From Opitutaceae bacterium (GTDB taxonomy: Bacteria; Verrucomicrobiota; Verrucomicrobiia; Opitutales; Opitutaceae): DNA of 64,000 nt. Each line of letters begins with the position of its first letter. Within the stretch, counting starts at the first letter, position 1. The notes under the pieces were generated by a model. It did no database searches and was not told where the DNA came from. It saw only the letters and a program-made list of their open reading frames with translations. Shown here piece after piece: positions 1 through 64,000 of this stretch. Position numbers and translations under genes: made by a program. Location of the stretch: positions 1 to 64,000 of the forward strand of contig NZNM01000081.1 of NCBI GenBank assembly GCA_002694885.1, written 5' to 3'.

Positions 1-1
1 A

Positions 2-787
2 AAGGTTCCAGCCTGGCTAGACTGGGAGCAGTGGGTTGGGCCAGCTCCGGAAGTTGGGTACAATGCGAACATTGCTCCTTTTGCGTGGCGGGGCTGGTGG
101 GACTACGGCACTGGCGCTTTGGGCGATATGGCCTGCCACATAATGGATATGGCCTATTGGGCGGTTGATCCTGGGGCTCCCACGAGCGTAAAAGCCCAGC
201 AGGCGGGGGCGACTAAAATTTCTCCTCCAATCAATTCCAAGGTGGTATGGGAATTCCCATCGAGCCAGTACACCTCGAATCGAGGCTTCAAGTATAACTG
301 GTACGATGGCTACTTGAATGCCGACTTCGATCGGGAAACCTGGTCGCTGATCAAGCACAGCCAAGAATACAATCATCCCGATGAGAAAGTATTAGGCGGC
401 ATGCCATTCCAGCAATTTGGAAGTGTTGTCATCGGGGAAGCTGGAAAGCTTATCTTCAATCGCCAGCATAGTCGATGGTTCGTACACTCCAACAACGATA
501 TCGATGGATTTGATTGGCCGGATAAGACCATAGCGCGGGCTTGGGACGAAGATCCGTATAAGGAATGGTATGACGCGGTGACGGGCCGTGTCGAGCAGGC
601 CGAATCGCATTTCGGTCAAGCGGGACCGTTCACGGAAACGGTGCTTCTCGGAGTAATCGCTCAGCAAAATCCGGACACTGAATTGGAATGGGATTCCAAG
701 GGTATGAAGTTCAAGGGTCGTGCCGATTTAGACGCGCTAGTCAAGCGCGACTACGCCAAGGGCTGGAAGTACAAGATTGATAGCTAG
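2..787 (+). CDS. Gfo/Idh/MocA family oxidoreductase, C-terminal part (5' end outside window)
   Basis: The frame is already open at the first bases of the window, so the gene begins upstream. About 261 residues are visible, followed by a TAG stop. The segment WWDYGTGALGDMACHIMD and the preceding WVGPAPEVGYN are typical of the C-terminal alpha/beta domain of secreted Gfo/Idh/MocA proteins, which are abundant in Planctomycetes and Verrucomicrobia. The N-terminal NAD(P)-binding Rossmann fold and any Tat signal lie outside. The family oxidises or reduces sugars and related polyols using NAD(P), and the substrate cannot be told from this part. A strong intrinsic terminator follows directly. The first in-frame ATG, at 119, is internal to the conserved domain and is not the true start. 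Confidence 0.85.
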   Translation, partial: KVPAWLDWEQWVGPAPEVGYNANIAPFAWRGWWDYGTGALGDMACHIMDMAYWAVDPGAPTSVKAQQAGATKISPPINSKVVWEFPSSQYTSNRGFKYNWYDGYLNADFDRETWSLIKHSQEYNHPDEKVLGGMPFQQFGSVVIGEAGKLIFNRQHSRWFVHSNNDIDGFDWPDKTIARAWDEDPYKEWYDAVTGRVEQAESHFGQAGPFTETVLLGVIAQQNPDTELEWDSKGMKFKGRADLDALVKRDYAKGWKYKIDS

Positions 788-814
788 GCGTACTAGAACT
801 AGAAATTTCAAGAT

Positions 815-844
815 CGTGGCTTTCGAGCCACGCCTTTTTTTTTT
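815..844 (+). terminator. Rho-independent terminator after the oxidoreductase gene
   Basis: A perfect 7-bp stem (CGTGGCT / AGCCACG) is closed by a UUCG tetraloop and followed by CC and a run of ten T. It lies 28 bases after the stop codon of the Gfo/Idh/MocA gene. Confidence 0.9.
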
Positions 845-1032
845 GGCGGATGGTATTAGAGAGGTTTCGTGTGGAATTCTTTTCAGGGATAGCCGGCGGC
901 TCTCGGGCATTTTGACGGGCTCCGTCTCAAAGCCAGTTGTTTAGGGAGATAGGGGCTTGGGCCGGGCACCCAGGTAAGCACGCGAGCCGCGTGCGATCCC
1001 AGGTTGCGACAAGAGCTTCCTGAGGGCGTCCG

Positions 1033-1287
1033 TTAAATCAGCTCGCCGATCGTTCCGGTGCTGGCGTTATTGAACGAATTCGTTTCGACACCGTACTTTT
1101 GCAGCAGCGTCAGGTGAAGGTTGGGAAGGGGCGTGTGTTCGTCGCAGATGACGTGTCCGAGAGGCTTCAGGCTGCCGCCAACTCTGCTGGCGAGCACGAT
1201 GGGGAGGTTTTCCTTCTTGTGGCCGTTCCCGTCCTTCATGCTGGAGCCGTAAAGCACAGTCGAGTTGTCGAGGAGACTTTTTCTACA
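1033..1287 (-). pseudogene. Remnant of a DUF1552 protein (C-terminal ~85 residues only)
   Basis: The minus strand encodes LLDNSTVLYGSSMKDGNGH, then ENLPIVLASRVGGSLKPLGH and LLQKYGVETNSF, ending in TAA at 1033. This matches the conserved C-terminal end of DUF1552 proteins, secreted Planctomycete/Verrucomicrobia proteins of roughly 400-450 residues. Upstream of the LLDNS block the similarity stops and the frame runs into unrelated sequence, with an ATG at 1365 that belongs to no DUF1552 start. Over 80 percent of the gene, including the Tat signal region, is therefore missing. DUF1552 genes usually sit beside DUF1592/DUF1587/DUF1595 genes, and none is present here. The call rests on remembered family motifs, not on a search. 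Confidence 0.7.
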
Positions 1288-1299
1288 AAGTGAAGGGGC

Positions 1300-1542
1300 G
1301 TGAACTATCTTCCCATGCCGAATGTCAGCCCGTCGCTTGCGGCCAGGGTCTACTGGGAGTCTCATGATGAATTCGAGCTGAAGCGCAAGAGCCAGTGGTT
1401 TGGATCTGTAATCACGCCATATGACGAATTGAAAGTGGAGAGGAATAGCTTGCTGATAGGATCGTTTTTAGGTGGCGAGGAAACTGAAATAAAGGACAGT
1501 ACGGTCATCCAAGTTGGAGCGAACTATTTAGCTGGAAATTAG
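1300..1542 (+). CDS. Unrecognised small ORF next to the DUF1552 remnant
   Basis: An open frame of 80 residues begins with ATG at 1300 and ends with TAG at 1540-1542. It overlaps the region where DUF1552 similarity ends, so its first 15 to 20 residues may be antisense to debris. The later part (WFGSVITPYDEL, GSFLGGEETEI) has ordinary protein-like composition, but I recognise no family. There is no signal peptide and no clear ribosome-binding site. It may be the tail of another broken gene fused to the remnant by a deletion. The interval 1543-1700 holds nothing recognisable. Confidence 0.25.
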   Translation: MNYLPMPNVSPSLAARVYWESHDEFELKRKSQWFGSVITPYDELKVERNSLLIGSFLGGEETEIKDSTVIQVGANYLAGN

Positions 1543-1700
1543 GAAAAAACGGAGAGTCGAATCGACTGTTTTTAGCGATTCGAAAAATAGTAGAGCTAGG
1601 AAAGCATTGGAGGACTTTGAACCATTTATAGACAGGCGGATCTGGATTTGGAGAGTGGAAAGATCTTGAGCAGGCGGAAGATCAAGCAAGCATAGGAGAT

Positions 1701-2477
1701 GTGAAAAAGGTATCGTTATCTAGCTTGGCAACAATCACGAGTCGTTTAAATGGGCATCCGCTCTATTCAGCTCTCAGCGATTTAGAGGATCTAAGAGTCT
1801 TCATGGAGCACCATGTCTACTCTGTATGGGATTTCATGTCACTCGCTAAAAAGCTGCAAGAACATGTGGCGCCGACTCGACAGCCTTGGATGCCGAACAG
1901 AGATGGTTCGCTTCGAAGGTTTATAAACGAGGTCATTCTTGAAGAAGAGTGCGACGAAGGTACCAACGAGGGAGAGTACCTAAGCCACTTTGAAATATAC
2001 TTGCGGTCTATGGCAGAAGTGGGAGCTGATACGCAACCTTGTAGCCAATTCCTTGATGCGGTTGCAGCAGGGGGCGTAGCGTCTGCGTTAAATATGGATT
2101 GCCTTCCTGGCCCATCCAAAGCCTTCACGAAAGCGACATTCGAAGTAATAGAAACTGGCAAACCGCACGAAGTGGCTGCGGCCTTCGCGTTGGGTCGGGA
2201 AAGCGTAATACCGAGCATGTTTAGAGACATTCTGGAAAAGTCAGAAGTTTTGGAAGAGTCGGCACCGACGTTCCACTTTTACCTGAGCAGGCATGTTGAG
2301 TTGGATGAGGGGCATCATGGACCCATGGCAATGAGGCTGTTGAACGAACTATGCGACGGTGATCCTCGCAAGGTTACTGAGGCGATCGAGTCAGCGGAAA
2401 TAGCGATAGAAAATCGATTGGGTCTATGGGACGGGGTGCTTAAGGCGATCCGAAGCAAGAAGTTGTTGTCCGTCTAA
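1701..2477 (+). CDS. DUF3050 family protein (haem-oxygenase-like fold)
   Basis: This 258-residue soluble protein shows the DUF3050 signatures LRVFMEHHVYSVWDFMSL (about residues 31-48), INEVILEEECDEG, SHFEIYLRSM and, near the C-terminus, FYLSRHVELDEGHHGPMA. The proposed start is GTG at 1701, with AGGAG only two bases upstream; this spacing is unusually short, so the true start may lie slightly elsewhere. The E/H and H-x3-D/E-x4-H groups resemble the ligand pattern of haem-oxygenase-like diiron oxidases. The family's biochemical role is not known to me, and a metal-oxidase activity is only inference. No partner gene is adjacent: a DUF1552 fragment lies upstream and a secreted propeller downstream. 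Confidence 0.8.
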   Translation: MKKVSLSSLATITSRLNGHPLYSALSDLEDLRVFMEHHVYSVWDFMSLAKKLQEHVAPTRQPWMPNRDGSLRRFINEVILEEECDEGTNEGEYLSHFEIYLRSMAEVGADTQPCSQFLDAVAAGGVASALNMDCLPGPSKAFTKATFEVIETGKPHEVAAAFALGRESVIPSMFRDILEKSEVLEESAPTFHFYLSRHVELDEGHHGPMAMRLLNELCDGDPRKVTEAIESAEIAIENRLGLWDGVLKAIRSKKLLSV

Positions 2478-2579
2478 TTTAGGGATAGCCGAAAAGAGGA
2501 TCTACAATAAGATAAAAAAAGGAATTTGTAGCTCTTTAGATTTGGTAATCGAATCTTAACAGCGTAGCGTTCTCGCCTA

Positions 2580-3899
2580 ATGGCTCGATTCTTCTTATCC
2601 CTCACCCCACCGGCCGGTATCGGGTATTGCGTTGTCCTAATGCTGTCCTATTCCGCCAGCTCCTCTGATTGGCCGCAGTGGCGCGGTCCAGAGCGCGATG
2701 GCGTTTGGCTGGAAAATGGAATCGTTTCTGAATTCGCTTCCGGGCAGCTGCCCGCCAAATGGAGCGCTCCGGTCGGATCTGGCTATTCTGGTCCCACGGT
2801 GGCCAATGGGCGCGTCTATTTGACGAGCTACTTGGGTAAGCCGAAGCAGGTCGAGCAAGTGCATTGCGTGGATCAGGCTACGGGCAAGGAAGTCTGGAAG
2901 CATGTTTACGATTGCGAGTACATGGATATTGGATACCCTCTGGGTCCTCGAGCAGCGGTAGCTATCTCCGATGGCAAAGCCTACGCTTTGGGTACCATGG
3001 GGCATTTGCACTGCTTGGATGCGGCCACCGGCGAAGTGATTTGGAAAATTAATTTCGAGGACGATTTCAACGCCGCCATACCGGTATGGGGAATTACTGC
3101 TTCGCCTTTGGTCGATGATGATCGTGTTTATGTTCAGGTTGGCGGGCAACCGGATGCCGTGGTTATGGCTTTTGACAAGAACACGGGTTATGAAGAGTGG
3201 CGTTCTCTTGATGGAGGAGCTTCCTACTCGGCGCCAAAGTTCATCGAACAGAATGGCAAGCAATTGCTCCTCGTGTGGACAGGCGATTGGTTCGCGGCTT
3301 TAGAAACGAAATCGGGCGAGCCAGTATGGAAAGAGAAGTTCAACCGAGCCAAAGGGGTGATCAATGTGGCTGATCCAGTGGTAGACAAGTCGACTGGGCG
3401 GATTTTTCTGACCTCTTTTTACGATGGGTCCTACCTCTATAAACTGGATACGGATAAAATGGATGTCGATTTGCTCTGGAAGCGCAAAGGGCGAAGCGAA
3501 ATTCACACGGATGCGTTGCACAGTATTATCATGACCTCCGTGATTTTAGGAGACTACGTTTACGGACTCGATAGTTATGGGGCTATGCGCTGCCTCGATC
3601 TGCAGAACGGGGACCGTGTTTGGGAAGATCAGACTTTGGTGGACGAGGGTCGATGGGCCACGGCCTTCTTCGTGCAGAATGGGGAGCAGACCTGGATGTT
3701 TACCGAAAAGGGGGAGCTCGTGATCGGCAGCCTTTCCCCGAGCGGATTTAAGAGCCTTTCCAAAACAAAGCTGATTGAACCGACAACTTTCCTGCCAAGG
3801 CGCAACGACAACATTCTTTGGTCGCATCCAGCCTATGCGGACAAGCACATATTCGTTCGCAATGACAAGCACTTGATAAGCGTGGATTTGTCGCTCTAG
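2580..3899 (+). CDS. Secreted PQQ-type beta-propeller protein
   Basis: This 439-residue protein has an N-terminal hydrophobic segment (about residues 10-25) that looks like a signal peptide, followed by DWPQWRGPERDG, the hallmark opening of verrucomicrobial/planctomycetal PQQ-like propellers. Repeated blades carry the pattern of a conserved W after G-x-x-x-W, for example DQATGKEVWKH, DAATGEVIWK, DKNTGYEEWR and DLQNGDRVWED. The family (BamB/PQQ_2-like) forms an eight-bladed propeller in the periplasm. Most members are not proven quinoproteins, and no cofactor site can be assigned here. It stands alone, and a convergent photolyase gene follows. ATG at 2580 has no obvious Shine-Dalgarno sequence. 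Confidence 0.85.
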   Translation: MARFFLSLTPPAGIGYCVVLMLSYSASSSDWPQWRGPERDGVWLENGIVSEFASGQLPAKWSAPVGSGYSGPTVANGRVYLTSYLGKPKQVEQVHCVDQATGKEVWKHVYDCEYMDIGYPLGPRAAVAISDGKAYALGTMGHLHCLDAATGEVIWKINFEDDFNAAIPVWGITASPLVDDDRVYVQVGGQPDAVVMAFDKNTGYEEWRSLDGGASYSAPKFIEQNGKQLLLVWTGDWFAALETKSGEPVWKEKFNRAKGVINVADPVVDKSTGRIFLTSFYDGSYLYKLDTDKMDVDLLWKRKGRSEIHTDALHSIIMTSVILGDYVYGLDSYGAMRCLDLQNGDRVWEDQTLVDEGRWATAFFVQNGEQTWMFTEKGELVIGSLSPSGFKSLSKTKLIEPTTFLPRRNDNILWSHPAYADKHIFVRNDKHLISVDLSL

Positions 3900-3941
3900 A
3901 ATTGTCGGCAGGGCGAGTCCTTCGACACTCATCGGACATTG

Positions 3942-3961
3942 CCGACCTGATGTCGGGTTTT
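3942..3961 (+). terminator. Possible weak terminator between convergent genes
   Basis: A 5-bp stem (CCGAC / GTCGG) with a CTGAT loop is followed by G and four T, about 40 bases after the propeller gene. The T-tract is short. GTCGGCA at 3904-3910 could instead pair with TGCCGAC at 3940-3946. Confidence 0.35.
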
Positions 3962-3980
3962 GCTCGTCGGGTTCCGCAAT

Positions 3981-5489
3981 TTATCGGCGAGCAGGCTTCC
4001 GGGGCCTGTTTGTTGCCCGTTTGCGACTGCCGTGTAGCTGGCGAACTTTCTCGCTATCGCTCTTGTAGTTCGCGTTCGTCCTGATTTCCCGAAATCGTTG
4101 TCTGGCTAACCTGACGGCCTCCGCGTGGTCAACTATGGGATGGGGATAATCTACTGTCGGCCGTAGAAAGTTGTCAGTTCCCCAATCGTGTATTTCTGAA
4201 ATTGAAAGTCTGGCGACCTCCGGAACCCATTGGCGAATAAAGGTCGCCTTAGGATCATGATCCATTCCTTGTTTCACTGGATTGTAAATACGCAAAGTAT
4301 TGATTCCCGTGGTGCCGCTTTGCATCTGCAGTTGGGAAATGTGAATTCCAGGTTCGTAGTCAATGAACGTTTGGGCGAGAAAGTCTTTGATGAGCCGCCA
4401 GTCGAGCCAGAGATCGTAGGCGGCGAATGAGACGAGCATCGCTCGCATCCTGAAGTTAATCCATCCGTGGGCTCTAAGGTAGCGCATGCAAGCATCGACG
4501 AAAGGGTATCCCGTTTGCCCTGATCGCCATGCCTCGAGCAAGTTCGCGTTGGGTGTTCTAGAGCGAAGATTATCAAGGCTTCGGTTGAAGCAGCTAAACT
4601 CGATTTGAGGCTCCATCTCGAGCTTTTGAGTGAAGTGGCAGCGCCAATGCATTCGGGAAAGGAATGAGGTCAAGGACCTGGGCCGTGGTCCTTCGCTGGA
4701 AAGCCCGCCTTTTTCGGCCTTCAGTTCGGCGACTCGAGCCCGTGTAGCTTGGACGACAACTTTAGATGAAATGCAACCCCAGGCGAGATAGGGACTTAGG
4801 CGAGAGCAGTGATGGGGAGCGGAGATGGGACTGCTCATGAGTTTTTCGTAGCCTTTGCTGCGGGTCTCGAGAAAAGAATCGAGAAGCTCGTGGGCTGCCT
4901 TCTCTCCTCCGAAAAGCTTATTTTCGTATCCAAATTCCTGATTAATTTCCAAGTCTGTGCTACTTGGCAATGAAACTCCGGTAATTCGCAGGTCGGGCGC
5001 CTTGGTGGATTTCGGGATTGGAATTATTTGAGCATTCATTCGTTCGTTCCATTTTCGCGACCATCCATCCCGGTTTCGAAGTCCTCGGATGACACCATTT
5101 TGCGGATACTCAATTAATTCGATACCCTGTTCTCTTGTCCAATTTCGCACGCACCGGTCTCGCTCGAAGGAAATGGCGTTTCCTGTTTCTTCGTGACAGT
5201 GAATGACGATTTTTCCGTAGGCCGACAACAAGTGAGTGAAGGCGGAAACAACATCTTCGTTCAAAACTAGGAGGGGGAGCCCCATTTTGCGGAGCGAATC
5301 TCTAAGCTCATTGAGCGCTTCAGAAATGAAATTCCAGTGTAACGAGCTACAATCAGGCGCTCTTAGCATCCGACGTTCAACAAGGAATAATGGCAGAACG
5401 GGGCCGCTTTTGCATGCATTTGATAACGCGGCATGGTCGAGTGTTCGAAGATCCCGCTTGAACCAGACAATCTGTATCGTATGCGACAC
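3981..5489 (-). CDS. Cryptochrome/DNA photolyase family protein
   Basis: This 502-residue flavoprotein has the usual order: an N-terminal alpha/beta antenna domain (IQIVWFKRDLRTLDHAAL near the start) and then the all-helical FAD domain (GYPFVDACMRYLRAHGWIN, MRAMLVSF, RIYNPVKQGMDHDP, FIRQWVPE). Photolyases repair UV-induced pyrimidine dimers with blue light through a reduced FAD, while cryptochromes in the same family act as sensors; the sequence alone does not separate these here. GTG at 5489 is chosen as the start because the antenna domain begins immediately after it and the upstream gene stops two bases before. The open frame continues further upstream but there overlaps the neighbour. The tail (GSRKRATNRPRKP) is strongly basic. 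It is almost certainly co-transcribed and translationally coupled with the upstream flavoprotein gene. Confidence 0.9.
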   Translation of the reverse strand: MSHTIQIVWFKRDLRTLDHAALSNACKSGPVLPLFLVERRMLRAPDCSSLHWNFISEALNELRDSLRKMGLPLLVLNEDVVSAFTHLLSAYGKIVIHCHEETGNAISFERDRCVRNWTREQGIELIEYPQNGVIRGLRNRDGWSRKWNERMNAQIIPIPKSTKAPDLRITGVSLPSSTDLEINQEFGYENKLFGGEKAAHELLDSFLETRSKGYEKLMSSPISAPHHCSRLSPYLAWGCISSKVVVQATRARVAELKAEKGGLSSEGPRPRSLTSFLSRMHWRCHFTQKLEMEPQIEFSCFNRSLDNLRSRTPNANLLEAWRSGQTGYPFVDACMRYLRAHGWINFRMRAMLVSFAAYDLWLDWRLIKDFLAQTFIDYEPGIHISQLQMQSGTTGINTLRIYNPVKQGMDHDPKATFIRQWVPEVARLSISEIHDWGTDNFLRPTVDYPHPIVDHAEAVRLARQRFREIRTNANYKSDSEKVRQLHGSRKRATNRPRKPARR

Positions 5490-5491
5490 TA

Positions 5492-6727
5492 CTAATATGA
5501 AAGCCCCGCGGTGAGGGGGGATTGAATTCGCTCCCAGATCGCTGGCAGGCGTTTTTTGAACGAGAAGAAGCCTTTTTGAGCGTGCGGAAATAGATCGGCT
5601 TCCCACCATCTTCGAAACAAACGAAGTTTGGATCCGCTAGAGGCTATGCTAGCCTCGATCTCGGCCCACTCATCATTCCAATATCCAACGTAAGGCTGAG
5701 GACAGAGGATAGTCTCGAGCTGATGATCGCTAATCCAGTCGACAATTGCATTCGCGTGATTTTGACAAACAAGGACAGTCGAGATTCCCAGGTTTTCGAG
5801 TCGACCAACGGTAGCATCCATCGACGAACGTCTGAAGTCGACGACTCTTTGGCTGGCACCGGCACTGGCGTATCGGTTTTCGGGGAAAAGGGCTAAGGCG
5901 GTTTGAGGCCTATTTTCGCCGAAGTCAGGTATGCTAGCATCGTCGTCGGTAAAGATGAATCCGTATTTTAATGGTCGAACGATTTCGATGGGAGCGGCTT
6001 GGATGCGGGGCGACAACGTTTGGATTGGGTCTTCAGTGAGTGCCACGGCTGTGGAAGCGAGTTGAGTCGGCGCGAAGCGATTTTCGGTGTATTTCGCGAT
6101 ATTGCTACGGCGGGCCAAATAGGTTTTCCCCTTCGTGTGCAAGCCAGCCACCCATCTCCAACTGAGCGTATTGCTTGCCACGTCGCCATCTAGAAGATGG
6201 GACAAGAAGAAATGGGCTCCAGCCTGCCATGGCAGTTTTAGGGTGAAAATCCAAATGCTGGCAAACCACATGCGAGCGTGGTTGTGCAGGTAACCGGTTT
6301 CAACGAGCTCTTTTACCCAGCTGTCGAAACAGTCAATTCCAGTCCTGCCGCTCTCCGCAGTGGCGATACCTCGAGCGAGAGAGTCGTCCCTAAGGACTAA
6401 ATTTAGATCGCGTCGATACTGATTCCAGATAGCCCGATGGTTTTCCAGGTATCCTTTCCAGTAGACCCTCCAAAATAACTCTTCCAGGAACTTGCGGCAT
6501 TGTCGCTCGGAGTGTTTCGATAGTGCGGCCCGGGCGCACTCGGCTTCGTTCAAAAGACCGATTCGAATGTAGGGTGAAAGGCCGGAGACCTTCGAGTTAT
6601 CATTTCGCCCATAGTCGTAATTGCGACATTTATGATATTCCAGGCCGGCACGAGGGCAGAAACGGTCAAGCTGTTCAAGGGCAGCGGATCTGGTAGCCAA
6701 CGCTGATTCTCCGTTCCATACAGTCAC
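5492..6727 (-). CDS. Photolyase-like FAD-binding protein with apparently permuted domain order
   Basis: This protein has 411 residues. The N-terminal half (about residues 15-225) is a photolyase/cryptochrome FAD-binding helical domain: FCPRAGLEYHKCRNYDYG, ELFWRVYWKGYLE, TGIDCFDSWVKEL, TGYLHNHARMWFAS, WRWVAGLHTKGKTYLAR. The C-terminal half (about 235-411) reads like a Rossmann-type alpha/beta domain and ends in HAQKGFFSFKKRLP, which resembles the end of a photolyase antenna domain. The order would then be the reverse of classical photolyases. Similar FAD-first proteins exist in other bacteria to my recollection; their substrate is not established for me. It starts at GTG 6727 and stops two bases before the next photolyase gene. 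Repair or light sensing is inferred from the FAD domain only. Confidence 0.8.
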   Translation of the reverse strand: MTVWNGESALATRSAALEQLDRFCPRAGLEYHKCRNYDYGRNDNSKVSGLSPYIRIGLLNEAECARAALSKHSERQCRKFLEELFWRVYWKGYLENHRAIWNQYRRDLNLVLRDDSLARGIATAESGRTGIDCFDSWVKELVETGYLHNHARMWFASIWIFTLKLPWQAGAHFFLSHLLDGDVASNTLSWRWVAGLHTKGKTYLARRSNIAKYTENRFAPTQLASTAVALTEDPIQTLSPRIQAAPIEIVRPLKYGFIFTDDDASIPDFGENRPQTALALFPENRYASAGASQRVVDFRRSSMDATVGRLENLGISTVLVCQNHANAIVDWISDHQLETILCPQPYVGYWNDEWAEIEASIASSGSKLRLFRRWWEADLFPHAQKGFFSFKKRLPAIWERIQSPLTAGLSY

Positions 6728-6915
6728 TTCTAGGAGAAAATCCAGTTAGTGTAGAGGGGCCAATTTGAAAATTTGCTAGGCGAGGAATTGAATAGAATTT
6801 GGGATTATCTCGCTCGAAAAGTTTTTGTCAGAAGGCTCTGTCTGGCTCAATTCAGGTGTGTCCACTCTGGGCAATGATCTATTTGCGAGCCTGGACCTGT
6901 CTGATTTAGGGAAAC

Positions 6916-9105
6916 TTGACGAAAACACCGTTGTGTGAGAATATTTGTTATCTTCGTCGTCGACCCATTTATCCCCGAATCGTGAGTTTTATCCCCGACA
7001 GAACGGTACTATCCAACATAGCCCCTTGGCTGGCGAGTTTGACTTTCCTTTCAGTGTCTATTCAACTTGTTCAAGCAGAGGAAGTTGCGCTGCAGGAGGA
7101 AGCTTTATGGGCCTTTAAGCCGCTTTCCAATCCGAATAGGCCGGAAGTCGAGACGGAAGAATGGGTACGCAACCCGATTGACGCGTTTATTCTTTCGAAA
7201 CTTGAGAAATCGGGCCTCGAACCCACATCAGAAGCCGATAGGCAAACGCTTATTCGCAGAGCCTCATTTGACTTGATCGGTCTGCCGCCGACTCCGGATG
7301 AGGTCGCCGACTTCGTAAATGACCCCCGTTCCGATGCCTATGAGCGACTGATCGATCGGCTGCTCGATTCGCCGCGCTATGGCGAGCGGTATGCCAGGCA
7401 TTGGCTGGACTTAGTTCGCTACGCCGACTCGGATGGATACAAAGCGGACCAGCTTAGGCCTAATGCTTGGCGTTATCGTGACTATGTCATTGAGTCATTC
7501 AATGAGGATAAGCCTTATTCGCGCTTCGTAGAGGAGCAGATAGCGGGCGATGAACTGTATCCGGATAGTGATGCTGCTAAAATGGCGACCGGCTATTTAA
7601 GATTATGGCCATATGAGGACAACCAGCCCGATATGGGACGACATTGGGAGGCGATTCTGAATGACATGACGGATGTTACGGGAGATGTATTTCTCGGCCT
7701 TAGCATGAAGTGCGCTCGTTGCCATGACCACAAATTCGATCCGATCTCCCAGAAAGACTATTATAAACTGCAATCCTTCTTCGCTGCTTTGTCGCCTTGG
7801 GAAGAAGTCTACTTGGGCGGTGAGGATGCTGAAAAGGCTTACCAGAAGCAGTTGTCTCGATGGGAAGAGGCGACTGTAGAACTGAGAGCGGAGATTGAGT
7901 TTATCGAATCGGCTTCTTTGAAGATAGGTTGGGATGCCGCTTTCGCAAAACTGCCGCCCTATGTGCAGGATATCGTGCTTAAGAATGAACGCACTCCTTA
8001 CGAAGAGCAGCTAGCTCGCTTCGCCGAGAAAATGATCGGCTGGCGGTCGAACAAGGACCTGCAAAAGAACATAGCTAAAGAGGATTTAGAAGAGTGGAAA
8101 GCGCTTACGTCGCAGCTTGCCGAATACGATAAAATCCGACCAATGGAGCGGGAGCGAGTGGCTTCAGTTCGTGATGTCGGTAAGAGAGCTCCAAAAGTAT
8201 TTGTGGAATCCAAAGGGAAGAAGGCCGAAGTTGATCCCGGTTATTTGGCGATTCTCGGTTTGGAAGATCCCGAGATAGAGCCGGTACCCGAGAATCCGAA
8301 TACAACTGGCAGGCGAGCGGCTTTGGCCGATTGGCTAACCGAAGGGTCTAACCAACTAACTACTCGGGTAATGGCTAATCGCTTGTGGCAGTGGCATTTC
8401 GGGCAGGGGATCGTAGCGTCTAGTAATGATTTCGGTTATTTGGGGGACCGGCCGAGCCATCCCGAATTGCTAGATTGGCTGGCTGTGCGATTTGTGGAGG
8501 AAGGTTGGAGCCTAAAAGCCATGCATCGTTTGATCATGACCTCGTCAACCTATCGTCAGGGATCGGTCAATCATAATAAACTCGCGGAACGGGTCGACGC
8601 CGATACCCGCTTGCTTTGGCGTATGCCCGTTAGACGAATGGATGCGGAACAACTGCGGGACTCGATGCTATTCGTCGGTGGCGATATGGATTTGGCGATG
8701 GGGGGTCCTGGGGTTTCTGAAGAAGATTCGTCCCGGCGTTCCATCTACGTATTGAATAAGCGAAACAAGCTTCGGACCATGATGAACAAGTTCGATACTC
8801 CCGATTTGCATAATAGCTGTCACATGCGTGACGTGACGACAACCGCTCTGCAGGCCTTGTCGCTGATGAACGGGGAATGGTCACTTACCCGAGCGGAATC
8901 GTTTGCTGAGCGACTATTGAAAATCGAATCAGACGGCGTCGAGAAGCGGATTGTCGCTGCTTACGAAATTGCTCTAGGCCGGACGCCGGAAGTGGAGGAG
9001 ATTCAATTGGCGCAGAGCTTTATAGAAGAGCCAAGCTCGCCGGATTCTTGGGTCGATCTCTGTCACGTATTGCTGAATACGAACGAATTTATATACATCA
9101 ACTAA
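6916..9105 (+). CDS. DUF1549/DUF1553 secreted protein with CxxCH motif
   Basis: This protein of about 729 residues contains DUF1549 (DAFILSKLEKSGLEPTSEAD, RRASFDLIGLPPTPDEV, YGERYARHWLDLVRYADSDG) and DUF1553 in its C-terminal half (LADWLTEGSNQLTTRVMANR, WQWHFGQGIVASSNDFG). The motif CARCHDHKFDP is a CxxCH sequence that could carry c-type haem. The N-terminal PSCyt1 cytochrome domain found in many relatives is absent. The start is uncertain: TTG 6916, preceded by TAGGGAAAC, gives a long leader before a hydrophobic segment, while GTG at 6982 would give a more normal signal peptide. These genes are nearly always paired with a DUF1501 gene, as here. The role is unknown; export to the periplasm is inferred. 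Confidence 0.85.
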   Translation: MTKTPLCENICYLRRRPIYPRIVSFIPDRTVLSNIAPWLASLTFLSVSIQLVQAEEVALQEEALWAFKPLSNPNRPEVETEEWVRNPIDAFILSKLEKSGLEPTSEADRQTLIRRASFDLIGLPPTPDEVADFVNDPRSDAYERLIDRLLDSPRYGERYARHWLDLVRYADSDGYKADQLRPNAWRYRDYVIESFNEDKPYSRFVEEQIAGDELYPDSDAAKMATGYLRLWPYEDNQPDMGRHWEAILNDMTDVTGDVFLGLSMKCARCHDHKFDPISQKDYYKLQSFFAALSPWEEVYLGGEDAEKAYQKQLSRWEEATVELRAEIEFIESASLKIGWDAAFAKLPPYVQDIVLKNERTPYEEQLARFAEKMIGWRSNKDLQKNIAKEDLEEWKALTSQLAEYDKIRPMERERVASVRDVGKRAPKVFVESKGKKAEVDPGYLAILGLEDPEIEPVPENPNTTGRRAALADWLTEGSNQLTTRVMANRLWQWHFGQGIVASSNDFGYLGDRPSHPELLDWLAVRFVEEGWSLKAMHRLIMTSSTYRQGSVNHNKLAERVDADTRLLWRMPVRRMDAEQLRDSMLFVGGDMDLAMGGPGVSEEDSSRRSIYVLNKRNKLRTMMNKFDTPDLHNSCHMRDVTTTALQALSLMNGEWSLTRAESFAERLLKIESDGVEKRIVAAYEIALGRTPEVEEIQLAQSFIEEPSSPDSWVDLCHVLLNTNEFIYIN

Positions 9106-9121
9106 CCCGAGGCGCAGTTCA

Positions 9122-10570
9122 GTGAAGTTCTACCGAGACCGTCGAAATGATATGATACCGCACAGGGAAGCCCCCGTTTCCAGGAGGGACTTTATTATGC
9201 GAGCCGGTGGCGGCTTTTCGGGTCTAGCGCTGGCGGGAATGCTAGGCTTAGACAAGGCTTTTGCGGCCCCGCCCAATCCTCTCAGAGCCAAAGTGGGGCA
9301 CTATTCGGGAGCGGCAAAACAGGTGATATTCCTTTTCATGGAAGGTGGTCCTAGTCACCTCGATCTTTTTGATCCCAAGCCCTTGCTAAATGAACTGCAT
9401 GGAGAGACGCTTCCCAAGAGTTTCAAGGAGCCGATTACAGCTATGGGCGAACAAGGATCGCCCTTGCTCGGTTCGCCCCGCAAATGGAAACGGCATGGTC
9501 AAAGCGGATTGTGGGTATCGGATTGGTTTCCTCATATTGCCAAACACGTGGATGACTTGGCAGTGGTTCGATCCTGCTGGGCGGATGGGCTCAATCATGT
9601 TGGATCGGTCTGCCAAATGAATACTGGTTCGATCTTAGGTGGTCGCCCTTCGCTAGGGGCTTGGACTGTTTATGGGCTTGGTTCACTCAACGATAACCTC
9701 CCGTCCTATGTTGTGCTGACCGACCGCGAAAAGATGCCTTTGGGAGGCGTACGCAACTGGGGAACGGGATTCATGCCGGCGACCTATCAGGGGACGCTTT
9801 TCCAGAATGGTTCGACCCCGATTCAGAATCTGGTTCCACCGGAGGGAATGACGGATTCCCGGCAACGCAAGAAGCTGGACATGCTGGCGAAGTTGAACCG
9901 CAAGCATTCTGAAAAGAATGCCTTCGACGACGAATTGGAGGCGAGAATCAACGCATACGAGATGGCTTATCGCATGCAATCGGAAGCTCCTGAAGCTGTG
10001 GATCTATCTCAGGAAAGCGAAAGCACTAGATCGCTTTACGGACTCGATCAGAAGGAAACCGAGGGTTACGGAAGGCAGTGCTTGTTAGCCCGTCGATTGG
10101 TGGAGCGTGGCGTCCGCTTCGTGCAGGTTTACAGTGGTTCCGGCAGCGCCTGGGACACACACGCGAATCACGAAGAGCGGAGCACGGCTTTATGCCGATC
10201 AGTGGATCAACCGATTTCCGGATTGCTGAGCGACTTGAAACAGCGCGGAATGTTGGAGGATACGCTTGTGGTTTGGGGTGGCGAGTTCGGTCGGACGCCG
10301 ATGAGCGAAAAAGGCAATGGCCGTGATCACAATCCCTTTGGATTTACCATGTGGATGGCCGGCGGCGGCGTTCAAGGGGGACAAACGATTGGGTCCACGG
10401 ATGAACTAGGGCTTTGGGCTGTGAGCGAGAGAGCGCATGTGCACGATATTCATGCGTCCATCCTTCATTCTATTGGACTGGATCATATGGCTCTCGAGTT
10501 CAAAACGGGTGGCCGCCTAGAACGTCCTACAGTCAATACCGGCAACGTGATTCGCAAGCTGTTTGCCTAG
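9122..10570 (+). CDS. DUF1501 protein (sulfatase/alkaline-phosphatase-like fold), Tat-exported
   Basis: This protein of about 482 residues begins with a twin-arginine signal (VSRRDFIMRAGGG followed by a hydrophobic stretch and AFAAPP). The body carries DUF1501 features: FLFMEGGPSHLDLFDPKP, GAWTVYGLGSLNDNLPSYVV, RGVRFVQVYSG, WDTHANHE, DTLVVWGGEFGRTP and GRDHNPFGFTMWMAGGG. The Asp/His/Glu clusters resemble the metal sites of the alkaline phosphatase superfamily. The gene follows the DUF1549/DUF1553 gene by 16 bases, the standard pairing, so both probably act together in the periplasm on an unknown substrate. GTG 9122 or ATG 9152 could be the start. Its end overlaps the convergent antiporter pseudogene by 4 bases. 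Confidence 0.88.
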   Translation: MKFYRDRRNDMIPHREAPVSRRDFIMRAGGGFSGLALAGMLGLDKAFAAPPNPLRAKVGHYSGAAKQVIFLFMEGGPSHLDLFDPKPLLNELHGETLPKSFKEPITAMGEQGSPLLGSPRKWKRHGQSGLWVSDWFPHIAKHVDDLAVVRSCWADGLNHVGSVCQMNTGSILGGRPSLGAWTVYGLGSLNDNLPSYVVLTDREKMPLGGVRNWGTGFMPATYQGTLFQNGSTPIQNLVPPEGMTDSRQRKKLDMLAKLNRKHSEKNAFDDELEARINAYEMAYRMQSEAPEAVDLSQESESTRSLYGLDQKETEGYGRQCLLARRLVERGVRFVQVYSGSGSAWDTHANHEERSTALCRSVDQPISGLLSDLKQRGMLEDTLVVWGGEFGRTPMSEKGNGRDHNPFGFTMWMAGGGVQGGQTIGSTDELGLWAVSERAHVHDIHASILHSIGLDHMALEFKTGGRLERPTVNTGNVIRKLFA

Positions 10571-11751
10571 AGAGCTTCGTCTTCTCCCGACTTACGAATC
10601 ACCATGCGGGTGAAAATGGGACCGAAAATTTCGAAGAAGACGGTGCTGCTGATAACGATGGGCAGTAGAGCTTGCCTGTATTCAGGATATTGATTCGAGG
10701 CGACCAAGGCCATTCCGATAGCTACCCCAGCTTGTGGCAAGAGGGCGGCTCCCACCCAACGTTGGGTACGCTTGCTGGCTCCGCTACAGATACTGCCTAA
10801 GCGTCCGCCCGAGTATTTTCCTAGCGACCTTGCGAGGACATAAGCGCTACCTATGATCCGAATCTCCTGAAAGGCCCGAATCTCTAGGGAAGCCCCGGCC
10901 AGGAAGAAAAATATTACCATAAAGGGCCACTCGATGCCTTCAATAGCATGGAATGGGCGGGTATGGTGGCCTGCAAAATTAGCGATGACAGCTCCCATGG
11001 CGATCGCCGCGATCAAGTGCGAAACTTCTCGCCAGATGGCTAAGCCGCCGCACAGGAAAACAATCCCTATGGCCTCTGATAGGATGGGTTCTCCGGATTT
11101 TATTCGACCAGTCAAAAAGGCTGCTGGCAGTCCTATCAACAGGCCCAGTAAAAGGGAGCCGCCAATTTCCCTGGCAGCGACCACGGCGAACTAGGACTCG
11201 CCTCCATTGCCACTGAGGGATCTAACGATTGCAATTCCAAATCAAAAAAATCAGGGCCCAAATGTCGTCTAAAGCCACTATGGATAACAAGAGGCTGCTG
11301 AACTTGCCACGGGCTTTTGTCTCGGCGACGACATCCAGCACAGCTGCGGGAGCAGTGGCGGAGGCAATGCAGCCCAGTATGACAGCCATTTCGATACTTA
11401 CGTGGAGGGCGATCAGACTGAGGCTGACGAATAAAGCGGTCATGACGGCAGCGCTGATCGATATCCAGAAAACCTTTCGCTTGTAGCCCTGAAGCGATTT
11501 GCGCGTTAGTTTTCCCCCGAGTAGGAATCCCAGCATCAGCAGCGTCGTATGTGCTATAATTTCGAAACGGTCCTCGAATACATGGGGATCAGATCGAGCC
11601 CCTGCTTGCCGATAACGGCTCCGAAGACGAGGAGTAGCGTCACTCTTAGTAGAAAAGTGCGTTGGGCCAAATTGGATACGACGAGACCGATTAGAAGAAT
11701 GCCGTCGATTTTGATCAACAACTGGTAGGAACTATCCATGTTTCTCAACAA
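10567..11751 (-). pseudogene. Disrupted cation:proton antiporter (CPA-type Na+/H+ exchanger)
   Basis: Three consecutive fragments in different frames together make one membrane antiporter of about 390 residues. Fragment 1 (from 11751) ends LLVFGAVIGKQGLDLIPMY. It continues after a single-base loss near 11577 as FEDRFEIIAHTTLLMLGF. Fragment 2 contains CIASATAPAAVLDVV and ends at ALDDIWAL. Restoring one T in the A-run at 11244-11250 and one base at 11237-11238 continues the protein as IFFDLGIAIVRSLSGNGGES, after which a TAG at 11191-11193 still interrupts it. Fragment 3 (to 10567) supplies the remaining transmembrane helices. At least three indels and one nonsense codon argue for a decaying gene rather than one sequencing error. 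The intact family exchanges Na+ or K+ for H+ across the inner membrane. Confidence 0.8.
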
Positions 11752-11819
11752 AGACTATTGGAGGAAACGAGTCCCGGCAAGATCCAATCGAAGAATTGCA
11801 AGGGCAAGTCGACCGGCCC

Positions 11820-12581
11820 CTAGATGATCCGTTCTGGAGGGTAGGCAACTACATCAATGCTTTCAGAATACAATAGCGAGGGGTGACGCTCTCCGACTTG
11901 GAAACGGTCAAGGAGGGAATTTTTCCGAATGTCGATTTCGGCGTTTTGGAGCGGCCATTTCCGGTGTTGGACTTCAGTGCGGTAGAGGTGACCCTTGTTG
12001 CTCTGGCAGTAGAGGCAATAGCGCTCAGTGCACCATTCTTCGAATGAATTTTTGCCGAAGGCCGTGTCACTGGGTTCGGGTCGGTACCTTGCATCGAATC
12101 GGTCTTCTCCAATTTGGCTCGTGTAGTGGAAAACGCCCTCTTTCGCCTCGATTTTTACATCACCATGACGGTAGGGCAGGTTAAAAAATGTCCTGGCAGC
12201 CCAATCGGCGAATCGGGATGGGACATCCAGGCTGAAAAACCAAACTCCTGGCTTTCCATCGCGGATGACATAGGTCCGAACATTGATTTCGGGGAAATTC
12301 GAAATCGCGGAAATGGTTGGGAAGTAGCGCAAAGATACACCCTTCATATCGAAAGGGACGATCGCTATCCAGGCCTTGCCGTCGAATAGATCGATTTCTA
12401 GGCTCTCAGGGATGCGCTGCCTTAAGTCTTGATAATCGATTTCCCAATGGATGAAGGCGAGGTTCAGCCATTGTTGGCGCAATAGCCATGATCCATTTGG
12501 CAAGGGCCAAGGCCTATGGTGGGTGTTTGTCAAAGCTGGATGCATCTGGGAGTCAATGGATCTGTCCCTGTTTGATATCAT
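11820..12581 (-). CDS. DUF2071 (YqjF-like) protein
   Basis: This 253-residue protein matches DUF2071: an initial RQQWLNLAFIHWEIDYQDLR, then GKAWIAIVPFDMKGVSLR, FPEINVRTYVIRDGKPGVWF and FFNLPYRHGDVKI. The start is set at ATG 12581, which overlaps the stop of the upstream flavin oxidoreductase in an ATGA arrangement; ATG 12545 is an alternative. The open frame extends much further upstream but lies antisense-like inside the neighbour. A paired motif CTERYCLYCQSN near residue 185 could bind metal, but this is speculation. The function of the family is not known. Coupling to the FAD enzyme suggests a shared pathway, and DUF2071 genes are often near photolyase genes. Confidence 0.8.
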   Translation of the reverse strand: MISNRDRSIDSQMHPALTNTHHRPWPLPNGSWLLRQQWLNLAFIHWEIDYQDLRQRIPESLEIDLFDGKAWIAIVPFDMKGVSLRYFPTISAISNFPEINVRTYVIRDGKPGVWFFSLDVPSRFADWAARTFFNLPYRHGDVKIEAKEGVFHYTSQIGEDRFDARYRPEPSDTAFGKNSFEEWCTERYCLYCQSNKGHLYRTEVQHRKWPLQNAEIDIRKNSLLDRFQVGERHPSLLYSESIDVVAYPPERII

Positions 12582-13828
12582 TTTCCGAGTTCTTGGCAAA
12601 TCGCTTCGGCAACGTGCCGACCAGAAGCCATGGCCCCTTCGATGGAGGCAGAGAACCGATGGTCCCCACAGATCCACAAATTGGGCCCAAGACGAGATGG
12701 ATGTTTTCCATAGCCGTTGTCCCCAGGCTGCTGTCGTGGCAGAGCCTGAAGAATGTCGTATCGCTTTAGAAAACGAAACGCGCTTGCGTTCGGGCCAAAC
12801 CAGGTTTTCAGCTCCGATTCGATTTCCGCCAACGAGCCAGCGCCTTCGGTGGATACGCAAATGAGTGAAGCATCACTGGAAGAGTAGCCGGCGGCTGCGT
12901 CGCTGGGAACGGCGATATTAGTTATTTTCCCTAATCCGGATCCGTTCAAGGCTATGCACGGTTTTTTGAATGGACTGGGCTCAGTCGAGAAGTAAAGGCA
13001 GCTCGTTCTATTCCAGCCTCGATCAATCGTAGCATTACCGCTCAGCGAGGCCGCTGCGCTCATATCTGTCGCTACGACCGTGTGGTCGGGGAAGACTTTT
13101 GAACCATCCTCAAGGGTAATTGTGTGTCCTTTCAGTTTTTCTACAGGAGCGTTAAACCGGATAGCGTTTTTCGGGAGTTTTGACGCCAACTGCAGAGGAA
13201 TCCTCTCCATCCCGCCTCGAGGAAGCGCGGCATAGCCTTGAGCAAACATTTTGAATACAAAATCGAACATGATTCGACTGGTTCTCAAATCCGGTTCGAG
13301 AAATATTCCTCCGTAAAAAGGCCTTAGAAATGAATTAATGAATCCTTCGGAGTAGCCCAATTCATGCAAGTAAGCGAAGGTAGGTTCATCCTTGGAGGTA
13401 GCGTAAATTTCTTCGTTTGACTTACGAGTTAGTCGCTGCCGCAAATTGGCGATTTTGAGTTTGTCGTTCAGCGAGCCGATCGGACTTCTTGCGGATCTAA
13501 AAAAAGAAGCAGGGCGCCGCCAAGGATCGGTGATTTGGGCAAATTTTGATCCAGTCCATACGATTGCCCCCGGTTCGAAGCAACCGAGGTCCAATTCATC
13601 ATAGTCAAGGACTGAACGGCATTCATCGTAAGCCGTGAGAAGAACTTGAAACCCGCGGTCCAGCTTGAATTCATGGAATTGGTCAGTCTTGATACGCCCT
13701 CCAACGCGATCAGATGCTTCGAATATGATAGGTTTCAAGCCACGTTCCTGCAGCTCGATAGCGCACCGTAGGCCGGCAACTCCAGCCCCGACGATGGCAA
13801 CCGTGGATTCGTTAGAGAGTTTTCCCAA
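12578..13828 (-). CDS. FAD-dependent amine-oxidase-like oxidoreductase
   Basis: This 416-residue enzyme opens with the dinucleotide-binding motif VAIVGAGVAGLRCAIELQ, then FEASDRVGGRIKTD, the typical second motif of flavin amine oxidases and carotenoid/protoporphyrinogen-type oxidoreductases. The C-terminal FAD motif WICGDHRFSASIEGAMASG is also present, so the protein is complete. Substrate unknown: relatives act on amines, carotenoids or porphyrin precursors. It starts at ATG 13828 and its TGA overlaps the ATG of the DUF2071 gene, so the two are coupled. DoxX lies about 60 bases upstream on the same strand, making a likely three-gene unit. Confidence 0.87.
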   Translation of the reverse strand: MGKLSNESTVAIVGAGVAGLRCAIELQERGLKPIIFEASDRVGGRIKTDQFHEFKLDRGFQVLLTAYDECRSVLDYDELDLGCFEPGAIVWTGSKFAQITDPWRRPASFFRSARSPIGSLNDKLKIANLRQRLTRKSNEEIYATSKDEPTFAYLHELGYSEGFINSFLRPFYGGIFLEPDLRTSRIMFDFVFKMFAQGYAALPRGGMERIPLQLASKLPKNAIRFNAPVEKLKGHTITLEDGSKVFPDHTVVATDMSAAASLSGNATIDRGWNRTSCLYFSTEPSPFKKPCIALNGSGLGKITNIAVPSDAAAGYSSSDASLICVSTEGAGSLAEIESELKTWFGPNASAFRFLKRYDILQALPRQQPGDNGYGKHPSRLGPNLWICGDHRFSASIEGAMASGRHVAEAICQELGK

Positions 13829-13887
13829 CTTCGAAGCCCCCCTTTTAATGCTTTTGAGCGTCTAGTTTGGCAACTGGCTAGAGCCAA

Positions 13888-14250
13888 CTAAAGAATGACT
13901 ACGACCAATGACAAAAGTAGTATGGTTGCGGCGGGGGGGGATTTGTGAGCCTTGTCCTTGATGCGGATATGCATGGATACAGCCGCTGTCATGAGAAAGA
14001 CTAAAAGCAATGCCGATGGCAAGGTCAGCGTAGGAACGAACAAGCCCAGAATCAGTCCAATTGCAGCGAGAACTTTAAGAGTGCCCACGATCCATACGAG
14101 CGGCGCCGACAATCCGTATTCACCAAATTCCTCGACCATGTTGGTGGCGTTCCCTCCTCGATACGGAGACGGTTTGCTGAAGCGGATTAGCCAAACGTTG
14201 AGAATACCCAGGGCAACGACTAGTTGCAGAATAAAGAGAATCGCGTCCAT
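13888..14250 (-). CDS. DoxX-like small membrane protein
   Basis: This 120-residue protein has four predicted membrane segments (about residues 3-22, 52-70, 75-95 and 104-120). GGNATNMVEEFGEYGLSAPLVW followed by GTLKVLAAIGLILGLF is typical of DoxX/DoxX-like proteins; the long motif spans roughly residues 32-53. DoxX-family proteins sit in the inner membrane and are linked to quinone or thiol redox processes in some bacteria, with no defined role for most members. It is probably the first gene of the unit with the FAD oxidoreductase and DUF2071. A perfect 14-bp palindrome lies 61 bases upstream. Confidence 0.8.
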   Translation of the reverse strand: MDAILFILQLVVALGILNVWLIRFSKPSPYRGGNATNMVEEFGEYGLSAPLVWIVGTLKVLAAIGLILGLFVPTLTLPSALLLVFLMTAAVSMHIRIKDKAHKSPPAATILLLSLVVVIL

Positions 14251-14310
14251 ACTCCAACTAGAGCGGAGATACCGGTTCCACTACAATGCTATTGACGAAT
14301 GATCGGACGA

Positions 14311-14324
14311 TTGAACTAGTTCAA
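14311..14324. promoter_or_regulatory. Perfect palindrome TTGAACTAGTTCAA upstream of doxX
   Basis: The 14 bases are fully self-complementary and lie 61 bases before the doxX start, where an operator of a dimeric regulator could sit. The TTGAAC half could also be part of a -35 element. The regulator is unknown. The rest of 14251-14528 holds nothing else recognisable. Confidence 0.4.
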
Positions 14325-14528
14325 ATAGTATTCATTTATTGCTCGAAGCATCCATGCTCTCCAAGGTAACAATGAAGACCTCGAGGATATTTTGATGTCC
14401 GATTGCGGTCGAAGAATAGAAACTTCCGGTTTAATCTACCGATTACTAAGGACTTGGACCTTCTCGAATGATTGACTACCTTGCCGAAATTCCTTTCTTG
14501 GAGGTCTCGCAATCGATCATTCTCATAA

Positions 14529-14846
14529 GTGAAAAAGTGTAGACTAATTTATAAGAGTGTGGCGACCCCGGCCCTCATGGAAGAGTGAGAGCTGGACAAG
14601 CTAGCTGAAACCGCATCAAGCCGAAACAAGGATTATGGCATCACCGGCGTCCTCATTTTAACTGGCGATCAGATTCTTCAAGCTCTGGAAGGACCGTACC
14701 GATTCGTGAATCGCTTGTACAATTCTATCGCGAAAGATCCGCGACATACAGACATCGAGCTTGTGTCCTTTTAAAGCGCTGAAGGACCTTTATTCACGGA
14801 ATGGAATATGCGTTTCATCGATCTGGAAAATTGCCTGAGGCGTTAA
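14529..14846 (+). pseudogene. BLUF-domain photoreceptor pseudogene
   Basis: One continuous frame from GTG 14529 to TAA 14844-14846 reads as a BLUF (blue-light using FAD) domain: RLIYKSVATPALMEE, stop, ELDKLAETASSRNKDYGITG, VLILTGDQILQALEGPYRFV, DPRHTDIELVSF, stop, SAEGPLFTEWNMRF. The residues expected at the flavin are still there: Tyr in LIY, Asn in RNKDYGITG and Gln just before ALEG. Two in-frame stops (TGA 14586-14588, TAA 14772-14774) break the gene without any frameshift. The domain ends soon after the usual position, with no visible effector domain. BLUF proteins bind FAD and signal blue light. Its position near photolyases and flavin enzymes suggests a former light-response role. The 206 bases that follow hold nothing recognisable. 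Confidence 0.78.
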
Positions 14847-15052
14847 GGAGCTCTTTCTTAGGAAATATACGCACAAGGATGGTGTGCTCACTGTTCCGAG
14901 CGCATAGACGGACCTTAGTAGAATTCTTGCCAATGACACGTGCTTCTGTTGCAACGGGATCGCATTTTTTATTCGGTCGATATAACCGATCGCCACTCGC
15001 GGTTGCATCCGATTGACTCGGGTATGTTCCGCAGCCTCATCAAACACATATT

Positions 15053-17290
15053 ATGCTGAAACACATTTCGATAACCTCCGCTTTGTTCACGCTATTGCTT
15101 TCGGTTGCCGCTAAATCAGAGCCTCCCCTTCGGCCAAACATCCTTTACTTTTATGTGGACGATATGGGTTGGGGAGCCCTGGGCCCGAATGGGCAATTCG
15201 AGCGCAAAGCCAATGGTCAGCCTCATTTGATCACCCCTACATTGGACCGCCTTTCCCGCGAAGGGGTCACTTTCGCTCGCTCCTATGGTTGCACAGTGTG
15301 CTCGCCGGCCCGCTCCTCGCAGCAGACCGGTTTCCATCAAGGGCATACCTTCGCCGATCAGAACGATCGGGATAACGCCAAAAAAGCGATTCGGGCAGAC
15401 GACCTGACTATGGGTGACATGCTGTCCAAAGCGGGCTATATTACCGGCTATTGGGGAAAGTGGGGCTACGGTGGATCGGCGAATAAGGATCCGTATCCAA
15501 AAATCTTGAATGTACAGACGCTCCCCACCTCGCACGGATATGATCACGTAGTAGCGGAACTCCATCACGTTCGAGCCCATACGTTTTATCAGCCGAATTT
15601 GTGGAAAGCGCCAGCCGTTCCGGGAAGCAGAGGAGGGCTGGAACTCGTTCCCAATTCTATGGAGCGATACATGAATCGTTCAGACTATCCCAACACGCCC
15701 GCGCTGCAAAACCACCCAGACTATCCAGAAATAGCGTATTGCGATGACGTATACGCATTTGCCGCTCTCGATTTCGTCCGCGTTCAAGCGCAGAACTACA
15801 ACGCGACCGGCCAGCCCTTCTTCGGCTTACTGGCGGGGCAAGTCCCGCATTCTCCGTTCGATGAAATCGAAGCTCTACCTGAATGGGACAGGGCTTATCG
15901 AAAAAAGTCCTGGTTCGAAGAGCTACCCGATGTGGACAAGCAATGGGCAGCAATGATCACGCGAATCGATGCCCACTTTGGCAACATTCTCGCCGCTTTG
16001 GAAGACCCGAATGGGGACGGAGATAAGTCAGATTCAGTCGCCGACAAGACGTTGATCGTTTTCCAGTCGGACAACGGAGGCCCTAGGGGCGCTGGGATGG
16101 ATACATTTGCCTCTAATGCTAATTTGAGTGGATACAAGACGCGTATTCAAGAAGGCGGTATTCGCGTACCGTTGATGATGCGCTTGCCTGCCAATTTTGA
16201 GCCAGTGGAGGATCTGCGCCCTGGATCGAAAACGGACCGAGTGGTGGATGTGACCGATCTGCTGCCGACTTTTTGCGAATTGGCAGGCGTATCTGCCCCA
16301 TTGGCCGTAGATGGGGTTTCCTTGGCAGCAGCTTTAACAGGAAGGGGCCACCAACGCGTAAGGGAGTTTTTGATACATGAAGCGGGTAATGGCCAATCGA
16401 TAATCAGAGGAGACTACAAGCTCATACGGTCGAAAGAGGGCTTGGCCCTTTTCAATCTTAGGAAGGATCCGAGCGAATCGAAAAATTTGGCAGATAGGTA
16501 TCTCAATATGGTGGACGAGCTGCACGCTTTGATGCTAGCGGAGAGAGTCGACGAGCCGAAGGGCTTTGCCAACACCTACCACCAGTGGATCGGGGACGAT
16601 AACGGGTCATTCTCTAGTGGAAAAAGCTGGTCGGACTACATCTATGCTAACGAAGGGATTACCTACATGACGGATGATGGGAGACCGCAAGTTTCCTGGG
16701 TGGCTCGCGTCGCCAATGAGGGGGCGAGTGATTCAGGGATCAGCGTGGATCGGGACACGGCCTTTTTGGGGCTAGAGATTGCCGGCGACAGAAACAAACA
16801 GAGGGTGGAGGTGTCGGACGGCGTTGAGCTTGTCGGGAGAAATGAAATACGCGTTTCCAACAACGGCGTTCTCGAGCTAACTGGGGGAAGCGTTTCTTCC
16901 GCTCGTTGGGTGGACATTCTAGCGGGTGGGGAATTGCGGGGAAGCGGGGCAATCGAATCGTCACTTTATTCCCAGGGAATCGTGACAGCGAAAGCTCCTA
17001 TAAATGTAGACTCTGACTACATAGGTACGGATTCCAGCAAGCTCGTAGTCCAAGTTGGATCAGGAGGAACCGGAGAATTGCAGATTGGCGGTTCGGCCCA
17101 GCTTAGCGGAAATCTGGATATAGTCATTTCTGAAGGCAGTTCTTTCAAGAAGGGGAAACGGTTTGAGATCCTGACTGCGGATTCCTTAAAAGGACGATTT
17201 TCCAATGCCAACTACGAGTTCGTGACTAGCGGCGGCCAGCGATTCCGGATTGAGTACGATTCTGATTCGGTCGCTGTCGTAGTCCAGTAG
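15053..17290 (+). CDS. Secreted sulfatase with a long beta-rich C-terminal extension
   Basis: This 745-residue protein has a signal peptide (about residues 1-22). The sulfatase domain runs from about 28 to 500: RPNILYFYVDDMGWG with metal-binding Asp residues, and the formylglycine signature CSPARSSQQTG with Cys83 as the residue to be modified. VFQSDNGGPRG adds further metal ligands. Sulfatases hydrolyse sulfate esters, in this group usually of polysaccharides, in the periplasm or outside. Residues about 530-745 are unusual: Gly/Ser/Val-rich, repetitive beta-strand sequence (GVLELTGGSVSSARWVDI, GGELRGSGAIESSLYSQG) like autotransporter passenger or beta-helix repeats. No autotransporter barrel or PEP-CTERM anchor is visible. 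No sulfatase-maturating enzyme is in the window. Confidence 0.9.
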   Translation: MLKHISITSALFTLLLSVAAKSEPPLRPNILYFYVDDMGWGALGPNGQFERKANGQPHLITPTLDRLSREGVTFARSYGCTVCSPARSSQQTGFHQGHTFADQNDRDNAKKAIRADDLTMGDMLSKAGYITGYWGKWGYGGSANKDPYPKILNVQTLPTSHGYDHVVAELHHVRAHTFYQPNLWKAPAVPGSRGGLELVPNSMERYMNRSDYPNTPALQNHPDYPEIAYCDDVYAFAALDFVRVQAQNYNATGQPFFGLLAGQVPHSPFDEIEALPEWDRAYRKKSWFEELPDVDKQWAAMITRIDAHFGNILAALEDPNGDGDKSDSVADKTLIVFQSDNGGPRGAGMDTFASNANLSGYKTRIQEGGIRVPLMMRLPANFEPVEDLRPGSKTDRVVDVTDLLPTFCELAGVSAPLAVDGVSLAAALTGRGHQRVREFLIHEAGNGQSIIRGDYKLIRSKEGLALFNLRKDPSESKNLADRYLNMVDELHALMLAERVDEPKGFANTYHQWIGDDNGSFSSGKSWSDYIYANEGITYMTDDGRPQVSWVARVANEGASDSGISVDRDTAFLGLEIAGDRNKQRVEVSDGVELVGRNEIRVSNNGVLELTGGSVSSARWVDILAGGELRGSGAIESSLYSQGIVTAKAPINVDSDYIGTDSSKLVVQVGSGGTGELQIGGSAQLSGNLDIVISEGSSFKKGKRFEILTADSLKGRFSNANYEFVTSGGQRFRIEYDSDSVAVVVQ

Positions 17291-17298
17291 CGGTTGAC

Positions 17299-18150
17299 TT
17301 GTCCTCCGAGAAGCTCCTAGCTTCCGAGCCACTGGTGAGGCTTGGAATCATATTGGGTACGCTTGCGTCGATTTTGCTGTTGGACCTTTGCTTTTCGCAA
17401 AGATCCTTTAGGCTAGGCGGCAGGGCTCGTTTCTATCCTGATCGCAGCGAATTTCCTATGTGGGAGAACGTGCCGGAATTTGAGCAGGATGTATTCACTT
17501 TTGCCCGTATACGTTACACGCCCCATTACTTTCGCGGTTGGGATGGCGATTATCCGGAAGCGGACCTAAACATCTCCTATCGCCTGCAAGAGCTCACTTC
17601 AATGAAAGTGAATCCGAATCCTGTGGTGCTCGACTTGACTGATCCAGATCTGAAAAACTATCCGTTCATTTTCATTATTGCCCCGCGGTCGGTGATCTTC
17701 ACTGATGCCGAGGCGAAAGCTTTGGGCGATTATTTGCGTAGCGGCGGATTCCTCATGGTAGACGAGTTTTGGGGACCCGAGCAATGGGATCATTTCTACG
17801 TGCAGATGAAGCGGGTCTTGCCGGAATACGAGCCGCAAGAGCTGCCGCTTGAGCACGAGATATTCCACAATGTGTATTCATTCAAGGAGAAGCCCCAAGT
17901 GGTGGCTATTCACTTCTGGAGGCAGGGTTATCGATATCATCCCGTGCCAGGAATCGAGCAAGATCCGGATCCCCATTTTTATGGAATTTTCGATGACCGG
18001 GGCCGGATGATGGTGATCCTTTGCCATAACAACGATTTGGTCGATGGTTGGGAAAGGGAAGGCGAAGACGAAGGCTTTTTTCGCCAGTACTCTGAGCGCA
18101 GTTCCTATCCTATGGGCATCAATATCATCACGTACGCCATGACCCATTGA
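17299..18150 (+). CDS. DUF4159 domain protein
   Basis: This protein of up to 283 residues has an N-terminal hydrophobic segment (about 13-32) that is a signal or anchor. The DUF4159 body includes FTFARIRYTPHYF, WDGDYPEADLNISYRLQEL, AKALGDYLRSGGFLMVDEFWG and YPMGINIITYAMTH at the end. The fold resembles glutamine-amidotransferase-like or GATase-type alpha/beta proteins. The function is unknown. TTG 17299, eight bases after the sulfatase stop, is the first possible start; a later start before the hydrophobic segment cannot be excluded. The tight spacing suggests co-transcription with the sulfatase. Confidence 0.8.
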   Translation: MSSEKLLASEPLVRLGIILGTLASILLLDLCFSQRSFRLGGRARFYPDRSEFPMWENVPEFEQDVFTFARIRYTPHYFRGWDGDYPEADLNISYRLQELTSMKVNPNPVVLDLTDPDLKNYPFIFIIAPRSVIFTDAEAKALGDYLRSGGFLMVDEFWGPEQWDHFYVQMKRVLPEYEPQELPLEHEIFHNVYSFKEKPQVVAIHFWRQGYRYHPVPGIEQDPDPHFYGIFDDRGRMMVILCHNNDLVDGWEREGEDEGFFRQYSERSSYPMGINIITYAMTH

Positions 18151-18189
18151 AGCCTTGTTTCGAAAAGTGAATGGGTTCAGGCTCTGGGT

Positions 18190-19095
18190 ATGCAAAAATT
18201 GTCCCTAATCCCAAAACAAGCAGCGACGGCAAGCCTAGTCGCATTTTACCTACTGATCCTCAATTCAGCATCTCAGGCTCAGGATCTCATTTTTCAAGAG
18301 GGATCGGAGTGGGAGCTGATATCGGATAATCACCAATTCGCCGAAGGCATGGCATGGGATAAAGATGGGCACTTCTATTTCACGGATGTACCGCGAGCCC
18401 AACTCTTTAAAGTCGATGCCAATACGGGTGAAAAGGTGTTGCTGGATGACAATACTGGCCGAGCGAATGGAATTGCTTTTGGACCGAATGGTCGCTTATA
18501 CGGTTGTGCCCGTGGAGCGAGTACGATCTATGCCTGGGATCCGCTCACATGGGGGAAGGTGCCCGTGGCTCGTGGACCAGCTTCCAACGACATCGCTATT
18601 CTCGATGACGGAACGATTTTCTTTTCCGATCCGGCTGAGCGAGCGGTTTGGCGAGTCGACCTTGTGACCGGAAACTTGAGTAAGGTTTTGGATACGGGCT
18701 GGGCTCCCAACGGAATGTCGCTGTCGCTCGATCAACGAACTCTACTGGTGGCGGAATTCAATTCGAGCCGCATTCATGGATATGCCATCGGAAGGGACAG
18801 TTCTCTGACGGGACGACACCGCATCGCTTATAGACTGGGGATTCCGTCGAACGGCTTAGGTCGATTGGATGGCATGCAACCGTTGTCTGGAGATCGATTG
18901 CTGAGTGGTACGGCTCTTGGCATTCAGGTTGCCTATCCGGAAGGAAAAGAAGGTTCGGGGCCGTTGATTGTTGTGCCGTCACCGGACGGGCGTCCGCGCT
19001 GCAACTACGCTCGCATCAGCCCCGATGGAAAGTGGCTCTATGCTGCGTTCGCCAAAGACATTCTGCGGCGGAAGGTGAATGCGGATCTCAATTAG
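18190..19095 (+). CDS. Secreted SMP-30/gluconolactonase-like protein
   Basis: This 301-residue protein has a signal peptide (about residues 1-30, ending SASQAQD). The six-bladed propeller typical of SMP-30/LRE proteins is shown by FAEGMAWDKDGHFYFTDV, GRANGIAFGPNGRLYG, ASNDIAILDDGTIFFSD and APNGMSLSLDQRTLLVAE. The Glu in the first block and the Asn residues in NDI and NGM correspond to the usual divalent-metal ligands. Family members hydrolyse lactones such as gluconolactone, and the exact substrate is unknown. It lies 39 bases after the DUF4159 gene in the same direction, so it may belong to the sulfatase operon. Confidence 0.85.
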   Translation: MQKLSLIPKQAATASLVAFYLLILNSASQAQDLIFQEGSEWELISDNHQFAEGMAWDKDGHFYFTDVPRAQLFKVDANTGEKVLLDDNTGRANGIAFGPNGRLYGCARGASTIYAWDPLTWGKVPVARGPASNDIAILDDGTIFFSDPAERAVWRVDLVTGNLSKVLDTGWAPNGMSLSLDQRTLLVAEFNSSRIHGYAIGRDSSLTGRHRIAYRLGIPSNGLGRLDGMQPLSGDRLLSGTALGIQVAYPEGKEGSGPLIVVPSPDGRPRCNYARISPDGKWLYAAFAKDILRRKVNADLN

Positions 19096-19429
19096 GTTTT
19101 GGCGGGTTCGCCCACGAATCACACGAATTTTGGCGAATGGAACGAGAGACAAAAACGAGAATATTCAGTAATCAATAAAATCATTGATCGACTAATTCTG
19201 TATCCAATTTTCTGAATTGCTCTTGCGATTTAGTTTCAGTGGCAGAGGTCAGAGAATTGGTTGTAGTATCACGAAAACGTAACTATAATTAGGTTACAAT
19301 GTCTACTGGACCGAGAGACCCAAGCGTTTCGGTTTGGCAGCCTGAATCGGACAATCAGGAATCTTTGCGCCCAGTCGTTCATTCGTTCGAAATCTTGCAT
19401 TCAGGGAATCTTGGTTTTAGTGCTCTAGA
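19096..19429. other. 334-bp intergenic region before the second propeller gene
   Basis: It holds one candidate promoter (19261-19289) and, near its start, a short GAATCACACGAATTTTGGCG stretch resembling common dispersed repeats of verrucomicrobial genomes. No gene or RNA was recognised. Confidence 0.5.
19261..19297 (+). promoter_or_regulatory. Candidate sigma-70 promoter with overlapping inverted repeat
   Basis: TTGTAG (19261-19266) and a perfect TATAAT (19284-19289) are 17 bases apart. The -10 box is flanked by GTAAC (19279-19283) and GTTAC (19293-19297), so a repressor could cover it. The next gene begins at 19430. Confidence 0.5.
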
Positions 19430-20977
19430 ATGAAGGGTGAGGAAAATCGAAAGATTCTTTGGTGGCCATTGTGGACACTATGGGGCCTGGGAGTAGCTGG
19501 GATCTTTCTGGGTTATCTGCTTGGAGGGGATGTATCTCGCCAACAGGGAGTCATGCGGAATATGGCGATTGCAATCGCTTGTTTGACTCTATCGCTGTTT
19601 TGGCTGCTCTTATTTTCACGTCTTGCGTGGCGGAAGCGCCTGCTCTTTCTGGGAATCTTAGGCTCAACGGCGCTGATTTCCGTATCGCTGTTTCGTTTTG
19701 AAGGCGTTTCCGGGGATCTTGTGCCTATAATAAAGTGGCGCTGGGCGTCTGTGGAGAGAGCTGAAGTCGGTGACATTGGGGTCAAGGGCGCAAGTGTCGA
19801 TGGAGCCTACCCTCAATTTTTGGGGCCCAATCGTAACGCTACTGTCACGGGTATAGATCTGTCGCTCGATTGGTCAGTCGATAAGCCAAAGTTGCTTTGG
19901 CGCCAGCCAATCGGCGAAGCCTGGTCGGGATTCGCTACCTCTGGTTTCAGAGCGATTACCCAGGAGCAGGATGGGGAGGATGAACTGATTACGTGCTACC
20001 ATTTGCTCACCGGGGAGAGGCTTTGGGAATCACGGATGGCTGCTAGATATGACAATCCGTTGGGAGGCGTGGGTCCGAGAGCGACTCCGACGATTGACGG
20101 TGATCGGGTTTATGCGGTGGGCGCTACCGGCGCGCTATCTTGTCTTGATTTGCAAACCGGAGAACGGCTTTGGGGATTCAACATTTTGGAAAAGCACGGA
20201 GCCAAGCTTCCCGATTGGGGAGTGGCGGGTTCGCCGTTGGTTTACGAAGATCTCGTTGTTCTCAGTCCAGGGGGTCGGGATGGGAATTCGCTGGTGGCTT
20301 ATGACAAATCGTCGGGTTCAGTTGTTTGGTCAGGAGGAAGCGATCGGGCTCACTGGAGCTCGCCGGTGTTGCACGAGATCGAAGGTGAAAAGCAGGTATT
20401 GATTTTCAATGGGTCTGGAGTTGCGGCCCATCGATTGGATGATGGCAGCGTCGAGTGGGAATATCCTTGGAAGCGGTCGACAGGCACGCCTCGCGTGGCA
20501 ATTCCGGTAAAGACTCCAGGAAATCGATTCGTTGTATCCAGCGGATATGGGGCTGGAGCGGACCTTTTTCAGGTTTCCAAGACCTCTGGTGGCTTCAGCG
20601 CGACCCAACAATGGCGTAGCCTTCATTTGAAGTCCAAATTCAATAATTTCGTATACAAAGATGGATACCTATATGGTTTGGATGATGGTGTCATGGCCTG
20701 TATCGATGGCGAAACGGGGCGCAGAACCTGGAAGAAAGGCCGCTACGGGCATGGCCAGTTGATATTGGGAGACGATTGGCTTCTCTTGATGGCCGAAAAT
20801 GGAGAAGTGGTCTTGTTTGAACCCAATCCAGAGGCGCCTATCGAACTGGGGCGTTTTGAAGCCCTTGAGGGCAAGACCTGGAATCCGCCGGCGCTTGCCG
20901 GATCCTACTTGTTGTTGCGGAATCATCTGCAAGCGGCTTGCTTCAAACTGCCCATTTTGCCTGAGCAGGGGGAGTGA
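19430..20977 (+). CDS. Membrane-anchored PQQ-type beta-propeller protein
   Basis: This 515-residue protein has three predicted N-terminal membrane segments (about residues 15-32, 44-62 and 68-86), then YPQFLGPNRNATVTG, the usual start of the propeller. Blades include LLTGERLWESR, DLQTGERLWGF, DKSSGSVVWSG and DGETGRRTWKKG. It is probably an inner-membrane protein with a periplasmic propeller. Unlike the gene at 2580 it is anchored rather than secreted. Electron transfer or protein scaffolding are both possible in this family, and no PQQ-binding site was assigned. Its TGA overlaps the GTG of the next gene. Confidence 0.85.
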   Translation: MKGEENRKILWWPLWTLWGLGVAGIFLGYLLGGDVSRQQGVMRNMAIAIACLTLSLFWLLLFSRLAWRKRLLFLGILGSTALISVSLFRFEGVSGDLVPIIKWRWASVERAEVGDIGVKGASVDGAYPQFLGPNRNATVTGIDLSLDWSVDKPKLLWRQPIGEAWSGFATSGFRAITQEQDGEDELITCYHLLTGERLWESRMAARYDNPLGGVGPRATPTIDGDRVYAVGATGALSCLDLQTGERLWGFNILEKHGAKLPDWGVAGSPLVYEDLVVLSPGGRDGNSLVAYDKSSGSVVWSGGSDRAHWSSPVLHEIEGEKQVLIFNGSGVAAHRLDDGSVEWEYPWKRSTGTPRVAIPVKTPGNRFVVSSGYGAGADLFQVSKTSGGFSATQQWRSLHLKSKFNNFVYKDGYLYGLDDGVMACIDGETGRRTWKKGRYGHGQLILGDDWLLLMAENGEVVLFEPNPEAPIELGRFEALEGKTWNPPALAGSYLLLRNHLQAACFKLPILPEQGE

Positions 20978-21465
20978 TTGATGATTCTAGGAAATCCAAT
21001 TCGATCCGCATGAGTGAATATGCTGGCCCTGAATCAGTTAAAACAGAGGAGCCCCTATGTCCATGCGGTAGCGATAAGTCTCATTCGGACTGTTGCGGCC
21101 CTTTTATTCAGAGAATCGTTAAGCCATCGACCGCCGAGGCTCTGATGCGTTCCCGCTACAGCGCCTATGTAATGAATACGATAGATTACCTGGAAGAAAC
21201 GACCCATCCTAAATCGAGGAATCGAGATACAAGGAGGGAATTGGAAAATACTCTCAGCGAAATCGGTTGGATCGGTTTGAGGGTCACGGGCGTTGTTGGA
21301 GGAGGGCCGAGTGACAAAAGCGGCAAAGTATCTTTGGTTGCGGACTACATCGTCGGCGGGTCTCCAAAGTCGCATCGTGAAAGGTCGCGCTTCAAACGGT
21401 ACCGGGGAGAGTGGAAATATCTCGATGACCAGGGCTCGCAGGAAGAAATGGATGGATCCGATTAG
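20974..21465 (+). CDS. YchJ-family SEC-C metal-binding protein
   Basis: This 163-residue protein has the SEC-C zinc motif CPCGSDKSHSDCCGPF (about residues 29-44), followed by the YchJ/UPF0225 body: TAEALMRSRYSAYV, DYLEETTHP, WIGLRV and ERSRFKRYRGEWKYLD. A single SEC-C motif at the N-terminus and an NTF2-like body fit the family. The function is unknown. GTG 20974 overlaps the preceding stop and follows a GGGGGA tract with almost no spacing; ATG 21010 is an alternative start. The 3' end overlaps the next gene by 14 bases. Confidence 0.85.
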   Translation: MIDDSRKSNSIRMSEYAGPESVKTEEPLCPCGSDKSHSDCCGPFIQRIVKPSTAEALMRSRYSAYVMNTIDYLEETTHPKSRNRDTRRELENTLSEIGWIGLRVTGVVGGGPSDKSGKVSLVADYIVGGSPKSHRERSRFKRYRGEWKYLDDQGSQEEMDGSD

Positions 21466-22468
21466 TCAGGGAGCGTTGGGGGCGGTCGTGGCGGCCTCTT
21501 GGTGCAAGCGGGCGGAGGCCCGCTTGGCGGTTGGCGTTGGCTGGGCGGGTGGCATGCTCGCCGATGCGGATATCTTTATCCGCTCGGAGAGGGATCCCTT
21601 GCTGAATATCGAGTATCATCGCCATTTTAGCCACTCCCTCTTTTTCATTCCCATTGGAGGACTTGTATGCGCCTCTTTCCTTTGGCTGCTGCTCCGGAAG
21701 CGCGTGACCTTTGCCGCGCTGTACAAGTATTCCACGCTTGGGTACGCCACTGCTGGCTTGCTGGATGCTTGCACGAGCTACGGCACACGCCTATTATGGC
21801 CGATCTCGGAAGCCCGAGTCGCTTGGAATGTAATTTCCATAATCGATCCGGTCTTTACGGGAACCGTATTGGCGCTTTTAGCAGCGGGATTTATCACTCG
21901 AAAACGGATACTTACTCGTTTAGCGTTTGCTTTTGCAACCGTGTATTTGTTACTCGGCTTCGTTCAAAATAGGCGAGCGACCAATGCGATACGGGAGTTG
22001 GCGGAGGCTAGAGGGCACTCGGAAGCGACTCGATTCACTGTCAAACCATCGATAGGTAATTTGCTTGTGTGGCGGGGCATGTATGAATTGGAAGGGGATA
22101 TCCGGGTGGATGCGATACGCGTGGGTCTAATGAAGGCGGAACCTATTGTCTATCCCGGAGGGCTGGCTAAAGGAGTCGATCTGGCATCCCTAAAAAAAGG
22201 CATCCCCTCGAGCTCCCGTTTAAGTCACGATCTTGATCGATTCGACCATTTTTCCGATGGGTATTTAGCCTGGCATCCGAATGAGCCCAACACAATTGGC
22301 GATGCTCGCTATGCTATGCTTCCAAATTCGCTCGATCCGCTTTGGGGTATCGAGGTGGATGTGGCGCAACCCGACAGCCACGTTCGGCTCGTTAATTTCC
22401 GGGTCGCTGATGAAGCAGCCCTCAACGCCCTTCTCAATATGATCCGCGGTCAAGAAATTGAACGGTAG
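21452..22468 (+). CDS. Membrane-bound metal-dependent hydrolase (YdjM/DUF457-like)
   Basis: This 338-residue protein starts at ATG 21452 (MDPISQGALG), preceded by AGGAAGAA. A longer frame runs upstream but only overlaps ychJ. LADADIFIRSERDP, YHRHFSHSLFFIPIGG and LLDACTSYGTRLLWP carry the conserved Asp and His residues of YdjM/LexA-binding-type integral membrane hydrolases. Four or five membrane segments lie within residues 50-185, and the C-terminal part is soluble. The substrate is unknown. It overlaps the ychJ gene, so the two are likely translated from one message. Confidence 0.82.
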   Translation: MDPISQGALGAVVAASWCKRAEARLAVGVGWAGGMLADADIFIRSERDPLLNIEYHRHFSHSLFFIPIGGLVCASFLWLLLRKRVTFAALYKYSTLGYATAGLLDACTSYGTRLLWPISEARVAWNVISIIDPVFTGTVLALLAAGFITRKRILTRLAFAFATVYLLLGFVQNRRATNAIRELAEARGHSEATRFTVKPSIGNLLVWRGMYELEGDIRVDAIRVGLMKAEPIVYPGGLAKGVDLASLKKGIPSSSRLSHDLDRFDHFSDGYLAWHPNEPNTIGDARYAMLPNSLDPLWGIEVDVAQPDSHVRLVNFRVADEAALNALLNMIRGQEIER

Positions 22469-22540
22469 GGTTGAAGTGGGAAGCCCCGTATCGCGCCAAA
22501 ATCGCTTGCTACGATTGCCTCAAATCGTGAATAAGCATTC

Positions 22541-23884
22541 ATGGCGCCCATGATACGTTTTGTTGGATTGCTGCTCGCGAATCTGTTCGCCCTATTGGGC
22601 GTTTATGCGGACGATTGGTTCCAGCCTGAGACAGGCGATTTGGTAGTTTGGGCAGGCGACTCGATTACCCATCAATGTGGATACACCCAGTATTTGGAAA
22701 ATTTCCTGTATACGCGATTCCATGACAAGAGGCTTCGTTTCGCGAATGCGGGAATCAAGGGTGATGCGGCAGCCGATCTTCTCGATCGTTTCGATCAGGA
22801 TATCGCTTGGCGAGAGCCCCGCTGGGTCACGATACTATTGGGGATGAACGATGGCCGATACGGGCCATTCGACGCCGATAACTTCGCCGCCTACCAAACA
22901 GGAGTAGGCGGGGCGATAGATCGCATTGAAGCCCTGGGCGCTCAAGCGATCCTAATGTCCCCTACTATGTTCGACCATGAGCAGTATCAGCGAAGATTCA
23001 ACGACTCGGACTTTAGATTCGCGAGATTGAATGCCTATGCTGGATACAACGACAAGCTGATTCGCTATGGAGATTGGCTGAGAACGGTAGCAAATCAGCG
23101 GGAAGCGCCTTTTATCGATATTGGCGACGCCATGTTGATCGAGACGATGCGGCGGCGGCGTGATGAGCCCGGATTCACGCTCTCGCCGGATTCGATTCAT
23201 CCCGATCCAAGTGGAATGGCTTTGATGGCGGTAGAAATGGCCCAGTCATTCGCTGGGGACAGATCGCTCGTCAATCGGGTGGTAGTCGATCTCCACTCCA
23301 ATGGCGAAGTTCAAACGGAGGGCGAAGTTGTCGTGGACCGGTTCGCCGATGCCAGGCTAACCGCTACCATTACTCCGCGATACTTGCCCTGGGCGATCCC
23401 GGCCTCCGGATTTATCGGGCCCGAGCCTTGGAAGTATATGGATGACCCCAGCCAAGGCTTTCGAGCCGCTTTGCAGAGAATCCCGATCAATGATGACTTG
23501 CTGGTGGTTCGTGGGCTTCCACGAGGGAGCTATCAGGTTCGCATGAATGGCTTGATTGTTCTTACCGCGAGCGATCAACAGCTGAGCGAAGGAGTTTATC
23601 TGCAGGATAAGATGAATGCTCCTGGGTACCGGCAATCTTTGAAATTGGCGGAGCTGAATGCCTTGAGAAACGATCGCGCTGTGCGTCCTTATCGGGATCT
23701 GCAAGGTAGGTTGAAGAGCGTTCGGCGTCGAGAAGGGAGCGATTCCGATGCATTTCGAGCCGCTTTGGAATCGGTACGGAATGAGATGAAACCCCTCCAA
23801 GACTATGCCAAAGCGTTGGAAGATAGGATTCACAGCTTGGCAGAGCCGAAGGCCTACCGATTGGAAATAAGACCTTCGAACTAA
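22541..23884 (+). CDS. Secreted SGNH/GDSL hydrolase
   Basis: This 447-residue protein has a signal peptide (about residues 1-23). The SGNH blocks are present: VVWAGDSITHQCG with catalytic Ser41, FANAGIKGD with the Gly, TILLGMNDGRYG with the Asn, and SPDSIHPDPSG with Asp217 and His220. The C-terminal region (about 240-447) is an added domain with a long helical segment rich in Arg and Glu. The family hydrolyses esters, often acetyl or other acyl groups on carbohydrates. Together with the nearby sulfatase it suggests decomposition of decorated polysaccharides; this is inference. ATG 22541 or 22550 may be the start. Confidence 0.87.
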   Translation: MAPMIRFVGLLLANLFALLGVYADDWFQPETGDLVVWAGDSITHQCGYTQYLENFLYTRFHDKRLRFANAGIKGDAAADLLDRFDQDIAWREPRWVTILLGMNDGRYGPFDADNFAAYQTGVGGAIDRIEALGAQAILMSPTMFDHEQYQRRFNDSDFRFARLNAYAGYNDKLIRYGDWLRTVANQREAPFIDIGDAMLIETMRRRRDEPGFTLSPDSIHPDPSGMALMAVEMAQSFAGDRSLVNRVVVDLHSNGEVQTEGEVVVDRFADARLTATITPRYLPWAIPASGFIGPEPWKYMDDPSQGFRAALQRIPINDDLLVVRGLPRGSYQVRMNGLIVLTASDQQLSEGVYLQDKMNAPGYRQSLKLAELNALRNDRAVRPYRDLQGRLKSVRRREGSDSDAFRAALESVRNEMKPLQDYAKALEDRIHSLAEPKAYRLEIRPSN

Positions 23885-24027
23885 AGGATATCAGCTGTTC
23901 CGAAAACTTCCTTTTGGCGAACACCATCCCATTGGGGCTGTCCACAGTTCCGATCGTCGAATACGGAAACCCTTGATTTGACAGTTATCAGAGGGTTGGC
24001 TAACTTCCTAACCCTTTTCCCGAGCCT

Positions 24028-25140
24028 ATGATGACTCAATCTCTTCGTTCGTTTTTAGCTGTCGCGATTTCTTTCTCCCTGGTGAAATCAGGCTTGGCCC
24101 GGCCAGAAGTTTTAGAAGATCTGTCGGGATTCGATCGGCCGGTCGCTACTGTGTTTGCCCCAGATGGAAAGGCCTTGTTTGTCGTTAATCGATCTCGTGG
24201 GGAAGTAGGCGCCCGGAGAGGTGCCGGATCTATCACGAAAATGTCGGTGGATTCGGATCTGCAATTCAAGGTCGCCAGCAAGCGGTTTGTGGTCGGATTG
24301 ACGGCGCCCTCCGATGTTGACTTTCTGCCAGTCGAACTCGAGGGGGTGGCTCCGAAGGATTCCCTGATATTGGTCTCGGGTACACCGCTCATCGAATCGG
24401 AAGATGGCAGAATGGAGAAGAATGCATCGGATGACCTGATTGGGTTCACTCTTTTCGATCCCCTGACGGGCAAGACGCTCGCCAAAGCGGATTTTAGCCC
24501 GGAAGCGGATTTGAGGTTCAATGGCGAGTATCCGCTGATTTCACCGAACAGTATGAGTTTCGACCGGAGCGGGAATCTCTATGTCGCCGATACGGGTATT
24601 GGCGGTAACTTATTTCGAAATCGCGTCAAGGCTCAGCCCGTCATGTATCGAATCAGCGTCTCGGGTTTGCTACAGATGTTTAGCGGCCAGAGCCCTTCGG
24701 GCGTAGAGGTTATGAAATTATCGAGTATTCCAGGCGACATTTCCTATCACCAAGAGGAAGATGCCGTCTATTTTCTGGCGAATCATCTGCAAGGCGCTTC
24801 GCGTGGATCTGTATTCAAAGTTAGCAGCCGCAACTTTACGGAAGTTATGAAGATCGAAACGGTCGTTCGAGAACTGACATCCTTGGCGAGCATGATCATT
24901 TCGCCAACGGGCAGAACATTGATAGCTAGCGCCAAGGGTGAATTGCTAATCCCCAGAAATCGAAAGTCGGCTCGATTGATTCGCTTCAAGCCGGAAATGA
25001 CCTATTCGTCTCCCGGTAAGTTCGACTATCTCTCGCTGTCGGGCGGCGATTTTATTGTAGCCATGCCAGAAGAAGCCGGGGATGCCGGGGCCGGCAAAGG
25101 GCAGCGAGTGAGAATCACTCGTTTGACAAATAGATATTAA
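24028..25140 (+). CDS. Secreted protein of unknown function, propeller-like
   Basis: This 370-residue protein has an N-terminal signal peptide (about residues 1-24). FDRPVATVFAPDGKALFVVN and SMSFDRSGNLYVADTGIGG look like NHL/SMP-30-type propeller strands, and the later AGDAGAGKGQRVRIT is low in complexity. No catalytic motif or named family was recognised. It stands alone, after a 143-bp gap, downstream of the SGNH hydrolase. Confidence 0.6.
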   Translation: MMTQSLRSFLAVAISFSLVKSGLARPEVLEDLSGFDRPVATVFAPDGKALFVVNRSRGEVGARRGAGSITKMSVDSDLQFKVASKRFVVGLTAPSDVDFLPVELEGVAPKDSLILVSGTPLIESEDGRMEKNASDDLIGFTLFDPLTGKTLAKADFSPEADLRFNGEYPLISPNSMSFDRSGNLYVADTGIGGNLFRNRVKAQPVMYRISVSGLLQMFSGQSPSGVEVMKLSSIPGDISYHQEEDAVYFLANHLQGASRGSVFKVSSRNFTEVMKIETVVRELTSLASMIISPTGRTLIASAKGELLIPRNRKSARLIRFKPEMTYSSPGKFDYLSLSGGDFIVAMPEEAGDAGAGKGQRVRITRLTNRY

Positions 25141-25280
25141 TATTTTGGATATGGTTCTGGAGACCGCTCGTCTGCTGAAGGACCAGTGTTCCTCCCACGA
25201 TGGCCCATCAGCGTCAATTCAAGTCCAATCTATCCAATTAACAGCGAGTAGCCGGTTGAAAACCGCCTAGCCGATGGTAA

Positions 25281-25314
25281 GGCTGGTTCTCCGTAACCAG
25301 CCGAATTGGCTGGT
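25281..25314. repeat. REP-like element with two alternative hairpins
   Basis: GGCTGGTT / AACCAGCC (25281-25288 with 25295-25302) forms a perfect 8-bp stem. The second arm also pairs, as ACCAGCC, with GGCTGGT at 25308-25314 across GAATT. The two hairpins exclude each other. Confidence 0.6.
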
Positions 25315-25369
25315 AGCCGTGGCTGTATGCGATCTGCATTAATCACGGAATGGGCGCTCTATGCCATGT

Positions 25370-25386
25370 ACAGGCAGGATGCCTGT
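25370..25386. repeat. Short palindrome ACAGGCA-GGA-TGCCTGT
   Basis: A perfect 7-3-7 inverted repeat. From memory, ACAGGCAGGATGCCTGTGC-type sequences recur in intergenic DNA of verrucomicrobial and planctomycetal genomes; copy number was not tested. Confidence 0.55.
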
Positions 25387-25532
25387 GCTACTTTTCGATT
25401 CCGCATTTGGCCTTCGCTGCCTTGGCAGACGCATAGGCGCCACGTCGCGCGCTGCTTCGATGGCTTCGCATTTCTTGGCAATGGCCAAAGGACGCCTTGA
25501 CTTGAAATCCAGGCATCTCTATCCCCGCCACG

Positions 25533-26270
25533 ATGTCGTTAGGCCCTGTCCAGCATCCTGAATCTGTCGTCGCGGTTTACTCGGGGGGAATTGATTCTAC
25601 GGTAATGCTTTATGCGATGAGAGAGCGTGGCATCGACATTCGAGGGGCGATCAGTTTTGACTATGGACAAAAGCATCGCAAGGAAATCGATGTTGCGGCG
25701 AAGGTTTGCGAGCAACTGGCGATCGAACATCAAATAGCGGATCTTAGAGCTATTTCTGGATTGTTTGGCCACAGTGGATTGGTAGATAGGGAATCAGTAG
25801 TTCCAGAAGGGCACTACGAAGAAGAGTCGATGAAGTCGACTGTAGTACCTAATCGAAATATGATTCTCATATCCTTGGCGACCGCGTGGGCCATCACGAA
25901 AGACGCGCAAGGGGTCGCGTATGCAGCTCATTCGGGCGATCATGCGATCTATCCAGATTGTCGGGAGTCTTTTGCCGCTGCCTTGGACCAAGCTATTCAA
26001 CAATGCGACTGGACGTCCGTCCGTCTCTACCGTCCATTCGTCGAATCGAGCAAATCGGAGATCCTGGCGGAGGGAGCCCGGTTAAAGGCTCCTTTGGGCG
26101 AAGCCTGGTCCTGTTACAAGGGAGGGGATCTGCATTGCGGGAGGTGCGGCACCTGTATAGAGCGCCGAGAAGCATTCTTCCTGGCGGGAGTGGAGGACCC
26201 AACGGTCTATCAGGCGGATGCTCCCGAGCTCGAAACGCTTGTCAATGCAGGCTGGCGTTTGACAACATAG
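25533..26270 (+). CDS. queC: 7-cyano-7-deazaguanine synthase (QueC)
   Basis: This 245-residue enzyme has the PP-loop SGGIDST (residues 17-23) and the zinc cluster CYKGGDLHCGRCGTC near the C-terminus. QueC converts 7-carboxy-7-deazaguanine to preQ0 with ATP and ammonia, a step in queuosine (and some DNA deazaguanine) synthesis in the cytoplasm. It is first in a queC-queD-queE operon; five bases separate it from queD. folE (GTP cyclohydrolase) and queF are not in the window. There is no clear Shine-Dalgarno before ATG 25533. Confidence 0.95.
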   Translation: MSLGPVQHPESVVAVYSGGIDSTVMLYAMRERGIDIRGAISFDYGQKHRKEIDVAAKVCEQLAIEHQIADLRAISGLFGHSGLVDRESVVPEGHYEEESMKSTVVPNRNMILISLATAWAITKDAQGVAYAAHSGDHAIYPDCRESFAAALDQAIQQCDWTSVRLYRPFVESSKSEILAEGARLKAPLGEAWSCYKGGDLHCGRCGTCIERREAFFLAGVEDPTVYQADAPELETLVNAGWRLTT

Positions 26271-26275
26271 AGCCG

Positions 26276-26725
26276 ATGTTCACTTGCCAGAAAACCTATT
26301 CCGACATCCCGTTTGCTCACAGGCAGGACAAGCACGAAGGCCATTGTCGACAAATTCACGGCCACAATTGGAGTTTCACTTTCACATTCGGATGCCGGGA
26401 GCTGGACGAATGCGGGTTTGTCGTGGATTTCGGAAAGTTGAAACCGTTACGCGACTGGATATCCGAGAATTTGGATCATGCGTGCGTTTTTAATGAGGAT
26501 GATCCGATGCTGGAGCAGTTCACTGGTATGAAGGATCAATCGGGAAAGGATGTCTTTAAACCTTACATTGTTGATCAATGCTCTAGTGAAGGCTTGGCCA
26601 GTCATTTGTACGATGTAGTAGATCCTATGATACGCAAGCTTACCGATAAGCGGGCGTGTCTGCTATCGGTGACCGTTATAGAAGACTCAAGGAATAGCGC
26701 GACATTCGCCCCGGACGGACCCTAA
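26276..26725 (+). CDS. queD: 6-carboxytetrahydropterin synthase (QueD)
   Basis: This 149-residue protein of the PTPS family begins MFTCQKTYSDIPFAH. Zinc ligands are the His of FAHR and the two His of IHGHNW, and the catalytic Cys is in CRQIHGHN. It converts dihydroneopterin triphosphate to 6-carboxytetrahydropterin in queuosine synthesis. The open frame extends far upstream but overlaps queC; ATG 26276, five bases after the queC stop, gives the normal family start and length. Its TAA overlaps the ATG of queE by one base. Confidence 0.93.
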   Translation: MFTCQKTYSDIPFAHRQDKHEGHCRQIHGHNWSFTFTFGCRELDECGFVVDFGKLKPLRDWISENLDHACVFNEDDPMLEQFTGMKDQSGKDVFKPYIVDQCSSEGLASHLYDVVDPMIRKLTDKRACLLSVTVIEDSRNSATFAPDGP

Positions 26726-27402
26726 TGCGCTATCCCGTTTACGAGACCTTCCAATCTTGGCAGGGTGAAGGCGTTCATCTTGGAAAATCAACGTTTTTTA
26801 TTCGTCTTTTTGGATGCCCGGTTCATTGCCCTTGGTGCGATTCGGCCGGCACGTGGCATCCGGACTACGTTCCAGATCGAATCGAGAAGATCGAAGCGGC
26901 GGAACTGGCGGATTTTGCCGCGAAGGCGAAACCTGATTTGGTAGTGGTGACAGGTGGCGAACCAGTGATACACGATCTAGAGTGTCTAACGGACGCATTG
27001 GAAACTTCGGGTTTGTCGAGACATTTGGAAACTTCGGGTTGTCGCGAAATTTCCGGAGATTGGGATTGGATTACGTTGAGCCCGAAGCGGGAATCGCCTC
27101 CTGTTGAAAGCGCTCTGAATCAAGCGAATGAATTCAAGGTAATTGTCGATAGTGAGCGATCGATCGACGAATGGACAGAATTTCTATCCGGACAGATCGA
27201 CTCTAGGCCAATTTGGCTCCATCCTGAATGGTCGCAACATTCCAATGCCGAAATTCTCAACCGAATCACTGAATTCGTAAAAGAGCGGGGTTCGCCCTTC
27301 AGGGCAGGAGTACAAGCCCATAAATATTATCAGGCGGATATCCTGGACCCTAGCTCGGCTAAACCAAATCCTCTTGGAGGAAATCCAAAACTTGGATACT
27401 AA
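26725..27402 (+). CDS. queE: 7-carboxy-7-deazaguanine synthase (QueE), radical SAM
   Basis: This 225-residue radical SAM enzyme has FQSWQGEGVHLGKSTFFIRL and the cluster motif CPVHCPWC (Cys31, Cys35, Cys38, CxxxCxxC) binding a 4Fe-4S cluster. VVTGGEPVIH is the GGEP SAM-binding block. It turns 6-carboxytetrahydropterin into CDG, the substrate of QueC. It overlaps queD by one base (TAATG), consistent with translational coupling. It is the last gene of the que operon; recF follows after 15 bases and may be read through. Confidence 0.95.
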   Translation: MRYPVYETFQSWQGEGVHLGKSTFFIRLFGCPVHCPWCDSAGTWHPDYVPDRIEKIEAAELADFAAKAKPDLVVVTGGEPVIHDLECLTDALETSGLSRHLETSGCREISGDWDWITLSPKRESPPVESALNQANEFKVIVDSERSIDEWTEFLSGQIDSRPIWLHPEWSQHSNAEILNRITEFVKERGSPFRAGVQAHKYYQADILDPSSAKPNPLGGNPKLGY

Positions 27403-27417
27403 AATTCGTTTGAATTA

Positions 27418-28491
27418 ATGAATTTCAAGAGAGTCAGCCTTGTAAACTATCGAAACATACGCCGGGCCCGAATTGATCTGGATTCTCGGAGAATATTCTT
27501 TCACGGAGCCAACGGGCAAGGGAAGACGAATTTATTAGAAGCGCTAGGAATGGTTACGGCCTTGAGAGCATTCCGGACGCACGAGAATAGAGTTATGATA
27601 GGCCCTGACGGAGAATTTGGGGAAGCTCGCTTCGATATTGAATGCGAGCGGTCTGGTGAATCCATTGTGGATCTTCGAATAAAAAAGTCGGGAAAAGAGG
27701 TAAAAGTGGATAGTGAGCCCGTTAAGCGATTGTCGGACTTTGCGGGAAGGTACCCAACGGTTGTTCTCTCATCGAATGACTTGCAGTTGACTCGAGGTTC
27801 TCCGGGAGGACGTAGACGTTTTATCGATACGTTTATTTGTGGAATTGACAGAGGGTATTTTGCGGCGCTTCAAAAGTATCAAAAATTGCTGCAAGAAAGA
27901 AATGCGTTGTTGCGTTCAGAAGAAAATGAGGGAGTCGTTACGGCGTTTGAGAAGCAGATGGACATTCCGGCTGTAACGATAGGTCGCGCTCGAAAAGATA
28001 TTATCGGTGAGCTGCTCAAAATCGCGTCGCCCATTTACAAGGCCCTCTCTAGTGATTCGGAGGAGATGGGAATCGAGTATACTACCAGCGCAGCAGTGCA
28101 GAATGAAGGGGAGTTCTTGGAGATTCTAGAAAAGAACCGAAAGCGAGATCGCTATCTGCAATCAACAAGCCAAGGTCCGCACAGGGATGACTACGCTTTA
28201 TTCGTCAATCGACTGCCCGCAAGCGATTATGCTTCCGAAGGACAGCAAAGGTCCATCACCTTAGCTCTTTCGCTCGCGATCATTCAATACTGGAGAGACA
28301 ATATGGGGCTGCTCCCAGTAGTCCTGGCTGATGACGCGTTTGCCGAATTGGACAGTCATCGACGCGAACGCTTTTGGGAATTGTTGAGCGATGATATGCA
28401 GTTGGTCGCTACCGGTACCCAATTACCTGAAATTTGCCGGGGCGACGATTGGCAAACGGTGGTAGTTGCTGATGGCGTGTTCAGTGGTTGA
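27418..28491 (+). CDS. recF: DNA replication/repair protein RecF
   Basis: This 357-residue SMC-like ATPase has the Walker A motif HGANGQGKTNLLEA (residues about 29-42), SQGPHRDDYAL, the signature SEGQQRSITLALSLAI, and Walker B VVLADDAFAELD. RecF works with RecO and RecR to load RecA at gaps. In many bacteria it lies beside dnaA, dnaN and gyrB; here it follows the que genes, so the ancestral origin-proximal cluster is not conserved. Confidence 0.95.
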   Translation: MNFKRVSLVNYRNIRRARIDLDSRRIFFHGANGQGKTNLLEALGMVTALRAFRTHENRVMIGPDGEFGEARFDIECERSGESIVDLRIKKSGKEVKVDSEPVKRLSDFAGRYPTVVLSSNDLQLTRGSPGGRRRFIDTFICGIDRGYFAALQKYQKLLQERNALLRSEENEGVVTAFEKQMDIPAVTIGRARKDIIGELLKIASPIYKALSSDSEEMGIEYTTSAAVQNEGEFLEILEKNRKRDRYLQSTSQGPHRDDYALFVNRLPASDYASEGQQRSITLALSLAIIQYWRDNMGLLPVVLADDAFAELDSHRRERFWELLSDDMQLVATGTQLPEICRGDDWQTVVVADGVFSG

Positions 28492-28740
28492 GTAAGGAAT
28501 TCTATTTAGGCAGATAGGTTTAATTCGGCGGTTAATGTCGAGCGTTTGACAAGAGGGATAGTGGCCATGCAGAAGCGTATCTATATTCTGGATAACTTAA
28601 TGAATGCGACAACCTAGCAAGATTTGACTAATCCGTTCGGTCGGACTCGGGACTGTTGACCACCCGCTTTCAGCGGGCCCCATCCCCGGTCGCTTTCGCT
28701 TCCTCCGTCAAACCCCGTGGGTTCTCGTCCAGTCTCGGCT

Positions 28741-28814
28741 TGGCAGCCTCGCAGGGACTCGAACCCCGACAGAAGGAACCAGAATCCTTAGTGCTACCAT
28801 TACACCACGAGGCT
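28741..28814 (-). tRNA. tRNA-Gln (anticodon CTG), CCA encoded
   Basis: Read on the minus strand it folds as a 74-base cloverleaf. The acceptor stem AGCCTCG/CGAGGCT is fully paired, with discriminator G and encoded CCA. The D arm is GTGT/GCAC, the anticodon stem AAGGA/TCCTT encloses loop TTCTGGT with CTG at positions 34-36, and the T arm is CGGGG TTCGAGT CCCTG. The 4-base variable loop is normal. No T-rich terminator follows; a CCCGCT-GAA-AGCGGG hairpin lies about 70 bases downstream. Confidence 0.95.
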
Positions 28815-29210
28815 GTCAGAGCCGCAGAAAGTAGCGACTCAATAACCTGAATCAATAGAAAAAGGCGGTTGGAGTGGCCGCTCGAAGATCGGCCGCTATC
28901 TCTTGAACTTTGCGGGGCGAGCTTAGTTTTGGCTTGCCTTGCTCTTGCGAGACTCTCGCTTAGCAGCTCCTTTGTAGGGAGCGTTTTTCCAGAATCCTCG
29001 GTAGAAGCAAGACCGGTTGCTGGCCAAAAATTTTCGGCATTGCTCTGCATCTTGTTGATTTGCAACAATTGTGGAGGGGTAGAACGGTTCATGATGGATT
29101 CGCCTCCTATCGGCACTTAGAGAGACGAGTTTAGCCAGGATCGTAGAAATGCCGATGAGCAATCTCTAATGATTGTTGATTTCACTCGGGTAGCGCGTTT
29201 GATCGGAGCA
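28815..29210. other. 396-bp region with no firmly supported gene
   Basis: A clear AGGAGG (minus strand, 29108-29103) stands 10 bases before an ATG at 29092, but that frame runs on through the tRNA on the same strand and is not convincing. A second minus-strand frame ending at 28923 has a protein-like basic tail (GAAKRESRKSKASQN) but no start codon suited to the AGGAGG. One frameshift could join the two. I make no gene call. Confidence 0.4.
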
Positions 29211-29903
29211 ATGAAAGTGGCGATTATAAGTGGGACCAGTATTGCTCGATCTGGGATATTCGATGATTGCGAGCTCCATCTGGCTTCAACCCCTTTTGGC
29301 GAGATCGAATACAAGGAATCAAGCGGTGTTGTCGTTATCAACCGCCACGGATTTCGGAATCCCTTGCCGCCTCATCGATCGAACTATCGCGGTTATGTAC
29401 ACCTTCTTAAGGAGTTGGATGTCCAGGCGACATTGTCGATAAATTCGGTGGGCTCGCTAACTGACGATTTGCCTCCTGGAAGCTTGGTCTCTTGCTCGGA
29501 CTATGTCAGCTTCGCTCCGATCACCTTCATTGATGATGCTCCCAGCGGTTTCGCTCCGAGTATAGACAATGGATTGTTGGGTGAAATAGAACCCCGCTTG
29601 TCTTGTCCGGTAAGTAAAGATCGAGTCTATGCCCAAACGAAAGGGCCTCGATTTGAAACCAAGGCTGAGGTAAGAATTCTGCAAAACTGGGGATGCGATG
29701 TGGTTGGCATGACCCTTGCGAATGAATGCGATCTGCTCCTAGAAAGCGGGATATCCGTCACCTCGCTTTGCATGGTCGATAATTTTGCCCATGGTATTGG
29801 GGGACAACAACTTAGTTATGGGGTATTTCATGATTTGGTTCACGAGAATCAAAAAACCGTAGACGAGGCGCTTGAAGTGTCGCTCGAAAGTTTCAAAGTT
29901 TGA
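29211..29903 (+). CDS. MTA phosphorylase / purine nucleoside phosphorylase family protein
   Basis: This 230-residue protein begins MKVAIISGTSIARSG. The family blocks are LSINSVGSLTDDLPPGSLV, YAQTKGPRFETKAEVR, GCDVVGMTLANECDLL and MVDNFAHGI. These match 5'-methylthioadenosine phosphorylase/PNP-type enzymes, which cleave purine nucleosides with phosphate during methionine or purine salvage. The exact substrate (MTA, inosine or other) is not settled. ATG 29211 is preferred over ATG 29169 because it has GGAG just before it and matches the usual N-terminus. Confidence 0.85.
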   Translation: MKVAIISGTSIARSGIFDDCELHLASTPFGEIEYKESSGVVVINRHGFRNPLPPHRSNYRGYVHLLKELDVQATLSINSVGSLTDDLPPGSLVSCSDYVSFAPITFIDDAPSGFAPSIDNGLLGEIEPRLSCPVSKDRVYAQTKGPRFETKAEVRILQNWGCDVVGMTLANECDLLLESGISVTSLCMVDNFAHGIGGQQLSYGVFHDLVHENQKTVDEALEVSLESFKV

Positions 29904-30017
29904 GGACGGAGTTTGGGAAGATGGGAAGAGAAACGATAGCTAGAATTGTAAATTCCCTCGGGAATAAGCCGATGGGATAATTTGTCTTAAACGGAACTAT
30001 CGCCGGTGACGAGCAGC

Positions 30018-31001
30018 ATGGAAAAAACAATGAGCGAATTTCTCCCCACTGAAGTAATGAATTCATCTCGAGATGTGTTCCACCGGTTGAAGACAGTGAT
30101 CGGGAGTCGCATTAAGGGCAAAGATGAGGTGATCGACAACATACTCATTTGCCTAGCGGCTGGAGGGCATGCGCTGATCGAGGACCTTCCGGGCGTGGGC
30201 AAAACGACTCTAGCCTACTGTTTGGCAAAGGCAATGCATTCGGATTTCAAGCGAATCCAGTTTACGAGCGATCTGCTTCCCACGGATGTGACTGGAGTAT
30301 CCGTATACGATGAGAAGGAAAAGTCATTCATATTCAAAAAAGGCCCGATATTCTCGAACATCGTGCTTGCAGATGAGATCAACCGGGCAACGCCTAAGAC
30401 GCAGTCGAGTTTGCTAGAGGTCATGGACCATGGCCGTGTATCCATTGATGGCGAGACGCATGTGGTAGGCGATCCGTTTATCGTTTTGGCTACGCAGAAC
30501 CCGGTCGACTACGAAGGGACGTTTCCTCTGCCAGAGAGCCAAATGGATCGTTTCCTGATGCGACTGCAAATGGGATACCCAAGCCAGGAAAACGAGTTGC
30601 AGATTCTCGCGAGCGAAAACTCGAATTACAACGATTTGGACTTCGGCGATCCTGTCAGTCGAGAAGACATCGTTCGTGTGCGGAGTACCGTGGCGAATGT
30701 GTATGTCGAGAATAGCGTGCTTGAATATATCTTGGGAATCATCACCGCGACCCGAACCGAGACCGAGTTTAAAGCGGGGATCAGCGTTCGCGGTTGCTTA
30801 GCCCTAAAAACGGCTGCTCAAGCTCGAGCGCTATATTTGGGTCGCGACTTCGTCTTGCCCGAGGACGTGGAATCAGTATCGTCCGCGACACTTAGCCATC
30901 GTCTGAATCTCCGTAGACCATCGTCCGACGCGATCGAGGAACGTCGTTTAGTGGAAGGGATCGTATCCAGGATTTTGGCGGTCGTTCCTCAGCCAAAGTA
31001 A
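30018..31001 (+). CDS. MoxR-family AAA+ ATPase
   Basis: This protein of about 327 residues has Walker A DLPGVGKTTLA, Walker B IVLADEINRATPKTQSSLLE and the MoxR blocks QFTSDLLPTDVTG, ATQNPVDYEGTFPLPESQMD and DRFLM. MoxR ATPases act as chaperones for maturing metallo- or membrane complexes, usually with a neighbouring DUF58 protein. GTG 30006 and ATG 30030 are alternative starts. First gene of a three-gene operon with DUF58 and a transglutaminase-like gene. Confidence 0.9.
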   Translation: MEKTMSEFLPTEVMNSSRDVFHRLKTVIGSRIKGKDEVIDNILICLAAGGHALIEDLPGVGKTTLAYCLAKAMHSDFKRIQFTSDLLPTDVTGVSVYDEKEKSFIFKKGPIFSNIVLADEINRATPKTQSSLLEVMDHGRVSIDGETHVVGDPFIVLATQNPVDYEGTFPLPESQMDRFLMRLQMGYPSQENELQILASENSNYNDLDFGDPVSREDIVRVRSTVANVYVENSVLEYILGIITATRTETEFKAGISVRGCLALKTAAQARALYLGRDFVLPEDVESVSSATLSHRLNLRRPSSDAIEERRLVEGIVSRILAVVPQPK

Positions 31002-31016
31002 GCAGGGCCGGATTTC

Positions 31017-32147
31017 ATGGCTCTCCTAGTTTCAAAAGACCAGTTCGATTGGAGAGGGCCGGCGTCCACTAAGGAGCCCAAGCCTTTTTCTCGCCGAATC
31101 ATGGAGCTTTTCGTCCCGCCGAAGGGAGAGAAGGTGCTTCCCACGGCTTCTGGAATGATGCTGATTCTGATAGGGCTCTGCCTAGGTTTGGCGGCTTACA
31201 ATACCGAGAACAATATTCTCTTTATCGCCTTGTCGCTGCTGATCGCCACTATAGTCATGAGCGGGATTTTTTGTTGGTCGAATATCATTTCCGCCCGATG
31301 GAGGCTTGAGAATAGCTCCACATTTCGTGTGGGGGAAACAGGAGAGGTCGCAGTTGTCGTTGAAAATGCCCGACAGCGATTTCCGCTTTTCAGTCTGCTT
31401 TTCGAATTGGGAAGCGATAAGACCGAAGAGTTTAGAGAGTTGCATTTAAGAGACAGCGTGGCTCCGGGGGAATCTGCGCGGCTTGTTTGGCGCTACAAAC
31501 CGGAAAGGCGTTGCCGAACGAAGATCCGAATTCTGGAAACAACGTCTTTATTTCCCTTTGGATTCCTGAAGAAGCACGTTCCTGGTGGTTGTGTAAGCGA
31601 GGTGAGCATATGGCCTGCTCGCATCGAATACCGAAGGTTGAAAAACCTGGGCTCAGGCTTTGGCTGGCAAGGGGCAAGCACGAAAGCTAGAGGCACTACG
31701 GGCGAATTGATAGGGCTTCGCGAATATAGTCGAGGAGATGCTCCGCGCTCGATCCACTGGAAAGTTTCCGCACGTCAGGGCGCATTGGTCGTAAAGCAAA
31801 ATGCGGCCGAAAGTCAGGCGCGCTATACGCTGCATGTCAGCCACTCGAAGTATTTATGGCCCACTAAGGAGATATTTGAACGCATGTGTTCATTCGTGGT
31901 CAGCTTAGCTGAAGATCTCTTTCTGGCTGGCGATTTAGATTACTGTCGAATCGAAGGTGGTCCGGAAATCAAAATCAGCCGTGTTTCGGACCTGAGTACG
32001 TTCTTCGATCAAATATCATCTCTAGAATGGGATGCTGATTCCGGTGGCGGTAAAAGCGAAGACGCGGGAAATGCGGTAAGTTTTCGGCCTGTAGATGGAA
32101 TTCAAGTAGCTGCATATTTAAATGGTAAGGCAATCGCAAAAGCTTAG
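31017..32147 (+). CDS. DUF58 protein
   Basis: This 376-residue protein has two membrane segments (about residues 43-61 and 65-83) and the DUF58 signature GLREYSRGDAPRSIHWKVS (about residues 225-243), followed by GALVVKQNA. DUF58 proteins are vWA-like partners of MoxR ATPases. The gene starts 15 bases after moxR and its end meets the next gene within a few bases, consistent with one operon. Confidence 0.9.
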   Translation: MALLVSKDQFDWRGPASTKEPKPFSRRIMELFVPPKGEKVLPTASGMMLILIGLCLGLAAYNTENNILFIALSLLIATIVMSGIFCWSNIISARWRLENSSTFRVGETGEVAVVVENARQRFPLFSLLFELGSDKTEEFRELHLRDSVAPGESARLVWRYKPERRCRTKIRILETTSLFPFGFLKKHVPGGCVSEVSIWPARIEYRRLKNLGSGFGWQGASTKARGTTGELIGLREYSRGDAPRSIHWKVSARQGALVVKQNAAESQARYTLHVSHSKYLWPTKEIFERMCSFVVSLAEDLFLAGDLDYCRIEGGPEIKISRVSDLSTFFDQISSLEWDADSGGGKSEDAGNAVSFRPVDGIQVAAYLNGKAIAKA

Positions 32148-32157
32148 TGTGAACGAT

Positions 32158-34341
32158 ATGTTCCGGATCAAGTGGCTTTTGGGAGCCACTATGGCGATTG
32201 TATCCATAAGTTCGCTATTCAATTTGGAGAGCCACACGCGAGTTCAAGGAGCGGTTTGTTTTGCTGTTCTCGCGATCAGCATCGTTTTTCCAAAGCTACT
32301 CGCGAGCGCTCCTCCGATTGTCTGGAAGTTGTTCGCATTTAGCATCATTCCAATGGTGTCGATCGATATTTTCGCCAAGGAGACGGTCCCGGCTTTACTG
32401 AATCTGAATACGTGGCTGGTTTTGTATCGCGGCTTGAATCATCAAAAGCGCCGCGAAGAAATGCAGCTCGTTTTGCTTTGCCTGTTTTTACTCGTTATGG
32501 CAGGAATGTTGACGACCTCACTTGTATTTGGTGTACAGTTACTTCTTTACACCGGATTGGCGTTGGGATTTTTGACTATGGGCACTTTGCTGGAGAGCAA
32601 ATCCCAGGGCGATAGCGAGGGAATCGATCCAAAGGAAGCATGGAAAAACCATAGGGGTTGGTGGCAGTTGTCGAATCGAGCGGGCTACCGTAATATGGCC
32701 TTGGGATCGGCCATGTTCGCGTCATTGCTGGGGATAGCTGGGTTGGCTTTCTTATTTATACCTCGGGTCGATGTCGAAGAAAAGGTAGACCTGTTTAAGA
32801 TGAAAGCGATTTCATCGCAGACGGGATTGAGCGATTCGGTGCAATTGGGCGAGGTTACCAATATAAAGAAAGACAATCGAGTGGCGCTGCGTGTCGATGT
32901 CTCTGGAAGGGCTTTTGTTCCCGCGATGCCTTATTGGCGAGCGCTTGCGTTGGATGAATACAAGAATGGAGGATTCAGTGTATCGCCCGCTCTGAAGAAC
33001 ATGCTGGAGGATAGGCGGTGGACGCCTTACAATGCTATTCGATTTTGGAACGACCGTTGGTTTGCTGATACCCCTAGCCGAGATTCTATGAGAGATCGTT
33101 GGACGTTTTTCCTCGAGCCAGGCGTGAGCAAATTCCTTCCGGTATTGGGTTCGTTTCGACATCTGACGTTCTCTGATCTAGATAAATTATCGATAGGCCC
33201 TTACGAGCATGCGTTCTCTCTGGAGGATACACCTTCTAAAATGGTTTCATATCAGCTCGAAGGAATCGATCTTTCGCCGACAATTCCAACAATAGATACG
33301 TATTCGCATCTTGAAGACTTCAATGTGGATGCGAAGGGCAGAAGATATGAGCAGGATTCCTCGTATCCGAGGACCTTGCTGGAACTGCCAATGGATTCTG
33401 GTTCAAGGGAGTATATTGATAAGGTAGTGAGAGAAATCAGCCAGGGTGTACCAATGACAGCCGTGGATTTCGCGACGAAAGCTACTGAATATCTTGCTAG
33501 CGCGCACGGATACTCTCTCAGCTCAACTCTTCCTTCGGATTCTAGCTTGGAGGATCCGATTGCCCGCTGGATGAATGCAGGACTAGACGGGCATTGCGAG
33601 TTTTTCGCTTCATCGCTGGTTTTGCTATCTCGAGCGGCTGGCTTTCAAGCAAGACTGGTAGTGGGATTCAAAGGAGGGGCATGGAATGCATTTGAGAATT
33701 ACTACATGGTCCGAAATTCGGATGCTCATGCCTGGGCGGAAATCAATGACGGACAGGGCAACTGGCTACGAGTCGATCCTACGCCCGGATCGGGATTGCC
33801 TACGACCGTGCCGCAAACGATAGCTTTGAGCTCGCAAATAGCTGAAGGAGGATCGCAAGCGTATTTAGATAGCCTGCGAATGCTGTGGTATCGACGGATC
33901 GTTAATTTTGACGAGCAAGCGCAGAAAGAAGCGGCAATCCAAATCAAGGATTTTCTGCTCGCCTATATGCAAATCGCAGAAGAATGGACAATCAAGGGCA
34001 TCAAGGAATTGTACAATTGGATTGTCGCCCCTTGGAGCACGAAAAAATTCATTACGACTACGAGTTCCTTGGTTATTGCAGTTTTGATACTGCTTTATCA
34101 ACGAAACCTGGCCCTGAATTATCGAGAATTATTGCTTGTCCCATTCAGACGGGGGGACCCGATTCGACGCAAGGCGAGTAAACTCTTGAACCGAAGTGAA
34201 GGTAAAGTGGCGGAAGTGTCCGAGGAGCTGGCCGTCAGGCGCGAAAACGTGATCTCGGAACTGCAAAGGCTTCGCTTTGGGCCCAAAGAGTCTTGGAATG
34301 ATCCACGCGTAGTTTTTAGGGAAGCGAGACGTTTGCTATAG
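32158..34341 (+). CDS. TgpA-type membrane transglutaminase-like protein (DUF3488)
   Basis: This protein of about 727 residues has several N-terminal membrane segments (within residues 5-200), a periplasmic transglutaminase core and a final membrane helix near 640. The catalytic triad is visible: Cys480 in GHCEFFASSLVL, His524 in NSDAHAWAEI and Asp540 in RVDPTPG. The MoxR-DUF58-DUF3488/transglutaminase arrangement is common. The role of the family (peptide crosslinking or cleavage in the envelope) is poorly known. GTG 32149 and ATG 32122, which overlaps DUF58, are alternative starts. The 3' end overlaps the convergent PBP2 gene by 26 bases. Confidence 0.9.
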   Translation: MFRIKWLLGATMAIVSISSLFNLESHTRVQGAVCFAVLAISIVFPKLLASAPPIVWKLFAFSIIPMVSIDIFAKETVPALLNLNTWLVLYRGLNHQKRREEMQLVLLCLFLLVMAGMLTTSLVFGVQLLLYTGLALGFLTMGTLLESKSQGDSEGIDPKEAWKNHRGWWQLSNRAGYRNMALGSAMFASLLGIAGLAFLFIPRVDVEEKVDLFKMKAISSQTGLSDSVQLGEVTNIKKDNRVALRVDVSGRAFVPAMPYWRALALDEYKNGGFSVSPALKNMLEDRRWTPYNAIRFWNDRWFADTPSRDSMRDRWTFFLEPGVSKFLPVLGSFRHLTFSDLDKLSIGPYEHAFSLEDTPSKMVSYQLEGIDLSPTIPTIDTYSHLEDFNVDAKGRRYEQDSSYPRTLLELPMDSGSREYIDKVVREISQGVPMTAVDFATKATEYLASAHGYSLSSTLPSDSSLEDPIARWMNAGLDGHCEFFASSLVLLSRAAGFQARLVVGFKGGAWNAFENYYMVRNSDAHAWAEINDGQGNWLRVDPTPGSGLPTTVPQTIALSSQIAEGGSQAYLDSLRMLWYRRIVNFDEQAQKEAAIQIKDFLLAYMQIAEEWTIKGIKELYNWIVAPWSTKKFITTTSSLVIAVLILLYQRNLALNYRELLLVPFRRGDPIRRKASKLLNRSEGKVAEVSEELAVRRENVISELQRLRFGPKESWNDPRVVFREARRLL

Positions 34342-36250
34342 CTTCTTCCTTTGCGGTATCCAAATATTCAGGATACTTTTTAAAGTAGGCTTCAAGGACG
34401 TAGCGAGCCATAGGAGCGGCATAAGTGCCACCGCCGAAACTTTGGTTCAGTTCTTGGCCTTCAACAAGGGCGGCAATGGCGATTTGCGGGTCGTCCACTG
34501 GCGCGAAACCGATAAACCAAGCTAGTTCGAGATTGCCTTCAGCTTTATTTATTTGGGCGGTACCCGTTTTTCCTGCTACGGAAACGCCTTCAATGATGGC
34601 AGCCCGCGCTGTTCCGGTTGGGCTGACGACGCGATCCATTCCCTCGACAATTGCCTTGTGAATGTCCACTGGAAGTCCGAGTGGCTGCGGAGGAGAGCGT
34701 CGTAATAATTGGGTTGCGCTTTGCTTTAAAATCGTAGGGCTAGAGTAGACTTGGTTCTTCGCGATTGAGGCAGCGAGCATCGCCATCTGAAGGGGAGTCA
34801 CCGTCAGGGCCCCTTGACCGATTGACATATTCGCGGTATCTCCAGGATACCAGGGTTCTCCGGTCCTGCTCTTTTTCCAGTCTCTTGACGGCGTGAGCAT
34901 GCTTCTCGTTTCATTGGGCAAGTCCACTTGAGTGGGAGCATTGAGGCGCATATAGATCGCCTCTTGGCTTAGATTGTCGACCCCGGTGGCGAGTCCGACT
35001 CGATAGAAATACTCGTTGCAACTCTTCTCGATGGCCGTTCTGAGATCGATCTCCCCATGGCGACCCATGCATGGGAATCTGCGGCCACCGATTTGATGAG
35101 CTCCATCGCATTCGAAAACGGTAGACGCATCGATCTTGCCCGCTTTTAACCCAGCGATAGCTGTGATGAGTTTAAATGGCGAACCTGGCGGATATAGGCC
35201 TCTGATGGCTTTGTTCTCCCAAGCCTTACGTTCGCTTATGTCCGCGAATACAATATTCGAAATAAACGGAGACGTTGCATTCAAATCATAGTCAGGCCTG
35301 CTTAGCATGGCGAGGATCTCCATGCTGTTGATGTCTATGGCTACCAACGCCCCTTTATCTTTGTACAGATCGTATCCAGATTCTCCTGCCAATTGAAGAT
35401 CAATGTCGATCGACAATGTGATGTCTTTTCCCTTTTCAGGATAGGTTTGCCTAATGGGCTCGACCTGGTATCCGCTGGGATCGACTACCCAAATTTCCGA
35501 TCCGGTCTTTCCCTGCAGCACTTGATCAAATTGCTTTTCGATTCCGTTTCTTCCATAGGTCCCTTTAGACGCGAAAGTCTTGAGCTCGTTTCCGGGCATG
35601 TCGCTTTTTACCTCAAGTGGACTCTGCCCTACGTAACCAAGGGCATGAGCGGCTGCGTTCTCGTAGGGGTAGTGCCGCATATTGGATACGTAAACTTGAA
35701 CGGGAGATTCGACGGGGAGCGATTCCAGAAGAACCGCGAATTCCGAGGCTGTCAGGTTGTTTACGATCGGGTAGGGCAATAGCGGGTTGACGTACAAATG
35801 CCTGGAAATATCGCTAGCGTCGACTTCTTCTTGGCGCCCAATCAATCGGTTAACTTCAGAGAGATAGCTTTGGAGCACCATCGCTCGAGAGTGAACTCTA
35901 AGTTGAGAGTAGCTCTCGATTTTCTCTCCGCGCTCGCGGTAATCGCGCACGAGGCTTCTGTAGTGGTTGTGAAATGCGCTTTGGACGAGATCGTCTGAAA
36001 GGAAAACGACCGCTGAGAATTTTGGCCAATTGGAGACGAGAACTCTGCCGTCTCGGTCCAGCAAATTGCCCCTTGGTCCGGGAGTGAGAATCCGCCGCTG
36101 GTTTTGAATCTTCTCTCGGTTAGCGTGGGATTCGGATTCAATTAGCTGCCGATAAAAGAGGCCGCTGTAGAGCAATGACAATAGTATTATTAGAAGCCCA
36201 TAGAATATCCACAGCCGAGACTGATACTTTTTTGTATTGTCGGGGTTCAT
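34316..36250 (-). CDS. mrdA: Penicillin-binding protein 2 (transpeptidase, cell elongation)
   Basis: This 644-residue protein has an N-terminal membrane anchor (about residues 13-33) and a dimerisation domain beginning GPRGNLLDRDGRVLV. The transpeptidase motifs are PPGSPFK with Ser357 and Lys360 (SxxK), SCN at 410-412 (SxN) and KTGT at 561-564. It crosslinks peptidoglycan during lateral elongation in the periplasm and works with the Mre complex. It is the last gene of mreB-mreC-mreD-mrdA; its ATG overlaps the mreD stop (ATGA). No rodA gene is seen. Confidence 0.93.
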   Translation of the reverse strand: MNPDNTKKYQSRLWIFYGLLIILLSLLYSGLFYRQLIESESHANREKIQNQRRILTPGPRGNLLDRDGRVLVSNWPKFSAVVFLSDDLVQSAFHNHYRSLVRDYRERGEKIESYSQLRVHSRAMVLQSYLSEVNRLIGRQEEVDASDISRHLYVNPLLPYPIVNNLTASEFAVLLESLPVESPVQVYVSNMRHYPYENAAAHALGYVGQSPLEVKSDMPGNELKTFASKGTYGRNGIEKQFDQVLQGKTGSEIWVVDPSGYQVEPIRQTYPEKGKDITLSIDIDLQLAGESGYDLYKDKGALVAIDINSMEILAMLSRPDYDLNATSPFISNIVFADISERKAWENKAIRGLYPPGSPFKLITAIAGLKAGKIDASTVFECDGAHQIGGRRFPCMGRHGEIDLRTAIEKSCNEYFYRVGLATGVDNLSQEAIYMRLNAPTQVDLPNETRSMLTPSRDWKKSRTGEPWYPGDTANMSIGQGALTVTPLQMAMLAASIAKNQVYSSPTILKQSATQLLRRSPPQPLGLPVDIHKAIVEGMDRVVSPTGTARAAIIEGVSVAGKTGTAQINKAEGNLELAWFIGFAPVDDPQIAIAALVEGQELNQSFGGGTYAAPMARYVLEAYFKKYPEYLDTAKEEAIANVSLP

Positions 36251-36783
36251 CGTTTGTGACGAGACTCCTGATGTACGTGGATTCCCAGGATTCCGAGAAT
36301 ATCCACGATTGATCTAGAATATAGAGTGTAGAGCAGAGCCACAACTAGACTGCTTGATATCGCATTTACGCTAATAAGTAAAGGGTCGATGCCGTTGGTT
36401 CCTAGGTAGGCTCGGGAAAAAAGCGTGTAAGCGAGGTGAACCAGGATATTGGCGAATAGAGCCGTCACGATGGCGAGATCATCGGTTTCTCGCTGAATTT
36501 GGCTCTTGAAGAGGGCAATGGCGAAATGAAGTCCAACAAGTATTATCAAGCTTGAACCAAAGGGGAGGGGGATTCGGCTATCGATATTGAAAGCGACAGG
36601 AACTAGTGAGAGGGCTCCTTGCGTTGGGCTCAATATCAAGGAGCTGGAGGTAAGCAGCATTCCTGTAATTAGTATATAGATACCGGTAAAGGCGATGTGG
36701 TAATTGATCTCCGAAAAGATGAATAAGGTTACGTAGTGGCAAATTGCGACAATCAGCCATCGATTTCGCGATAGGAGATTCAC
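36247..36783 (-). CDS. mreD: Rod shape-determining protein MreD
   Basis: This 178-residue hydrophobic protein has about five membrane segments. Its sequence is weakly conserved, as usual for MreD, and the assignment rests on size, topology (PLPFGSSLIILVGLHFAIALF) and position between mreC and the PBP2 gene. It overlaps both neighbours by 4 bases (ATGA). Confidence 0.85.
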   Translation of the reverse strand: MNLLSRNRWLIVAICHYVTLFIFSEINYHIAFTGIYILITGMLLTSSSLILSPTQGALSLVPVAFNIDSRIPLPFGSSLIILVGLHFAIALFKSQIQRETDDLAIVTALFANILVHLAYTLFSRAYLGTNGIDPLLISVNAISSSLVVALLYTLYSRSIVDILGILGIHVHQESRHKR

Positions 36784-37619
36784 TGCGCGGTCCCCTCGTC
36801 TAGCGAAATGAGTACCGCGACTTCTGTCAGATTCGATAAACGAGGTTCCAAACGAATTTCTCCGTCTTGGAACATGCCGCTAGAACCTGGTTTCAAACTA
36901 ACCAAATGACCGATGTGGAGCCCTGCGGGAAAAACCCCACCCATTCCGGAAGTGAGGATCCTGGGAGGATTGGAGGAATCGACGGCAATATCAGTGGGGA
37001 CGTATTGGGCAATACCGATAGGCGAACGGAAAAGTCTAAATCCAGCGCCCCGAAAACTCATTGGACGGTTGTCGCCTTCGATGATTACCGCCATTCTCAG
37101 GTGGTTATTGCTTAGCAATTCGACTGTGGACGTGTATTGATGCACTTCGCTGATACGACCGACAACTCCTCCTGCGAATACGACGGGCGCTCCCATTGGA
37201 ATGCCATGCAATGAACCTTTCCTAATTTCGAGCTGGTGCCACCAGGAATTAAATTCGCGGGTAACCACTCGCGCGATTTCGTATTTGTATTCAGGCCGAG
37301 AGGGCAGCCCTAGTAGCGACTCTAGGCGGCTGATTTCCTCTCTCATCGCCTGATTCTCGAGTATCATCAGTTCGTAAGTGGCATTTAGATGGGCCAGGTC
37401 TTTTCCTGCTTCGTAGAGCTCGCTTTTAGATTTGGATCGGGCAGCCCAAAAATTTTGAAGTTCGCGGACGTAGGAGGCGCTCGCAGAAATAGGCGCTTGA
37501 AACTCGTAGAACGCGGATCGCAGGGTGGATTTGACGATGAATGGAACGAAAATCCAGAAAATCGCTACCGCGATAAGAACGGCGAAAGGCTTTTTATTGA
37601 AGAGTCGCTTTTTAAGCAA
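36780..37619 (-). CDS. mreC: Rod shape-determining protein MreC
   Basis: This 279-residue protein has an N-terminal membrane helix (about residues 12-30), a coiled-coil stretch (about 70-98, including ENQAMREEISRLESLLG) and the beta-rich MreC domain (GAPVVFAGGVVGRISEV, SNNHLRMAVIIEGDNRP). It is a periplasmic scaffold linking PBPs to MreB. TTG 37619 is the proposed start; a stop lies in frame shortly upstream and no ATG is available. Confidence 0.92.
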   Translation of the reverse strand: MLKKRLFNKKPFAVLIAVAIFWIFVPFIVKSTLRSAFYEFQAPISASASYVRELQNFWAARSKSKSELYEAGKDLAHLNATYELMILENQAMREEISRLESLLGLPSRPEYKYEIARVVTREFNSWWHQLEIRKGSLHGIPMGAPVVFAGGVVGRISEVHQYTSTVELLSNNHLRMAVIIEGDNRPMSFRGAGFRLFRSPIGIAQYVPTDIAVDSSNPPRILTSGMGGVFPAGLHIGHLVSLKPGSSGMFQDGEIRLEPRLSNLTEVAVLISLDEGTAQ

Positions 37620-37743
37620 TTCGGTACCGTTCTTAATGGGTTTGCTCTATGCAGCGCTTTCGGAGTTCTCAAATTGAGCGCGGCGGGATTTTCTTGATGA
37701 ACACGACGCGTATTCCGACTCGCAGTACACTGGCCCGAGCAGT

Positions 37744-38775
37744 TTAGTCCTTTGAATCGCTAGAGACATAGGGAAGAAGGGCGTTCAATTCCGCCAAAAC
37801 AGCCCCCGTTCCGTTCGCAACCGCGCTGAGCGGATCATCGGCGATCGTTACGGGTAGCCCTGTACGATCGCACAGCAACTGGTCGATACCTCGCAATAGG
37901 CCTCCACCGCCCGCTAGTACGAATCCTCGGTCAACAAGATCCGCGGACAGTTCCGGAGGACAGCGTTCGAGGGCGCTTCTTACAGCTTCAACGATGGCAT
38001 TAACCGTGTCGTTTAGGGCTTCACGTATTTCTTGCGACGATACTTGGATGGTTTTCGGCAAGCCGGCCACTGAATCGCGGCCTTTAACTTCTAAAGTCAT
38101 TTCATCGTCGAGGCCGTAGGCCGATCCGATCCTAAGCTTGATCTCCTCGCCGGTGCGCTCGCCGATCAAGAGATTGTAGGCCCGCTTCATGTAGTTGATT
38201 ATAGCAGCGTCCAACTCGTCGCCACCCACTCGAATACTCTTGGCGTAGACGACTCCCGCCAGGGAAATGATAGCCACTTCGGTAGTGCCGCCGCCGATAT
38301 CTACGATCATGTTGGCAGCAGGTTCTTCCACGGGGAGGCCTACGCCGATCGCGGCCGCCATAGGCTCTTCGAGCAGCATGACATCGCGGGCCCCCGCATG
38401 CGTGGCGCTTTCCTTTACGGCCCGCTTTTCGACTTCGGTGATTCCGGACGGAATAGCGATGACTACGCGAGGAGGAATTATTTTCGCCGTTTGCACCTTT
38501 TTGATGAAATAGCGAAGCATGGCTTCGGTGATGTCGAAATCGGCAATGACGCCGTCTTTCATTGGCCGAATCGCGGTGATGTTTCCGGGCGTTCTTCCTA
38601 GCATCTTTTTCGCTTCGTCGCCGACCGCCAATACACGACGGGTACCGCTATGGATAGCAACGACGCTCGGTTCCCGCAAAACGATTCCTTTGTCCTTCGA
38701 GTAGACCAGGGTATTTGCCGTGCCAAGATCGATGCCGATATCGTTTGAGAAAAGACCGAGAAAATTGCGCAACAT
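37744..38775 (-). CDS. mreB: Rod shape-determining protein MreB
   Basis: This 343-residue actin-like protein shows SNDIGIDLGTANTLVY (phosphate 1), MLLEEPMAAAIGVGLP, MIVDIGGGTTEVAIIS (phosphate 2) and FVLAGGGGLLRGID (adenosine motif). It polymerises on the inner membrane and directs lateral wall growth. First gene of the mre operon, 124 bases before mreC. The 248 bases upstream, to the tatA gene, show no clear promoter or gene. Confidence 0.97.
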   Translation of the reverse strand: MLRNFLGLFSNDIGIDLGTANTLVYSKDKGIVLREPSVVAIHSGTRRVLAVGDEAKKMLGRTPGNITAIRPMKDGVIADFDITEAMLRYFIKKVQTAKIIPPRVVIAIPSGITEVEKRAVKESATHAGARDVMLLEEPMAAAIGVGLPVEEPAANMIVDIGGGTTEVAIISLAGVVYAKSIRVGGDELDAAIINYMKRAYNLLIGERTGEEIKLRIGSAYGLDDEMTLEVKGRDSVAGLPKTIQVSSQEIREALNDTVNAIVEAVRSALERCPPELSADLVDRGFVLAGGGGLLRGIDQLLCDRTGLPVTIADDPLSAVANGTGAVLAELNALLPYVSSDSKD

Positions 38776-39023
38776 GAATGGCTAAAATGCTCAATGAAAG
38801 GGCATTTTGTAGCAAGCGTTTAAACGGGGCTCGGCCCAAAAGCAATTTTGAATACGATAAAAAGCTGCTAAACGCCAGCTCTGCAACTGGTTGTCGCGCG
38901 AACTTAGCCGTACTTGAATACTGGTTTTAGGGGTGAAATCGGAGCCGTTCCACGAATTTGCCAACGCTGTTTAAACCAGTTACGGTGGCATCGGTACCGG
39001 TAACCGGATTTTAAGGACATCGA

Positions 39024-39314
39024 TTATGAGCTACTAGAAGTCGTCTTTTCCTCGGAAGCCGCTTTCGGCTCCTCATCGACTGACCGGGGATTCTCGATAG
39101 GCCTTTTAACCTCTGGCTCTTCGTCCATGGCGTTCCGGATATCGTCTTCAATCGTGCTAGTCGCTTTCTTGAATTCCTTAATGGACTTTCCGACTCCGCG
39201 AGCGAGTTCGGGCAGTTTTTTCGCTCCAAACAGGAGGATGAAAACGATTAGAATTACGACGACTTCGGTCCAATTGAGATTCTGGATAAATGCTAGTGAA
39301 TTGACGGTTTCCAT
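39024..39314 (-). CDS. tatA: Twin-arginine translocase subunit TatA/TatE
   Basis: This 96-residue protein has one N-terminal membrane helix (about residues 16-30: EVVVILIVFILLFGAKKLP), an amphipathic helix (ELARGVGKSIKEFKKA) and a charged, low-complexity tail. The FGxKKLP motif is that of TatA. It forms the pore for folded Tat substrates such as the DUF1501 protein of this window. AGGA lies nine bases before the ATG. tatB and tatC are not adjacent. Confidence 0.92.
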   Translation of the reverse strand: METVNSLAFIQNLNWTEVVVILIVFILLFGAKKLPELARGVGKSIKEFKKATSTIEDDIRNAMDEEPEVKRPIENPRSVDEEPKAASEEKTTSSSS

Positions 39315-39429
39315 TTTGAAATCCTTTTATAATTTAGGGCTTGAGAACGATAAGCGTCATTAAGTTGCCCGATTATTGGCTGGGTTGCAATGCTGCTTTA
39401 CGATCGATGTTTCGTTCAGGTTTAAAAAG

Positions 39430-41166
39430 CTATTGTTTGGCACCGGAATCAACAGGTCCGCTTTGAGGCCCGTTGAGAAATGTATTCGGGCCATCGAATT
39501 GCTCGCTTTCGAAGAAACCGTGCAACTGGCGGATCCGGGTTGGGTGGCGCATCTTTCGAAGAGCTTTGGCCTCGATTTGGCGAATGCGCTCACGGGTGAC
39601 TTTGAATTGCTTGCCAACTTCCTCTAGAGTTCTGCTGTAGCCGTCGACAAGCCCGAATCGAAGCGAAAGGACCCGACGCTCTCGCTCAGTTAAACTGTCG
39701 AGTACGTCGATAATCTTCTCCCTCAGAAGGCTGAACGCTGTTTGGTCATACGGGTTTTCAGCTGACTTGTCTTCGATGAAATCGCCGAAATTGGTGTCAT
39801 CTCCATCGCCTACCGGGCTTTGCAATGAAATCGGTTGTTGAGCCATTTTCATGATGGTCTGCACACGTTCGACGGGCAGAGCCATTTCCTCGGCGACTTC
39901 CTCAGGCGTTGGCTCGTGACCGTACTCTTGAAGTAACTGTTTCTGGACCTGCATCACCTTATTCAAGGTTTCGATCATGTGCACAGGAATGCGGATCGTG
40001 CGTGCCTGATCCGCGATGGAGCGCGTAATCGCCTGTCGAATCCACCACGTCGCGTAAGTCGAGAATTTGTATCCGCGCCGATATTCGAATTTTTCAACGG
40101 CTTTCATTAGACCCATGTTGCCCTCTTGAATGAGGTCCAAGAAGGATAGGCCGCGATTCGTGTATTTCTTGGCAATAGAGATGACTAAGCGAAGATTGGC
40201 TTCCACCATTTCGGTTTTCGCTCGATGGGCATCTTTGAGATGCTTGCGGACATCGCCAATTAATCGAACGAGCTTTTCGGGATCGAGACGGTGCTTGTCG
40301 TGAATCTCTTCGAGCTCGAGTTTCAAGGCGTCCGCATTGATGCGGGCGTCTCTCTGAGTTTTCGGCTTTCGCGCTCGATCTAAATCGCGATTGATACGGC
40401 TGATTCTGCCTAGATCCTTTGTAATCGCGTCATCGATGTGCTCTTCGTATACCTTGAGCTTGAAGAAGAATTTTGGAAAATTGGCCCGAAGCGTGTTTTC
40501 CTGTTTGCGAAATTTGGAACGTATTTTCTTACGGTTGTCGGCGTTGTCTTCGGCTCGCAGTTCGCCCCAAGTTTTGAGCATGCGCTCCTGGGTTTTACGC
40601 GATCGCTCAAGTAGAGTGGGCAAGGCTTGGAAATAGGATTCGCGGTTCTCAATCTTCTTGTCGATGACGATGCGGTCGAAGCGTTCATCGCGGTTAAGTA
40701 GCTTCTCCGCTAGATCGAGAGTGAATTCGGAGGTTAAGCCGACGGAAAATAGGGTTTCCTGGGCCTTGAGCTCCGCATTCTCAATGCGCTTTGAGATTTC
40801 AACTTCTTGCTCGCGCGTCAACAGAGGCACCTGGCCCATCTGTTTGAGGTACATGCGAACCGGGTCGTCGAGAATGTCGTGACCGCTGGTTTTGGTTTGG
40901 GCTTCTTCCTGCTCTTCTTGCTTGGCTTTGAAGGAGTCGACCTCGCTCGGATCCAGTATCTCGATCTCAAGATTTTGTAAAATTGAGACGATGTTATCGA
41001 TATCGTCTTGCCGATTGACGCCTTCGGGCAGGGCTCCATTGATATCGCTGTAGGTGAGGTACCCTTGCTCTTTAGACTGACGTATGAGTAGGCGAATTCG
41101 CTCGTTCACCTGATGTTTCGACATTCCTTTTGAAGAACTGGCGTCGCTTTTCTTTTTGCGTGGCAT
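39430..41166 (-). CDS. rpoD: Primary sigma factor RpoD (sigma-70)
   Basis: This 578-residue sigma factor has an N-terminal region 1.1-like segment, region 1.2 ([17 protein letters not shown]), region 2 ([40 protein letters not shown]), region 3 and region 4 ([34 protein letters not shown]). It directs RNA polymerase to housekeeping promoters. The order dnaG-rpoD keeps part of the classical macromolecular-synthesis operon, without rpsU. Confidence 0.97.
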
Positions 41167-41217
41167 TTGTTTTCGGTGGCGTGGGTTAAACCGGGCTGGT
41201 TCGCGGATGTCGCGCGC

Positions 41218-43053
41218 TCACCCGATTTGTGGTGGATGGTTCTTAATATGCTGTAATTTTACAATTTCGTCAAAAAGAGAGATTGAGTCGTCGTTTTGTT
41301 CGGATTGTTTCCTGGCAATTTCAAGTTTTATCTTTTTTATCTGCTGGTCCGCGAATTTAACAGCTAGGCGTTTAACGGCTTCGTTGGCCAGCCGGGAAGG
41401 GTTTTCGTACTCGGGCTTGTCGAAAATCAAGTCGACAGCGAGCCCCTTTAGTTCGGCCTTTTCGATCTGATCGTTAATAGAATCGGGTCCATTCCACATG
41501 TCATGGAGAATGGCGTTTAGGACTAGGTTAAGCAGTTCTCCCTCGGGAGATGTGGTATCGATCCATGACTCGTCGACTGCCTGAGCGATCCTCCTGCTGA
41601 TTTCCTCCTCGTTCAGGCATAGCGTGAGTAGGTCCCGTTCCACGGTGTGGACAGGTTTACCATTGATTGGTTCATTCTGGACACCTTCTTTCGGCCGCTT
41701 CGATGCTCGGCTGCTTATTTGCCTTCTCTTGTAGCGGATGAAATCGCGATTTGCCGCCGACAAGTCGATGTCAAGAATCACGGCCATTTGTTTAACGAAT
41801 TCAGATTGAGCCATTTCAGAGTCGGCTTTGACAATGATATCGAAGAGTTCGTTGGCCGCCTTGGATTTGGCCTGCGGCGAAAGATTGTCTGGATCTTTGA
41901 CGATGGCGCCGCTTGCGAAGTTCATGGCATTGATTTCCCTGGAGACTAGATCCGCTATGCCTTCCGGACCATACTCGCGAAGGAAATCATCGGGATCTTC
42001 TCCCTCGTTCAAGGGAATGAATGATGTCTCCACGCCTTGAGCCAGAGCGATCGGCAGCATCCTCAAGGCTGCTTGTTTGCCAGCTCGGTCCCCGTCCAAA
42101 AGGCATTGCATTCGGGGCTCGTATCGTTTGATCAAGCGCAACTGGTTTTCCGTGATTCCCGTGCCTTGCGGGGCCACGGCGCCTTTGATGCCAACTGACC
42201 AGCAGCGAATCGCGTCGAGCTGCCCCTCAACCATTACGAAAGGAGTGTCAGGGCCGACTTCCATTCGAGCGCGGTCCATGTTGAAAAGAATGGCGCCCTT
42301 GTTGAATAAGGGAGTTTCGGGAGAATTCACGTACTTCGCCTCGCGGCTCGGGTCGTCTTTGGGAGTGAGATCCAATTGCCGCGCGGTGAAAGCGGCAATC
42401 CTTCCTTGATGATCGCGAATAGGAATCATCAGTCGTCCCCGAAATCGGTATCCCATAGACGCGGGCTCGAGTCCTCGGCGCGTAAAGAAAAGACCGCTGG
42501 CTTCAATCGCCTTGCCTGAAAATCCTTTTTTGAGAACTCGTTTTCCCAGTTCGACTCCGGAAGCGGGAGCGAAACCGATTTTAAAATCGTCTGCTATCGC
42601 AAGCTCGAACCCGCGTGAATCCACCCAGTAATCCCTAATCCATTGTCCGTCGTCGCTCTTTGAGCTGAAGGCTTCCTGGTAATAATCGGCCACGAATTCG
42701 TGCAGATCGAACAGCTCTTGTCGCAAGCTGCGATCTTCACGGGGACGGCCGTCTTCTTCATACTCCAACTCGACGTTGAATCGACTCGCTAAGGTTTCAA
42801 CTGCTTCGACGAATGAAAGGCGCTCGGTTTCCATCACGAAACTGATGATGTCGCCAGCGTTCCCGCTGGAAAAGCACTTGTAGAAACCTTTGTCGGGAGA
42901 TACGAAGAATGACGGGGTCTTCTCATTATTGAATGGGCTCAAACCCTTGAAATTCGATCCTGCCCGTTTTAGAGAAACTTCTCTAGAGACGACATCGAAT
43001 ATGCTGATGCGTTCTTTGAGGTCGCGAATACTGCTCGGCTTGATGGCTGGCAT
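41218..43053 (-). CDS. dnaG: DNA primase DnaG with degenerate zinc-binding domain
   Basis: This 611-residue protein keeps the N-terminal fold (GLSPFNNEKTPSFFVSPDKG), the Toprim core (VEGQLDAIRCW, LLDGDRAGKQAALRM) and a C-terminal helicase-interaction region. The primase zinc ligands are mostly lost: in the usual Cys-His-Cys-Cys arrangement this protein has Ser39, Asn42, Cys60 and Ser63, reading SPFNN and KCFSSGN. The rest of the zinc-domain fold is retained. DnaG makes RNA primers for the replication fork. It is 51 bases upstream of rpoD and 30 bases downstream of a TPR lipoprotein gene. Confidence 0.93.
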   Translation of the reverse strand: MPAIKPSSIRDLKERISIFDVVSREVSLKRAGSNFKGLSPFNNEKTPSFFVSPDKGFYKCFSSGNAGDIISFVMETERLSFVEAVETLASRFNVELEYEEDGRPREDRSLRQELFDLHEFVADYYQEAFSSKSDDGQWIRDYWVDSRGFELAIADDFKIGFAPASGVELGKRVLKKGFSGKAIEASGLFFTRRGLEPASMGYRFRGRLMIPIRDHQGRIAAFTARQLDLTPKDDPSREAKYVNSPETPLFNKGAILFNMDRARMEVGPDTPFVMVEGQLDAIRCWSVGIKGAVAPQGTGITENQLRLIKRYEPRMQCLLDGDRAGKQAALRMLPIALAQGVETSFIPLNEGEDPDDFLREYGPEGIADLVSREINAMNFASGAIVKDPDNLSPQAKSKAANELFDIIVKADSEMAQSEFVKQMAVILDIDLSAANRDFIRYKRRQISSRASKRPKEGVQNEPINGKPVHTVERDLLTLCLNEEEISRRIAQAVDESWIDTTSPEGELLNLVLNAILHDMWNGPDSINDQIEKAELKGLAVDLIFDKPEYENPSRLANEAVKRLAVKFADQQIKKIKLEIARKQSEQNDDSISLFDEIVKLQHIKNHPPQIG

Positions 43054-43083
43054 GCGGAATCGAATCGATGTTCGATGGAATAG

Positions 43084-44592
43084 CTAGCGACCTAGATAGG
43101 TCCTCGCTTCGTCGACCCCAGGTTCGCTTGGAGCTGCCTTCTGGAGAAAATCCTCGTATGCTTGAACGACTCGACTACGGGGAGCGTTCGCTCCTCTAAG
43201 AGTTTGGGCGAGAATGAGTGAAATAGGGGCGCTACCAGGGAAAAGGTTCGCAAGAGCTTCAGCTTCTTCGATGACTCGGTTGGCGTTTTGAGTCTGCGAA
43301 ATAATCGACAGGTAGCTATTGGCGATTCTGGGCGATGTTGGATCCCGCCGTTTCGCTTCCAAAATGCAGGCTTCTGCATCGAGCCAATTGCGGGATTGCT
43401 CGTATACGCTGGCAAGCTCGAACCATATTTCCGCGTTTTCCGAATCGGGTCCGAGCGCTCTCCAATAGAGATCCGCCGCTGCCGGCAATTCTCCATTGTC
43501 TCTGGAGGCTCGAGCCTGGGCGAGATAATCGACCGCTGGCAGATCGATCTGCGCGGGTTCCGCGGGTTCTGGAGTATCGGCGAGCGCGACGGGCGGTTTC
43601 TCAATGCTTGTATCATTTCCCGCGGAAGAAACAGTCGCAGGCTCAGAGGCGTCGGTGTCGGGCGTCGGGATAGTAGCGAGTTCCGTGGTCCCCTGGTCGG
43701 CCAATAAGGCGTCCCGTTCTCTTTGGGCTGCTTCCTGCTGGAGTCGCGCTTCGATTGCTTGCTGCTCGAGTTCCTTGCGCTTACGCTCGAGTTCCGCGGC
43801 AGCTTCGGCGATTTCTTGCTGCGCTCTCCTCCATCGTTCGATCGTCGATCTTGCCTCCCGAATTAGAGGATCCGAATTGTAGGCACCGTAGCGTTGGTCA
43901 TATTGTTCAAGCCAAGTTGAGGCTGGCAGGTATTGCTGCAATTGAATCTCGAGATTGATCAATGAAGCTAGGGCGTCTCGCGCTTGTGGATCGTTTGTGT
44001 AGGCAGAAGCTTGGGAGATCCAGGAGCGGGCTTGAGGATCATTTCCCATGCGTTGGAAAAGCTGCCCAATCTTTAGGGCTGGACCTGCAGATGGCCGGAT
44101 TCGGTTCCATTCGAGATAAGATTGAATGGCTTCATTGAGCTCTCCTTGGGTCTCCTGTATTGAGCCATAATTTTTCCAAGCGAGAAAGTCGTCGGGAAAG
44201 CTATGCAAGTAGGCCCGCAAGGACTCCATGGATTGGTTGCTCTCGCCGAGCCGTTCATAGAGTTCGGCTACCTTCACCCAGAGACGTTGACGGGTTTCAT
44301 CTAGTTCGATTGCGTTTTCAAATGAATCGATCGCTGAAAGCGGATCATTTGCTTCTAGGTAGGTATCCCCAAGCGCTTCCTGGAGCCCAGCGCTATCTGG
44401 ATTTTTTAGAGCAGCCTTTCCAAGAATAGACAGGGCGTTTGACGTTTCATCGCGTTGCCTCGCCTCGTCTGCTTTCGATATAGCTCGGGAGATCCGTTCT
44501 TCGCGGCTCGAGCAAGCAGCAAAAAGCGCAAGAGCAGCCAGAAGGAGCGGAACAATCCGTTTGCTTAGGTCGATGAGCTTATTTCGATGCAT
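43084..44592 (-). CDS. TPR-repeat lipoprotein
   Basis: This 502-residue protein has a signal ending in LFAAC (Cys27), a lipobox. Five or more TPR-type repeats lie at about residues 45-215 and again near the C-terminus (EIWFELASVYEQSRNWLDAE). Between them is a charged coiled-coil segment (RAQQEIAEAAAELERKRKEL) and a Pro/Thr/Glu-rich linker. It is probably attached to the outer membrane and acts as a scaffold; no specific partner is known. ATG 44592 is chosen because it places the signal peptide correctly; the frame is open further upstream. Confidence 0.8.
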   Translation of the reverse strand: MHRNKLIDLSKRIVPLLLAALALFAACSSREERISRAISKADEARQRDETSNALSILGKAALKNPDSAGLQEALGDTYLEANDPLSAIDSFENAIELDETRQRLWVKVAELYERLGESNQSMESLRAYLHSFPDDFLAWKNYGSIQETQGELNEAIQSYLEWNRIRPSAGPALKIGQLFQRMGNDPQARSWISQASAYTNDPQARDALASLINLEIQLQQYLPASTWLEQYDQRYGAYNSDPLIREARSTIERWRRAQQEIAEAAAELERKRKELEQQAIEARLQQEAAQRERDALLADQGTTELATIPTPDTDASEPATVSSAGNDTSIEKPPVALADTPEPAEPAQIDLPAVDYLAQARASRDNGELPAAADLYWRALGPDSENAEIWFELASVYEQSRNWLDAEACILEAKRRDPTSPRIANSYLSIISQTQNANRVIEEAEALANLFPGSAPISLILAQTLRGANAPRSRVVQAYEDFLQKAAPSEPGVDEARTYLGR

Positions 44593-44838
44593 TCGGGTGA
44601 ATAATAGGCTAAAGGGAGCTGAAAGCCAAGTAATTGCAAGGATTCTGTTGACGGTAAGTCTCTCATTTGTCGGACCGATTGGCCGGGTAGCAATCCTATT
44701 ATATCGGAGCAGGCTGCTAGGAGGCAAAAACGATGGTGATGAAACCGTGGCTGCGTAGAGTTCGTAATGCTTGAAGAAACGGAATTTTTCCGCAACCTTC
44801 GAAACAAGCGATTGTTAAACTGATTAGTCAGCAGCCCT

Positions 44839-45918
44839 ATGATTCCCTTCCGAAATTATCGACGGTTTCTGAACCTGTGCTCCTTTTTGGGCTTTTGGGT
44901 CTCTGGATCGGTTTACCAGACGGTGAGTGGGCAGAATCTGATTGGAGAGTTTCAAGAGATCACCGAACCGTCAAATCGCGTATTCAAGTTTCAAATCGAG
45001 GATTACGACCTCGATAACTATAAGGCGGCGGTGGAGAATCTGCTCGGTATTTATGAGCGAACCTATGAATTAGATTTCAAGCCAGGCGACAAGGGTAAGG
45101 TGGGACTTAAGGTCTACAGCAATTCTGGTCCGGGTCTCAGTACACCGGCTAACTTAGTGGAAGCAGTTGTCCAGTCGTTGGTGAAACGCGGTTTCGAGCG
45201 TTCGAATATCTTCATAATCGGGCTTAAGGGGCGAATGCTCCGAGAGTCTGGTTTTCTGCCTCCGCTGAGCCGGAGATCGATGTATTTCAATCGGGTATTT
45301 GTCAGGTCGCTAGATTCAGGCAGATACTACAATGAGCGCTGGTTTTATGATAGTCCGCTCCCGGCTCAATCTGCCCAGTACTGGATCAATCTAGAACAGG
45401 AAAATGCCGTCGGGACCAAGGATGGAGAAGAAAATGCCCGAAAGAGCTTTTTGCCGATGCCATTGATGCACGAGGTCGATTTTTGGTTAAACCTGCCATG
45501 CTATTCGGATCACCCGACTTTGGGAGTTAATGGGGCATTGATGAATGCCACGCTTTGGAATGCAAGCAACACGTCTCGATTTTTGAGAAGCCCGGCTTCA
45601 GCGCCCGTGGCTGTGGCGGAAATGGGAGCGGTTCCCGAATTGAGGGAAACCTGGGCATTGAACATAGCTAGCCTGCAGCGGTTCCAGTACGTGGGCGGCC
45701 CGATATTCAATGCCATGTACACAGTTTCCGAACCGGTTGTCATTCTCTCTGATAATCCGGTTTTACTCGATTCGATCATGCGGGAGAGGATAAATGATCA
45801 CCGAAAGAAAAATGGGTTTGCCCCGTTGCCTGAGGATTTGAAGATATTGGCTTATTCTGAACAGCTAGGTCTGGGACAAATGGATACGAGTTTCGCGAAT
45901 CTGGTCTCGATCAACTAG
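44839..45918 (+). CDS. Secreted protein, DUF362-like
   Basis: This 359-residue protein has a possible N-terminal signal (about residues 10-31). The block KVGLKVYSNSGPGLSTPANL, then VVQSLVKRGFERSNIFIIG and LRESGFLPP resemble DUF362 proteins, in which a conserved strand and TP-x-L follow the glycine-rich turn. DUF362 proteins are often Fe-S associated, but no Cys cluster is present here. The assignment is a resemblance, not a certain match. aroB follows 22 bases downstream in the same direction. Confidence 0.5.
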   Translation: MIPFRNYRRFLNLCSFLGFWVSGSVYQTVSGQNLIGEFQEITEPSNRVFKFQIEDYDLDNYKAAVENLLGIYERTYELDFKPGDKGKVGLKVYSNSGPGLSTPANLVEAVVQSLVKRGFERSNIFIIGLKGRMLRESGFLPPLSRRSMYFNRVFVRSLDSGRYYNERWFYDSPLPAQSAQYWINLEQENAVGTKDGEENARKSFLPMPLMHEVDFWLNLPCYSDHPTLGVNGALMNATLWNASNTSRFLRSPASAPVAVAEMGAVPELRETWALNIASLQRFQYVGGPIFNAMYTVSEPVVILSDNPVLLDSIMRERINDHRKKNGFAPLPEDLKILAYSEQLGLGQMDTSFANLVSIN

Positions 45919-45940
45919 CCCAAGCAACACCCATTGTAAT

Positions 45941-47050
45941 TTGAATTCCGATATCTCTAATTTAATCAGGATAGAGGTAACGACTGCCCGCGAGTCTTAT
46001 CCTATCTACATCGGGCGGCAGTTGCAGTCTTCACTAGGCGATGAAATCGCCGCGCTGCGAAGCCAAGGATCCCGATTGGCGGTCATTACGGATGCCAACG
46101 TGAGGAATGCCGTTCCCGATTACTTTAAGGAAACGTTTGATGGAATTCCGGCTATTGAGGTTCCAGCGGGCGAAACAAGCAAGAGTCTAGCGGAGTTTGG
46201 GAGGGCGTTAGATTTTTTCGCGAGCAATGGATTGGACCGAGGAGGCGTCGCAATCGCCTTTGGGGGAGGCGTAGTCGGTGATTTGACTGGCTTTGCAGCG
46301 GCATCCTGGTTGCGTGGAATCCGTTTTATCCAGGTTCCCACTACGCTGCTGTCGATGGTTGACAGCTCGGTGGGCGGCAAGACGGGTATCAATATCGCTT
46401 CGGGGAAAAATCTTGTTGGAGCATTCCATCAGCCGATTTCCGTTTATGAGGACTTGGACTTGCTCGCTAGCTTGCCACCGAGGGAATTCGCAGCTGGGAT
46501 GGCGGAAGTCATCAAATACGGAATGCTTGGGGATCCCGTATTGTTTGAAATGCTGGAAGCTGAGCCTTTGTTGGATTCGCGCGATGAGCGGCTGGCGGGA
46601 GTGGTTAAACGGAATTGCCAGACAAAAGCGGATGTCGTTAATGCCGACGAAAAGGAACAAGCCCAAGCAGGAGGCAGGGCCTTGCTGAATCTGGGGCATA
46701 CATTTGGGCATGCTATTGAGAATGTCGCTGGGTACGGGGAATATTTACACGGCGAAGCGGTGTCGGTCGGGTTTGTTGCAGCCGCAAATTTGAGCCAGAA
46801 AATCGGATACGTTCAAGCCGGGGAGGTGGAAAGGATTACGAATGTATTGATCGCGCACGGGCTGCCTGTGAGATTGAAAACGGCGCTGCGCACAGAGGAT
46901 TTGCTTTCGGCGATGATGAAGGACAAAAAAGTTCGCGCGGGTATGCTTCGATTTGTCGTGTTGCGACGTATTGGAGAGGCGATTACGGAGGATGGAGTCG
47001 ATCTGGAGTTAGTATCATCAATTTGGGGCGAAGTGGGAGCCGTTGATTGA
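45941..47050 (+). CDS. aroB: 3-dehydroquinate synthase AroB
   Basis: This 369-residue enzyme has the NAD-binding GGGVVGDLTGFAAA and TTLLSMVDSSVGGKTGIN, the zinc ligands in AGMAEVIKYG and NLGHTFGHAIE, and HGEAVSVGF. It makes 3-dehydroquinate from DAHP in the shikimate pathway. TTG 45941 is the proposed start. It overlaps nothing upstream, and the next gene starts within 35 bases. Confidence 0.95.
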   Translation: MNSDISNLIRIEVTTARESYPIYIGRQLQSSLGDEIAALRSQGSRLAVITDANVRNAVPDYFKETFDGIPAIEVPAGETSKSLAEFGRALDFFASNGLDRGGVAIAFGGGVVGDLTGFAAASWLRGIRFIQVPTTLLSMVDSSVGGKTGINIASGKNLVGAFHQPISVYEDLDLLASLPPREFAAGMAEVIKYGMLGDPVLFEMLEAEPLLDSRDERLAGVVKRNCQTKADVVNADEKEQAQAGGRALLNLGHTFGHAIENVAGYGEYLHGEAVSVGFVAAANLSQKIGYVQAGEVERITNVLIAHGLPVRLKTALRTEDLLSAMMKDKKVRAGMLRFVVLRRIGEAITEDGVDLELVSSIWGEVGAVD

Positions 47051-47083
47051 CGGCTATTGGCCAGACTCTCGTATTTTCATTTA

Positions 47084-47677
47084 ATGGACGAATCAATTGC
47101 CAGAGAGTATCTCGAACTGAATGGATTCGTTACGATGCCGCTCAGAAAAGGCCGGGCCCAGTCGAAGCGTTCGCAAGGGGAAGAGGGATTGGATTTGTAT
47201 ATCCGAAATACACGATTCACGGAAACGGATCGACCTCCATCGTTCCTCTTGTTCTCAAGCGAGCTCAAGAGGCTGAGAAGCGCCGTTGTTTGTGTGCGGG
47301 GCTGGCATTGCGAAAAGGCCGCTTTAGCGGCTATGAAAAGCGGGGCAGATATGCTGCGATACGTGGAAAGCAACGTATTGAAGAAGGTCGACAAGTGGTT
47401 TGAGTTCGAGCAATGGCGCGAATTGGGGGAATCTTCTTTTCCTAAGCGGGTCCTAGTTGCCCCCGCTTTCCCGACTCAGGAGGCTTATCGGGCCAGAATA
47501 GAAACGGCTCTCAGGGAAAAAGGCGTTGACGGAGTGCTGTCATTTAAATCGATGCTTCTCGACATAATCGATCGGGTCGATACACGCCATGTTTATCCAA
47601 AATCGGATTTGCTGCAGTTGGTAAGAACGTTGAAGACCTTCGATCTGATTAAAGATTCTCAAATGAACTTCCTTTAG
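47084..47677 (+). CDS. Conserved-looking protein of unknown function between aroB and lpxA
   Basis: This protein of about 197 residues (ATG 47084; ATG 47057 in frame) begins DESIAREYLELNGFVTMPLR, and contains CVRGWHCEKAALAAMKSG and RYVESNVLKKVDKWFE. It has neither signal peptide nor membrane helix. I recognise no family. Its place directly before lpxA (5 bases) suggests co-expression with lipid A synthesis. The N-terminal 60 residues look like a restriction-endonuclease-like or vWA-type strand-rich fold, but this is too weak to call. Confidence 0.6.
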   Translation: MDESIAREYLELNGFVTMPLRKGRAQSKRSQGEEGLDLYIRNTRFTETDRPPSFLLFSSELKRLRSAVVCVRGWHCEKAALAAMKSGADMLRYVESNVLKKVDKWFEFEQWRELGESSFPKRVLVAPAFPTQEAYRARIETALREKGVDGVLSFKSMLLDIIDRVDTRHVYPKSDLLQLVRTLKTFDLIKDSQMNFL

Positions 47678-47682
47678 ACGCG

Positions 47683-48465
47683 ATGATTCATGAAACGGCT
47701 ATAGTTTCCAGCGAGGCGCGAATCGGCAACGGCGTCGAGATTGGCCCCTATGCGATCGTCGAAAGGAATGTAGATATTGGCGATGAAAGCCGGATCGCGG
47801 CTCACGCAGTTTTGAAATCAGGAACGCGTATTGGAAAATCGGTAACAATCGAAAATTTTTGTATCATTGGAGGTTTGCCGCAGGACTTGGGTTTCGATGC
47901 GACTACGGAAACATTCGCGACGATCGGAGATAGGACGGTACTCAGAGAAGGTTCGACGATCAATCGGGCATCGACCGCAGGAGCGTCCACAACCGTAGGG
48001 GAGGATTGTTTTCTTATGGCCGTGACCCATCTTGGCCATGATTGCAAGGTAGGAGACCGGGTTGTTATTGGCAATAATAGCCTGTTAGCGGGACATGTTT
48101 CAGTGGGTGATGACGCATTCCTCGGCGGTGATTCCGGGATTCATCAATTTTGCCGAATCGGACAGGGCGTCATGTTTGGAGGGGACTCCACTGCGACTGT
48201 CGATGTGCCTCCCTATACGATGCTGGTAGAGAGGAATACGCTATTCGGGCTTAATCTTGTGGGATTGCGGCGCCGAAAGCACGATCCGGCTGCGATAGTC
48301 GGTCTTAAGCGTTGTTTCCGAGAGGTATTTGGCAGCGTTTCAGGTTTGAAGGATACGGCTAAGCAACTTTTGGATACGTCTGTAGCGGATCATCAGGAGT
48401 GCCGTTCCTTCTTAGAGTTTTTCCTTGAAGGTGACCGAGGCTTCGCTCGCCCACGATCGAAATGA
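47683..48465 (+). CDS. lpxA: UDP-N-acetylglucosamine acyltransferase LpxA
   Basis: This 260-residue left-handed beta-helix enzyme has hexapeptide repeats (ARIGNGVEIGPYAIVERNVD and onward), the catalytic His in THLGHDCKVGD and the C-terminal helical region. It adds a 3-hydroxyacyl chain to UDP-GlcNAc, the first step of lipid A synthesis, so the cell has a Gram-negative outer membrane. The stop overlaps the ATG of pdxA by 4 bases. Confidence 0.95.
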   Translation: MIHETAIVSSEARIGNGVEIGPYAIVERNVDIGDESRIAAHAVLKSGTRIGKSVTIENFCIIGGLPQDLGFDATTETFATIGDRTVLREGSTINRASTAGASTTVGEDCFLMAVTHLGHDCKVGDRVVIGNNSLLAGHVSVGDDAFLGGDSGIHQFCRIGQGVMFGGDSTATVDVPPYTMLVERNTLFGLNLVGLRRRKHDPAAIVGLKRCFREVFGSVSGLKDTAKQLLDTSVADHQECRSFLEFFLEGDRGFARPRSK

Positions 48466-49400
48466 AAAATCCAAGAATTGCCATCACCTGCGGAGATCCA
48501 GCTGGCGTTGGGTCCGAGCTGATTTCCAGTTGTTTAGGTGAGGAAATCGCAGGTCAAGCGGAACTCTCTGTCATCGGTCCTCCTCGCTGGTTGGAATCTT
48601 TGAATACGCGAGTAAACACGCCATTCAAAGCAGTTGAGGTAGGATTGGCTTATTCGGACTGCGAGGCGGGCAAGCCGAACCCAGAGAGCTCGAAGATTGC
48701 GCTGGAAGCTATGGAGAAAGCAGCCCGCGGTTGCGCGATGGGGGAATTCGATGCGGTGGTGACTGGACCCATTTCTAAATCGCGTTGCGCGGAGGTAGGC
48801 TTTTCCCATCCGGGTCAAACCGAGTTTTTCGCTTCTCAATGGGGCGGTGAACCAACGATGGCATTCGTTGGAAGCAAATTGAGGGTTGTATTGGCGACGT
48901 GGCATGTGCCCTTCGCTACGCTTCGCTATCACTTAACGGAGTCAGCTCTCGCTATGGCGATAGATCGAGGGCACGAACTGGGAGTCCGATTGGGCATCGA
49001 AGATCCTCGGATTGGCGTGTGCGGTCTCAATCCCCACGCTGGCGAAGAGGGATTGATTGGGAATGATGAAGCGGCAATATTCGATCCATTGATCGAACGC
49101 CTAAGCGAATCGATTCCGAATATTAGTCGATGCCAACCGGCTGACACGCTATTCTATCGGGCAATCAAAGATGAGTTCGATGTAGTAGTGGCTCTTTATC
49201 ATGATCAAGGTCTTGCTCCGCTTAAAGCAGTTGAGTTCGAGACAGCCGTGAATGTCACCTTGGGGTTGCCCTTTATCCGAACGAGCCCGGATCATGGAAC
49301 CGGCTACGATATCGTAGGAACTGGCAAGGCGTCCCCGAAAAGCTTCTCAAACGCGATAGCGTTGGCCATCAAATTGGCTCGGCGGAAAAGTCGGACCTGA
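48462..49400 (+). CDS. pdxA: 4-hydroxythreonine-4-phosphate dehydrogenase PdxA
   Basis: This 312-residue protein opens PRIAITCGDPAGVGSE and has VTGPISKSR, FFASQWGGEPTMAFVG, GLNPHAGEEGLIGNDE and ALYHDQGLAPLKAVEF with metal-binding His. It oxidises 4-phosphohydroxy-threonine in the DXP-dependent pyridoxal phosphate pathway, with NAD. It overlaps lpxA (ATGA). pdxA-lpxA adjacency is not a universal arrangement. Confidence 0.95.
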   Translation: MKNPRIAITCGDPAGVGSELISSCLGEEIAGQAELSVIGPPRWLESLNTRVNTPFKAVEVGLAYSDCEAGKPNPESSKIALEAMEKAARGCAMGEFDAVVTGPISKSRCAEVGFSHPGQTEFFASQWGGEPTMAFVGSKLRVVLATWHVPFATLRYHLTESALAMAIDRGHELGVRLGIEDPRIGVCGLNPHAGEEGLIGNDEAAIFDPLIERLSESIPNISRCQPADTLFYRAIKDEFDVVVALYHDQGLAPLKAVEFETAVNVTLGLPFIRTSPDHGTGYDIVGTGKASPKSFSNAIALAIKLARRKSRT

Positions 49401-49452
49401 ACGCCTGCTGGATCTACATTCAGAAGAGCTTGATAATGCCGTTTCGAATGTA

Positions 49453-49845
49453 ATGGTAGGAAATCAGGAGATGGAAACTACGAGGACAGAGTTGCCCGAC
49501 GGTGTTCGGATAGGGGACAAGCGATTAATAGAGCTTACAGATTCGGCTGTATCGAAAGCCGAATCGCTAGTTCAGAAGGAGCCGGATAGTTCGTTTCTTC
49601 GTGTCGGAATTTCTGGAGGAGGGTGCAATGGCCTTTCCTATAAGATGAAATTCACTACAGCAGCCCGTAAAGGGGATATCCTGGTCAATTTCGGCAACCT
49701 ATCGGTCATCGTGGATAGCAAGAGCGCGCTTTACCTCAAGGGGACTCAGCTAGACTATTCGAACGCATTGATTTCGGGCGGATTCAAATTCAGCAACCCC
49801 AATGCTACGTCGAGTTGTTCTTGCGGGGAGAGTTTCAGCGTTTGA
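49453..49845 (+). CDS. Iron-sulfur cluster carrier of the IscA/ErpA family
   Basis: This 130-residue protein carries FLRVGISGGGCNGLSYKM and ends SSCSCGESFSV; the three conserved Cys (one in GGGCNG and two in CSCG) are those of A-type carriers. It passes Fe-S clusters to apo-proteins and would work with the suf genes at 53-57 kb. ATG 49453 gives an N-terminal extension of some 20 residues before the family core; ATG 49471 is possible. Confidence 0.9.
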   Translation: MVGNQEMETTRTELPDGVRIGDKRLIELTDSAVSKAESLVQKEPDSSFLRVGISGGGCNGLSYKMKFTTAARKGDILVNFGNLSVIVDSKSALYLKGTQLDYSNALISGGFKFSNPNATSSCSCGESFSV

Positions 49846-49886
49846 TCGCGGATCATGTTAACTTTTGGGGACTTAAGGGAAAAAGG

Positions 49887-49934
49887 TTGATTCGACCTGC
49901 TATTTGGCCGATAAGGTTTCGATAACGTATCGAA
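49887..49934 (+). promoter_or_regulatory. Possible infC promoter and leader palindrome
   Basis: TTGATT (49887-49892) and GATAAG (49910-49915) are 17 bases apart, a weak sigma-70 pattern. Just after lies a perfect 7-3-7 inverted repeat TTCGATA-ACG-TATCGAA (49918-49934), 25 bases before the infC start. It could be an operator or leader hairpin. Confidence 0.35.
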
Positions 49935-49958
49935 CTAACAGATTTGTATCGCTAATTA

Positions 49959-50600
49959 ATGCCAAGACCACGAGGTAAACGGAGGCCGCCTAAAAAGCAG
50001 GACCCATTCGCGAAAATTCGACGCAATCATCGTATTCGCGTCCCTAAAATCCGAGTCGTTGGCCCCGAGGGAAACCAAGTTGGCGTCATGGATACGAAAG
50101 AGGCTCTTGATATTGCCAAGGAGGCGGGACTCGATTTGGTTGAGGTGGCTAGTCAAGCCAGTCCTCCCGTGTGCCGCATCATGGATTTTGGCAAGTATGT
50201 CTATGAGCAACAAAAGAAATCGAAAGATTCTAAGGGAAGCTCGAGCAAGACCAAGGAGGTGAAATTTCGCCCTCGCGTGGATGTCCACGATTTCATGACG
50301 AAGCTAAGGCGGGCGGAAGAGTTTTTGGATAAAGGGAATAAAGTTAAGCTTACGCTTTCTTTCCGAGGACGCGAGATGGCTCACACCGAGGTAGGATTTG
50401 AAACTATACAACGGGCTATCGAGGATATTAGCCACATGGCTACCCCCGATAATCAGCCGAAATTGGTTGGGCGGAATATCAATGTTATGCTGACGCCTTT
50501 ACCCGCAAATAAGCGTAAGCCGAAGTACAATCACCACCTTTTGGATTCAGAGGATGAGAAGCCAGGATCGGAGGAGGAGAATACGGTTTCCAACGATTAG
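49959..50600 (+). CDS. infC: Translation initiation factor IF-3
   Basis: This 213-residue factor has the N-terminal domain (IRVPKIRVVGPEGNQVGV, EALDIAKEAGLDLVEVA, PPVCRIMDFGKYVYEQ) and the C-terminal domain (KEVKFRPRVDVHDF, GRNINVMLTPLP), plus an acidic tail of about 25 residues longer than usual. It binds the 30S subunit and checks the start codon. The start is ATG, not the AUU/AUC used for autoregulation in many bacteria; a stop lies in frame just upstream. rpmI and rplT, its usual neighbours, are absent. Confidence 0.95.
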   Translation: MPRPRGKRRPPKKQDPFAKIRRNHRIRVPKIRVVGPEGNQVGVMDTKEALDIAKEAGLDLVEVASQASPPVCRIMDFGKYVYEQQKKSKDSKGSSSKTKEVKFRPRVDVHDFMTKLRRAEEFLDKGNKVKLTLSFRGREMAHTEVGFETIQRAIEDISHMATPDNQPKLVGRNINVMLTPLPANKRKPKYNHHLLDSEDEKPGSEEENTVSND

Positions 50601-50632
50601 TGTGTATCCAAAATTAGTTATCCGAGGCTTGG

Positions 50633-51700
50633 ATGAAGGCTAAAGGAAGGCTTTGTTGGATAATACTCTGCACAGGCCTTTGGCTGGTTTCGTGTCAAAC
50701 GCCCCCTGAACCAACGCCGAAAAGCGATCCTGCTCCGCAGTTGAAGCCCGGCGAGCCTAAGTTAGATTCGCGTGTTGAGCCTGAGCTCAAGCTCGATTCC
50801 AAAGAAATTCCGAAAACCGTTTCTCGACCTGCGCCATCATTAACTATTCAGTCGCAGGCTCGCTCTATTGGAGCTAAGGCGAAGAGGCTAGGCGAAGATC
50901 GGTGGGAAATCTCTAAGAAGGGTCGCGTACTTATTCTGACTGAGGAAAGCCGGGTTGCCGAGCTGAACGGGACGGTCCTGTTTCTCAATGATGGCTTTAT
51001 CGAAAGGCAAGGCGCTCTTCGTTTGGGAGAGCTGGATTATGAATACACTTTGAAGCCAGCAATGGATCCCTTGGCATTGCGATTGGGATCCCGGAAAGTG
51101 GTGATCGATCCTGGTCATGGAGGTTCGGAACCGGGAGCGGGCAACGAAAATTTGGGTACTCTCGAAAAGGACCTGAATCTGGATGTAGCGACCCGGGTTC
51201 GGGATATCCTGGAGAGTGAAAGGGTCAACGTCGTGATGACTCGGTATGATGATCGAGTCGTCTCTTTTGAGGACCGACTAAAGATTGCCAATCGGGCGAT
51301 GCCAGCTCTGTTCGCGAGTATTCACTTCAACTCGGCTCTCAATACTCAAGCAGAAGGAATTGAAACTTATGTGCTCACGCCTCCAATGGCGATTTCCACG
51401 AACGACAATCTGCTGAGCTCTAGACAAGGCTTCCTTCTCGGCAACGGCTTCGATTACGCCAATTTCGAGATAGGCTATTTGGTGCAGCGCAAATTGGTAG
51501 CGGATCTTCAGCGAGTTGACCGCGGATTAAAGCGGGCCAGATTTAAGGTACTGACCGAGTTGCCGTGTCCCGGGATTCTGGTGGAGTGCGGCTTTCTATC
51601 GAATGATAAAGAAGCTCTGCTGGTTAATACTCCCGTATTTAGGCAGAGGTTGGCTAAGTCTCTGGCTGAAGCTATTGTCGAATTACTACCCGAAAAATAG
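50633..51700 (+). CDS. N-acetylmuramoyl-L-alanine amidase (Amidase_3), lipoprotein
   Basis: This 355-residue protein has a lipoprotein signal (LWLVSCQTPP, Cys about 22) and a Pro/Lys-rich linker. The Amidase_3 domain (about 155-355) shows VVIDPGHGGSEPGAGN with a zinc His, NLGTLEKDLNLDVA with the zinc Glu, ASIHFNSA with His and VECGFLSN with the catalytic Glu. It cleaves the amide between MurNAc and the stem peptide in the envelope, as in cell separation. The intervening AMIN-like part is a short N-terminal domain. Confidence 0.9.
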   Translation: MKAKGRLCWIILCTGLWLVSCQTPPEPTPKSDPAPQLKPGEPKLDSRVEPELKLDSKEIPKTVSRPAPSLTIQSQARSIGAKAKRLGEDRWEISKKGRVLILTEESRVAELNGTVLFLNDGFIERQGALRLGELDYEYTLKPAMDPLALRLGSRKVVIDPGHGGSEPGAGNENLGTLEKDLNLDVATRVRDILESERVNVVMTRYDDRVVSFEDRLKIANRAMPALFASIHFNSALNTQAEGIETYVLTPPMAISTNDNLLSSRQGFLLGNGFDYANFEIGYLVQRKLVADLQRVDRGLKRARFKVLTELPCPGILVECGFLSNDKEALLVNTPVFRQRLAKSLAEAIVELLPEK

Positions 51701-51724
51701 TTCCGGCGTATCGAACGAATTGAT

Positions 51725-52114
51725 ATGAAAGCGGCATTGATAGTGGGCTTAGGTAGCTTTATAGGAGGAAGCCTTCGCTATCTCTCGGTAGTATGGATAG
51801 AGCGGAAATTCGAATCTCCCTTTCCTGTTGGGATCCTTTTCGTCAATGTCGCCGGCTCGTTCTTGATAGGGCTGGCTACACCTGGATTGGAACGCATAGC
51901 GTGGAATGGGGAACCGTTGATGCCGCTGTTCCTCACTGCGGGAATCATGGGTGGTTTCACCACCTTCTCCACTTTCAGTCTGCAGACATTGAAACTGGCC
52001 CAATCGGGTCAATGGAGCATGGCCCTATTGAACGCCTTGGCAAGTGTGGCCTGTTGCTTGCTGTCCGTTTTTGCCGGTTTGAAACTAGGACAACTATTGT
52101 TTCCCAGCTCCTGA
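51725..52114 (+). CDS. crcB: Fluoride exporter CrcB/Fluc
   Basis: This 129-residue protein has four membrane helices and the family blocks GSLRYLS, GILFVNVAGSFLIGL and GIMGGFTTFSTFSL, which line the F- pathway. It exports fluoride as a dimer. Only 24 bases separate it from the amidase gene, leaving no room for a fluoride riboswitch of its own. Confidence 0.93.
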   Translation: MKAALIVGLGSFIGGSLRYLSVVWIERKFESPFPVGILFVNVAGSFLIGLATPGLERIAWNGEPLMPLFLTAGIMGGFTTFSTFSLQTLKLAQSGQWSMALLNALASVACCLLSVFAGLKLGQLLFPSS

Positions 52115-52129
52115 AAATAGACGAGGGGC

Positions 52130-52708
52130 CTATGAGCTCTCGATGATTTTGTCAGCCAGGCCGTATTCGATAGCCTCTTCCGCTGTCATGTAAAAATCGC
52201 GATCCGTATCTTCCTCTATTTTCTTCAGCGGTTGGCCAGATGCGTCAGAAAGAATTTTGTTCAGCCTCGTTCTTAGTTGCTCAAGGTACTGAGCATGGAT
52301 ATGGATATCCACCGCGGGGCCTCGCAATTGCCCCGCGATTAATGGTTGGTGGATCATGACATAGGAATGCGGATACAAATACCGATTTCCCTTTTCCGCA
52401 GCGGAAAGCAATATGGATCCCATAGAAGCGGCCATTCCGGTTACGATTACGGTGACGTCGGACGAAATCATCTTTATCGTATCGTAAATAGCCATACCAG
52501 CAGTGATGGACCCGCCAGGAGTGTTGATGTAGAATGAGATTGGCTTATCCGGGGCGTCGGCCTCCAAGTAGAGCAGCTTCTCAGTAATATCTTTAGCTGA
52601 CTCGTCCGATACTTCTCCCCACAGGAAGATTTTCCGCTCTTCCAGGAATTTCTTTTGGATAATCGCTCCTACGGGAGGGTCGTTTTGCTTTTCTTCGTTC
52701 TCAGGCAT
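52130..52708 (-). CDS. clpP: ATP-dependent Clp protease proteolytic subunit ClpP
   Basis: This 192-residue serine protease has the motif GMAASMGSIL with catalytic Ser95, MIHQP with His120 and an Asp in DTDRDF near 169-171. It forms tetradecamers degrading substrates delivered by ClpX/ClpA. No clpX is adjacent, in contrast to many genomes. Convergent with crcB over a 15-base gap. Confidence 0.95.
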   Translation of the reverse strand: MPENEEKQNDPPVGAIIQKKFLEERKIFLWGEVSDESAKDITEKLLYLEADAPDKPISFYINTPGGSITAGMAIYDTIKMISSDVTVIVTGMAASMGSILLSAAEKGNRYLYPHSYVMIHQPLIAGQLRGPAVDIHIHAQYLEQLRTRLNKILSDASGQPLKKIEEDTDRDFYMTAEEAIEYGLADKIIESS

Positions 52709-52865
52709 GGAAATTGATTAGAATATTTTTCTTTCGCTAACTAAAAGTGCGGTTTGACAGAGAATTCAACGTGAAACTGCTCCCGATTGGGAGAGCCCCA
52801 AGTTATACACGAATTTCAAAAACTATGGATTGCGGCAGAATCCTCAGTAGCAGGAAGATTTCGGA

Positions 52866-53453
52866 CTAGACGAGGCCGAGAATCATCCGGCCTTCTTCGC
52901 TAATCATACTTTGATCCCATGCCGGTTCCCAGGTGAGATTCACTTCTGCCTCATCGATTCCAGGCACGAGCATCACTTTGCTTTTGGCGTCTTCAGCTAT
53001 TGCTGGACCCATGCCGCATCCAGGAGCGGTCAAGGTCATTTGAACGATGACTTTATACAGATTGGTGTTTTCCTCCGTCGGTTCTACGGTCATTGAGTAT
53101 ACCAGACCAAGGTCGACGATATTGACCGGTATTTCCGGGTCATAAACATTCCTAAGCTGCTGCCAAATCGCCTCTTCATCTGGCGCGTCTCCATCGGCAA
53201 GCGGTTCGCTATGTCTTTGCTCAGACGCAGATGATTGCTCTTCGGCTATGTCAAGTCCCAGAGCATCCGCCTGAGCTCCATCTATGCGGGCGAGCCCATA
53301 GGGCGTCATGACCGTATAGCTACCCCCGAGCTGCTGGGTGATACGCACCTTGGTTAGGGCAGGAAGCTCGATGGGTTCACCGCTAGGAATTTGCACGGCT
53401 TCGACTTCGCGAGTCAGGCTGCGTTCTTTCGTTTCTTCCGACATCAAATTCAA
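52866..53453 (-). CDS. sufT: Fe-S assembly protein SufT (MIP18/DUF59)
   Basis: This 195-residue protein has a strand-rich N-terminal domain (LTKVRITQQLGGSYTVMTPY) and a C-terminal DUF59/MIP18 domain (NVYDPEIPVNIVDLGLVY, MTLTAPGCGMGPAIAEDAK, VNLTWEPAWDQSMISEEGR) with the conserved Cys in PGCGM. This architecture is that of SufT, which helps in maturing Fe-S proteins. It lies 13 bases downstream of sufD, last of the suf operon. Confidence 0.92.
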   Translation of the reverse strand: MNLMSEETKERSLTREVEAVQIPSGEPIELPALTKVRITQQLGGSYTVMTPYGLARIDGAQADALGLDIAEEQSSASEQRHSEPLADGDAPDEEAIWQQLRNVYDPEIPVNIVDLGLVYSMTVEPTEENTNLYKVIVQMTLTAPGCGMGPAIAEDAKSKVMLVPGIDEAEVNLTWEPAWDQSMISEEGRMILGLV

Positions 53454-53466
53454 AGTTTCTTAAGTT

Positions 53467-54813
53467 TTAATGATGAAATTTACTTCGAATCATCTGGCGA
53501 GCGCTTTCAGCGAGCGTATCATCGACGATCCTGTCTAGAACCTCTTCGAAGAAACCGTAGACGACCAGTTCCTGGGCGACTGGCTTTGGGATCCCTCGGG
53601 CGAGCATGTAGAAAATTTCTTCTTCATCGATTTCGCTAGTCGTCGCTCCGTGGCTGCATTTGACATCGTTTGCTTCGATTTCCAGTCCGGGAAGGGAGTT
53701 AGCTTCAGCAGTGCGATTTAACAGGAGATTGCGATTGGTTTGGTAGGCGTCCGTTTGTTGGGCTTTGTCGTCTACCTTGATTAGACCGGAAAAGATGGTC
53801 TTCGATTCGCCCATCAATGCGTTCTTGAAGAGCAGATTTGAGGTCGCGTTTGGAGCCGCGTGCGTTTGCAGCGTTCGTTGATCGATCTCTTGATTGGCCT
53901 CGGTCAATGCCATGGACCGCATGTCGACATGAGCTCGAGCTCCCTTTACCTGTCCATGCGTTTCCGAACGATACTGTTGGCAGCCGAGTATAACGCTGTG
54001 CATGTCGATCTGGGAATCGCGACCTGCCACGTTTGAATTAATCTGAAACCCGAGCGTCTGCTCGTTGAAATTTTGAACGAGCGTATAGTCGATCTTGGAG
54101 CCGACGCCGGCGAAAAGGTGGGTAACGCCGCACGATAGGGCTGGGTTCTCGCCAATCGATCCGTGAAACTCCACGAGGCTGGCTTTGGAGTTTTCTTCCG
54201 CTATGACGAGCGTGTGTGGAAAGATAGTTCCATTGGAAAGGCTACTCCAGTTGAAGACCGCGAACGGATTCTCGATTTCCACCCCTTTCGGGATGTAGAG
54301 CAAAGCTCCGCTCTTAACGAAGGCAGCATGCAGTTGGGCGAACTTCTCTGAGCCCAAATCAGCTGCCTGCTTCATGAAGTAATCTTTCAGTAAGTCGCCG
54401 TGGGATTGGATCGCTTCAGCTAGAGGGAGCCAAATTACGCCCGCTTGAAGAAAATCCTCGGGTAGTGGTGAAGCCTCTGCCAATTGGTCATCGACAAAAG
54501 TGAGGGCAGCGGTTTCGCTCGATGCGATATTCGACCATTCTGAGTATTTGTGGGAAATCGTTGCCGAATGGGAGTCATCGAATGAAAACCCCTCGATCGT
54601 TTCGAGCCGGCTGCGATCGGAAAAACGCCAATGCTCGTCGCGGCGTGTTGGCATAGGCATATTGGCATAGACTTCAAACGATTGACGTTTGAATTCCGTC
54701 CACCAAGCGGGAGCTGTATCTAAACCATCGATATGATTTTGAAATGCTTGCTCGATCGGATTCGCAAGACCGGTCTCGGTTTCCATTGAAAAGTTTTCAG
54801 TTATAGAACTCAC
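53467..54813 (-). CDS. sufD: Fe-S cluster assembly protein SufD
   Basis: This 448-residue beta-helical protein of the SufB/SufD family has an N-terminal helical part and repeated core strands. KCSHGATTSEIDEEEIFYML near the C-terminus carries conserved Cys and His (KCSHGAT). It scaffolds clusters with SufB and SufC. ATG 54813 lies 59 bases after the sufB stop. Confidence 0.93.
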   Translation of the reverse strand: MSSITENFSMETETGLANPIEQAFQNHIDGLDTAPAWWTEFKRQSFEVYANMPMPTRRDEHWRFSDRSRLETIEGFSFDDSHSATISHKYSEWSNIASSETAALTFVDDQLAEASPLPEDFLQAGVIWLPLAEAIQSHGDLLKDYFMKQAADLGSEKFAQLHAAFVKSGALLYIPKGVEIENPFAVFNWSSLSNGTIFPHTLVIAEENSKASLVEFHGSIGENPALSCGVTHLFAGVGSKIDYTLVQNFNEQTLGFQINSNVAGRDSQIDMHSVILGCQQYRSETHGQVKGARAHVDMRSMALTEANQEIDQRTLQTHAAPNATSNLLFKNALMGESKTIFSGLIKVDDKAQQTDAYQTNRNLLLNRTAEANSLPGLEIEANDVKCSHGATTSEIDEEEIFYMLARGIPKPVAQELVVYGFFEEVLDRIVDDTLAESARQMIRSKFHH

Positions 54814-54872
54814 AATTAATAAAGCAGTTTTCGCGTATGTGGATTGTATCGCGGCTCACGAGAACGGCGGCC

Positions 54873-56282
54873 TCAACCGACGGATCCTTCCATTTCTAGT
54901 TCAATTAAGCGTTTCAGTTCCACGCTATACTCCATGGGGAATTGGCGGGTTAGATCGTTGACGAACCCATTAACGCTTAGGCTCATAGCCTCGGCCTCGC
55001 TGAGGCCGCGTTGCTGCATGTAGAATATTTGCTCTGCGGATACCTTGCTAACGGATGCCTCGTGTTGCACGTAGTTTTCCTCGCCCCTCACTGTTATAGC
55101 AGGGTAGGTGTCCGTGCGAGAATCCGAGTTGATGAGCAAAGCGTCGCATTCGGTATTGTTTTTGCAGCCCTTCAAATGTTTGGGCATGTGGACCTGGCCT
55201 CGGTAAGTGGAGCGCCCTTTGCCAACGCTTATCGATTTCGAAATGACATTACTAGTAGTCTCGTCGGCAGCGTGGATCATCTTGGCTCCCGTATCCTGAT
55301 GCTGGCCTTCGTTGGCCAAGGCTATACTCATAACTTCCCCTCTCGCTCGTCGCCCTTTCAGAACGACGCCTGGATATTTCATCGTAAGTCGCGAGCCAAT
55401 ATTGCAATCAATCCATTTAACTACCGCGTCCTCGTGAGCAATTGCCCGCTTGGTCACCAAGTTGAATACGTTGCTCGACCAGTTTTGTACGGTAATGTAT
55501 TCGATTTTAGCTCCGGGCATGGCGACTAATTCCACGACGGCGCTGTGCAATGTAGCCGTATCGAATTTGGGAGCGGTGCAGCCTTCCATATAGGTGACCT
55601 CAGCTCCTTCATCAGCTATGATCAGCGTGCGCTCGAATTGGCCGAAATTTTCGGCGTTGATGCGAAAATAAGCCTGCAGCGGATGGCTGACTTTCACCCC
55701 AGGCGGAACATAGATGAACGATCCTCCAGAAAATACGGAGCTGTTTAAGGCAGAGAATTTGTTGTCCCCCGTAGGGATTACTTTGCCGAACCACTTCTTG
55801 AAGATTTCCGGGTGCTCCATAAGCCCTTCGGTACTTCCCATGAAGATGACACCGTCTTTGGAGACCGCTTCCTTGATATTCGAATACGCGGCTTCAGAAT
55901 CGAATTGAGCTTCTACGCCAGCCAGAAATTTTCGCTCATTCTCGGGAATCCCTAAGCGTTCGAAGGTTTCCTTAACTTCGTCAGGAACATCGTCCCAGTT
56001 TTTCTTGGAGCGATTGTCACCAGAAAGATAGTACCGAATTTTAGAGAAATCGATGTTCTCGAGATCCTTGGTCGCCCAGTGTGTCGGCATGGGTTTTCCT
56101 TCGAAGACTTTCAAAGCGCGTTTCCGGAAATCCCGAATCCAATCATTTTCGCCTTTAACGTCGCAGATGTAGTCGATGGTGCCTTCGTTCAAGCCGACGC
56201 CTGCGTCGTACTTATGAGACTCCTCGTATTTAAAATCGCCCTTATCGCGATCGATTTCCAGTTGTGTGGCAGTTGCTGTCAT
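54873..56282 (-). CDS. sufB: Fe-S cluster assembly protein SufB
   Basis: This protein of about 469 residues is highly typical of Suf[76 protein letters not shown] and [20 protein letters not shown]. It is the scaffold core of the SUF complex. ATG 56282 is preferred; TTG 56306 would add eight residues. GGAGGA lies 17 bases before the ATG, longer than ideal. It follows sufC, giving the order sufC-sufB-sufD rather than sufB-sufC-sufD. Confidence 0.95.
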
Positions 56283-56312
56283 TTTTTCTTTCTCGCTATC
56301 CTCCAAGCGTTG

Positions 56313-57074
56313 TTATGCGGCGGTTTCGGTGATCTCTTTGATCCAATCGTAGCCTTTGCGTTCCAGCTCCTCGGCCAGGCTTTTGTCGCCGCTTTTCACG
56401 ATGCGGCCATCGTACATTACGTGAACTTGGTCGGGAATTATGTAGTTCAACAGGCGTTGGTAGTGAGTAATCACCAAGGCACCCAGGTTGCCCCCGCGAA
56501 GCGCGTTCACGCCTTCGGACACGATTTTGAGAGCATCGATATCCAATCCGGAATCGGTTTCGTCCAGAACAGCGTACTTGGGCTCGAGCATCGCCATCTG
56601 CAAAATTTCGCAACGTTTCTTTTCGCCTCCAGAGAAGCCTTCATTGACTGAGCGAGAAGTGAATTTGCGATCGATTTTCAGAGCGTCCATCTTCTCGTAA
56701 AGCTCTTTGTAGTATGCGGGAGCATTGAGGTCTTCGCCATCGGGAAGGCGGGCGTTTTTCGCCGCTCTAATGAAATTGGCGATGGTGACGCCAGGAATTT
56801 CCATTGGGTACTGAAAGGCCAGAAAAAGCCCAGCCCGCGAACGCTCGTCGACTTCCAGGTCCAGAATGGATTCGCCATCCATCAGGACTTCCCCACTGGT
56901 AATTTCGTAATCAGGATGCCCCGCAAGAGCCTTCGCCAAGGTGCTTTTCCCGGTTCCGTTAGGGCCCATGATGGCATGGACTTCCCCCTTTGGAATCGTC
57001 AGATTGAAATCCTTAATGATCCGCTTGTCGCCGATATTTACGTTCAGGTTCGTTATTTCCAATGATTGGCTCAT
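56313..57074 (-). CDS. sufC: Fe-S assembly ATPase SufC
   Basis: This 253-residue ABC ATPase has Walker [14 protein letters not shown], the signature [11 protein letters not shown] and Walker [18 protein letters not shown]. It supplies ATP-driven conformational change to SufB/SufD. It is 18 bases downstream of the Fur-family gene. Confidence 0.96.
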
Positions 57075-57092
57075 GAGATTAAAGCGTTTGAT

Positions 57093-57542
57093 TTAATAAG
57101 TTGTGGTTTCGGCAGGCGCTTTCTCGTTGGCGCTCTTGCCGCGAATAGTGATGTCGATCGAGTTCGGCTCGAAGTTCTGGGGCAGAAGGCTAGCGAGTTT
57201 TTCCAATACCTCGTGGTCGAGCTGCACGTCGTGCACCTCGCCAGTATTGTCGTCATGAAAATGAGCGTGCTCTGAAAGATTGGGGCAGTAGCGAGTGGAT
57301 TCTCGCTCGAGGTGGACCTGCTTCACTAGTCGGCACTGGACGAGCGTATCTAGACAGTTGTAAACGGTGGCCAATGAAATCGAGGGCATAGCTGATTTCA
57401 CACGTGCAAAGATCTCATCAGCGGTAGGGTGATCCCGTTTTGACAAAATAGCATCGTAGACGACTTCGCGTTGTCGAGTCGATCGGAGACCCGCTTGGGC
57501 AAGTTTCCGGTTGAGGGTCTCTGTTGTAGCTTCTGCGTTCAT
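57093..57542 (-). CDS. Fur-family transcriptional regulator lacking the CxxC zinc site
   Basis: This 149-residue protein has a winged-helix domain (LRSTRQREVVYDAIL, HPTADEIFARV, SISLATVYNCLDTLVQ) and a dimerisation domain (RYCPNLSEHAHFHDDNTGEV). In classical Fur/PerR the segment after HxHF holds CxxCG; here it reads HDDNTG, so both Cys are replaced and no second CxxC follows. It keeps His-rich residues that could bind Fe. As the first gene of the suf operon it probably controls that operon in response to iron or oxidants. Confidence 0.9.
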   Translation of the reverse strand: MNAEATTETLNRKLAQAGLRSTRQREVVYDAILSKRDHPTADEIFARVKSAMPSISLATVYNCLDTLVQCRLVKQVHLERESTRYCPNLSEHAHFHDDNTGEVHDVQLDHEVLEKLASLLPQNFEPNSIDITIRGKSANEKAPAETTTY

Positions 57543-57597
57543 GTCTCGGCGTTTTATGGGTCTAACTAAGAATCAATCTCAATATTAACAAGAAACT

Positions 57598-57637
57598 GGA
57601 ATAATTCTAAATATCAAGAGCAAATTAGAACTATTCC
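57598..57637. promoter_or_regulatory. Two inverted 15-bp boxes upstream of the fur-suf operon
   Basis: GGAATAATTCTAA (57598-57610) and TTAGAACTATTCC (57625-57637) are inverted copies with one mismatch, spaced 14 bases apart. On the minus strand each box is itself a near-palindrome, TTGGAATAGTTCTAA (57639-57625) and TTAGAATTATTCCAG (57610-57596), of TTxGAA-N3-TTCxAA form. This suits a Fur/PerR-type dimer. Both lie 56 to 97 bases before the regulator's start. Confidence 0.6.
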
Positions 57638-57666
57638 AAATCTCAAGAAGCAGGACCGATCCAAAT

Positions 57667-57684
57667 ATTGTCCATTTGGACAAT
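57667..57684. promoter_or_regulatory. Perfect palindrome ATTGTCCA-TT-TGGACAAT
   Basis: An 8-2-8 perfect inverted repeat lies in the 172-bp gap between the trxB stop and the Fur-family gene. A two-base loop makes a hairpin unlikely and favours an operator. No T-tract follows, so it is not a good trxB terminator. Confidence 0.5.
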
Positions 57685-57714
57685 CTGGCCAGTTTGAGTA
57701 GGAACCTACCGTTT

Positions 57715-58656
57715 CTAGTCGGAGTCGGCCAGATAGCGTTCCGCCTCGATGGCTGCCTGGCAGCCCATTCCGGCAGCTGTAATCGCTTGTCGATATACGT
57801 GGTCCGCGCAATCTCCGGAAACATAGACTCCAGGGATCGTTGTTTTCACATGACTGCCATTTTCCGGCACAAAGTAGCCATTCTCGTCGGTCGGAATATC
57901 GTTTGAGAAGGGGCCTGTGTTGGGAATATGCCCGATAGCGATAAATACGCCTTTACACTCAATTTCCCGTAACTCTCCGGTTTTAACATTCTTCATGCGG
58001 ACACCCGAAACATTTCCGGTTTCGTCAGATAGAATTTCTTCAACGACCGAGTCCCAAGCCATTTCGATCTTTTCGTGGCCAACGGTCCGATCGGCCATAA
58101 TTTTTGATGCTCTCAATGCGTCCCTTCGATGAACGAGAGTGATTTTGCTGCAAAATCGGGTAAGGAATAGGGCTTCTTCACAAGCGGTATCGCCCCCACC
58201 AACGACGACGACTTCCATATCCCGGTAGAATGCTCCATCGCAAGTGGCGCAGGTCGTCACCCCTTTGCCGCCAAACATTTCTTTTTCGCCTGGAATTCCC
58301 AGCAAGCGAGGAGAGGCGCCGGTAGAAATGATGACGGACTTGGCCTTGAATTCTCCCGAGCTCGACCGGAGCGTGTAAGGCGATGTTGAAAAATCGACTG
58401 ATTCAATAAGCGCCTGCTTGAAGCGAGTCCCAAATCGAGTGGCTTGCTTTCGGAGATTGTCCATGAGCATGAAACCATCCACACCCTCGGGGAATCCGGG
58501 AAAATTTTCCACTTCGCTAGTCTGAGTTAGCTGGCCGCCTGGCAGGTCGCCCTCGATTACAAGTGGATTTAGATTGGCCCGGGCTGTATAAATCGCTGCA
58601 GTGAGGCCCGAACAGCCGGTTCCGATTATGATGACGTCTTCGATTTCGTCGGACAT
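57715..58656 (-). CDS. trxB: Thioredoxin reductase TrxB
   Basis: This 313-residue flavoenzyme has the FAD motif [16 protein letters not shown], the redox site CATC (Cys136, Cys139), the NADPH motif [12 protein letters not shown] and the C-terminal FAD block [19 protein letters not shown]. It reduces thioredoxin with NADPH. It is upstream of the fur-suf set on the same strand with 172 bases between, including putative operators, so co-regulation is possible but not shown. The divergent tatD gene begins 126 bases away. Confidence 0.95.
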
Positions 58657-58782
58657 GTTTGTTTGAAAGCGTTATATTTGTGAAGTCAGTGATGGGATGG
58701 CGATAAGCCCATGCTTTGGCAATGAGAGATTAAGAAAAAGATTAGCTTTGCCTCGGATTTCTCCTCGCGTAATCGCTTCTAT

Positions 58783-59586
58783 GTGAATTCGATCGTAGAT
58801 ACGCACACGCACTTGGAAAGCTTCTACAAGAAGGGTTTGTTAAGTAACGCCCTAGATGCTGCCGTGACTGCAGGGGTTACACGTATGGTAACTGTGGGTA
58901 CGGATGGAGAAGACTGGGAGCTCTATGCGGGTTTAGCGGAGTCACAACCGGAAACGATCGACTACACGGTTGGGGTTCACCCGACTTCAGTGGGCGATGA
59001 CTGGGAGTCTCTGTGCGATCGAATTTCTGCCTATTTTGAGCGACAGCGTCCACCGGTTGCTTTAGGCGAGATCGGATTGGATCGATTTCATTTGCCTAAA
59101 GATCCAGCCGAGTCGGAAAGGATTTTGCAGCGTCAAAAGGCCGCGTTCAGGGAGCAGTTGGAAATCGCGAAAAGTTTAGATTCTCCCGTTGTTATACACT
59201 CGCGTGGGGCCTTCGCGGAATGCGTGGAAGAAATCGATCGATCAGGTGTGGATTGGCCTCGCGTAGTATTCCACTGCTTTTCTGAAGGGCCCGGGGAAAT
59301 GCAACAGCTGCTCGATCGAGGTGGCTACGGAAGCTTTACCGGAATCATAACCTTCAAGAACGCGGAGCCCATTCGCGACGCGGCTATATTGCAGGGCATC
59401 GATCGGATGATGATCGAGACGGATGCGCCTTACCTATCCCCCGTTCCTCATCGCGGCAAACCGAACGAACCGGCATACTTGCGGCATACCGCTGATTTTT
59501 GCCGAGAAATGTTTGGGATGGATGATGAAAGCTTTGCTCGTCAGACCACCGAAAACGCTTATCGAGTTTACGGATTGGATGGGTAG
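58783..59586 (+). CDS. TatD-family metal-dependent nuclease
   Basis: This 267-residue TIM-barrel hydrolase starts at GTG 58783. Metal ligands are visible in DTHTHLESF, GEIGLD (Glu), IHSRGA (His), FHCFSEG (His) and ETDAPYLSP (Asp). Family members are DNases or quality-control hydrolases. It matches in length and order. Confidence 0.92.
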   Translation: MNSIVDTHTHLESFYKKGLLSNALDAAVTAGVTRMVTVGTDGEDWELYAGLAESQPETIDYTVGVHPTSVGDDWESLCDRISAYFERQRPPVALGEIGLDRFHLPKDPAESERILQRQKAAFREQLEIAKSLDSPVVIHSRGAFAECVEEIDRSGVDWPRVVFHCFSEGPGEMQQLLDRGGYGSFTGIITFKNAEPIRDAAILQGIDRMMIETDAPYLSPVPHRGKPNEPAYLRHTADFCREMFGMDDESFARQTTENAYRVYGLDG

Positions 59587-59664
59587 ATTCTCCTAAGTTT
59601 GGATTTAAGGGGACAAGCTGGTCCTCTCTACAATAACTCGAGAAACCGGGCTTGCTCAGAAACC

Positions 59665-59964
59665 CTATTTTTCGTCGAACTTGCTGGCGAATAGGCGGGC
59701 TAGTTCTTCCAGGGCGGATTCAGCGTCGTTTCCTGAAGCTATGGCCTTCAGTTCCGTGCCTTTTCCCGCAGCGAGCATCATGAGCCCCATGATCGACTTG
59801 CCATTCACTTGCTCATTGTCCTTCTCGAAAAAGAGATCGCTCTCGAATTTATTGGCCGCTCTCACGATCATGGCTGCGGGACGGGCGTGGATTCCCATCT
59901 GGTTTTCGACCAGTAGGATCTTTTCGACGTTTTGCCCTTCAGGATGCAGATTCGCGGAGTCCAT
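59665..59964 (-). CDS. HPr phosphocarrier-like protein
   Basis: This 99-residue protein has the site GIHARPAAM with His26 as the PEP-dependent phosphorylation residue and NGKSIMGLM with Ser57 in the place of regulatory Ser46. An N-terminal extension of about 13 residues precedes the core. HPr passes phosphate in PTS or serves HPr kinase signalling; EI, EII and HprK are not in the window. Either ptsH or a Crh-like paralogue is possible. Confidence 0.9.
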   Translation of the reverse strand: MDSANLHPEGQNVEKILLVENQMGIHARPAAMIVRAANKFESDLFFEKDNEQVNGKSIMGLMMLAAGKGTELKAIASGNDAESALEELARLFASKFDEK

Positions 59965-60058
59965 GGGGCTAGAAATAGACTTATTTCCAATAGAACAAGC
60001 GATTATTCACGAATTTGCGAGTTCACAAATCGATGAGAGCGGGTTTTAAAACTGTCTT

Positions 60059-60793
60059 ATGATTGCTATCATCGCTCCGGCCCGACTGGCTTCGACGAGA
60101 TTTCCGGAAAAGCTGCTTCACGAGATCAAGGGCAAGCCACTGATTCTCTGGGTTGCCGAGCGATTGGCGAATCAAGTCCCTGAGATACCTCGGTATTTCG
60201 CTGTGGATCACCCGCGATTGAAGGATACTTTGGAGCAAGCAGGGTTTTTGACTATCATGACTCGATCGGATCACACTTGCGGAACGGACCGCCTAGCGGA
60301 AGCCAACGAAAGCATTGGGGCGGATCTGATCATCAATGTTCAAGGCGATGAGCCGCTGGTCACTCGAGGGCAGATCAAGGCGCTGGAAACGAGATTGCAG
60401 AATGGATCAGAGATGGCGACCTTGGCGACCCCATTCGAGAAATGGGCAGACTTCCTCGATCCCAATCAGGTAAAAGTAGTCGTCGATTCCCGAGGACGAG
60501 CTTTGTACTTCTCCCGGTCAGCGATTCCCTACGTTCGAGACAGGGAAGGGGAAGCCAGCGAATCTACGATATCGAACTTCCCCGCCTATCGCCATCTTGG
60601 GTTGTACGGGTATAGTAGTGGGTTCTTGAACTTATTCTGCTCGCTTCCGAAAACGACTCTGGAGGAGACGGAAAAGCTGGAGCAGCTTCGGGCTTTGGAG
60701 AATGGATATTCGATCGATGTAGACATCACTGAAGATCCGTCGATCGGTGTGGATACCATAGAGGATGCCGATGCGTTCCAGCGTCTCGTTTGA
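60059..60793 (+). CDS. kdsB: CMP-KDO synthetase KdsB
   Basis: This 244-residue nucleotidyltransferase opens IAIIAPARLASTRFPEKLL, with VQGDEPLV, YFSRSAIPY and LGLYGYSSGFL. It activates KDO for the lipopolysaccharide core, supporting an LPS-bearing outer membrane together with LpxA. No kdsA is in the window. A long palindromic repeat follows. Confidence 0.95.
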   Translation: MIAIIAPARLASTRFPEKLLHEIKGKPLILWVAERLANQVPEIPRYFAVDHPRLKDTLEQAGFLTIMTRSDHTCGTDRLAEANESIGADLIINVQGDEPLVTRGQIKALETRLQNGSEMATLATPFEKWADFLDPNQVKVVVDSRGRALYFSRSAIPYVRDREGEASESTISNFPAYRHLGLYGYSSGFLNLFCSLPKTTLEETEKLEQLRALENGYSIDVDITEDPSIGVDTIEDADAFQRLV

Positions 60794-60836
60794 TCAAACG
60801 CATTGCTCAGTCGGTAGGTAAGTCCACCAACGGAAT

Positions 60837-60932
60837 GGCAGGGCTGCTCGCTTGTCTCGCCGCAGTTTCGCAGGCGGATCCCCAAGCAGCCGCTCAGACC
60901 GTCGCGGCGGTTTGAGGACAAACAGCCCTACC
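60837..60932. repeat. 96-bp imperfect palindromic repeat element (REP/BIME-like)
   Basis: The ends GGCAGGGCTG (60837-60846) and CAGCCCTACC (60923-60932) are inverted with one mismatch. Inside, CTTGTCTCGCCGC is roughly mirrored by GCGGCGGTTTGAGGACAA. From memory, similar palindromes with GGTAGGGCTG and GGATCCGCC appear between genes in Opitutales genomes. It lies 44 bases after kdsB and contains no gene. Confidence 0.65.
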
Positions 60933-61007
60933 GAGTCCAATACACGTGGAAGCGCCCACTCCTCATTCAAGAGCGCTCACTCTCAGCTAAGCCTCGCTCA
61001 GGACCAT

Positions 61008-62174
61008 TCAAGCAGGGGTAGCTGCGTTCTCAGCCACAATATCGTAGAATTTGCTGAAATTCGGATTGGCATCGCTTGGTCCAGGTCCAGCTTCTGGATG
61101 GTATTGTACTGAAAAGACGGGTTTGCCCTTGAGCCGAATACCGGCGATAGTCTTGTCGTTGAGGTTGATCTCCGTGATCTCCGCTCCGGCTTCTTCAAGG
61201 CCCTCTTCTGAAGTGGCGAATCCGTGGTTGTGAGCCGTAATTGCGACAGAATCGTTCTCGAAATTCTTGATCGGCTGATTGCCACCGCGATGGCCGAACT
61301 TTAGCTTATAGGTCTTGGCTCCAATCGCGTGGGTGATGATTTGGTGACCGAGGCAAATTCCGAAAGTCGGGTATTCGTCGATTAATCGCCGCACCGTTTC
61401 GTGAGCATAGGTCACCGCTTCCGGATCGCCAGGTCCATTGGAAAGAAATACTCCATCGGGTTCGATAGCTCTGATTTCGTCTACGCTGGCTGTCGCTGGA
61501 AATACATGGACCTCAAATCCGTGAAAAGACAGCTCCCGGAAAATCGATTTCTTGGCTCCGAAGTCCAAGGCAGCGATTTTGAAAACACGCTTTTCTTGAG
61601 CTTGAATCCGAATCTCGGAACCTGATGGGTTGTAGGGCCAGCGGTCCTTGTCGGGCAATGAGTACACGTATTGGGAATCAGTCGTTACTTCTTTGACATA
61701 GTCTGCTCCCACAATGCCTTCCCACTCGCGAGCTCGACGCACGGCTTCGTCGTCGGAGATGTCCTCAGTGCTCAAGCAGGCTTTCATAGCTCCGTGGACT
61801 CGCAGCTTTTTGGTCAAGGCCCGAGTGTCTACGCGGTCCAGGCCAGGGATGTCATGCTTTTCCAGATAGTCGCCGAGCGATTCGCTGCTGCGCCAATTGC
61901 TGACGATCGGACTGAGCTCGCGAACGATAAACCCGCGAACCATAGGAGATTCGGCCTCATTGTCTTCTACATTCACGCCGTAGTTTCCGATCATAGGGGC
62001 GGTCATGGTCACGATCTGACCAAAGTAAGATGGATCCGTTAGAATTTCTTGGTACCCAGTCATACTTGTATTAAATACGGCTTCTCCAACTACCGTTTTC
62101 TTGCTTCCGAAGGGGCAGCCCCGGAATACCGTTCCATCCTCTAGCGCCAAAACTCCTGTTCGTAATTCGCTCAT
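61008..62174 (-). CDS. carA: Carbamoyl-phosphate synthase small subunit CarA
   Basis: This 388-residue glutamine amidotransferase has an N-terminal CPSase domain (GVLALEDGTVFRG, NTSMTGYQEILTDPSYFGQI) and a class I glutaminase with nucleophile Cys in FGICLGHQIITHAIG and His/Glu in VQYHPEAGPGPSD. It releases ammonia for carbamoyl phosphate in pyrimidine and arginine synthesis. ATG 62174 gives the normal length; the frame is open further upstream but only overlaps the divergent gene. carB is not adjacent. Confidence 0.95.
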   Translation of the reverse strand: MSELRTGVLALEDGTVFRGCPFGSKKTVVGEAVFNTSMTGYQEILTDPSYFGQIVTMTAPMIGNYGVNVEDNEAESPMVRGFIVRELSPIVSNWRSSESLGDYLEKHDIPGLDRVDTRALTKKLRVHGAMKACLSTEDISDDEAVRRAREWEGIVGADYVKEVTTDSQYVYSLPDKDRWPYNPSGSEIRIQAQEKRVFKIAALDFGAKKSIFRELSFHGFEVHVFPATASVDEIRAIEPDGVFLSNGPGDPEAVTYAHETVRRLIDEYPTFGICLGHQIITHAIGAKTYKLKFGHRGGNQPIKNFENDSVAITAHNHGFATSEEGLEEAGAEITEINLNDKTIAGIRLKGKPVFSVQYHPEAGPGPSDANPNFSKFYDIVAENAATPA

Positions 62175-62331
62175 TTCGATTTTCGAGAAAACGTAGTTTA
62201 TGGAATTGCGCCAATCTCTTTTTGTTGCTTCTTGAATAATTGACTCGCAGAACGCCTGGACATTCGCAGTGGCATGCAGGAGAATCGGGCGTCGAATCGT
62301 AAATGATGAGTCGGACCCATCGCTCATAACT

Positions 62332-63513
62332 ATGCCGTATACAGAAGACCGAAACACATGGTACGAAGGCCAAGGGATTTGGAAGGACACCCCGAAGTCC
62401 GATTGGGAGGACTGGACCTGGCAGCTAAGGAATCGGATTACCTCTCTCGAGCAACTCGAGCCGCTGATCGATCTGACTGAAGGCGAGATGAAGGGCTGCC
62501 AACATGCTAACAAGAAGTTGGCAATGGCTATCACGCCCTATTTTTTCAATTTGATCGATCGAGACGATCCAGATTGTCCGATTCGCAAGCAGGTGATTCC
62601 GCGGGCTGGCGAAATGATCGCATCTGCGGAAGAGATGCTGGATCCTGTCGGGGAGGATGCCCACTCGCCTGTGCCGGGCTTGGTGCATCGCTATCCGGAT
62701 AGAGTGCTTTTCCTCGTTACCGATCGCTGCGCTGCATACTGCAGGTATTGCACGCGAAGCCGATTAGTCAGCAATGCCCAAGATTATAATTTTCATCCGG
62801 AGTTCGAGCAGGGCCTCAAATATATCGAGACGCATCCAGAAGTTCGGGACGTTCTTTTAAGCGGAGGTGATCCACTGCTCCTGTCGGACAACAAGCTGGA
62901 CTACCTATTAGGGCGCCTGCGGCAGATCCCGCATGTCGAATTCATTCGCATAGGCTCGCGCATACCGGTCTTCATGCCACAGCGTATCACGGAAGAGCTC
63001 TGCGAGATCTTCAGGAAGCATGGGCCCGTTTGGATGAGCATCCACGCCAATCACCCAAAGGAGTGTACGGCGGAGCTCAAAGCCGCCTGCGAACGGCTCG
63101 CTTTCGCCGGTGTTCCGCTTGGCAATCAGTCAGTTCTTCTAAACGGAATCAACGACGATGCAGATGTCATGAAGGCGTTGATACACCGATTACTGAGGAT
63201 GCGGGTGCGACCTTACTACATCTATCAATGCGATTTGATCACTGGCAGCGCTCATCTTCGGGCCAGCGTATGCAAAGGTCTCGAGATTATGAAAAAGCTG
63301 CGAGGCCACACGACGGGCTATGCCGTGCCTCAATATGTAATCGACGCTCCTGGGGGTGGGGGAAAAGTGCCCATCAATCCTCAATACATCACGAAAATTG
63401 ACGACGAAGCTATCCACTTCCGGAATTTCGAGGGGAAGCTGTTCCGCTATCCGCTCAAGAGTTTCACGATCGATGACGAGTGCCGCTGCCACGAGCAAGA
63501 GATCGAGTGCTAA
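62332..63513 (+). CDS. KamA-family radical SAM aminomutase, probably lysine 2,3-aminomutase
   Basis: This protein of about 393 residues has the cluster motif CAAYCRYC (Cys133, Cys137, Cys140), LLSGGDPLLLSD for SAM, and Lys345 in APGGGGKVPI, which binds PLP. The Asp residues in QCDLITG and VIDAPGGGGK match those that hold lysine in characterised lysine 2,3-aminomutases, and the C-terminal domain is present, unlike in EpmB. It would form beta-lysine. No acetyltransferase (ablB) or EF-P lysylation gene is adjacent. ATG 62332 is the core start; ATG 62269 is further upstream. It is divergent from carA across 157 bases. Confidence 0.85.
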   Translation: MPYTEDRNTWYEGQGIWKDTPKSDWEDWTWQLRNRITSLEQLEPLIDLTEGEMKGCQHANKKLAMAITPYFFNLIDRDDPDCPIRKQVIPRAGEMIASAEEMLDPVGEDAHSPVPGLVHRYPDRVLFLVTDRCAAYCRYCTRSRLVSNAQDYNFHPEFEQGLKYIETHPEVRDVLLSGGDPLLLSDNKLDYLLGRLRQIPHVEFIRIGSRIPVFMPQRITEELCEIFRKHGPVWMSIHANHPKECTAELKAACERLAFAGVPLGNQSVLLNGINDDADVMKALIHRLLRMRVRPYYIYQCDLITGSAHLRASVCKGLEIMKKLRGHTTGYAVPQYVIDAPGGGGKVPINPQYITKIDDEAIHFRNFEGKLFRYPLKSFTIDDECRCHEQEIEC

Positions 63514-63638
63514 ACGGGTTTTCTAAAGGTTAGGGGGATCCGCCTTCGTCTGGCTACGGCGAGACCTTTCGTCTCTATCCTCCGTCTCAGTCTGAGTTCC
63601 TCGGCGAGGCTTTCCTTGGTCCGACTCGCTTATGAATT

Positions 63639-63666
63639 GTAGGAGCGGCTTCATGCCGCGATTGCG
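63639..63666. repeat. REP-like sequence (GTAGGAGCGGCTTCATGCCGCG)
   Basis: GCGGC-TTCAT-GCCGC is a hairpin within the widespread GTAGGAGCGGC...GCCGCGA type of REP-like sequence. It lies between the aminomutase and superoxide dismutase genes. The 3' side also shows GGATCCGCC-type repeat debris at about 63536-63590. Confidence 0.55.
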
Positions 63667-63701
63667 AGAATGTAGTCTCCTGCCGTGATATACCCGCAAA
63701 C

Positions 63702-63730
63702 AAAAACGTCGCCACCCGAAAGTGACGACG
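63702..63730 (-). terminator. Intrinsic terminator of the superoxide dismutase gene
   Basis: Read on the minus strand, CGTCGTCAC pairs with GTGGCGACG (one G-U pair) around a six-base loop and is followed by TTTTT. It begins 25 bases after the sod stop codon. Confidence 0.85.
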
Positions 63731-63755
63731 CTTGGAGTTTATAAATGATGTCGCG

Positions 63756-64000
63756 CTACCCGATTGCTGCTTCGTAGTTCGCGTTGGCAGCTTCCCAGTT
63801 CAATACATTCCAGAAAGCGGAAATGTAGTCGGGTCGGCGATTCTGGTAATTCAAGTAGTAGGCATGTTCCCACACATCGAGACCGATCACGGGCGTACCG
63901 CCATCCATCAATGGCGAGTCCTGGTTAGGGGTCGAGCATACGCAGAGTTTCCCGTCACGAACACATAGCCAGGCCCAACCACTGCCAAAGCGAGTCGCGC
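63756..64000 (-). CDS. Superoxide dismutase (Fe/Mn), C-terminal part (5' end outside window)
   Basis: The last 80 residues are read on the minus strand: [30 protein letters not shown] and [20 protein letters not shown], ending IG and TAG at 63758-63756. The Asp and His of DVWEH are the metal ligands in the Fe/Mn SOD family. It disproportionates superoxide. The N-terminal domain and promoter lie beyond 64000. Fe versus Mn preference cannot be settled from the visible part. Confidence 0.92.

What the first reader, a model, noticed from the sequence alone, without database searches (positions are those of the whole stretch)
3981..6727. Adjacent photolyase-type genes, one with apparently permuted domains
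Two cryptochrome/photolyase-family genes lie two bases apart on the same strand. The downstream one has the classical antenna-then-FAD order; the upstream one has the FAD domain first and an antenna-like Rossmann domain last, ending in HAQKGFFSFKKRLP. Coupled expression suggests that they act together, for example as two repair specificities or a repair enzyme plus sensor.
Basis: partly seen in the sequence, partly recalled or inferred. Interest (0 to 1): 0.6.

Follow-up and report, generated by a model that had tools for sequence, protein, structure and literature searches.

The report
Inverted photolyase coupled to divergent photolyase-like gene
A bacterium carries, as one tight two-gene unit, a light-powered DNA-repair enzyme whose two domains are in reversed order (a type already described) and a normally ordered relative that has lost the usual repair-site residues; the two travel together in many bacteria, which makes the second, unstudied protein the interesting one.

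Summary
On the minus strand, 5492-6727 encodes an N-terminal FAD domain plus a C-terminal Rossmann-like domain, and 3981-5489 a classically ordered photolyase homologue, with 2 bases between them. The permuted topology is not new: published NewPHL/SPL photolyases have it. The upstream protein fits that type, though no characterised NewPHL sequence was available for direct comparison. The permuted protein keeps the E. coli CPD-site residues tested, in all 33 representatives (E83, W86, N149, M153, N186, W190, W192). The classical-looking partner has lost most of them in all 33 of its subfamily (Arg, Phe, Ala, His, Met; proximal triad Trp replaced), so it is probably not a CPD photolyase. That subfamily is fused to uracil-DNA glycosylase in Deinococcus and sits beside DUF2256 in 22 of 46 genomes. 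Linkage is real: 19 of 23 partner-bearing genomes in the window's phylum also carry the upstream type (13 of 365 others), and adjacent pairs recur in several lineages with ATGA or 1-base overlaps. The C-terminal domain matches the antenna domain in strand/helix order and profile register, but sequence support is moderate. Best reading: a light-dependent repair operon, one ssDNA-type CPD photolyase plus a divergent photolyase-family partner of unknown substrate.

The parts
5492..6727 (-). Upstream gene: inverted-topology (NewPHL/SPL-type) photolyase, 411 aa, GTG start, TAG stop
   Evidence: ORF and translation; Pfam; relatives confirmed in 592 loci, the best 80 full-length; AlphaFold2 model pLDDT 93.5, pTM 0.92
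6038..6727 (-). N-terminal catalytic FAD domain of the upstream protein (residues 1-230)
   Evidence: PF03441 E 3e-22; VIA-align Z 17.8, rmsd 2.5, 211 residues to Arabidopsis cryptochrome 3; Z about 17 to class I photolyases
6152..6481 (-). Stretch with retained CPD-site residues E83, W86, R87, H148, N149, M153, W167, D180, D182, N186, W190, W192 (E. coli E274, W277, R278, H340, N341, M345, W359, D372, D374, N378, W382, W384)
   Evidence: Alignment with E. coli PhrB; 33 of 33 representatives identical at each of these positions
5519..5965 (-). C-terminal antenna-like Rossmann domain of the upstream protein (residues 255-403)
   Evidence: Order of strands and helices in the model follows that of the antenna domain in the downstream model; profile alignment 273-371 to 29-128 in the same register, probability 56%
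5487..5494 (-). Gene junction TAG-TA-GTG (stop, two bases, start)
   Evidence: Sequence; junction geometry compared with other pairs
3981..5489 (-). Downstream gene: classically ordered photolyase homologue with a divergent active site, 502 aa
   Evidence: Pfam; AlphaFold2 model pLDDT 83.8, Foldseek to 4u63, 1qnf, 1owm; monophyletic subfamily, support 100/100
5100..5489 (-). N-terminal antenna domain of the downstream protein (residues 1-130)
   Evidence: PF00875 E 3e-21
4032..4922 (-). FAD domain of the downstream protein (residues 190-486)
   Evidence: PF03441 E 3e-62
4317..4361 (-). Signature DYEPGIHxxQxQMQS (residues 377-391), with H383 at the E. coli N378 position, L387 at W382 and M389 at W384
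   Evidence: Family alignment A1 and residue table

Best explanation
The two genes form one translationally coupled operon for light-dependent repair of UV-damaged DNA. The upstream protein is a CPD photolyase of the inverted-topology class (NewPHL/SPL). Its FAD domain comes first and does the electron transfer to the dimer; the C-terminal Rossmann domain takes the place of the N-terminal antenna domain. The downstream protein has the classical fold and probably binds FAD, but its lesion pocket has been rebuilt (R279, F346, A350, M389), the residue beside the flavin N5 is His, and the proximal tryptophan of the photoreduction chain is gone. It is therefore probably not a CPD photolyase; most likely it is a DNA-acting partner with another lesion or another step in the same response. 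Shown: order, tight spacing, recurrence, residue retention and loss. Inferred: co-transcription, CPD activity and single-strand preference of the upstream protein (from its class), FAD binding and DNA repair by the downstream one, and any physical contact between them.
For: Domain content. High-confidence upstream model with a photolyase FAD domain. Tested CPD-site residues kept in 33/33 upstream-type sequences; E274, N341, M345, N378, W382 and W384 equivalents lost in 33/33 of the downstream subfamily. Co-occurrence in 388 genomes of the window's phylum: 19 of 23 downstream-bearing genomes carry the upstream type against 13 of 365 others, odds ratio 129 (not corrected for kinship). Adjacency: 13 of 80 retrieved loci within 6 kb, 11 on the same strand; ATGA overlap in L043, L050, L061, L067; 1-base overlap in two genomes of the window's genus; close pairs in a second family and in Persicobacter. 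Pairs of the second subtype form matching clades in both halves of the tree. Downstream family fused to uracil-DNA glycosylase in Deinococcus. [quoted passage not shown]
Against: No biochemistry. In most genomes of the phylum with the full-length upstream type and the partner, the two genes lie on different contigs or far apart. Characterised NewPHL sequences could not be fetched, so class membership is argued from topology and residues. The uracil-DNA glycosylase fusion was seen in Deinococcus only. A folded model does not show FAD binding by the downstream protein.
Confidence: 0.6

Rival explanations
1. The downstream protein is a cryptochrome: a light sensor that regulates the response, while the upstream protein does all the repair.
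For: It has lost the CPD-binding residues and the proximal tryptophan, and its N5-side residue differs from the photolyase Asn; such changes are typical of cryptochromes (general knowledge).
Against: Fused to uracil-DNA glycosylase in Deinococcus. No long C-terminal signalling extension in the window protein (502 aa). No obvious regulator gene next to the pair in the window.
Confidence: 0.25
2. The downstream protein is a photolyase for (6-4) photoproducts, so the pair covers CPD and (6-4) lesions.
For: A CPD plus (6-4) pair would explain co-occurrence; a published cyanobacterial operon pairs two photolyases and is UV-B inducible (PMC9649867).
Against: It lacks the two active-site histidines of eukaryotic (6-4) photolyases at the N341/M345 positions (Phe and Ala instead; the His positions are general knowledge). 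It has no DPRP domain, and the same genome already has a DPRP-family prokaryotic (6-4)-type gene on another contig.
Confidence: 0.15
3. The two proteins are merely co-regulated members of a light-stress gene set and do not act together.
For: Gene order differs between lineages (up-dn and dn-DUF2256-up), and in many genomes the two are apart. DUF2256 is adjacent to the downstream gene in 22 of 46 genomes.
Against: Overlapping stop/start codons in several lineages and congruent clades of one pair subtype suggest balanced co-production.
Confidence: 0.4
4. The C-terminal domain of the upstream protein is an unrelated Rossmann domain, not a displaced antenna domain.
For: Best single-family signals are weak: PF00875 in 3 of 78 members, best E 0.012; the first, shallower profile comparison gave 4%; the divergent subtype alone gives 1-4%.
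Against: Same order of strands and helices as the antenna domain; the deeper profile comparison gives 56% over 99 columns in exactly that register, above the best of 150 unrelated ORFs (score 32.9 against 21.2; the control used single sequences).
Confidence: 0.3

Closest known systems
NewPHL / short photolyase-like (SPL) proteins (Dinoroseobacter shibae, Methylobacterium mesophilicum; Prochlorococcus Phr7)
   Same: FAD domain first, short alpha/beta domain last; no Fe-S cysteines; common in Alphaproteobacteria, as found here
   Different: Activity of the window protein untested; coupling to a divergent photolyase homologue was not found described in the open-access library
Phr4/Phr5 and Phr6 reverse-domain photolyases of marine Synechococcus and Cyanobium
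   Same: Reverse domain order
   Different: They carry four Fe-S cysteines (PMC9426592); the window protein has no such cysteines after its FAD core, whereas a Deinococcus relative (L148) has a Cys-rich motif there
Class I CPD photolyase (E. coli PhrB)
   Same: The downstream protein has the same domain order and fold (TM-scores about 0.7-0.8)
   Different: Downstream subfamily lacks E274, N341, M345, N378, W382, W384 equivalents
Two-photolyase UV-B operon of Synechococcus sp. PCC 7335
   Same: Two photolyase-family genes overlapping on one transcript (PMC9649867)
   Different: Its second gene is a PhrSph98/class II-like protein and its first a deoxyribodipyrimidine photo-lyase; no inverted-topology member is described

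Membership tests
NewPHL/SPL (upstream protein) | FAD catalytic domain N-terminal, alpha/beta domain C-terminal | tested here: met
   Pfam and model
NewPHL/SPL (upstream protein) | No Fe-S cysteine cluster (contrast with Phr4/Phr6) | tested here: met
   No Cys in residues 195-260, the region where a Deinococcus relative has CASCPLASGGC
NewPHL/SPL (upstream protein) | CPD-photolyase active-site residues retained | tested here: met
   33/33 at E274, W277, N341, M345, N378, W382, W384 equivalents
NewPHL/SPL (upstream protein) | Groups with characterised NewPHL sequences in a tree | not tested
   Reference sequences (A8LJA9, M7YZC8 and others, named in PMC13274461) were not in reach; relatives from Roseobacter-group genomes are 41-46% identical
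NewPHL/SPL (upstream protein) | Light-dependent CPD repair in single-stranded DNA | not testable with these tools
   Needs an enzyme assay
Phr4/Phr6 Fe-S reverse-domain photolyase (upstream protein) | Four Fe-S cysteines | tested here: not met
   Sequence, residues 195-260
Class I CPD photolyase (downstream protein) | Antenna-then-FAD domain order and fold | tested here: met
Class I CPD photolyase (downstream protein) | CPD-site residues E274, N341, M345, N378, W384 and proximal W382 | tested here: not met
   R279, F346, A350, H383, M389, L387
CRY-DASH (downstream protein) | TIGR02765 curated score | tested here: not met
   150 bits against cut-off 317
Prokaryotic (6-4)/FeS-BCP photolyase (downstream protein) | DPRP domain PF04244 | tested here: not met
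   No PF04244 match up to E 1; the genome's DPRP gene is elsewhere
Bifunctional CPD/(6-4) PhrSph98 type (downstream protein) | Similarity to PhrSph98 | not tested
   Sequence not in reach; described as sister to class II (PMC9649867), whereas the downstream protein groups with class I-like sequences

The most novel reading that the evidence does not exclude
The downstream subfamily is an unrecognised class of photolyase-fold enzyme with its own lesion specificity and flavin environment (His beside N5, no proximal tryptophan), for example acting on UV lesions linked to cytosine deamination, and working in a fixed pair with an inverted-topology single-strand CPD photolyase.
Probability: 0.3. Interest if true: 0.7.

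Novelty: new variant of a known kind. Interest (0 to 1): 0.45.

Why it matters
Inverted-topology photolyases have been proposed as close to the origin of the photolyase/cryptochrome family. A partner that recurs beside them in several lineages, and has swapped out the CPD site, gives a concrete and testable clue to what they do in the cell and points to an uncharacterised photolyase subfamily with genetic links to uracil-DNA glycosylase and DUF2256.

Tried and rejected
PhrSph98 (bifunctional CPD/6-4) as identity of the downstream protein: dropped after reading that it is class II-like, while the window protein groups with class I-like sequences. Vibrio cholerae Cry2 (VC1392) as a named member of the downstream family: could not be tested, sequence not in reach. 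First profile comparison of the C-terminal domain with the antenna domain was negative and only became suggestive with deeper alignments. Phage records hold only distant downstream-type hits. No Rfam match in 1-12000. Pair of the window seen as inherited within its genus: rejected, since the two sister genomes with a pair carry the other subtype.

Full report
Observation. On the minus strand, 5492-6727 encodes 411 aa and 3981-5489 encodes 502 aa; the junction reads TAG-TA-GTG. Pfam finds FAD_binding_7 in the N-terminal half of the upstream protein and both photolyase domains in the classical order in the downstream one. Neighbouring large ORFs on either side are on the plus strand, so the pair is an isolated two-gene unit. 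Local G+C equals that of the window.

The upstream protein. The reverse order is therefore a stable architecture, not a local accident. [quoted passage not shown] PMC9426592), and a reverse-domain Fe-S form in marine Synechococcus. The window protein lacks the Fe-S cysteines. I recall that the original NewPHL report says the C-terminal domain seals the FAD site from solvent; that paper was not held here, so this is memory, not a test.

The C-terminal domain. The model is confident (pLDDT 93.5, pTM 0.92). Its strands and helices from residue 255 follow the same order as the antenna domain in the downstream model, except for the first helix. A profile comparison with 47 C-terminal and 47 antenna sequences aligns residues 273-371 with antenna residues 29-128, probability 56%, in the register that the secondary structure predicts; 150 unrelated ORFs reached at most 21.2 against 32.9, although that control used single sequences. 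A shallower comparison was negative and Pfam sees PF00875 in only 3 of 78 members. I take a displaced antenna-type domain as likely, not shown. The fold search did not cover this domain.

The reversal of roles. Aligned with E. coli PhrB (literature numbering), all 33 upstream-type sequences keep E274, W277, R278, H340, N341, M345, W359, D372, D374, N378, W382 and W384; only the distal W306 is missing. All 33 downstream-subfamily sequences have Arg, Phe, Ala, His and Met at E274, N341, M345, N378 and W384, and none has Trp at W382. The window residues are R279, F346, A350, H383, M389 and L387. A cyanobacterial plasmid homologue (L149) shares the pocket changes but keeps N378 and W382, and branches just outside the subfamily, which suggests that the pocket changed first. 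So the permuted protein looks like the working CPD photolyase, and the classical-looking one like a divergent relative.

What the downstream family does. In Deinococcus gobiensis the family member is one 774-aa frame ending in a uracil-DNA glycosylase domain (E 2e-16), and in Deinococcus sp. KNUC1210 it lies within an 835-aa frame annotated as ung. Several other Deinococcus plasmid hits fall under a uracil-DNA glycosylase annotation. In 22 of 46 genomes a DUF2256 gene lies within 120 bases on the same strand, in several cases between the downstream-type and upstream-type genes. These links favour a role in DNA repair. Cytosine in pyrimidine dimers deaminates readily to uracil (general knowledge), so a glycosylase partner would make sense; that is inference.

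Linkage. In 388 genomes of the window's phylum, 23 carry the downstream subfamily; 19 of these carry an upstream-type gene, against 13 of 365 without it (Fisher, not corrected for kinship). Among the 80 retrieved loci, chosen for similarity to the upstream protein, 13 have the partner within 6 kb. Order varies: upstream-type first with ATGA overlap in four Alphaproteobacteria, partner first in six loci, 1-base overlap in two genomes of the window's own genus, and close pairs in a further family of the phylum and in Persicobacter. The pairs in the window's genus relatives belong to a second, divergent subtype whose two halves form matching clades, so the window's pair was probably assembled separately. 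Of 50 genomes with the upstream type, 27 also have the partner somewhere. Repeated assembly argues for a functional tie, while frequent separation argues against an obligate complex.

The genome has two more photolyase-family genes: a class I-like one on contig C37 and a DPRP-family one on C93. That lowers the chance that the downstream gene is its only (6-4) enzyme.

Verdict. The permuted architecture is a known kind. The recurrent operon with an active-site-divergent partner is the new part; no open-access paper in the library holds both 'photolyase' and 'DUF2256', and none describing such an inverted-topology pair was found. Subscription papers were not searched.

Noticed in passing
L144 (Deinococcus gobiensis plasmid P2) 2938-5259; L165 2279-4783: Photolyase-family protein fused to uracil-DNA glycosylase in one frame; in L144 the annotated ung gene starts inside the photolyase part.
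   Followed up: partly
Genomes, e.g. G403, G407, G413, G422: DUF2256 (about 40 aa, CxxC-type) lies within 120 bases of the downstream-type gene in 22 of 46 genomes; between it and the upstream-type gene in some.
   Followed up: partly
L173 (G000 contig C56) 2845-3407: In the window's own genome DUF2256 sits away from the pair, next to an ORF that looks like TIGR03643 and one that looks like DUF429 (read by eye).
   Followed up: no
L174 (G000 contig C93) 1046-4370: DPRP-family photolyase gene flanked by an SDR-like and an FAD/NAD-oxidoreductase-like ORF on the same strand (read by eye).
   Followed up: no
L148 (Deinococcus wulumuqiensis plasmid) 2803-4269: Inverted-topology photolyase with a Cys-rich motif CASCPLASGGCPF after the FAD core, a candidate Fe-S variant outside cyanobacteria.
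   Followed up: no
L149 (Halotia branconii plasmid) 2998-4554: Photolyase homologue with the altered pocket but intact N378 and W382 equivalents; an intermediate between class I and the downstream subfamily.
   Followed up: partly
window 6916-10570: Two consecutive plus-strand ORFs that look like a planctomycete/verrucomicrobial DUF1549/DUF1553 plus DUF1501 pair (read by eye).
   Followed up: no
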